25,333 nt of DNA from a virus: positions 1 through 25,333 of the IMG/VR virus record IMGVR_UViG_3300030380_000762; one strand, written 5' to 3'. A model generated the notes under the pieces. That model ran no database searches, was not told where the DNA came from, and was given only the letters and a program-made list of their open reading frames with translations. Shown one piece after another: positions 1 to 25,333 of the stretch (the first letter of the stretch is position 1; every line of letters starts with the position of its first letter). The position numbers and the translations under genes were made by a program.

Positions 1-81
1 CAAGTCGCGGCCTATGGCAAAGCCCTTCTTCAAAGCAGAAAAAGCCGCCGAAGCGGTTGCCATTGCTGATACGGGGTCCAT
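1..81 (-). CDS. 5' part of a small conserved phage protein (cut by window edge)
   Basis: The ATG at 81 opens a frame that stays open to the left edge: 27 residues are visible, beginning MDPVSAMATASAAFSALKKG. This Ala-rich, amphipathic start with a Lys-Lys-Gly turn is familiar from small uncharacterised phage proteins encoded near lysis and tail genes ('MDPxS...LKKGxxxGRD' type). An AAAGG stretch lies about 9 bases upstream on the minus strand. It follows the holin-like gene after 48 bases, so it probably belongs to the lysis end of the late operon. The function is unknown; the rest of the protein lies outside the window. Confidence 0.6.
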   Translation of the reverse strand, partial: MDPVSAMATASAAFSALKKGFAIGRDL

Positions 82-129
82 TCAGTAGACCTTTACGATT
101 TCGGGGTTAATTTGCTTTCGTGGGCAGTG

Positions 130-294
130 TTAGCCGCGCCGCGTTATCTTCTTTACGGTATCAGTTTCCCATATGCGGATTAATACCCACACGCCTGTGA
201 TCAGCGCCACAAAATTTGGTGCCATATCCAAGAACGCGGCAACGGTGCCTGTGCCTGCTACAAAATCAACAGCAACCTTCTGATCCTCGTTCAT
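130..294 (-). CDS. Small single-span membrane protein, holin-like
   Basis: A 54-residue protein starting MNEDQKVAVD. Residues about 17-42 form a hydrophobic helix (VAAFLDMAPNF...ALITGVWVLIRIW) followed by a charged tail ETDTVKKITRRG. A short N-terminus, one or two membrane spans and a basic C-terminus, together with position after the tail genes, are typical of small phage holins, which permeabilise the inner membrane at lysis; the 'RIWETDTV' ending resembles small holin-like phage proteins. The ATG overlaps the stop of the preceding tail gene by four bases (ATGA), indicating translational coupling. No endolysin is visible inside the window; it may lie to the left. The membrane segment is seen; the holin role is inferred from context. 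Confidence 0.65.
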   Translation of the reverse strand: MNEDQKVAVDFVAGTGTVAAFLDMAPNFVALITGVWVLIRIWETDTVKKITRRG

Positions 295-1040
295 GGTGCA
301 GGACTTCCCGGTGCGTTGAATATATCTATGTTGATAGTGCCGCTGGATGGCACGTTGGTGTTGTTGTTGGCGCTGACCGCGTCATACCCAAGCACATAGC
401 TGGCAGTGCTGCTGTCGTTTTTTACTAGCCGACTTTGATTTTGCGTGTACGTCAACGCCCCACCGTTTGAGCCTGACGTTGTGGTAATAGTGTTTGTATT
501 ATTGTTTCTGTAGCTTACATCGAACAGGCGGGCGCGAAACCCTTGCGTGCCACCACTGAAATTCGCCGCCCCACTCCCACTAGCAGTAACAGTATCTCCC
601 GCAGAAGCTGTAAACGTAACCGACGACACATCACCACTTTGATTTTGCGGCCCACCAAAATTGACAGTAGCGGTGCTTGGAGCGTCTCCCCCAACATCGG
701 TAGCAAAAAGCTGTTGGCCATTTTTGCGAAAAAAGGCTGTTCCCGATCCGCTAACACTTAGCTGAACGAAAGAATGAGTGTCTAGTATAGTTACCGAGCC
801 AAAGCTAACGGTAGATGTCGTCAAACTACCGTTACTTTCTGTCACCGTGACGGAAAATTCGCCGATAGTTTGGCTGGTGCTGCCGTTAGTGTTGCCCTGC
901 GCCGCAACTGCGGTTGAAAAGCCGGGAACCTCAGAGCCGCCCCGATAATACTCAGATAAGCTGATTGGATTTGTGCCGCCATAAAAGGTTTGAATCTCAC
1001 TGAATGAAATAGCGTTCCCCGCGCCGCCGTTAACTGCCAT
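291..1040 (-). CDS. Tail/fibre-associated structural protein
   Basis: 249 residues, Ser/Thr/Gly/Asn-rich and predicted to be almost all beta-strand. Near the N-terminus is AISFSEIQTFYGGTNPISLS followed by EYYRGG, a module common in minor tail or fibre proteins of marine phages. The remainder (residues about 45-249) reads like immunoglobulin- or fibre-like beta repeats without a recognisable enzymatic motif. ATG at 1040 is preferred over the in-frame GTG at 1043 because it sits two bases after the previous stop codon. It is the last structural gene before the holin-like gene. A tail-tip or fibre role is inferred from composition and position. Confidence 0.75.
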   Translation of the reverse strand: MAVNGGAGNAISFSEIQTFYGGTNPISLSEYYRGGSEVPGFSTAVAAQGNTNGSTSQTIGEFSVTVTESNGSLTTSTVSFGSVTILDTHSFVQLSVSGSGTAFFRKNGQQLFATDVGGDAPSTATVNFGGPQNQSGDVSSVTFTASAGDTVTASGSGAANFSGGTQGFRARLFDVSYRNNNTNTITTTSGSNGGALTYTQNQSRLVKNDSSTASYVLGYDAVSANNNTNVPSSGTINIDIFNAPGSPAP

Positions 1041-1042
1041 CA

Positions 1043-1444
1043 CTACGAACCGTTGTAGCTAGACAAGTCGGCAAACGCCGTAATGTCGTTGATGACCTTG
1101 AGGTGGCCCGTCGTTGTCAGCAGCATTTTGGCGACCGCATTGTGCCGGAATACAAGCTCATCCGATGACGTGACCACCACCGTCCAATCAGTGCTTGCGC
1201 CGATCTGGATTGCCACGTCTGTGCCGGTGTCGCTGCTGTTGACGTTTGTTGCCTTGACGATGGGCGCGTTGATTGCTGTGACAGCCTCTGTTCCCGCAGC
1301 AAAATCCTTGAGATGGGACATCACTTCCCGAATTGCATTATTAACGTCACTTGGCAGCATACTGTTTTCAGCTAGATTTCCCCCGCCGACATCAGTGTTG
1401 TTGGCAGCAGTGCTGTCGTACTCTGTAAGTTTGTTTTTAGCCAT
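1043..1444 (-). CDS. Short fibre-like tail protein
   Basis: 133 residues. The N-terminal half (NKLTEYDSTAANNTDVGGGN, then SMLPSDVNNAIREVMSHLKD) matches a recurrent phage fibre or tail attachment module in which 'STAxxNTDxxG' and 'xPSDVNNAIRExMxHLKD' precede a variable beta-rich part. The C-terminal half (residues about 70-133) is beta-rich and short, so this may be a truncated fibre or a connector for another fibre chain. The start codon overlaps the stop of the 683-aa gene by one base (position 1444). No catalytic motif is seen. Confidence 0.75.
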   Translation of the reverse strand: MAKNKLTEYDSTAANNTDVGGGNLAENSMLPSDVNNAIREVMSHLKDFAAGTEAVTAINAPIVKATNVNSSDTGTDVAIQIGASTDWTVVVTSSDELVFRHNAVAKMLLTTTGHLKVINDITAFADLSSYNGS

Positions 1445-3495
1445 TATTCTTCTCCTGCCAGAAGGCCGCCATAAATGCCTGACGCTGCACCGCGACGGAA
1501 AGCTCTACGGTTAGCCGCTGCCTGTCGTGTCGCTTCGCGCCCTCGTGCCTCAATCAGTCTGTTTAGGAACGCCTGCTGCCGGGCAGCATCTGTCTCAAAC
1601 AGGTTCCTAGCCACCTGACTGCCCACTCGCTCACCCATCAATCCACGGCTTGTGACCCGCCCACCTGCCTGCAAGGCTGCGGGTATGACTCCCTGCCTGA
1701 CTGCTGTGTCAAGCAGGGTCGCTGAAACCGACAGATCGTCTATGTCCTCGCGTAAAGGTGTCGTGCGGCTTCCGACCACAACCTTGTTGCGCGTCTGTAC
1801 CTGCTCGGCACGTCTCAACATGTTTTTCTCGAACTGATCGAAACTTTTCTGGTCAGGGAAGGCGGCACGCAGCAGTTTTTTCTTTTTAGGTGTGCCAAAA
1901 ATGCGCTTTCCGGCATCACCCAAATCAGCTACCGACTCCACGCTGTTTCGGACTGCTTGTGCGACCCCAATTCTGAAAGCCTCTTTTTCAGAGTCTGACA
2001 TTTTTGCAACGATGCCGGTCAACTCGTCGACATCGCCTGTCATAAACTTTTTGCCCTCTTCAATGGCGTCGCGCAGCGCCGCGTCTCCCGCAAACTTGGT
2101 GCGCGCAATTTTATAGCTGCTCTCACCGTCGATTTGTGGAGACGCTTCGTCTAGCAATTTGAGAAACTCATTTTTGCGGCCCACAAGAAGCCGCTTTTGA
2201 TTGCTTGCCAAGCTGCCCTGACGCCCACCTGTTTCAATCGCACCGTCGAGGCCAATCTTCATGTAATGAAGCTGGCGAAGAGAGATGTCTTCAGTCGCTT
2301 TGCCGGAGATCAGATCGTCATATTTAGGCATTTGCACGCCCTCAAGCTCTGCGGTCTCTACGGCCTGCTGATAAGCGCTTTTCATCCTTGCGCCGCCAAG
2401 CAAACCCTTCAAATCATCAACCGGCACCATGACCTCATCGCCTGCGGGATTGCCATCGACAAAAAAGGCTCGGTTATAGTCTTGCCCAGCATTGGCGCTC
2501 TGCCGCTCAATGATCTCCTCTGTCGCTTGTGCAGCAGTTTTACCGCCAGCCAAAACCGTGCCGACCTCGCTTGCTATCTCATCGCCCATGCTGAGAGCGC
2601 GCTGATCCAGAACATCTTTAGCGATATCCATGCCCTCGCCAGTTACGTTTGCGCTCCCGGCTGCCATGCGCCGGGCGGCATCACCGCCCACATCGGCGAC
2701 CATCATGCCTGTAACGCCCGCTTCTTGCGCGGCGCGAAGCTCTTCACCCACTTTTTCAGGAGTGGTCTTTGCACGCTCAAAAGCCTGTAAGACTTTCAGA
2801 TCGGCGGCCTCTTGCACCGCATCATCGCCTCTGATGCCAAGTCGCGTGCCGATCCCCTTGGCTGCACTAACAGCCCCGCTTGTAAGCGCTGGCGCCGCTG
2901 CACCAAACGCACCACCTGCCAAAAGCCCAACACCGGCGCCGCCAAGTCGACTACCTTCGTCAGCCGCACCTGCGCCTGCTATAGCTCCCTCGCCAGCACC
3001 CACCCCGGCGGCGATGCCTGTGGGCCCGGTTTTTGCAAGTGTGCGACCAGCCGCAGTGCCAGCCAGACGCCTTCCTAAAGCCTTTGTGCCTTCCCTAGCT
3101 GCTAGAGCAGCGCCTGCACGTGCCGCGCCGACCCCTCCTGTAAGAAGGCCACCACCGATTGTCAGGCCCGCTGCTGTGAGGGGGTTGTCTTTTGCAAACA
3201 GATCGATGTCCTGACGGATGTCTTTGACGGTCTCATCATAATCGCCAAACAGGCCAAAACCTGTGCGCGCGCCTGCCTCAATCTCATCGCCAAAACCGAG
3301 CGCCAAACCCTGTGCCGCCGTCCGTAGGGCCGCTGGGATGCCAGACGACTCAGGCTCCATCACGTTCTTTTGCCGGTCTTCAAGCGCTTGGCGTGCAAGG
3401 CGGTTGACCACCTTCTGCTTTTCAGCGCTGGAAAGATCAGCGAAACCCTCCGGCGCTTCTATCTCTCCGACACCTTTGATATTGAGCTTTGCCAT
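1444..3495 (-). CDS. Large internal virion (DNA-ejection) protein candidate
   Basis: 683 residues. The start (MAKLNIKGVGEIEAPEGFAD) is followed at about 55-230 by a long Gly/Ala-rich hydrophobic stretch with many small-xxx-small patterns, typical of glycine-zipper membrane-inserting segments. The rest (about 235-683) is charged and mostly helical, with a basic Arg-rich C-terminus. Placement at the end of the structural operon, with two smaller Gly-rich proteins just upstream, matches the gp7/gp20/gp16-type ejection proteins of P22-like podoviruses, which leave the virion and form a conduit across the envelope. No transglycosylase or peptidase motif was recognised. The role is inferred from composition, length and synteny. 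The start overlaps the previous stop at 3495. Confidence 0.7.
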   Translation of the reverse strand: MAKLNIKGVGEIEAPEGFADLSSAEKQKVVNRLARQALEDRQKNVMEPESSGIPAALRTAAQGLALGFGDEIEAGARTGFGLFGDYDETVKDIRQDIDLFAKDNPLTAAGLTIGGGLLTGGVGAARAGAALAAREGTKALGRRLAGTAAGRTLAKTGPTGIAAGVGAGEGAIAGAGAADEGSRLGGAGVGLLAGGAFGAAAPALTSGAVSAAKGIGTRLGIRGDDAVQEAADLKVLQAFERAKTTPEKVGEELRAAQEAGVTGMMVADVGGDAARRMAAGSANVTGEGMDIAKDVLDQRALSMGDEIASEVGTVLAGGKTAAQATEEIIERQSANAGQDYNRAFFVDGNPAGDEVMVPVDDLKGLLGGARMKSAYQQAVETAELEGVQMPKYDDLISGKATEDISLRQLHYMKIGLDGAIETGGRQGSLASNQKRLLVGRKNEFLKLLDEASPQIDGESSYKIARTKFAGDAALRDAIEEGKKFMTGDVDELTGIVAKMSDSEKEAFRIGVAQAVRNSVESVADLGDAGKRIFGTPKKKKLLRAAFPDQKSFDQFEKNMLRRAEQVQTRNKVVVGSRTTPLREDIDDLSVSATLLDTAVRQGVIPAALQAGGRVTSRGLMGERVGSQVARNLFETDAARQQAFLNRLIEARGREATRQAAANRRAFRRGAASGIYGGLLAGEE

Positions 3496-4520
3496 TATTC
3501 CTTCACCTCATATTCAAAGTCTTCGGAGAGACCAGCGTCCGCTGCAATGTCATCCAGTGTGATGGTTTTCGCGCCTTTGTAGTTTGCTAATGTTCCAAAC
3601 TCCTCGTAGTGACGCGCGGCGGCAATCTTTGCATCGCGCGCCTTACGAATAGACTCTGCTAGGCGTTCGATTCTTTTGATGTTCTCAGCCTCTGAAAGGT
3701 TGGGGTTAAAAGCACGCTTGATAAGTTGCTCACCTTCTTTTTGAGCAAACTGACCGCCCAGAACCTCCCGCAAATTCCTTTGAGTAACCTCTGCAACAAG
3801 CTCTTTCGCTCTTAGCCCACTTTTATTGAAGAAGGACGCAGCAAAGTCAGGCAAAGCTCCCTGAACCGGCCCAGTGCCGCCTTCTGTTTTTAAGATATTC
3901 ACTGCCTCATCTAATTGACTCAGAGCTTTGTTCACGTCAGCAAAACCACCCTGAATCACAAGCTTTTGGTAATCTTTGGCAAAGTCTTTATCGACAGCTT
4001 TTTGAGCCTCTGAAAGATTTGGCGCAGTGCTTGTCTTTTTGGCCGCCATGATGTCTTCGTAAAATGGAGTTTTCTCAAACTCGACCTTGCCGTCTATTTC
4101 GGTGGCGATGATTGCCCCATCTTGCAGCAGACTTACTTTCGGGTCTTTAGCTCCCTCATAGACAGGAACAGGGTTTGATGGGTCAGACAGGTCAAGAATT
4201 GAGCCGCCGACAACCTGAAATCTGTTGCGCAGGGCCGCTTGCTCATCAAGGCGCTTTTGCCGCTCGTCTTGGCGTGCCTGCCGCTCTTCCTGCCGTTTAA
4301 TTTGCGCGAGGCGATCTGCACGTTGCTGCGCAGCATTGAACGCCGTCTGTCCTTGATTCAATCCCATGCCAAGCGCTTGCCCTATAGAAATCGGGCGCCC
4401 GACAGAAGGACCGCCGCCTGCCAGCAAGCCGCCAGCCAGCCCCAAGATGCCCTGCGTTCTCGGATCGTTGAAGTCGCCGCCAAGAATGCCGCCCATCGGC
4501 CTACCGCCACCAAAAGCCAT
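3495..4520 (-). CDS. Internal virion / ejection protein candidate
   Basis: 341 residues. The N-terminus (residues 1-60) is Gly-rich and hydrophobic with repeated GGLLAGG-like patterns. Residues about 62-100 are a highly charged Gln/Arg/Glu coiled coil (repeated RQxE/QDERQKRLDEQ). The C-terminal half is helical and charged, with an acidic tail ending FEYEVKE. It lies between two other Gly/Ala-rich proteins of the same operon and has a strong Shine-Dalgarno (AGGAGG, six bases before ATG). The layout suggests one member of a three-protein ejection set; a role as an internal scaffold of the tail cannot be excluded. No enzymatic motif is visible. Confidence 0.68.
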   Translation of the reverse strand: MAFGGGRPMGGILGGDFNDPRTQGILGLAGGLLAGGGPSVGRPISIGQALGMGLNQGQTAFNAAQQRADRLAQIKRQEERQARQDERQKRLDEQAALRNRFQVVGGSILDLSDPSNPVPVYEGAKDPKVSLLQDGAIIATEIDGKVEFEKTPFYEDIMAAKKTSTAPNLSEAQKAVDKDFAKDYQKLVIQGGFADVNKALSQLDEAVNILKTEGGTGPVQGALPDFAASFFNKSGLRAKELVAEVTQRNLREVLGGQFAQKEGEQLIKRAFNPNLSEAENIKRIERLAESIRKARDAKIAAARHYEEFGTLANYKGAKTITLDDIAADAGLSEDFEYEVKE

Positions 4521-4529
4521 CTGCGCCTC

Positions 4530-5270
4530 CTACATAAAGCCCAGCAGGCCGCCAGCCGCTGCGCCATAAAGTGGATTGAATCCGAGAGATGAGCCTAGCT
4601 GTGCGCCGCCAAGAGCCCCGCCCAAACCAGAGGCAAGTGGGTTGCGGAACACCGGCTGAATGTTTTGCGATCCAATCGTACCGCCTCCAACAAGCGCCAA
4701 GAAGTCACGCAGCTTCTGCCTCTCTATGTTTTGCTCGAAATTGAATCTGTCGAGATCACCTTGAAGCTCACTTTGCGCCTGTGCCTCACGCGCTGCGCCA
4801 ACCTGCCCAAGCTGCTGGAGATCAAGGTTTTGCACCTGCGGCGCCTGCGCAATGGCTGCTTGTTGTGCTTGTAAGGCGGCTGGCGCCAGTGCTGCGGCTA
4901 GGACGCCTTGATTTGCGCCAGAACCATAGCGGCCTGCCTTTGCAAACTGGCTCTGCACTCGGTCAACCACCGGTTGAAAAGCCGCCATCGTAAGGGGATT
5001 TGTGCCCATTAAGTTTTGCTGAACGACGCCCTGAGTTTGAGCCGTCAAGCTGTTTGGGTCCAAAGCCCTATCTCTGATGCCACCAAGGGCCAACTCAGAC
5101 TCAGGACTAAAGCCTACAACCGTGCTGCCCGGAAAAAACTGTGGCCTTGGCGATCTGAATTGCTCAAGCGCCTCTGAAAGCCCAAACTCAAGAAACGGCT
5201 GCGCGTATGCCGGGGGCAGCGTTTGAGTGTTCACTGTTTGCGTACCGCCGCCGCCGCCGCCCTTACCCAT
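4530..5270 (-). CDS. Gly-rich minor virion protein, ejection-type
   Basis: 246 residues from ATG 5270 (MGKGGGGGGTQTV); the upstream in-frame ATG at 5285 lies deeper in the previous gene and is less likely. A six-glycine run encoded by a CCG-type triplet repeat (about 5245-5260) opens the protein. The middle is Gln/Ala-rich (AALQAQQAAIAQAPQVQ) and helical. The end (GGALGGAQLGSSLG...YGAAAGGLLGFM) is a glycine-zipper hydrophobic tail. This composition is common in small podovirus proteins located before the large ejection protein. It overlaps the GNAT-like gene by eight bases. The ejection role is inferred. Confidence 0.68.
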   Translation of the reverse strand: MGKGGGGGGTQTVNTQTLPPAYAQPFLEFGLSEALEQFRSPRPQFFPGSTVVGFSPESELALGGIRDRALDPNSLTAQTQGVVQQNLMGTNPLTMAAFQPVVDRVQSQFAKAGRYGSGANQGVLAAALAPAALQAQQAAIAQAPQVQNLDLQQLGQVGAAREAQAQSELQGDLDRFNFEQNIERQKLRDFLALVGGGTIGSQNIQPVFRNPLASGLGGALGGAQLGSSLGFNPLYGAAAGGLLGFM

Positions 5271-5625
5271 AGTATTTGACTCCAACTGTTGCCACGTCTT
5301 TATATCCTTCCAATGCTTTTACCCAGCCGCGTCTGCCGACAATTTCACAGGAGACGCAGCCCCATGTTTTTGACCACTCAATGGCGTCTTTCTCAATGTC
5401 TTTGAGGGTGTTCAAATCCCCGCCAGCCAGCCAAAAACGCAGTGTGCGCCGACGTGGGTATTCAACTATTTCTGTAACTAAGCCCGCGTTTTCTGCGTGC
5501 CAAAACTGCGCGTCACCCTTGACGACAACCTTTGCCACGTCGTCCAGCGTGTGCGAGTGACCGCTGTAAGCAAGTGCTGCGTTAATAAATGGGGCGCAAT
5601 GCTTCCACTTATCCCAGAATTGCAT
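5263..5625 (-). CDS. GNAT-like small phage protein
   Basis: 120 residues from ATG 5625 (MQFWDKWKHCAPFINAAL). Features seen: 'ALAYSGHSHTLDDVAKVVVKGDAQFW', 'VVTEIVEYPRRRTLRFWLAGGDL' (split for brevity in two motifs) and the end 'GRRGWVKALEGYKD'. Proteins with this order, 'THTLEDV...QFW...EYPR...LAGG...GRRGW', occur widely in tailed phages near tail genes and have a GNAT-acyltransferase-like fold by family resemblance. I see no clear acetyl-CoA P-loop (Q/RxxGxG/A), so enzymatic activity is doubtful. The start at 5625 limits overlap with the upstream gene to 17 bases; an in-frame ATG at 5712 would overlap it by over 100. It may be a structural or neck component; the function is unknown. Confidence 0.7.
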   Translation of the reverse strand: MQFWDKWKHCAPFINAALAYSGHSHTLDDVAKVVVKGDAQFWHAENAGLVTEIVEYPRRRTLRFWLAGGDLNTLKDIEKDAIEWSKTWGCVSCEIVGRRGWVKALEGYKDVATVGVKYYG

Positions 5626-5941
5626 ATCCAAAAGTTCTGTCGGCCTGTGAATTATTGGCGTGGGTGACAGTGAATGATTGCTTTGCTCTTGCGCTAATGA
5701 AGGCTGTGCCATTCCCCACCTCTGCTGATGCGTTGGCCGTCGTCGGCATCAACAAAATGATGCTGTCACTGCCCGCGCGAAAATCTGTCACGACAGTAGT
5801 TGTCGCGCTTGTTGTGCAAGTAAAACTGCCGGTTGAATTGACTTTGCCGTCAAGTATCCCGTTGACGACTTGACTGATTTCTCTTGGGTTGTCTGCCTCT
5901 GTCGGCAGGCGGCGAAAGTTAGCGTCGGCCAAGAGCCGCAC
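5609..5941 (-). CDS. Small beta-rich virion protein
   Basis: 110 residues as read from GTG 5941. The motif order 'REISQVVNGILDGKVNSTGS', 'TTVVTDFRAG', 'PTTANASAEVG', then 'SFTVTHANNSQADRTFGYAI' is a recurrent short beta-sandwich module in phages, often found as a stand-alone protein after the needle or tail-hub gene or fused to fibres. The start is uncertain: AGAGG abuts GTG 5941 with no spacing, whereas TTG 5932 lies nine bases after it, so the true protein may be three residues shorter. It overlaps the previous gene by 23 bases. A virion surface or tail role is inferred. Confidence 0.72.
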   Translation of the reverse strand: MRLLADANFRRLPTEADNPREISQVVNGILDGKVNSTGSFTCTTSATTTVVTDFRAGSDSIILLMPTTANASAEVGNGTAFISARAKQSFTVTHANNSQADRTFGYAILG

Positions 5942-7403
5942 CCTCTACATCAACGCCTTGAGCGAAATCCCACGTGCCACTGATGTTCATCCGAAAGCGA
6001 TGAAACCGTCCTTGGTCACGATGCAAACAATAGCCGTCCGCAAGCAATGAGGATGCACTGCCGAAGCTCACCACCTCGTCCTGCCTATCTCGCGTGCCAA
6101 CTTGAATTGTGACACTGCCATCTTTGAAATAAGGCACAGTCTTTGTGACCACAGAATGACGACCTTTGTTCACAGAAACCTCTGGCGTTTCAATGGTGCC
6201 TGCCAGCGCAGTGCCGCTGAACGCTTTGATCTTGTTGTTGGCAGAACCTCCAAAGAAGAACGTGCCGCCTTTGAAAGTCGTGCTGTCCAGTGTGCCGGAA
6301 AGTGCATCAAGGTTTGCCGCCTGTGTGTCGAGCGCATCCATTGTCACTGACGTTGTTTGAATTGGAGCAAGCAATTCTGTCGTCAACTCAATCAACGACC
6401 AGCGGCCAATCGCGTAGTTGTACACAATCACCTTATCAGGCGTGTCGCTCACGTTGTCGTTGCTTACATAGCTCCACGCGACGATCTGATTAATCGGATC
6501 AACAGCGCACGAGCATTTGTCGATCTTTGCAGAGTTAAAATCCTTGTTAAAAAAGTCGTCCACCTTTTCTGCACCAATAGGCTTTGATCCACGCCCATCG
6601 AACATGAAGAAGCCGTCACGGCTAAGATAGAACACGTTGTTCCCAACACTTGCGATGCTGTTGGGGTACGGACAGCCGCGTGATGTCTCCACTAAATCAA
6701 TCTGATAGATCAACGGTGATCCGACGTAATACGCAACCGCAATGCCTCGCTCCATGAGGATCGTCGCCTGTTGCCCACCAACTAAACCAGTGATTGCACC
6801 AGAGTCGCCGCCAAAAATGTCCTGAAAATCCGCTTGATTTGTGCCAACGGTCCAGCTTGTTTCGTCGTTGATAGCCGACCATCTGACGCGGAATGGCTTA
6901 CGCCCTGCTCCTTCGTCAATGTTCGCCGTCCACACCTGATCGCGCACAACAGCAACAAAGTCAGCCTTCGGCGGTGTGCCTGCGAGGTTGGAGAACGTGC
7001 TGTCGCTGCCCAGCGTCCATTTTTGTAACTCCTCGCCAATACCACCAGCGGCAATGACCGTGCTGCCGAATTGTACGAAGCGCCATCTCTCGTCGCCTGT
7101 GCTTGTGCCGCTGTTGCCAAGATCATATGCAGGCGAACCAGACTTTGACACGTCGTCTAAATCTTTGTCAGAATCGCTGTAGCGATAGAGTTTCGCGTTA
7201 TCACCGGCAAACAGAAACGAATTGCCTGCCGTATCCTTTGCACTGAACACACCGCGCAACCTGCCGCTGGCAGCATTGCTAAAGTCCACAAAGTTTTTGA
7301 CGCTACGATAACCCTTTGCAGCCGGGATCACATTTGTCGCAATGGTGACGCCGGGGTTATCTAGTGGTGGCTGATCGGGCAGCCATTCACCGAATCGAAT
7401 CAT
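5919..7403 (-). CDS. P22 gp10-like tail hub / DNA stabilisation protein
   Basis: 494 residues. The opening MIRFGEWLPDQPPLDNPGVT followed by 'NVIPAAKGYRSVKNFVDFS', repeated WD-like beta blades ('RWRFVQFGSTVIAAGG', 'DFVAVVRDQVWTANI', 'VFYLSRDGFFMFDG') and 'NYAIGRWSLIEL' are the hallmarks of the large family of podovirus tail accessory proteins that includes P22 gp10 and, functionally, T7 gp12. These proteins form a beta-propeller-like hub below the head-tail connector and close the DNA exit channel. 'GSKPIG...VDDFFNKDFN' is the usual 'P(I/L)S' segment of that family. Start ATG overlaps the upstream stop by four bases (ATGA). Confidence 0.85.
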   Translation of the reverse strand: MIRFGEWLPDQPPLDNPGVTIATNVIPAAKGYRSVKNFVDFSNAASGRLRGVFSAKDTAGNSFLFAGDNAKLYRYSDSDKDLDDVSKSGSPAYDLGNSGTSTGDERWRFVQFGSTVIAAGGIGEELQKWTLGSDSTFSNLAGTPPKADFVAVVRDQVWTANIDEGAGRKPFRVRWSAINDETSWTVGTNQADFQDIFGGDSGAITGLVGGQQATILMERGIAVAYYVGSPLIYQIDLVETSRGCPYPNSIASVGNNVFYLSRDGFFMFDGRGSKPIGAEKVDDFFNKDFNSAKIDKCSCAVDPINQIVAWSYVSNDNVSDTPDKVIVYNYAIGRWSLIELTTELLAPIQTTSVTMDALDTQAANLDALSGTLDSTTFKGGTFFFGGSANNKIKAFSGTALAGTIETPEVSVNKGRHSVVTKTVPYFKDGSVTIQVGTRDRQDEVVSFGSASSLLADGYCLHRDQGRFHRFRMNISGTWDFAQGVDVEGAALGRR

Positions 7404-7990
7404 TGTTTACTCCACGTCTCATTGCCCGCTGAAACAGGCGTCCATGTTTCGCTGCCTTCAGCAACAATAGACCAAGTTTCCGAGCCTTCAGTCTGTACCG
7501 ACCAGCTACCGCTGGATGATTGCACCGCCCAAGTTTCAGAGCCTTCGGGCACAACCGTCCATGCATCGCCTAAAACATTTGCCAGCGTTTCTTGCGTGAC
7601 ACGGATCACCACGTCGCCGCTTATCACAAATACGCCAGTTGCCTCGCCACTGGCTGTCGTCACCACCTCTACGGCGGCATTCATTCCTCGTATGCGAGAG
7701 AAGGCGTTCACCGCGCTGACAGACGCGGCTGCGGAGCCATTGAGCAGCCTGATGCGGTCAGCGTCGGACGTTACCGTCACGGCAATAGAGGCAGCGCCGG
7801 ACATGCGTGCGATAAACGCCGCAACGGCTGAAACAGACGCCGCGCCAGATACGCTTGCATCGACTAAACGCAGACGAATTGCTGCGCCAGTTGAAGCTAC
7901 CGCGGCATCGCCTGTGCCTGCTGCAAAGCGCATAATACCTGCGTTGTCAGCAGCAAAGGGCGCTTCGCCAAATGCAAACTCACCGATCAT
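7400..7990 (-). CDS. Tail-associated protein with C-terminal EGSETW repeats
   Basis: 196 residues. The N-terminal two-thirds is Ala/Ser/Val-rich with two similar halves ('GAASVSAVAAFIARMSGAAS' and 'SAAASVSAVNAFSRIRGMNA'), suggesting internal duplication. Residues about 143-196 consist of six 8-11-residue units with Trp at a fixed place: AWTVVPEG / SETWAVQSSSG / SWSVQTEG / SETWSIVAEG / SETWTPVSAG / NETWSKQ. Such Trp-containing beta repeats are known from phage tail proteins that pack as beta-spirals. It lies between the fibre chaperone-like gene and the needle hub and starts with ATGA overlap. The exact role is unknown; a fibre or hub attachment is inferred. Confidence 0.72.
   Translation of the reverse strand: MIGEFAFGEAPFAADNAGIMRFAAGTGDAAVASTGAAIRLRLVDASVSGAASVSAVAAFIARMSGAASIAVTVTSDADRIRLLNGSAAASVSAVNAFSRIRGMNAAVEVVTTASGEATGVFVISGDVVIRVTQETLANVLGDAWTVVPEGSETWAVQSSSGSWSVQTEGSETWSIVAEGSETWTPVSAGNETWSKQ
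7402..7564 (-). repeat. Coding tandem repeat with invariant Trp
   Basis: The DNA encoding about the last 54 residues of the 196-aa protein carries six diverged 24-33-bp units with consensus (S/N)ETW(S/T)xxxxG, seen on the plus strand as the recurring 'CCA(T/A)GTTTC(A/C/G)(G/C/T)' text near 7441, 7474, 7528 and others. Units differ at third positions, so it is an old expansion and not a recent slippage event. Confidence 0.7.
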
Positions 7991-8241
7991 GGTTTAGTGG
8001 GCCACGAAATATTGTCTAGGTCCGACTGCGCGGTCACGTCCCGCAAAGCCTGCCGGTATGTGCGCCACGCTGCCGTGTCACTTCCAGCGTCCTCTAGCTT
8101 GAAGATGGCAATGTCCGCCTCTTGCAGTAGCGGCTCACGCGCCTGCCGTATGCCGTCGAGCTTCTCTGCGTCGGTGATTACATCCGCAACGTCGTCGTCT
8201 GCCGAGTCAACCAGAACACCGTCTAAATATCTTTTGCTCAT
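7987..8241 (-). CDS. Tail-fibre assembly chaperone-like small protein
   Basis: 84 residues. The C-terminal half reads 'DGIRQAREPLLQEADIAIFK', then 'AAWRTYRQALRDVTAQSD' and 'NISWPTKP'. This 'R..L...D......W..YRQALRD......WP..P' pattern is that of the phage tail assembly chaperone family (Phage_tail_APC type), which helps fold or attach side tail fibres. It directly follows the 1110-aa fibre gene with ATGA overlap (8238-8241), the classic fibre-chaperone arrangement. The N-terminal 'MSKRYLDGVLVDSADDDVAD' is variable and likely unstructured. The call rests on motif and synteny. Confidence 0.8.
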   Translation of the reverse strand: MSKRYLDGVLVDSADDDVADVITDAEKLDGIRQAREPLLQEADIAIFKLEDAGSDTAAWRTYRQALRDVTAQSDLDNISWPTKP

Positions 8242-11200
8242 GTCTTCAATCCGTACAGGCTAAAAGTGCCGCCGCTGATTTGGGACGACGAATCACTTTC
8301 GTAAACCCTGATGAAATTGACGGCGGATGTTGTTTGGTATGTTCCAATCAAATCTCGCAGGCTACAGACATAATCGACATTCAGGTTTGCCCCAGTTATG
8401 TCAGTGATGACGCAGCTTCCCGTCACGCCGCTAAAAGTTTTGTGGAACGTAGTCGAGCGCAAGTTGTTGAGGCGAATGGTGAAATCTGTACTTGCAGTGC
8501 TGGCCGTTGATACATCACCGCCGTTGCCCCCTATAATTATGGCGTTGTTGCCATCTAACAGGGTGCCAGAAAAGTTTTGATTTGCGTTAGTCGTGCTTGA
8601 CAACGCCCTACCACGCCATTGAACGCTTGCGGTATATATATTGCTGGTGTCAGCCGAGTTCGCCGTGCCGAGCCGCAGCCGGATGTCAGTAGCCGCAGAC
8701 ACGGTCAAGTCCTCAACCACCAGCAGGTAGTTGTCAAAGTCGTCCGTAATCAGGCTCGACCCGAAGTCAACGCTTGACACTGCGCTGCTGACCGTCGTCG
8801 TGTTCAGAAGAACTGCGTTGCCGTTCTGCAGCGCAACGGTTCCTGTGGCGTCAGGCAATGTAATCGTGCGGTCAAGCGTTGGGTCAACGGCAGTGATTAC
8901 GGTTTCTTTGGAATCCGCAGTCGCGCCTTCCAGCACAATGTTCGATTGCGTTAACAGGTTGCCGGTGACGCCTATGCCGCCCGGCTCAATGCTGTCTGTT
9001 CCAATTTGAACGCTTTCTGCAAAGGTAGAATAACCGGCAGTCGAGTAGCCAACATCGCCCGGATCACTGGCGTCTGCCACACCAGTTTTAAGAATGACAT
9101 TGCCGTAAGATACGCCACCCTCGTTGTCGTCAAGGTTCGCTTCATCAAGAAACAAAATTAGGCTGTTGGTCGCGTCCGCAACGTAAACCTGTATGACCGC
9201 GCCAGCGTATGTTTTATTACCGTCTGTACTCTCTTTAATGCGAATTGCCGTAACAACATCAGTGCTAAACGTACTGTTGCCAATAATTTGCAGACCCGCA
9301 TCCTTGCTGTACAAAGACTGAGCGTAAAACGTCAGCGCCTGATGCCTGCTTGCCGTTACGTCTATCAAGGAAAATTTGGCGTGGAACCTTTGATTCGGCC
9401 CTTGTGGGCTATCATCGCGTCCTTGAAACACTGCAATGGTGTGCCAACCAACTGCAAGGTTAGCTGTCATTCCTTGCTGGTCTACGACACGAACCAAGCC
9501 ACTCCTGTCGGGCAACGTAATAGTGCGGTCAGCGGTTGGGTCACCGGGAGAAAGTAAGGTTTCAAAATTATCCGACGTTGCGCCTTCAAAGCGGATGTCT
9601 CCACCAGTGGCTAGATCAAGTCGGCCATTGATTGCAACGCCGCCAAACTTGATTTCCATTGAGGTGTCTAGTGACCCACCGACCACAGGTGCAAATTTTA
9701 TTCGAGCGTCCTCTGTGCCGTCGCTGGCATCAGCGATTTGTGTAAAGATAGTCGCGTAAGTTACATCCTGCCCTGCATCATTTTTGCCGTTAAATTCAAT
9801 CCGGCCCAAGTCATCGTTGTCCGCAGGGGAGGCGCTGTTGCGGTTAAGTTTCAATATGGGGGCATCTGCATCACCAGCATCCGTTGACGTAATTGTCACG
9901 CCATCGGCTGTCGTCTCAAACTTTTTGACGTTGTCGTAGTACAGTTCGACCGCGCCGTTGCCCTTGAAGTAGGCTGATGTCTCGCCGCCCGACCCGACCC
10001 TAATCCAGCCGCCCGGTGTCGAGTTAATGTAAAGCAGGCCGGTGCCTTGTTCCGAGATGTATGACCCGCTGCCATCGTGATAAATCTTTAGGTCACTGCC
10101 GTCGCCGAGACGTATCTCGCCGTCGTCAGGTAGGCTAAATATGTTTGCGGATACGGAGCTATCCGCCGTGTCTAGTACGATGTCATCTGGGGTTGTTGCG
10201 TTAGTAAACGCATCGCCCATTCTAAGAACAAGATTTGTCACCGTTGCATCACCAGAAGTGACTTGTGTCAGCTCAAACGCTTTGTCAGCCGTGCCACTGC
10301 TAGGCGACGTTTCCACTCTCATAGAGATGTTTTCGTCTGTGGCAGCGTCTGCCGTTGCCGACTTTATATACAAACCCTCTACATCAGAGCCATAACTGCC
10401 GGTCAATCCGTCTGGAGTTATTTTTAAATCGCCAGTAACCTGTGTGCCTGTGTTAGTCGTCTCAAACTTTTTGACGGAATTGAAATAAAGCTCAACCGCG
10501 CCGTCGTCCTGAAACTTGGCCTTGTATTCTGAATTTGCAGCATTGAGGAGGTGTATCTCATTGCCGGTAATCTTCAAGTGGCCGCCGCCTGTCTCCTGAA
10601 TAAAGCTGTTGCCAGAAGAAGACTGATGCCAAATCTTCAGGTCTGTGCCGTCGCCAATGCGTAGCTCTTGGTCGTCGCCAAGCTCAAGGTTGCCGGTCTT
10701 TATCTGAACGTCGCCGCTGCTGGCCCCTGTGCCGCCTACAATTCTTACAACCTCGTTTCTACTGTTTGAGCCGACGTTGAAAGAAACGCCATCATAAGCG
10801 TTTATAGACAACCCGTCTGGGCTGACGTTTGAACTGCTGTGATCGTAAGTTAAAATAGAAAGATTATATTTGTTGCTGTCGCTGAACCCTTCACGGAAGA
10901 AAATACCTTCTTCTTGACCAGCATTATAAGCGTCAATTAACGCAGACCCTTCTACATGCAGTGCTTCGTCTGGGCTGCTTGTGTTAATTCCCAAACTGCC
11001 AGTAACAGTTGCGCCAGTGCTGAGAGTTTCAAAGGTTTTTACGTTGTTATAAAAAAGTTCGACTGCGCCATTTGAGTAAAAAGAAGCCATCGTTTCGTTG
11101 GCTGATGAGTTTTGAATATGTGTTTGGCTTGTCCGTAACCGTAATGGGCCTGTTCCGGTGTCTTGGATTACCGATGCCGTGCCTGAATGGAATATCTTTA

Positions 11201-11570
11201 AATCAGCGGCTGCACCAAACGTAATATTCACATTGTCAGCCAGTTCAATATTGTCTGACGCATTTAGGAACACCGCCTTCTCTGCTGGCTGAGTGCAGAA
11301 AATGGTGCGCGTGCCGGATGTCCAGTTGACCGCCGTATTGCTGTTGGACGACGACAGGATTTCTGCGCGGCTCAGTGTTGTGCCGCTGGCAGTGAACGTG
11401 CCTCGACCAATCTCAAAGTCCGTGCCATCAGTGCAGCAATAATATGTCTCATTGCCATCACCGATTTCGGTAAACGCATCAAAGCCAGCAAACGAACCGG
11501 AAAGCGTGTATGTACCAGTGCCGGTTGTCGTCGTTTGCTGCTTGACGCGGTCTTTGAGTATGATTGCCAT
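8238..11570 (-). CDS. Large tail fibre protein
   Basis: 1110 residues. Residues 1-100 (MAIILKDRVKQQTTTTGTGT ... 'DFEIGRGTFTASGTTLSRAE ... TIFCTQPAEKAV') form a widely shared virion-attachment domain of phage fibres. Three copies of a 70-75-residue module with core 'DLKIxHxxxxSxI...GAVELxYxNVKxFET...GxxVTG' lie at about 122-195, 309-384 and 493-563. Two copies of 'EGATxDxxET...PTxDRTITLPDxxG' lie at about 662-691 and in the segment encoded near 8842-8931. The C-terminal region ('...FIRVYESDSSSQISGGTFSL', YGLKT end) is a compact receptor-facing or trimer-end domain. No chaperone or autoprotease domain and no pectate-lyase-type enzyme signature was recognised. SD-like GAGG sits seven bases before ATG. 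Confidence 0.9.
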   Translation of the reverse strand: MAIILKDRVKQQTTTTGTGTYTLSGSFAGFDAFTEIGDGNETYYCCTDGTDFEIGRGTFTASGTTLSRAEILSSSNSNTAVNWTSGTRTIFCTQPAEKAVFLNASDNIELADNVNITFGAAADLKIFHSGTASVIQDTGTGPLRLRTSQTHIQNSSANETMASFYSNGAVELFYNNVKTFETLSTGATVTGSLGINTSSPDEALHVEGSALIDAYNAGQEEGIFFREGFSDSNKYNLSILTYDHSSSNVSPDGLSINAYDGVSFNVGSNSRNEVVRIVGGTGASSGDVQIKTGNLELGDDQELRIGDGTDLKIWHQSSSGNSFIQETGGGHLKITGNEIHLLNAANSEYKAKFQDDGAVELYFNSVKKFETTNTGTQVTGDLKITPDGLTGSYGSDVEGLYIKSATADAATDENISMRVETSPSSGTADKAFELTQVTSGDATVTNLVLRMGDAFTNATTPDDIVLDTADSSVSANIFSLPDDGEIRLGDGSDLKIYHDGSGSYISEQGTGLLYINSTPGGWIRVGSGGETSAYFKGNGAVELYYDNVKKFETTADGVTITSTDAGDADAPILKLNRNSASPADNDDLGRIEFNGKNDAGQDVTYATIFTQIADASDGTEDARIKFAPVVGGSLDTSMEIKFGGVAINGRLDLATGGDIRFEGATSDNFETLLSPGDPTADRTITLPDRSGLVRVVDQQGMTANLAVGWHTIAVFQGRDDSPQGPNQRFHAKFSLIDVTASRHQALTFYAQSLYSKDAGLQIIGNSTFSTDVVTAIRIKESTDGNKTYAGAVIQVYVADATNSLILFLDEANLDDNEGGVSYGNVILKTGVADASDPGDVGYSTAGYSTFAESVQIGTDSIEPGGIGVTGNLLTQSNIVLEGATADSKETVITAVDPTLDRTITLPDATGTVALQNGNAVLLNTTTVSSAVSSVDFGSSLITDDFDNYLLVVEDLTVSAATDIRLRLGTANSADTSNIYTASVQWRGRALSSTTNANQNFSGTLLDGNNAIIIGGNGGDVSTASTASTDFTIRLNNLRSTTFHKTFSGVTGSCVITDITGANLNVDYVCSLRDLIGTYQTTSAVNFIRVYESDSSSQISGGTFSLYGLKT
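9882..11207 (-). repeat. Three diverged copies of a fibre module in the tail-fibre gene
   Basis: Segments 10986-11207, 10419-10646 and 9882-10094 encode copies of a 70-75-residue module. The most conserved DNA codes for 'GAVELxYxNVKxFET' and appears on the plus strand as similar text near 9920, 10463 and 11030 (…CAAA…TTTTTxACGxxxTxxxxxTAxAxxTCxACxGCGCC…). Protein identity is clear but DNA has diverged, so they are old duplications. Confidence 0.8.
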
Positions 11571-11578
11571 CTGTCGCC

Positions 11579-11965
11579 TCAGTCAGCAGAAATGTCTAGG
11601 TCGCCTGCATCGATCTTCAAGACATCGCCAGAAGCAATCGTTTTCGCCGCTGTAAACGCGCCGTGGATAAGTAGGTTCCCGCCACTGCTTGCGTCGAAAA
11701 GACCAAAGAAGCCGACACTGCCCCATGTTCCAGTTGCGGCCGCAAACTCAATAGCTCCGGTATTGTCAGCGGTGCCACCAGAGGCAGCATCGAAGGTAAC
11801 TGCTACACGAGAATAGTTGCTGCCCGTAAGCTCGGTGCCGCTGTTATCGTCACCAAAACTGCCGGTAGACAGGCCGAGATATACAGCGGACGGCGCTGTG
11901 AATGCTGTTGTTCCGAGTATATGGTCTAAGACCTTGTTCTCGGCATAGTTAGATAAGGCGCTCAT
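11579..11965 (-). CDS. Small phage tail protein (Gp80/'tail fiber protein' type)
   Basis: 128 residues. The start MSALSNYAENKVLDHILGTT followed by 'FTAPSAVYLGLSTGSFGDD...GTELTGSNYSRVAVTFDAAS' is the signature of a common small beta-rich phage protein often annotated as tail fibre or decoration protein. 'FAAATGTWGSVGFFGLFDAS' and 'GNLLIHGAFTAAKTIASGD' complete the conserved fold. It lies between the SU10-like adaptor and the large fibre. Its exact location on the virion is not known; the family call is confident, the role less so. The start overlaps the adaptor stop at 11965. Confidence 0.82.
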   Translation of the reverse strand: MSALSNYAENKVLDHILGTTAFTAPSAVYLGLSTGSFGDDNSGTELTGSNYSRVAVTFDAASGGTADNTGAIEFAAATGTWGSVGFFGLFDASSGGNLLIHGAFTAAKTIASGDVLKIDAGDLDISAD

Positions 11966-12603
11966 CAGGTAGCTCCTGCGTTTTGCCGTTGATAGATACT
12001 CGTCATATGAAGCGTGCCGGTGCCGTACTGCGCCCGCTCTTCATCACGCTTGATTTCTTCAATCGCACGGCTGAATTTTGTGTCATAGATTTGCGCACGC
12101 TGTTCATCCATGAGGTAGGTGTAGGCTTCTGTAAGGGCACCGCTAAGATAAGCGTCGGGGTGGCGCGTCAGTATCGTGTTGACAAGATTGCTGTCGCTCA
12201 ATGCGGATATCGACCCCACATAAATTATTTGAGCGCTATATGATGAGTCCGGCACTGGGCGGAACTGTATCTCGCCGCCGACTATTGAATAAGCGCGCGG
12301 TCTGCCAGCAGTACCACCAAACTCACTCTCAAGGGCAATGGGCGTCTTATATTCTAAAATTGTATTAGGATTCGTCAGTAATTTAACGTGGCGAACCTCG
12401 CGCAAATCCGTTGGCAGGGCGACAAACTCATCATTTGCGGTAAGGGTTGCGTTAGCACGTTTTTCCTGCGATCTGCTTTCAAGCTCACGCGACAGGCGGC
12501 CCTCTGCTAGACTGATAAACTCTGGAATGCGGTCAGTTAGGTCTGACCGAGCTAGAAAATTGCCAACTGCAGTTTTTAACTCGGTGTAGTTCGTGATCGC
12601 CAT
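11965..12603 (-). CDS. Head-tail adaptor, SU10-like
   Basis: 212 residues. 'MAITNYTELKTAVGNFLARS', 'IPEFISLAEGRLSRELESR' and 'ALPTDLREVRHVKLL' followed by 'GGEIQFRPVPDSSYSAQIIY' and 'LTRHPDAYLSGALTEAYTYL' are the conserved blocks of the phage adaptor family found with SU10-type capsids and P22-like needle hubs. These proteins form the ring below the portal in podoviruses. The C-terminal helix region (DEQRAQIYDTKFSRAIEEIK) is typical. It is followed by the tail genes. A one-base overlap with the upstream gene (12603) marks coupling. Confidence 0.85.
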   Translation of the reverse strand: MAITNYTELKTAVGNFLARSDLTDRIPEFISLAEGRLSRELESRSQEKRANATLTANDEFVALPTDLREVRHVKLLTNPNTILEYKTPIALESEFGGTAGRPRAYSIVGGEIQFRPVPDSSYSAQIIYVGSISALSDSNLVNTILTRHPDAYLSGALTEAYTYLMDEQRAQIYDTKFSRAIEEIKRDEERAQYGTGTLHMTSIYQRQNAGAT

Positions 12604-12935
12604 CAGATTCTGCCGCCTCCCGATCTAAAGTGCCGGTTGTCAGGGTCGTTGAGCCACTTGGCCCAATCCTTCGGATTGTCAGCCGGGTGACCAAACATCT
12701 CTTTGAGTTGCACATAAAGCAGGTTGGGAATCTCAGCGACTTTCTGATGATGCCGCTGCGTGTTTCCGATCAGCTTGCCGTACTCCCAAGCGTTCTGGCT
12801 TTGCTTGTTAGCCTCTAGGATCGGCGAGATTTCCTGCTGCTGTACGATGGTCGCCTCACCGTCGCGGTCAAACTCCATCCATGTCTTTTTGCCTGCTTCG
12901 GGGTCATCCTTCAGCAGCTTTTTCATTCCAGCCAT
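12603..12935 (-). CDS. Conserved small head/neck-module protein of unknown function
   Basis: 110 residues from ATG 12935 (MAGMKKLLKDDPEAGKKTW). This start is chosen because GGGAGA lies seven bases upstream, and the in-frame ATG at 12947 would begin right at the terminator hairpin. Visible features: 'W..FDRDGEATIVQQQEISP' with 'ILEANKQSQNAWEYG', a helical 'IGNTQRHHQKVAEIPNLLYV' and a C-terminal 'DWAKWLNDPDNRHFRSGGGR'. The 'A.IP......W..DPDN..FR' tail is shared by small proteins located after the capsid gene in SU10-like phages. No enzyme motif. A head-completion or neck role is inferred from position only. Confidence 0.75.
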   Translation of the reverse strand: MAGMKKLLKDDPEAGKKTWMEFDRDGEATIVQQQEISPILEANKQSQNAWEYGKLIGNTQRHHQKVAEIPNLLYVQLKEMFGHPADNPKDWAKWLNDPDNRHFRSGGGRI

Positions 12936-12948
12936 AATGTCTCCCATG

Positions 12949-12976
12949 AAAAAGGGGCAGCCGCAGCCGCCCCTTT
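12949..12976 (-). terminator. Intrinsic terminator after the capsid gene
   Basis: An inverted repeat AAAGGGGC (12951-12958) / GCCCCTTT (12969-12976) with a 10-base loop lies 18 bases after the capsid stop. Read on the minus strand, the stem is followed by a T-run (complement of A949-A953), a standard Rho-independent layout. It would damp transcription into the tail genes after the most abundantly needed protein. Partial read-through is expected because no other promoter is obvious before the next gene. Confidence 0.8.
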
Positions 12977-12993
12977 CAATGTTTGGTCAGCGA

Positions 12994-13947
12994 TTAGGAA
13001 CCGTTCAGGTCCAGCACCATCGCGTGGGCCTTTGGCGCGTCGGGCATCAGGGTCCATTCGCACAGAACCTGTCGCTTGGTTGCGTCAGCCGTGCCGGTCT
13101 CTTCCTGCTCGATAAAGTTACGTCCGGTCAGTGCGCCGACAGCGACGTGATCTGGGTCGATCAGGAACACGCGGTCATTGCCCATGAAGCGGCTAGGCAC
13201 CACCTCAAGCTGGCCGAAGTCGTTGAACAGGATCGACACCGCACCGTTGAAGGTCACCGGAGCGCGGGCTGTCGTTGTGGCCTGATTGGTCACAAGGTTT
13301 GTTCCCGACTGAGTCAAATCACTCACGTTCGAGCGGTTCGTGCCGCTGGCGACTAGAAGACGAGGGTTACCTCCGTCTTGCCATGCTGCCTGCATGGCTG
13401 CATCCACCAATGCCAGTGTCAGCGCCCGGTCAGTACCGCCGGTCACGGTATCAGTACCGTTACCAGCGGAGAACGCACCAGAACCGCCGCCGACTGAACC
13501 GTTTGTGATCCAGCTAGTCAGTGACGCGGCCTTGCGCGGGTCAGAACCAGAGCGCGCCTGATCGACATTGCCGATGGACGTTTCCATGTCTTTCCGCAAA
13601 TCAAGTCCAGCAAGAACGGTTTGATACGCGATTTCTGAGTCGACCCCCGCCTTGTCTACGGCCTCAACGCTACCGCTGATGATGAATCCGCGAGTAGAGA
13701 TTTGATGGTGATTCCCAAGTCTGGTCAGAGCGGTCACGCCGGTATCGGTGAGCGAAGCTCCCTCGTTCCGGTGGTTGTTGTTTGCGGCGCTTGCCAGTTC
13801 CTGAACAAGGAATTCCGCAAAGATGCCGGTGGTCGTCCGCTTCTGAGCCGCACTGTAAATGGGCGTCTCATCGGGATCGATCCGGGCGATGGTATCAGAG
13901 AGCAGTTCGCGCTCTCCGACTTTATTCGCAGTCGTTAGCATAGCCAT
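12994..13947 (-). CDS. Major capsid protein, SU10/DUF5309 type
   Basis: 317 residues. 'ANKVGERELLSDTIARIDPD' with 'TPIYSAAQKRTTTGIFAEFL' at the N-terminus, then 'RLGNHHQISTRGFIISGSVE' and the segment 'VFLIDPDHVAVGALTGRNF' near the C-terminus are diagnostic of the DUF5309/SU10-like major capsid family, which adopts the HK97 fold and needs a separate scaffold (the next gene upstream). There is a good Shine-Dalgarno (AGAGGT, seven bases before ATG). It is followed by an intrinsic terminator, as expected for a highly expressed gene. No N-terminal protease-processed delta domain is apparent. Confidence 0.92.
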   Translation of the reverse strand: MAMLTTANKVGERELLSDTIARIDPDETPIYSAAQKRTTTGIFAEFLVQELASAANNNHRNEGASLTDTGVTALTRLGNHHQISTRGFIISGSVEAVDKAGVDSEIAYQTVLAGLDLRKDMETSIGNVDQARSGSDPRKAASLTSWITNGSVGGGSGAFSAGNGTDTVTGGTDRALTLALVDAAMQAAWQDGGNPRLLVASGTNRSNVSDLTQSGTNLVTNQATTTARAPVTFNGAVSILFNDFGQLEVVPSRFMGNDRVFLIDPDHVAVGALTGRNFIEQEETGTADATKRQVLCEWTLMPDAPKAHAMVLDLNGS

Positions 13948-13952
13948 GATTT

Positions 13953-14999
13953 TTACCTCTGATTTCTGGCTTCAAGAAGGGCCACCGCCGAGGCGATGGA
14001 TGGGTTTTTGATATGCTGCTCTCTGATCTTCTGGCGCTTGCGCTGGGCCACCTCGTTCTTTGAACGCGGCACACCCGGCCTTGGACTTTTTGGTGCCTTG
14101 GCTACCTTCTTCTTTGCCTCTGGATTCTTTTCCAGCAGCTTTTTCAGACGAAGGCTGTCATGCAGAAGCATGATCGAACGGTGATCTGCCGCGCCCGCAA
14201 TCTCGTCGTCCGTGAACCCCATCGTCTTTGCATGAGCGACAAGTTCTTCACGTTCTGTTTTCATGCGATCTGTCGGCTGACCTTTTTCATCACCCCAGCC
14301 CGGAATCTTCTGAAGCATCAAGGCCGCCTCGTTTGCCAGATGCGTTTGCATTGCCTGTGCTTGCTCGGCGTCCTTTTCCCGACGCACTCGCTGTGCTTCA
14401 GCGGTGATGCGCGCGGTGTTTTCTTTCTTCTGATTCCAGTTCTGCATCGCCAAAGCAAAATCCTTGGCGTCCATGGTATCCTTGAGAGTCGACCAATCAG
14501 GCTCTTGTCCCATCGCTTGCTGCTGCTGGGTTGCAAGAAACTCAATGGCCTCCAGATATCGGTCACGCGCTGCGGAGGTTTCTGTCTTCACCGCTTCAAA
14601 CTCTGCCATGTCTGCGTCGAGTTTCTTGCGGTCTTGCGATACCTGCTGCGTTTTCTGCGTGTAATCTGCCTCCCGCTGATAGCCTCGCAAAGCCTCATCG
14701 AGGGTCACATCGACGTCCTCACCGTTCACACGAACGGTGTAGACCTCCTGCTCCTCGACTTCAGCTTCTTCAGCATCATCGTCGGGCTGATCTTCCTCCT
14801 CGGCGTCGGCTGCCTCAAGCATATCGCTTGGGGCTTCTGCCTCCTCCTCAAAGGGCAACACCTGATTTTCTTGAAGTTCAGCGTCGTCAGGTTGGCTGGC
14901 CTCGCCTTCGGCAGATGTGCCCTCGGAAGGGTTCTGCATGAGAAGGCTTGCGGCCTGTTCTAATGTGAGATTTTCGGTTTCCTGTAGAGGGTCAACCAT
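13953..14999 (-). CDS. Capsid scaffold-like protein
   Basis: 348 residues with three zones: a very acidic, disordered N-terminus (residues about 25-88, e.g. 'DAEEEDQPDDDAEEAEVEEQ'), a 'YTVRVNGEDVDVTLDEALRG' segment and a long coiled coil (about 85-225, 'YTQKTQQVSQDRKKLDADMA'), and a basic Lys/Arg C-terminus (about 290-340, 'KKKVAKAPKSPRPGVPRSK'). This charge layout and position just before the capsid gene are typical of podovirus scaffolding proteins, which use a basic C-terminal hook to bind the capsid protein. 'GEDVDVTLDEALRGYQREADYT' type text is a known scaffold-family signature. No protease motif is seen. Confidence 0.85.
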   Translation of the reverse strand: MVDPLQETENLTLEQAASLLMQNPSEGTSAEGEASQPDDAELQENQVLPFEEEAEAPSDMLEAADAEEEDQPDDDAEEAEVEEQEVYTVRVNGEDVDVTLDEALRGYQREADYTQKTQQVSQDRKKLDADMAEFEAVKTETSAARDRYLEAIEFLATQQQQAMGQEPDWSTLKDTMDAKDFALAMQNWNQKKENTARITAEAQRVRREKDAEQAQAMQTHLANEAALMLQKIPGWGDEKGQPTDRMKTEREELVAHAKTMGFTDDEIAGAADHRSIMLLHDSLRLKKLLEKNPEAKKKVAKAPKSPRPGVPRSKNEVAQRKRQKIREQHIKNPSIASAVALLEARNQR

Positions 15000-15005
15000 T
15001 GTGCT

Positions 15006-15266
15006 TTAATCCTTTATACCAAGTTTGTCCTTCGCAAAGTGTCCGTCTTCAATTATCCGCACGAAGTGACCTTTGAAGGCTTCCAAAGCCTGCAAAAGCT
15101 GATAGAGATTCTCCCTCGCGGCGGCATCTGTGATTGCGGTCTGTTTCCACGCGCTCACAAATTCTTTTTCCAGCGTTTCAAACGCCTCTTGGATCAGCGG
15201 GTCACGCATCAAAGCCTCGGCCCTGACCCCCCGGTCCATGTCCTTTCGGTGCTTGTCGTCACTCAT
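15006..15266 (-). CDS. Small helical protein in head module, unknown
   Basis: 86 residues, strongly helical and charged: 'DRGVRAEALMRDPLIQEAFE', 'EFVSAWKQTAITDAAARENL', 'LLQALEAFKGHFVRIIEDG' and a short tail. The pattern 'G..A..L...P...EAF..LE.......W......D...RE.LY..L..L......' recurs in small phage proteins located just before a scaffold gene. It overlaps the Pro-rich gene by four bases (ATGA) and is followed by the scaffold after six bases. Its function is unknown; a head-assembly accessory role is inferred. Confidence 0.75.
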   Translation of the reverse strand: MSDDKHRKDMDRGVRAEALMRDPLIQEAFETLEKEFVSAWKQTAITDAAARENLYQLLQALEAFKGHFVRIIEDGHFAKDKLGIKD

Positions 15267-16642
15267 AGCGCGGTAAAGCCTGTCAGGCTTAATGGCATCC
15301 GGTAATTCTCTGGACGCACGCCATAGCTCTGAATGAAGCGGCGGTTTGCAGCATCAAAATCAAACCCCTGTGGCAGGTTTGCTGGCGCGTCATCTAGTAT
15401 TGACCGCCGATAGAAAATGTCTCCGGGCTGTGGGGCTGCCGCACCGCCCCCGCTTGCGATTGGCGCGGGGCTTCCTCCGCTGCCGGTCTCTGCCAACTCT
15501 GCCGTCGTTTTGCGTCTACAGGTTTGCAAGCCTTCATCGAAGATAAACCCATCCGGGCATCGGCTTGCACCAGTGAGCGGATTGGTTTCGGGTGGTGTGG
15601 TTTGATCATCATCCACCTGCGCCTGTGCCGCAAAAGGATCGCCACCAAACCCTGTGAAGACTTGTGTCGGGCCCAAAAACGGCAGTTCAGGACCAAAGTT
15701 AGCAAAGCCCCTGACATTGCCCATCGGGGCATCGCCCTCAGTATATATGCCGGTCAGGTTTGTTGTGGGTATGCCTGAAGGCTGCGCCGTTTGCGCATCC
15801 AGTATTTGCTGCGCAACAAAGTCGTCACGCGCCTCTAGATCGGCCTGCTGGGCGCGTGTAAGGCCAGCAAACGGCCTGATGCGGCCTGCCGGGCCCGACT
15901 GATCATCAAGGTCATAATTGAGCAAATCCATTGCTGTTCTGCCGGTGCCAGCAAACGGATCATATTCGTCCTCCATGCCCATCACTGTGGGCTGGATGAT
16001 CTCTCCGTTTGTTGTGTCAAAGGTGGTGCCAGCTTCATCAGTAATTATGGCGGGCGGCAGGTTTGTGCCAGCCACATTGATGTTCGCGCGGGTGCGCGGG
16101 ACGCTGTACATCTCGATTTCATTGTATGGCGGCGGAGTGCGATCAACTATTAAACCGGGCAGTGAGCCCGCTTTATAGGTTCCGGTCCTTTCATCGTAGT
16201 ACACCTCGCCAGTCTGAGCGTTCAGAGCCTGAACATCCGCAGCCGTCTGACCACCAAACATGGCACGCCGCTGGCGGTCTCTCTCCTCTAAAGCATTCAA
16301 CTGGCTCAAGATGCCGTCGATTGTATTAATTGGCGCTTGGAAAGGGTCGGCTGCCGGCGGCACCTGTGAAATATCAAAGTCCGCAGTGCCGCGAGGCGGT
16401 TGGTTTACAGCCGCAGCGACAGGCTCTGGATCATTATTCTGCGGTGGCAGTATTTGACGCGAGGCATCAATTACATTTGTTGTGCCACGAACAAGCGGGC
16501 GGCCTTCGTCGTCTGTCTGCGCCGGAGTTGCGGACGCACGAGCCTCATCTGCTGCCTCTTGGCTTCCAGAGCCAAAGCAGAACAACCGCTCGTGGACGCG
16601 CCGTTCCATGTCGTATCTGTCCATCAGATCACGTCGTAACAT
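15263..16642 (-). CDS. Pro/Gly/Ala-rich, largely disordered virion-module protein
   Basis: 459 residues. It has a charged helical N-terminus (MLRRDLMDRYDMERRVHERL), low-complexity Pro/Ala/Asp linkers, a helical patch at about 110-130 and an isolated 'CPDGFIFDEGLQTC' (Cys362 and Cys375) that could form a disulfide loop. A Gly/Ser/Pro linker at about 385-410 precedes an ordered C-terminal stretch ending 'VRPENYRMPLSLTGFTAL'. AGAGG eight bases before the ATG at 16642 supports this start and a 14-base overlap with the previous gene. 'CPxGxxxxxxxxxC' loops occur in many phage structural proteins. No enzymatic domain was recognised; it may tether components of the head or ejectosome. Function unknown. 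Confidence 0.7.
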   Translation of the reverse strand: MLRRDLMDRYDMERRVHERLFCFGSGSQEAADEARASATPAQTDDEGRPLVRGTTNVIDASRQILPPQNNDPEPVAAAVNQPPRGTADFDISQVPPAADPFQAPINTIDGILSQLNALEERDRQRRAMFGGQTAADVQALNAQTGEVYYDERTGTYKAGSLPGLIVDRTPPPYNEIEMYSVPRTRANINVAGTNLPPAIITDEAGTTFDTTNGEIIQPTVMGMEDEYDPFAGTGRTAMDLLNYDLDDQSGPAGRIRPFAGLTRAQQADLEARDDFVAQQILDAQTAQPSGIPTTNLTGIYTEGDAPMGNVRGFANFGPELPFLGPTQVFTGFGGDPFAAQAQVDDDQTTPPETNPLTGASRCPDGFIFDEGLQTCRRKTTAELAETGSGGSPAPIASGGGAAAPQPGDIFYRRSILDDAPANLPQGFDFDAANRRFIQSYGVRPENYRMPLSLTGFTAL

Positions 16643-17018
16643 AACCCGGCCTCTCTTTCGCTCGTCTGTACCAGTGTCCTCGGACGCCCGGTCCTAAATG
16701 CTCTTTGAATTTCGCGCGTATGCGTTGCATCACCTCGCGCGTATGCCCATCGGCAACCAGAAAGTCGGCAAAAAACACATTACCGCCACACTTCCACTCA
16801 TCTGGGCGCACGGCGCGATTTCCCGTCATCAACTCCATCAAAACCTTGTCGCTTACGAACGCCCATGTAACGGCTGCTACTAGCTGCTCGTCCTTCTGGA
16901 ACAGCAGCGCCTGTCCATGCGACATCGGCGGCACAAACTGCCGCTCAACACGCTCAAGCGTCCAATCCTTGTAAAACCCGCGCGCTATCAGGAAAACGCA
17001 AAGTGCGCCTAAGTCCAT
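16629..17018 (-). CDS. HlyC-like acyltransferase-fold protein, catalytic His replaced
   Basis: 129 residues. 'FYKDWTLERVERQFVPPMSH', 'GQALLFQKDEQLVAAVTWAF', 'EWKCGGNVFFADFLVADGH' and 'EVMQRIRAKF' line up in order with E. coli HlyC as I recall it: 'LHRNWPVSLF...PAI', 'NQYALLTRDNYPVAYCSWANLS', 'DWTSGDRKWFIDWIAPFGD', 'LYKYMRKKF'. HlyC/ApxC proteins are GNAT-fold enzymes that acylate lysines of RTX toxins. The conserved Asp of that family aligns with Asp85 (FADF), but the catalytic His (His23 in HlyC) aligns with Tyr16. It sits between portal and head genes with a one-base overlap (TGATG) to the portal stop and no RTX toxin nearby. It may be an inactive, structural derivative; function is not known. 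Confidence 0.7.
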   Translation of the reverse strand: MDLGALCVFLIARGFYKDWTLERVERQFVPPMSHGQALLFQKDEQLVAAVTWAFVSDKVLMELMTGNRAVRPDEWKCGGNVFFADFLVADGHTREVMQRIRAKFKEHLGPGVRGHWYRRAKERPGYVTT

Positions 17019-18997
17019 CAGGCTCTAGGCAGGTTCGTGCTGATCTCAGCGTCCGCGACAACCTTGGCTGCGCGTAGCTGGGCCTCGGCGGCCAACTCTT
17101 CTCGTCTAAGCTCAAGGTCAAGAAGCATTTTTTCTCTATCCAAGGCGATCTCTGCTTCCATCTTGGCTTTTTTCAACTCGTAATCTTGCTGTATTTTCAC
17201 AAGCTCCGGGTTGGGCTGTTGTTGTTGTGGCGCTGCTTGAGGTTGCTGCGGCACAGCACCGGGTGCCTTGAAATAACGTGAAGCATCTTTCAAGCCCGCA
17301 AGCTCAACATATTGGCGCAGCGTGTTCGCATACTGATCCACACCCACCAGCGGATTATCCGGGCCCAGCGTTTGCAGAATCTGCTCCTGCTTTACGATGA
17401 TCTCCATGAGGCGCGCCATTTTTTCCTGATCATCCATCGTGCCGAGGCCGACGTTGACAACGATATCAAAGCCCTCAAACTCGCGCGGATCAATGGGCAC
17501 AAACTCGTTGCGCAGCCGCACGATGCGCGGTGCTTGCTGGTAGATCGACACGATCTTCAGCACGATTTTGAACAGGTCTTTCATACCTGTCTCTGCGATG
17601 GTGCGCGCGTAAGCCTCTAGCTTCTGCCCTGCACCCTTCACTGTGGCTGCAACCGCCGAGGCTGTGCTGCTTTGCAGTGCATTGGCATCCAGACCGGCGC
17701 TGGCCTTGCTCATGCCGGTGCGCGACTCTTTGATCTCATCGATGTAGCGCATTAGAGGCTGAATTTCGCCGCCTATGCCGCCTGTCGAGAGCGGCTGCAC
17801 CGCACCCGGTGTGCGCGTCCTGATGATCGATCCAGCGGTGCCATCAAGCAGGTCATCCAGATTCACCTGCCCCTCGACAGCCACAACGCGGGGCATCACC
17901 GACAGATAGGTGCTGTCCAGATACTGACGCATCAAGGTCGACTTGATCACCTGTAGGTCTTTGGTCAGATCAAAGATTGACCGCCCGATCAGGCGGTGAG
18001 GCATCAGGATCGGAGAAACCACCGCGAAGGGGACATAATCGATGATATCGTTTTCCAGCACATACTCACCGCCATCACCGATGCTCAAGACGCGGCGCAA
18101 CTCGGCAACGCCGTCCTCGTCGTAATCGACTTTGATGATACTCTCATAAACCGGCACCTCGCGCTGGGAAGGGTCGGCATAATCATAATCCTGCTTGCCG
18201 TCGAGATCGCCAAAGCGTTTGCGCACCTCGGTTTCGGTTTCAAGCTCCCCCACACCGGCATAGGTTTCAATCTCTTCTTGATCGTAGCCCATAGCCACAA
18301 GCTCGGAGACCGTTAGCTGGGTGCGGTGGCAGATAAAACGTGCGTCATCTAGCGATTTAGCGCGCCGGTTGACCAGAAATTCCTCTGGCGGGATGTTTTC
18401 GACCCGCACACGCCCGTTTTTCCTTCTAATGCGCAGCTTCACGTCAAAATTGTTAATATCTTCAATGCCGCGCTCCTCATCCCCTGCCACGACAACGGTG
18501 GTGGTCTGCTCTATGACCTCGACATCAGGATTGGAAAGCAAAAGGGCCAGTTCGCTTTCTTCCAAGCCCTCATAAACCTCCTCCTTAACCTCATCCATTT
18601 CATCCCAGCAAACCTTGACCACACCGATCTTGAAAAGTAGGGAGTCTTTGATGAAGTTGTAGAGAATGCGATAGTAATCGTTATCGGTTTGCAGAATAAA
18701 GTTAACATAATCAGTGGCTTGCTCGGCAGCCTCGACATCTTCCTCGTTGCGCGGGGCAAATCTGACGACCTTGTCCGTGCCGGTGAAGATGCGCATCATG
18801 GATGGCATAATCTGCTCAACGACATCCGCAACTGTGGTATCGACCACGCTGGAGCGGCCTTCGACCTCGTTACCGAAGGGGCGCCCCAGATAGTAGTCGA
18901 GCGCATCGATGCGGTCTTGGGTGTATTCGGTGTCGAAATGGTTCAGGCTTTCAGTGATTTCACGTGAAACCACCGAGCCAAGCTGTTCGTCATCCAT
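17018..18997 (-). CDS. Portal protein
   Basis: 659 residues from ATG 18997 (TTG 19000 is also in frame but the ATG forms a one-base TGATG overlap with the previous stop). Evidence: 'ALDYYLGRPFGNEVEGRSSV', 'VADVVEQIMPSMMRIFTGTD', an early helical/wing region with 'NDYYRILYNFIKDSLLFKIG', 'PEEFLVNRRAKSLDDARFIC' and 'VSPILMPHRLIGRSIFDLTK', all diagnostic of P22-like podovirus portals. The C-terminus (about 595-655, 'QQDYELKKAKMEAEIALDRE...') is a coiled coil like the P22 portal barrel. It forms the dodecameric DNA gate and binds TerL and the adaptor. Preceded by seven tiny genes rather than TerL directly, unusual spacing. Confidence 0.92.
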   Translation of the reverse strand: MDDEQLGSVVSREITESLNHFDTEYTQDRIDALDYYLGRPFGNEVEGRSSVVDTTVADVVEQIMPSMMRIFTGTDKVVRFAPRNEEDVEAAEQATDYVNFILQTDNDYYRILYNFIKDSLLFKIGVVKVCWDEMDEVKEEVYEGLEESELALLLSNPDVEVIEQTTTVVVAGDEERGIEDINNFDVKLRIRRKNGRVRVENIPPEEFLVNRRAKSLDDARFICHRTQLTVSELVAMGYDQEEIETYAGVGELETETEVRKRFGDLDGKQDYDYADPSQREVPVYESIIKVDYDEDGVAELRRVLSIGDGGEYVLENDIIDYVPFAVVSPILMPHRLIGRSIFDLTKDLQVIKSTLMRQYLDSTYLSVMPRVVAVEGQVNLDDLLDGTAGSIIRTRTPGAVQPLSTGGIGGEIQPLMRYIDEIKESRTGMSKASAGLDANALQSSTASAVAATVKGAGQKLEAYARTIAETGMKDLFKIVLKIVSIYQQAPRIVRLRNEFVPIDPREFEGFDIVVNVGLGTMDDQEKMARLMEIIVKQEQILQTLGPDNPLVGVDQYANTLRQYVELAGLKDASRYFKAPGAVPQQPQAAPQQQQPNPELVKIQQDYELKKAKMEAEIALDREKMLLDLELRREELAAEAQLRAAKVVADAEISTNLPRA

Positions 18998-19257
18998 CAA
19001 GATTTCCGCTTCTTTTTCTTAAAAGTCGCCACATTTGTTGGCTTTCCGCCGACACCCTGCTTCTTTGCGCGCTTCCTGCGCACCGCAGAGTCGCGCTGTG
19101 CCTTCGTCATCTTGGCTGCTTTGGCTGCCGGGACACATTTTGGATATTTGCGCTTGCTACCCTTGGCCGAAGAGCGTCCGCAGGGCTGAAACTTGCCGTT
19201 TTTCTTGGGCGCGCCGATGTCGACCCACCTGTCCTTGTACCACTGCTTTAAGCTCAT
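18997..19257 (-). CDS. Basic Lys/Arg/Cys small protein ('WVDIGAPKK' type)
   Basis: 86 residues, very basic: 'WYKDRWVDIGAPKKNGKFQP', 'CGRSSAKGSKRKYPKCVPAA', 'KAAKMTKAQRDSAVRRKRAK', 'GGKPTNVATFKKKKRKS'. This module is recurrent in phages and giant viruses as a short uncharacterised domain (possibly the DUF5872-type family, from memory). Two cysteines (CGR, KCVP) are the only obvious metal or redox candidates. It overlaps the 58-aa gene by four bases (ATGA) and the portal gene by one base. Strong positive charge suggests nucleic acid binding or a head-internal role; no function is established. Confidence 0.75.
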   Translation of the reverse strand: MSLKQWYKDRWVDIGAPKKNGKFQPCGRSSAKGSKRKYPKCVPAAKAAKMTKAQRDSAVRRKRAKKQGVGGKPTNVATFKKKKRKS

Positions 19258-19430
19258 TTTGGCTTAGACCCGCGATACTTGCCGCCGCGCTTTTTGTACT
19301 CGCGCACCAGCCAGCTATTGGCATAAGCGCTCGGATAAACATCAAACTTGCGCTTTGCCTCTGCTTTTACGCGGGCATAAAGGCTTGGATTTGTCGGCGT
19401 TGGAGACTTGGACTTCTTCTTCGCTGGCAT
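19254..19430 (-). CDS. 58-aa basic protein with 'YPSAYANSWLVREYKKRGG' motif
   Basis: 58 residues, not long enough for most ORF filters. 'PSLYARVKAEAKRKFDVYPS' continues to 'AYANSWLVREYKKRGGKYRG', a motif common in short phage proteins that often accompany 'WVDIGAPKK' proteins, sometimes fused to them. AGGGGGC six bases before the ATG at 19430 supports the start. The stop overlaps the next start (ATGA at 19254-19257). Net charge is strongly positive. It overlaps the Cys-knuckle gene by 89 bases in another frame. Function unknown; co-occurrence with the 86-aa protein suggests the two act together. Confidence 0.75.
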   Translation of the reverse strand: MPAKKKSKSPTPTNPSLYARVKAEAKRKFDVYPSAYANSWLVREYKKRGGKYRGSKPK

Positions 19431-19536
19431 CGCACGCCCCCTGCTGCTTGCATCGCTTGTAGGTCACGCAGCCCCGGCACAGTGAAAACATGGGGGGCTG
19501 TGGCCTTGGTGCCCGCATCGCGCGGACATACATCAT
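19342..19536 (-). CDS. Four-cysteine knuckle microprotein
   Basis: 64 residues starting MMYVRAMRAPRPQPP, then 'MFSLCRGCVTYKRCKQQGAC': cysteines at about 20, 23, 29 and 35 in a C-x2-C-x5-C-x5-C spacing that could bind a metal. The start overlaps the 18-aa gene's stop by ATGA, a coupling like the other genes of the cassette. The last 29 codons run inside the 58-aa gene in another frame, and that part shows no conserved look. It may be real over its first half or be a shorter form starting at ATG 19491. Small 'CxGC...C...C' proteins are known in related phages. Confidence 0.5.
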   Translation of the reverse strand: MMYVRAMRAPRPQPPMFSLCRGCVTYKRCKQQGACDASEEEVQVSNADKSKPLCPRKSRGKAQV

Positions 19537-19589
19537 TTTTTCTTAGTGCCCTTCTTCTTAGAGCCCTTTTTCTTTCCATAGCCGTACAT
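19533..19589 (-). CDS. 18-residue Lys-rich microprotein
   Basis: The complete sequence is MYGYGKKKGSKKKGTKKK, ten of 18 residues lysine. It is far below normal gene-calling size. AGGAGA is seven bases before the ATG at 19589 and inside the stop region of the preceding 65-aa gene. Its own stop forms ATGA with the start of the next gene. Short 'MYGYGKKK' peptides occur in phage genomes in similar positions, so this is likely a real product, perhaps a DNA-neutralising head peptide. The evidence is the strong ribosome site, clean coupling and composition; function is not known. Confidence 0.6.
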   Translation of the reverse strand: MYGYGKKKGSKKKGTKKK

Positions 19590-19598
19590 CGCGCTCTC

Positions 19599-19796
19599 CT
19601 ACTTTCCGATCCGCTGTTGAACACGCTTGTGTGCTGCACTGAAGCTGGCGCCGCGCTTCTGAGCCCGGACCATTGCCTCTATGTGCTTCTTGGTGTGGTG
19701 CTTGCTATGCTCGACATAGGCCGCCTGCGTCCTTGCCGGTAAAAACCCGATCTCGACGCCCTTGACCTTCTTGGGCTTGCCTTTACGCATTTCCAT
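19599..19796 (-). CDS. 65-aa basic helical protein ('SAAHKRVQQRIGK' type)
   Basis: 65 residues, 'MEMRKGKPKKVKGVEIGFLP' then 'HSKHHTKKHIEAMVRAQKRG' and 'ASFSAAHKRVQQRIGK'. The last part is a familiar short phage motif ('SKHHTxKHIxxMxxxxxxGxSFxxAHxxAxxxVG'). His/Lys/Arg-rich and helical; it may bind DNA or a virion component. GGAG eight bases before ATG 19796 supports the start; a second ATG at 19790 gives a protein shorter by two residues. It follows the 96-aa gene after three bases. Function unknown. Confidence 0.75.
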   Translation of the reverse strand: MEMRKGKPKKVKGVEIGFLPARTQAAYVEHSKHHTKKHIEAMVRAQKRGASFSAAHKRVQQRIGK

Positions 19797-19799
19797 CGG

Positions 19800-20090
19800 T
19801 CAACTCCACTTTGTCTTGTCAGCCCAGTAAGCCGCCGACATCTTGCCCTTTGCGATGTTCTTTGCATGACGCGCTTTGAAGCTCTTACGCTTCATCTTCA
19901 TGCGCCGAGACTCGCCCTTTTTAGGCGCACCAGCGGTCTTTGCCCCCTGCTGCCCAAAACGGATCGTCTTGATCTGATCGCCCGCCTTGGCGACCACGAT
20001 ATGGCTTTTAGTGGGGTGATTAGGCGTCCTTTTAGGCTTGTTGAAAGCTGTGACCCCGGCGCGCTTCAGACGCGGGTCTTTCTCAGCCAT
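19800..20090 (-). CDS. 96-aa conserved basic phage protein
   Basis: 96 residues. 'MAEKDPRLKRAGVTAFNKPK', 'PNHPTKSHIVVAKAGDQIKT', 'IRFGQQGAKTAGAPKKGESR' and 'RKSFKARHAKNIAKGKMSAA' ending 'YWADKTKWS' are the conserved blocks of a small protein found near terminase and portal genes of many phages. Highly basic with a beta-rich first half ('SHIVVAK...KTIRFG') and a helical end. It starts with a one-base TAATG overlap with the 49-aa gene. It is likely a DNA- or RNA-binding structural protein; role not established. Confidence 0.82.
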   Translation of the reverse strand: MAEKDPRLKRAGVTAFNKPKRTPNHPTKSHIVVAKAGDQIKTIRFGQQGAKTAGAPKKGESRRMKMKRKSFKARHAKNIAKGKMSAAYWADKTKWS

Positions 20091-20239
20091 TACTTGCCTT
20101 GCGCCTCATATTCGCGGCGCTGCTTCGGCGACATCGCATCCCAAGACATGCCAGCCTTCTCAGCAGCCTTCTCAGCAGGCTTCTTAGCCGCTTTCTTAGG
20201 CGCTGCCTTCGGCGCCGCCTTCTTCTTCGCTTCTGCCAT
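20090..20239 (-). CDS. 49-aa Lys/Ala-rich protein with C-terminal conserved motif
   Basis: 49 residues: 'MAEAKKKAAPKAAPKKAAKK', then 'PAEKAAEKAGMSWDAMSPKQ' and 'RREYEAQGK'. The first 29 residues are a histone H1-like Ala/Lys/Pro tail; the last 20 contain 'MSPKQRREYEAQ', a short helix seen in other phage proteins. AGGAGG lies six bases before the ATG at 20239, inside the end of terL. Stop overlaps the next start by one base (TAATG). Small size hides it from standard ORF lists. It may compact DNA or act as an internal head protein; only composition supports this. Confidence 0.75.
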   Translation of the reverse strand: MAEAKKKAAPKAAPKKAAKKPAEKAAEKAGMSWDAMSPKQRREYEAQGK

Positions 20240-20248
20240 TATAGCCTC

Positions 20249-21640
20249 CTACACAATCCATCCTGTCTGCGGCTTCATCGTCTCTCGACCCATCCACCTA
20301 GACATCGATCCCATAGCCACCGCGCCCTCTTGCGCAAAGGTCAGCACAAACGCATCACACGCATCCGGGCTGCGCATCCCGCGGCGCCGCATCTCGTCCT
20401 TGCCCTCAATCTTCAACTTGCCCGACGACTGATACTTGTAGCGCACCGCTGTCACCTCGGAGATCAGCGTCTCGTCATTCGGTATCTTGCAATCGCGTGC
20501 CTCAAACCACTCGCGCGCTTTCCAGAACAACTCGTCACGCAACCGCATGAAACGATCCTTCAAGCTGGGGCTCTCGGACACCGCTATCGATATTGCTGGC
20601 AAATCAAGCTCGGCCAGACGATCTGCCAGACCGCCGCCGATACCAATCGCATCAATAAAAATGCTTTGAGGACGCATCGAATAAGGCGTGGCCTCATACT
20701 CGGTCAAAATAATCCCGGCCAACTCCATCAAGTCCTTGCCAGACCATGTTTTCACACGCTCCAACACCACCTGACCCTGCCGCTTGCATAAAGCCGAGCG
20801 ATCCCCGCCCATGCGCGCCACGTCAACGCCCCACACAACCGGCGTCGTAGGTGCTGCCTCGACATCACGCTTTACCGCATCCTCAACCAAGTGAAGGGGT
20901 AGCAATACGTCATCCGACTGAGTAGGAAACTCACCTTTGACCCTGATCCTTACGACGTTTGAATCCTCGCCATATTTGGCCATCATGTCCGCAACAAAGC
21001 GCGGATCAACCGTGTCTGCGTCCTCACAGCTAACCGTCATACAACGCCAATGCTCACGATTGCTGTGAAACGCATCGTAGAAAAAACCCTCGGCGCGGGT
21101 AGGATTCCCGGTCAACACCGTCTTTGCGTTGGGGGTACTCATCGCACCCTCGCCGACCTGAAACACAACATCAGGCACACCAGACGCCTCGTCGACGATG
21201 ACCATCATGTTTGGTGAGTGAAACCCTTGCAAACTTTCTGGCGATTCCCGCCGCGAAACTCGGAAAGCGCAAAAAGAATCAGACGAACCAGCAAGCGAAA
21301 TCTTCTCGCGAGTAAACTCTAACTGCTCCTTAAAACCATCAGGCATCTGACGCGCCCACTTATCAACCTCAGTCCACAAAACATCATTCAACTGATGCGC
21401 CGTGTTCGCCGTCGCTACAATCTTGGTGGGGTAGCGCGTCAAGAGCCACCAAAGGATGAGCCACGATAAGAAAGCCGTCTTGCCAATGCCATGGCCGCTC
21501 TTCAACGCCAGCTTGTCATCAGCCGCTATCGCCCGCAAAGCCTCAACCTGCCACGCCTGCGGCTCCGCACCAATCACATGGCGCACGAACAACTCAGGGT
21601 CGTTGCGCAGCTTCAAAAGCGTCTCGCTGAAGTCCTTCAT
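20249..21640 (-). CDS. terL: Terminase large subunit
   Basis: 463 residues from ATG 21640 (MKDFSETLLKLRNDPELFVR), preceded by AGGGGTG. A longer in-frame start at 21835 exists, but its extra 65 residues lack conserved sequence and span a G/C-run region. Walker A at residues 48-55 (SGHGIGKT), Walker B at about 146-152 (MVIVDEA), coupling motif 'TGNP' near 177-180, and nuclease acidic residues in 'GVDVAR' (Asp273), 'FIDAIG' (Asp330) and 'RSPDACDA' (Asp426/429). It pumps DNA into proheads and cleaves it. The order TerS-gap-TerL-microproteins-portal is not the usual TerL-portal neighbourhood. Confidence 0.93.
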   Translation of the reverse strand: MKDFSETLLKLRNDPELFVRHVIGAEPQAWQVEALRAIAADDKLALKSGHGIGKTAFLSWLILWWLLTRYPTKIVATANTAHQLNDVLWTEVDKWARQMPDGFKEQLEFTREKISLAGSSDSFCAFRVSRRESPESLQGFHSPNMMVIVDEASGVPDVVFQVGEGAMSTPNAKTVLTGNPTRAEGFFYDAFHSNREHWRCMTVSCEDADTVDPRFVADMMAKYGEDSNVVRIRVKGEFPTQSDDVLLPLHLVEDAVKRDVEAAPTTPVVWGVDVARMGGDRSALCKRQGQVVLERVKTWSGKDLMELAGIILTEYEATPYSMRPQSIFIDAIGIGGGLADRLAELDLPAISIAVSESPSLKDRFMRLRDELFWKAREWFEARDCKIPNDETLISEVTAVRYKYQSSGKLKIEGKDEMRRRGMRSPDACDAFVLTFAQEGAVAMGSMSRWMGRETMKPQTGWIV

Positions 21641-21848
21641 GCCCACCCCTAGCCCGCACCGGGAGAAAGTGCATCCAATGCCCCGTTGGGGCTTGCGTTT
21701 TAAGGGGGGTATAGCGCAAGACCTGCCCCCCGCGATATTTTGAGGGGGGGGTGTCAGCAAATAGCCACCTTTTTTGTTACCAATTTTGTTACCGCTGCCG
21801 CTATCCCGCGGCCAGCCTAGAGTTTCGTCAGGCACATAGCCTAACGAC
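21641..21848. other. TerS-TerL intergenic region, candidate packaging site
   Basis: 208 bases without a convincing gene. It holds a perfect short hairpin GCCCC-GTT-GGGGC (21680-21692), a run of six Gs (21704-21709), a C6/G8 inverted pair (21726-21731 and 21744-21751) around an AT-rich loop 'GCGATATTTTGA', and a direct repeat 'TTTTGTTACC' (about 21771-21780 and about 21783-21793). Repeats beside terminase genes can be pac/cos sites bound by TerS. The minus frame stays open across it, so a longer TerL is possible but less likely. No promoter was convincing. Confidence 0.45.
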
Positions 21849-22328
21849 CTACTGAATCGTCGGCTCTTTGCCCTGTTTCTGGCCCTTTAAGCCGTCGCGC
21901 GCGCGTACTGGTAGGTTATGTGTATCTATACCCTCAACCCTACTCTGCACTTCCTTCAGCGCATCTAGGTAATTCCCATCGGCGCTATGCTCCACCTGCA
22001 TCCTGTCGCCATATGCTTTCGGCGCCATACGTGCTGCGGACCACTTCAGCCCATCGATAGCTGCACGCAGCATCCCACTGTCCTTATACTTGCCTTGCAG
22101 ACCAGCGAGGCTGATCTCTGCCACAAGCTCTCCGTAATAGTTACCGCGCTCTTCCTTTGCCTTCTCGTACTGCGCAGCGAAGGCAGCGTCGTCTCGCATC
22201 CACGCACAGATCGTCTTGCTATGCGGCATACCGGGCTGCTTGCAAGCCATAGCAGCGCTGCGTCCGTTCCTGATCTCATCGAGGAACCGATCAATGATCT
22301 CTGGTGTTTTCTTGGTCTTGTTCGCCAT
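21849..22328 (-). CDS. terS: Terminase small subunit
   Basis: 159 residues from ATG 22328 (MANKTKKTPEIIDRFLDEIR). GTG 22361 and ATG 22352 are in frame upstream, but they lie deeper in the methyltransferase gene, and homologues usually start near 'KTxxTPEI'. An N-terminal helix-turn-helix ('GRSAAMACKQPGMPHSKTIC', 'AWMRDDAAFAAQYEKAKEER') recognises packaging-site DNA. 'WSAARMAPKAYGDRMQVEHS' is a diagnostic block of this TerS family. The GGAAAGAG ribosome site precedes the ATG. It overlaps the ParB-methyltransferase stop by 38 bases. It is separated from TerL by the candidate packaging site. Confidence 0.85.
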   Translation of the reverse strand: MANKTKKTPEIIDRFLDEIRNGRSAAMACKQPGMPHSKTICAWMRDDAAFAAQYEKAKEERGNYYGELVAEISLAGLQGKYKDSGMLRAAIDGLKWSAARMAPKAYGDRMQVEHSADGNYLDALKEVQSRVEGIDTHNLPVRARDGLKGQKQGKEPTIQ

Positions 22329-23559
22329 TAAAACTCTTTCCGCTTTCCTCATGCGTTGCACTTAGCCCTGTGAAGTCCTGCCAGCGCTTCACGATCACAT
22401 CACAGTATTTCGGGTCTAGCTCTACAAGGCGTGCGTTGCGCCCTGTCTTTTCTGCTGCTATCAGCGTGCTACCGGAGCCGCCAAAGATATCCAGCACGAC
22501 ATCACCAGCCTTGCTACTGTTTTCGATTGCACGTAATGGCACAGCCACTGGCTTCTGTGTCGGATGCACATAATTTTTCGTGACATCCTTTGCGATTGAC
22601 CAAAGGTCGAAGTCGCTGCGGTCCCCTTTGCGGTACGGCGTGCCCTTGTGGAACAGGATAAACTCACACTGCCTGCGATAAGCCATGAAGCCCAAGCCAG
22701 CATTTTGTTTGTCCCAAACGATTACCGCATCGATGTCAGCGCCGTGCCTTTGCAAAGCGTTTTGAAACGGCTGCTGCTTGAGCGGAGAGACGCACACATA
22801 GACATCACCACCAGCCTTGCGCGCAATGAAAGCACCGCTGATGAGCGTTTCTAGGTCATCGTCTGCGAGATCATCGTTTTTTACTTTTCCGAGTCGGCTT
22901 GTTTTTTTATTTTGGCTTTCCTGTGAGCCGACTGTTCTGCCACCGCTGTAATCGATGCCGTACGGTGGATCGGTAAATACCATATCTGCCTTATCACCCT
23001 GCATGAGCGCATCAAGCGTTTCGATGCTGGTACTGTCACCGCACACGACCCTATGCCTGCCAAGCAGCCAAACATCACCCGGCTTGCTTACCGGCTCCTC
23101 CGGCAACTCTGGAACGGCGTCATCGTCTGTTAAGCCATCACTGACCTTGTTAGCCTCTGCCAGCAGCGTGTCGATCTCTTCAGCTTCAAAGCCAATCAGG
23201 TCCAGATCGAAGCCATCACTGATCAGGTCTTCGATCTCTACCGCAAGCATCTCCTCGTCCCAGCCTGCGTTGAGTGCCAGCTTGTTATCCGCGATCACAT
23301 ATGCACGCTTTTGCGCCTCTGTGAGGTTAGCAAGCATGATGGTTGGCACCTCGGCCATACCCATGCGCTGTGCTGCCATGAGCCTGCCGTGCCCTGCAAT
23401 GATGGTGTTTGTCTCATCGACAAGGATAGGGTTGGTCCAGCCAAACTCTTTGATGCTGGCGGCAACCTGCGCCACCTGCTGATCGCTATGCGTGCGGCTG
23501 TTGCGTGCATACGGCGTGATCTCAGCCGTGCTGCGAAATTGAATACTGATGTCAGACAT
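22291..23559 (-). CDS. ParB-domain / N6-adenine DNA methyltransferase fusion
   Basis: 422 residues. Residues 1-130 are a ParB/Sulfiredoxin-like domain with 'GHGRLMAAQRMGMAEVPTIM' at about 56-75 (ParB box II-type GHGR). From about 160 follows a beta-class methyltransferase: DPPY at 197-200 (motif IV, N6-adenine type), 'HPTQKP' at 332-337 (motif X side), 'DIFGGSGST' at 357-365 (motif I, SAM binding) and 'ELDPKYCD' at 380-387. All catalytic motifs are intact. Such fusions are common in phages and prophages. The target site cannot be read from sequence. It is the first gene of the late leftward operon and ends inside terS, suggesting that modification and packaging are coupled. Confidence 0.92.
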   Translation of the reverse strand: MSDISIQFRSTAEITPYARNSRTHSDQQVAQVAASIKEFGWTNPILVDETNTIIAGHGRLMAAQRMGMAEVPTIMLANLTEAQKRAYVIADNKLALNAGWDEEMLAVEIEDLISDGFDLDLIGFEAEEIDTLLAEANKVSDGLTDDDAVPELPEEPVSKPGDVWLLGRHRVVCGDSTSIETLDALMQGDKADMVFTDPPYGIDYSGGRTVGSQESQNKKTSRLGKVKNDDLADDDLETLISGAFIARKAGGDVYVCVSPLKQQPFQNALQRHGADIDAVIVWDKQNAGLGFMAYRRQCEFILFHKGTPYRKGDRSDFDLWSIAKDVTKNYVHPTQKPVAVPLRAIENSSKAGDVVLDIFGGSGSTLIAAEKTGRNARLVELDPKYCDVIVKRWQDFTGLSATHEESGKSFNGEQDQENTRDH

Positions 23560-23657
23560 AAAATTACCGGCAAAGAAAAGGGCCAGCGGCTGCGTTGATG
23601 ATACTTAGCGCGCTGACCCAGTTTGCTAGGAGGAACGAAACATCCTGTCACGTATCG

Positions 23658-23695
23658 TGCAGAGCAGTTTGCACGGCGCACAAACCCACTCTGCA
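23658..23695. promoter_or_regulatory. Extended hairpin in the control region
   Basis: Outer arms TGCAGAG (23658-23664) and CTCTGCA (23689-23695) enclose inner arms GTTTG (23667-23671) and CAAAC (23681-23685), giving a stem of 12 pairs with small bulges and a 9-base loop. It lies in the non-coding stretch between the leftward methyltransferase operon and the rightward island. It could be an operator, an mRNA structure in the leader of the methyltransferase gene, or a weak terminator without a T-run. No convincing leftward -35/-10 pair was found nearby. Confidence 0.5.
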
Positions 23696-23721
23696 ATAAA
23701 CACTATCAGATGCGTCGACGC

Positions 23722-23788
23722 TGCGCAAGTATGCGCAAACATGCTTTACCACTATTTACTTTGAGGTATAATATGCGCAAATATGCTT
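23722..23788. repeat. Operator-like repeats flanking the rightward promoter
   Basis: The decamer TGCGCAA(G/A)(T/C)A occurs at 23722-23731, 23732-23741 and 23774-23783. Around the last two it extends to the 17-mers TATGCGCAAACATGCTT (23730-23746) and TATGCGCAAATATGCTT (23772-23788), 16/17 identical and 42 bases apart (four helical turns). Each contains an imperfect dyad GCA-N4-TGC. One copy touches the -35 side and the other overlaps the -10 and start point, the classic arrangement of a repressor operator pair. Confidence 0.65.
23745..23772 (+). promoter_or_regulatory. Strong sigma70-type promoter of the rightward island
   Basis: TTTACC (23745-23750), a 16-base spacer and a perfect TATAAT (23767-23772) point to transcription from about 23779 into the 40-aa gene at 23805, which has an excellent AGGT/GGAGGT ribosome site (23795-23800). 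The box is flanked by the operator-like repeats, so it is probably regulated. Confidence 0.65.
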
Positions 23789-23804
23789 GTGCATGGAGGT
23801 AAGC

Positions 23805-23927
23805 ATGAAAGACGACTTTTGGTTCTGGCTGGAGCAAATCCTAGCAACGGTCCTGTTTTTCGGTTTGTGCGTGATGCTGTACGTGGTGATGGTGCTGGTC
23901 TTTCCCGACCCGCTCCTGTGGAAGTGA
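23805..23927 (+). CDS. 40-aa single-span membrane peptide
   Basis: MKDDFWFWLEQILATVLFFG continues into LCVMLYVVMVLVFPDPLLWK. After a short acidic N-terminus, residues about 9-33 are one hydrophobic helix. GGAGGT lies five bases before the ATG, the best ribosome site in this region. Two bases separate it from the next gene. Short membrane peptides in phages serve in holin control, superinfection exclusion or host membrane interference; the sequence alone cannot choose. It is the first gene of the rightward operon and is too short for routine calling. Confidence 0.7.
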   Translation: MKDDFWFWLEQILATVLFFGLCVMLYVVMVLVFPDPLLWK

Positions 23928-23929
23928 TC

Positions 23930-24145
23930 ATGGGCGGCGCCTTGTGTGAACAGGTCAGCAGCGGCGATGAGGAGTTTTTTGGCAAATGGCTCGAGCATTG
24001 CGATCTGCTTGTGACGCACCGCTACTGCGTTGGTCTGGACGACCTGCCTGACGCAAGCTGGCGTGATTACTACAGCGACGGCCTGAAGCCGGTAGAGGCT
24101 GTCGAAGCAGCCGAGGCCGACTACTGGGAGGGCGCGTTGCCATGA
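23930..24145 (+). CDS. 71-aa acidic protein with DDLPD motif
   Basis: 71 residues from ATG 23930, chosen because GGAAG lies five bases upstream and it starts two bases after the membrane peptide; a longer frame from 23783 overlaps that gene and is rejected. About 16 acidic against four basic residues. 'HRYCVGLDDLPDASWRDYYS' with 'DGLKPVEAVEAAEADYW' matches a 'G.s.DDLPD..W.d.Y.dG..p.EAv..A' pattern known from small phage proteins of unknown function. Its stop overlaps the next start (ATGA). A DNA-mimic anti-defence role would fit the charge but is unproven. Confidence 0.7.
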   Translation: MGGALCEQVSSGDEEFFGKWLEHCDLLVTHRYCVGLDDLPDASWRDYYSDGLKPVEAVEAAEADYWEGALP

Positions 24146-24369
24146 GCGACAAGACCACCCGCGTTATGATCCACCCCGGCGTGTGGGTAGAAAAGCAGCA
24201 ATGCCACGAATGTGATGGCGATGGCCGCACTTGGTACGAGACCACGGTCTATGTGCCACCGGGCTTTGCTGGCTCTCCCTTTGATGAGCGGCTGCTGGAG
24301 TGTGAGCGCTGCGGCGGTAGCGGGCTGATTGACATCGATGACGACGTGTCTAGCTGCGAAGATTCTTGA
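24142..24369 (+). CDS. 75-aa zinc-knuckle protein (DnaJ-type CxxCxGxG)
   Basis: 75 residues. Two half-sites, 'CHECDGDG' (residues about 21-28) and 'CERCGGSG' (about 54-61), match the CxxCxGxG zinc-binding signature of the DnaJ central domain, with no J-domain or other chaperone part. Such stand-alone proteins are common in phages and may bind Zn2+ to act as small regulators. ATGA overlap with the acidic gene and a GAGG-type site give translational coupling. The C-terminus (DIDDDVSSCEDS) is acidic. It overlaps the convergent DUF6456-like gene by 20 bases; no terminator separates the two. Confidence 0.75.
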   Translation: MSDKTTRVMIHPGVWVEKQQCHECDGDGRTWYETTVYVPPGFAGSPFDERLLECERCGGSGLIDIDDDVSSCEDS

Positions 24370-24826
24370 AAGCATCCTCTAGTGCATCAAACGCCATGCG
24401 CATGATCTCGGTTGCAGCCTTCGGATTGCGTCCATGCCTGCGGGCCCACTCTGGCGCAGAGCAATCATAGACCACCACCTCCTGCGCACATCCAAACAAC
24501 TCCGTGCCCATAAGGCGCTTCAGCTTGAAGTAATCCATGAGCGCGTTTGCGCCTCTCTCGGACTGATCGCTGGCAGATGGGCCCGGTAGCGTCTCAAGTG
24601 ACACCGTGACCTTCTGCGGGCCGCCAGCAGCGCGGTAAAGCGCCATCATCTGCTCGGCAGCAATGAACTGGTGCTGCGTGATGTGCTTGTGCTTCAAGTA
24701 GTAATCGATCCAAAGCTGGTCGGTGACACGGGTGCGGCGTTGCCCCGCCTTGGCGGTCTCGACCTCCTCAACGCTGTGATGCCTGAGAAATTCAGCCGTA
24801 GGTTTTTGTGGCTTTGGGTCTTTCAC
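24350..24826 (-). CDS. DUF6456-like phage regulator candidate
   Basis: 158 residues. The C-terminal half ('YFKLKRLMGTELFGCAQEVV', 'YDCSAPEWARRHGRNPKAAT', 'EIMRMAFDALEDAFKNL') resembles the DUF6456 domain of alphaproteobacterial phage and prophage proteins, where a 'W....GRNPKAA......L..L...Y' block is typical. The N-terminal half contains 'VTDQLWIDYYLKHKHITQHQ' and 'FIAAEQMMALYRAAGGP'. The role of that family is not well described; regulatory function is commonly assumed. It overlaps the replication gene by 35 bases at its start and converges with the rightward island at its end. Similarity is from memory, confidence moderate. Confidence 0.6.
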   Translation of the reverse strand: MKDPKPQKPTAEFLRHHSVEEVETAKAGQRRTRVTDQLWIDYYLKHKHITQHQFIAAEQMMALYRAAGGPQKVTVSLETLPGPSASDQSERGANALMDYFKLKRLMGTELFGCAQEVVVYDCSAPEWARRHGRNPKAATEIMRMAFDALEDAFKNLRS

Positions 24827-25333
24827 TGATCCAGCCTTTCTGGACGGCTACCCGAAAGATGTCGGGGTGGTACTGCAAGGCACGGTTCATGTTCATCTCA
24901 TTGCCCATGATCGTGGTCAGAAACTGCTCCTTAGTTTCGCACTCGTACCATTTGCGCACGATGCCCGGCTCCTCCGTCACAAGCTCATCCTCCCAGCGCT
25001 GCTGGTTGAGCCATGTTGAGGGATACGGAATCCATCGCCGCTCTGTTGCAGAAATGCTCAACTGTTTCGCATAGGCCTGCATCGCGCTGATGAGCGTGAA
25101 AGGCTCTGTCTCTTTGCACGCTTCAACGAACGCATCAAAGGCAGGTTTCTTCCCGATCTTCTTCGGACATGCTTCCCAAAATTGATCGAAAGCGAAGCGC
25201 AGAGACTCTCTTTGTTTCTTATCGTTATTATATAGTTTCTTATTGTTAGGGGGAGATCTGGTCTCCGGGGGGTAGGAAGCCTGATCTCCTACCCCCCCGG
25301 AAGCCTGATCTCCTACCCCCCCGGTTGGGGGCA
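24792..25333 (-). CDS. Replication initiator-like protein, 5' end outside the window
   Basis: The frame is open to the right edge; 179 residues are visible. A disordered linker holds a duplicated GGVGDQAS unit, then 'FDQFWEACPKKIGKKPAFDA', 'FVEACKETEPFTLISAMQAY' and 'ERRWIPYPSTWLNQQRWEDE'. The 'F..FW..yPKK.GK..A..AF........I..A........W.PyPstWLNQ.RWeDE' block is the conserved C-terminal helicase-loading-type region of phage replication initiators (lambda O / DnaT-like organisers). The Met at 25082 is internal. The linker-coding DNA carries repeats and an AT-rich block like lambda ori. The N-terminal DNA-binding domain is beyond the edge. Confidence 0.85.
   Translation of the reverse strand, partial: PPTGGVGDQASGGVGDQASYPPETRSPPNNKKLYNNDKKQRESLRFAFDQFWEACPKKIGKKPAFDAFVEACKETEPFTLISAMQAYAKQLSISATERRWIPYPSTWLNQQRWEDELVTEEPGIVRKWYECETKEQFLTTIMGNEMNMNRALQYHPDIFRVAVQKGWISERPKATKTYG
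25211..25249. other. AT-rich block beside the repeats, possible unwinding element
   Basis: 39 bases with 31 A/T, standing out from about 50-55% GC surroundings. It directly adjoins the G/C-rich repeats and hairpin, the layout of phage origins such as lambda ori, where an AT-rich stretch next to initiator iterons melts first. It codes for the Lys/Asn-rich linker KKLYNNDKKQ, so the bias could partly be coding. Confidence 0.5.
25265..25300. repeat. G/C-rich hairpin in the initiator gene
   Basis: Left arm CCGGGGGGTAGGA (25265-25277) pairs with TCCTACCCCCCCGG (25287-25300) with one extra C, across a 9-base loop AGCCTGATC. Its right arm is part of the first copy of the tandem repeat. Such a strong stem inside a coding linker suggests a cis-acting role. 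Confidence 0.65.
25275..25322. repeat. Two perfect 24-bp direct repeats (iteron-like)
   Basis: The 24-base unit starting GGAAGCCTGATC and ending CTACCCCCCC occurs at 25275-25298 and 25299-25322 without a mismatch. Being 24 bases it keeps the frame and encodes GGVGDQAS twice. Additional copies may lie beyond the right edge. Perfect identity implies recent duplication or selection for binding. Confidence 0.85.

Follow-up and report, generated by a model that had tools for sequence, protein, structure and literature searches.

The initiator gene at the right edge of the window

The viral DNA analysed here, a stretch of 25,333 nucleotides (the window), breaks off at its right edge inside a minus-strand open frame. 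The repeats, the hairpin and the AT-rich block described below all lie within this one frame. From left to right, the features are:

24792-25331, minus strand: 3' part (179 aa) of an O-like replication initiator gene; open frame, cut by the right edge
25211-25249, minus strand: AT-rich block, candidate unwinding element; 79.5% AT, holding the most AT-rich 36-mer of the gene
25214-25227, minus strand: first copy of an AT-rich 14-mer repeat, coding-strand sequence TAACGATAAGAAAC; conserved in L003
25235-25248, minus strand: second copy of this 14-mer, TAACAATAAGAAAC, 21 bp away from the first; conserved in L003
25252-25266, minus strand: core dyad of iteron C, GGAGACCAGATCTCC, at a distance of 23 bp from B; L003 has this site at 2101-2115
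25267-25272: C6 on the coding strand, from the sequence
25275-25289, minus strand: iteron B core dyad GGAGATCAGGCTTCC; 24 bp from A
25292-25298, minus strand: G7 run on the coding strand between iterons A and B, from the sequence
25299-25313, minus strand: iteron A core dyad GGAGATCAGGCTTCC; exact match to the consensus GGAGAYCAGRYTTCC
25316-25322: second G run like that between A and B, from the sequence
25323-25333, minus strand: probable fourth dyad of the GGTTGCC..CAACC type, of which the window contains the right part, up to its edge; aligned by eye with L003 2031-2044 (GGTTGCCTACAACC)

The truncated protein matched phrog_270 (replication initiation protein, 2.8e-19) and phrog_9327 (primosomal protein, 9e-16). 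Its N-terminal domain and any further sites lie beyond the edge, and we used a close relative, viral contig L003, as a proxy. L003 carries a complete initiator gene of 288 residues (L003:1709-2572), to whose C-terminal 135 residues the truncated protein is 79% identical. The full L003 protein matched phrog_270 (4.8e-38) and phrog_8540, 'replication initiation O-like' (5e-20). Its N-terminal domain scored 20.1 bits against HTH_36 (PF13730), below the cut-off of 25, and the relative in phage C72C1 scored 41.9 bits, above it. An AlphaFold2 model built on relatives predicts a winged helix at residues 3-85, within which 52-64 probably form the recognition helix, then very low confidence over 91-141 and a C-terminus made of helices. 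It is this very-low-confidence stretch, a predicted disordered linker, that the array and the AT block encode. HTH folds dominate the structure matches, and among solved structures the only sequence relatives of the N-terminal domain were generic HTH proteins. In L003, an initiator N-terminal domain does stand upstream of the array, a winged helix with its weak HTH_36 match and its O-like label. The sequence-only reading had called the C-terminus that of a helicase-loader-type initiator; the PHROG labels bear out initiator and primosomal, whereas 'helicase-loader-type' goes no further than these labels.

Searches with the DnaB_C and IstB/DnaC families found neither a helicase of the DnaB type nor a loader of the DnaC type, whether in the window or in C72C1, a complete relative. 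An open frame at 24350-24826 (minus strand, 158 aa) overlaps the 3' end of the initiator gene, is conserved in L003 and sits where lambda has P; it gave only weak matches (DUF6456, phrog_37226) and no loader match. Farther left, 22291-23559 (minus strand) encodes a ParB N-terminal domain fused to an N6/N4 DNA methylase (phrog_498, 4.8e-145).

Repeats, dyads and the AT-rich block

The tandem repeat at 25275-25324 has 2.1 copies of 24 bp at 100% match, and its two perfect copies occupy 25275-25322. The perfect tandem repeats noticed beforehand are thus real, and at lags of 12-60 they form the only exact 24/24 tandem match in the whole window. Shuffles preserving the protein and codons of the window gene give p=0.007 for its 20/20 match at lag 24. 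Along the coding strand, the order at the edge is the dyad end (..TGCCCCCAACC), G7, TAGGAGATCAGGCTTCC, G7, TAGGAGATCAGGCTTCC, TACCCCCC, GGAGACCAGATCTCC, CCC, TAACAATAAGAAACTATATAATAACGATAAGAAAC.

A G/C hairpin, also noticed beforehand, is present: arms at 25252-25272 and 25293-25313 are 86% complementary, and the region folds as single-stranded DNA with z=-3.7. The better interpretation, nevertheless, is of a diverged third iteron at 25252-25266: every site is an imperfect dyad in its own right, which lets this one pair with both direct copies. The array thereby consists of three 15-bp imperfect dyads, spaced 24 and then 23 bp and followed by the AT block. Iteron C adjoins that block, matches in both orientations and lies in a reading frame different from that of A and B, encoding the peptide PETRSP. 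Outside the array, no iteron match with 0-1 mismatches occurs in the window, in L007 or in C72C1.

An initial dyad statistic (arm 6, one mismatch) was too noisy, leaving real genes, lambda O included, inseparable from shuffles; a continuous dyad score performed better. By this score the truncated window gene is not above shuffles (p=0.24), only its direct repeat being so, and L034 (p=0.02) and several relatives are above them.

The AT-rich block was borne out as well. It adjoins the array on the C-terminal side of the gene, and its 79.5% AT, against 46% for the window, is reached at 5 of 25,294 39-mer positions, three of them at the block and two near 12347. The block may contain sequence-specific unwinding motifs, in the window and in relatives. 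Its AAT/AAC/TAT triplets specify a peptide rich in Asn, Tyr and Ile (NYNNNINNN in relatives).

Conservation in a close relative and across the family

In L003 the same three dyads lie at 2054, 2078 and 2101, again at intervals of 24 and 23 bp. Another two dyads, GGAAGCAGCTGCTTCC at 2008 and GGTTGCCTACAACC at 2031, were identified by eye, with half-sites that differ from those of the others, and extend the 23-bp spacing upstream; repeats past the window edge are thus found in this relative. The gene order in L003 is cI-like (minus), Cro-like (plus), a small ORF, RusA-like and the initiator. Between the window and L003, 7 of 123 nucleotides differ in the linker and 83 of 414 in the C-terminal domain (p=9e-5), and synonymous changes number 3 of 37 and 30 of 109, respectively (p=0.013). 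Since the linker has changed less, also at synonymous sites, and since iteron C places its dyad in another frame, the array is, by this comparison, conserved as DNA and not merely as peptide. A scan of 2.9 million viral contigs with the exact iteron consensus returned the L003 contig only, so that the window could not be extended by its own DNA.

A scan with the N-terminal domain gave 80 loci and 29 distinct genes, 23 of which make up the family proper. The linker direct repeat exceeds synonymous shuffles in 22 of the 23 (p 0.003-0.037), the exception being L114 (p=0.12); each test used 300 shuffles keeping protein and codon usage, which bounds the p-values, and the members are related, so the tests are not independent. 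The repeat lag is 22-25 bp in 20 members, mostly 23-25; the other three have lags of 35 or 39 bp. Directly 3' of the array, nearly every member, and lambda too, has the most AT-rich 36-mer of its gene, with weaker placement in L134 and L138. Related phages thus retain repeats at the same codons, one of the checks proposed by the sequence-only reading.

The same repeat test was positive for lambda O (p=0.003), Lactobacillus phage J-1 (p=0.003) and Vibrio phage D77 (p=0.02). No such repeat was found in Salmonella phage SI8, a distant HTH relative (p=0.91), or in the very distant matches L135, L140, L142 and L144. The layout is therefore not shared by all: family members generally have the array, other phrog_270 initiators have it too, and some distant HTH relatives lack it. 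A scan of genome contigs returned only distant relatives of the C-terminal domain.

The module of winged helix, array and AT block is joined to two types of C-terminal domain. One, 'FWxxxPKKVGKKA...TWLNQxRWEDE', occurs in the clade of the window and in L042 (L003:1709-2572, L035:3001-3780, L042:3001-3789), and the other, 'DWxP...DIRLWDExNGNKAAY', in C72C1 and its kin (L005:20557-21384, minus strand; L048:1553-2386). This suggests that domains have been exchanged at the origin. The window (at 25333) and L037, L038, L047, L078, L088 and L089 end in or beside the iteron array, as though assembly stopped at the repeats. In C72C1 the cumulative GC skew turns near 24-25 kb, ~3 kb from the array at 21.05 kb; it tracks a change of gene strand and was set aside as uninformative about the origin. 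A literature search on phage C72C1 yielded nothing relevant.

Comparison with known origins and weighing of alternatives

The order of iterons followed by AT-rich DNA inside an initiator gene, on which the sequence-only reading had based its comparison with lambda, was found here. Lambda iterons are imperfect inverted repeats that bind O dimers, with an AT-rich region next to them; the O complex opens this region, and P and DnaB join (PMC7466680, PMC5043065). The window shares with oriLambda the iterons within the initiator coding sequence, the AT-rich block after them and the imperfect inverted repeat in each iteron (GGAGATCAGGCTTCC, GGAGACCAGATCTCC). Annotated lambda iterons at 39034, 39054, 39078 and 39101 are spaced 20, 24 and 23 bp, so that iterons 2-4 have the same 24- and 23-bp spacing as the window array. 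L003 adds an N-terminal DNA-binding domain upstream of the array and cI and cro upstream, as in lambda. In contrast, the iteron sequence is unrelated, the window has G-run spacers, and no helicase-loader neighbour was recognised beside its initiator, where lambda has P. Profile comparison of the N-terminal domain with lambda O by hhalign showed no similarity (probability 0.4%), and the two proteins have some PHROG 'O-like' families in common (phrog_391, 678, 345), partly over different regions.

Initiators of phrog_270/phrog_8540/phrog_1032 (Lactobacillus phage J-1, Vibrio phage D77, C72C1) share the protein families and 23-24 bp direct repeats in the linker-coding part; they differ in repeat sequence, and C72C1 and its kin have another type of C-terminal domain. 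In plasmid pSK41, origin boxes lie centrally in rep and encode a dispensable linker, the NTD binding the boxes and the CTD binding primase; in pPR9, a phage-like HTH_36 domain, accompanied by its own region, stands as one block in place of the NTD and the origin region, and the pPR9 rep region replicates autonomously, with a working mini-replicon (PMC5703833). The likeness lies in origin boxes in mid-rep between a wHTH NTD and a CTD, the NTD of pPR9 being HTH_36, together with a weak Foldseek fold match to pSK41 RepA_N (4pql/4pt7, E 0.01-0.04). The differences are that these are Firmicute plasmids and that the RepA_N domain and CTD belong to different families; the window and L003 proteins gave no Pfam match to RepA_N.

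The sequence elements are arranged as in a lambda-type intragenic iteron origin, on an initiator whose N-terminal domain has no profile match to lambda O. Because of this, and because no P-type neighbour was found, we file it with phrog_270-type phage initiators having intragenic origins and not as a strict O/P system. The proposal of a new origin family did not survive: the iterons belong to a diverged clade of an initiator family that many viral contigs carry, and oriLambda and pSK41/pPR9 already have this layout (PMC7466680, PMC5043065, PMC5703833). The iteron sequence is new to the collections searched; its kind is known.

We conclude that the array is very probably a phage replication origin made of intragenic iterons, at which the gene's own initiator would bind, melt the DNA and initiate replication. 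In such a scheme, the N-terminal winged-helix domain, as seen in L003, would bind the 15-bp dyads as dimers, every 23-24 bp. The resulting nucleoprotein complex would strain and melt the adjoining AT block at 25211-25249, and the helical C-terminal domain might recruit a host helicase or primase, directly or via a loader, this being the least certain step. As the linker that the array also encodes is predicted to be disordered, DNA there could serve as an origin at little cost to the protein. Three outcomes speaking against an origin in the initiator gene were sought, namely no further repeats, no upstream N-terminal domain and related phages without repeats; none of the three was found.

Winged-helix proteins that bind dyads are usually regulators, and this, with the dominance of HTH folds among the structure matches, could make the array mainly an autoregulatory operator through which the initiator blocks its own transcription while replication starts elsewhere. 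Yet the sites in L003 lie ~300 bp inside the initiator gene, away from the promoter, almost all members, like lambda, have an AT-rich block after the array, and the PHROG families of the full protein are replication initiators; we consider an operator very unlikely. The repeat could instead be a coding one, a selected or slippage-generated peptide GGVGDQAS in a low-complexity linker with no role as DNA. A 24-bp unit is indeed 8 codons, so that A and B repeat in frame, and the encoded region is predicted to be disordered. This explanation is just as improbable, given that the repeats exceed synonymous shuffles in 22 of 23 members, that lags of 23 and 25 bp in several members break codon register, that the peptides vary between clades while the layout persists, and that the dyad of iteron C is in a different frame, within PETRSP.

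Even less probable is that the G7/C6 hairpin forms a structure of its own, such as a cruciform, G-quadruplex, single-strand origin or terminator. The single-strand fold (z=-3.7) fits such a structure, as do G5+ runs that recur in different reading frames in about half of the family, but L083, L092 and L123-L133 keep the repeats and the AT block without any G5+ run, G-run counts are mostly not above synonymous shuffles, and a search of the region against Rfam gave no match. A functional role for the G runs, as a G-quadruplex or other structural element, likewise found no support, since roughly half of the members are without them and their counts are mostly at or below those of shuffles.

With an intragenic iteron origin as the preferred reading, the lambda-type layout extends to a phage family known mostly from environmental viral contigs, and the origin becomes predictable from the sequence of the initiator gene. 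The family also provides a test bed for how initiator-origin specificity evolves when both share one DNA, because site and recognition helix tend to change together while spacing and layout stay constant.

Site sequence and the recognition helix

Most members carry dyads based on TGACA/TGTCA, which the clade of the window lacks: the dyad is GGAGAYCAGRYTTCC in L003, TGAAGCAGTTGCTTCA in L071 and of another type in L067 and L072. Residue 57 (L003 numbering), which precedes the conserved lysine of the recognition helix, is Arg in 18 of 18 TGACA members, and is Val in L065 (= L003), Asn in L067 and L072, and Ser in L071. On the tree, the four members without TGACA sites cluster inside the TGACA members, with support that is not strong (81/76). 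L134, a case apart, is an exception to the pairing of residue and site, keeping Arg with another site.

These comparisons suggest that site sequence and recognition-helix residue diverge together, over few independent events. It is possible, and we put it forward tentatively, that co-evolution via residue 57 has switched specificity within this family, making it a natural series of intragenic origins. Initiator and origin would then change together in one gene, so that the protein-DNA code could be read and the replicons would be compatible with one another. The new part is the family-wide table of sites and recognition helices, with which co-evolution of initiator and origin becomes testable. 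In the linker of L134, a distant member, near-perfect 24-bp repeats with GGTACC-type sites run from L134:2001 onward.
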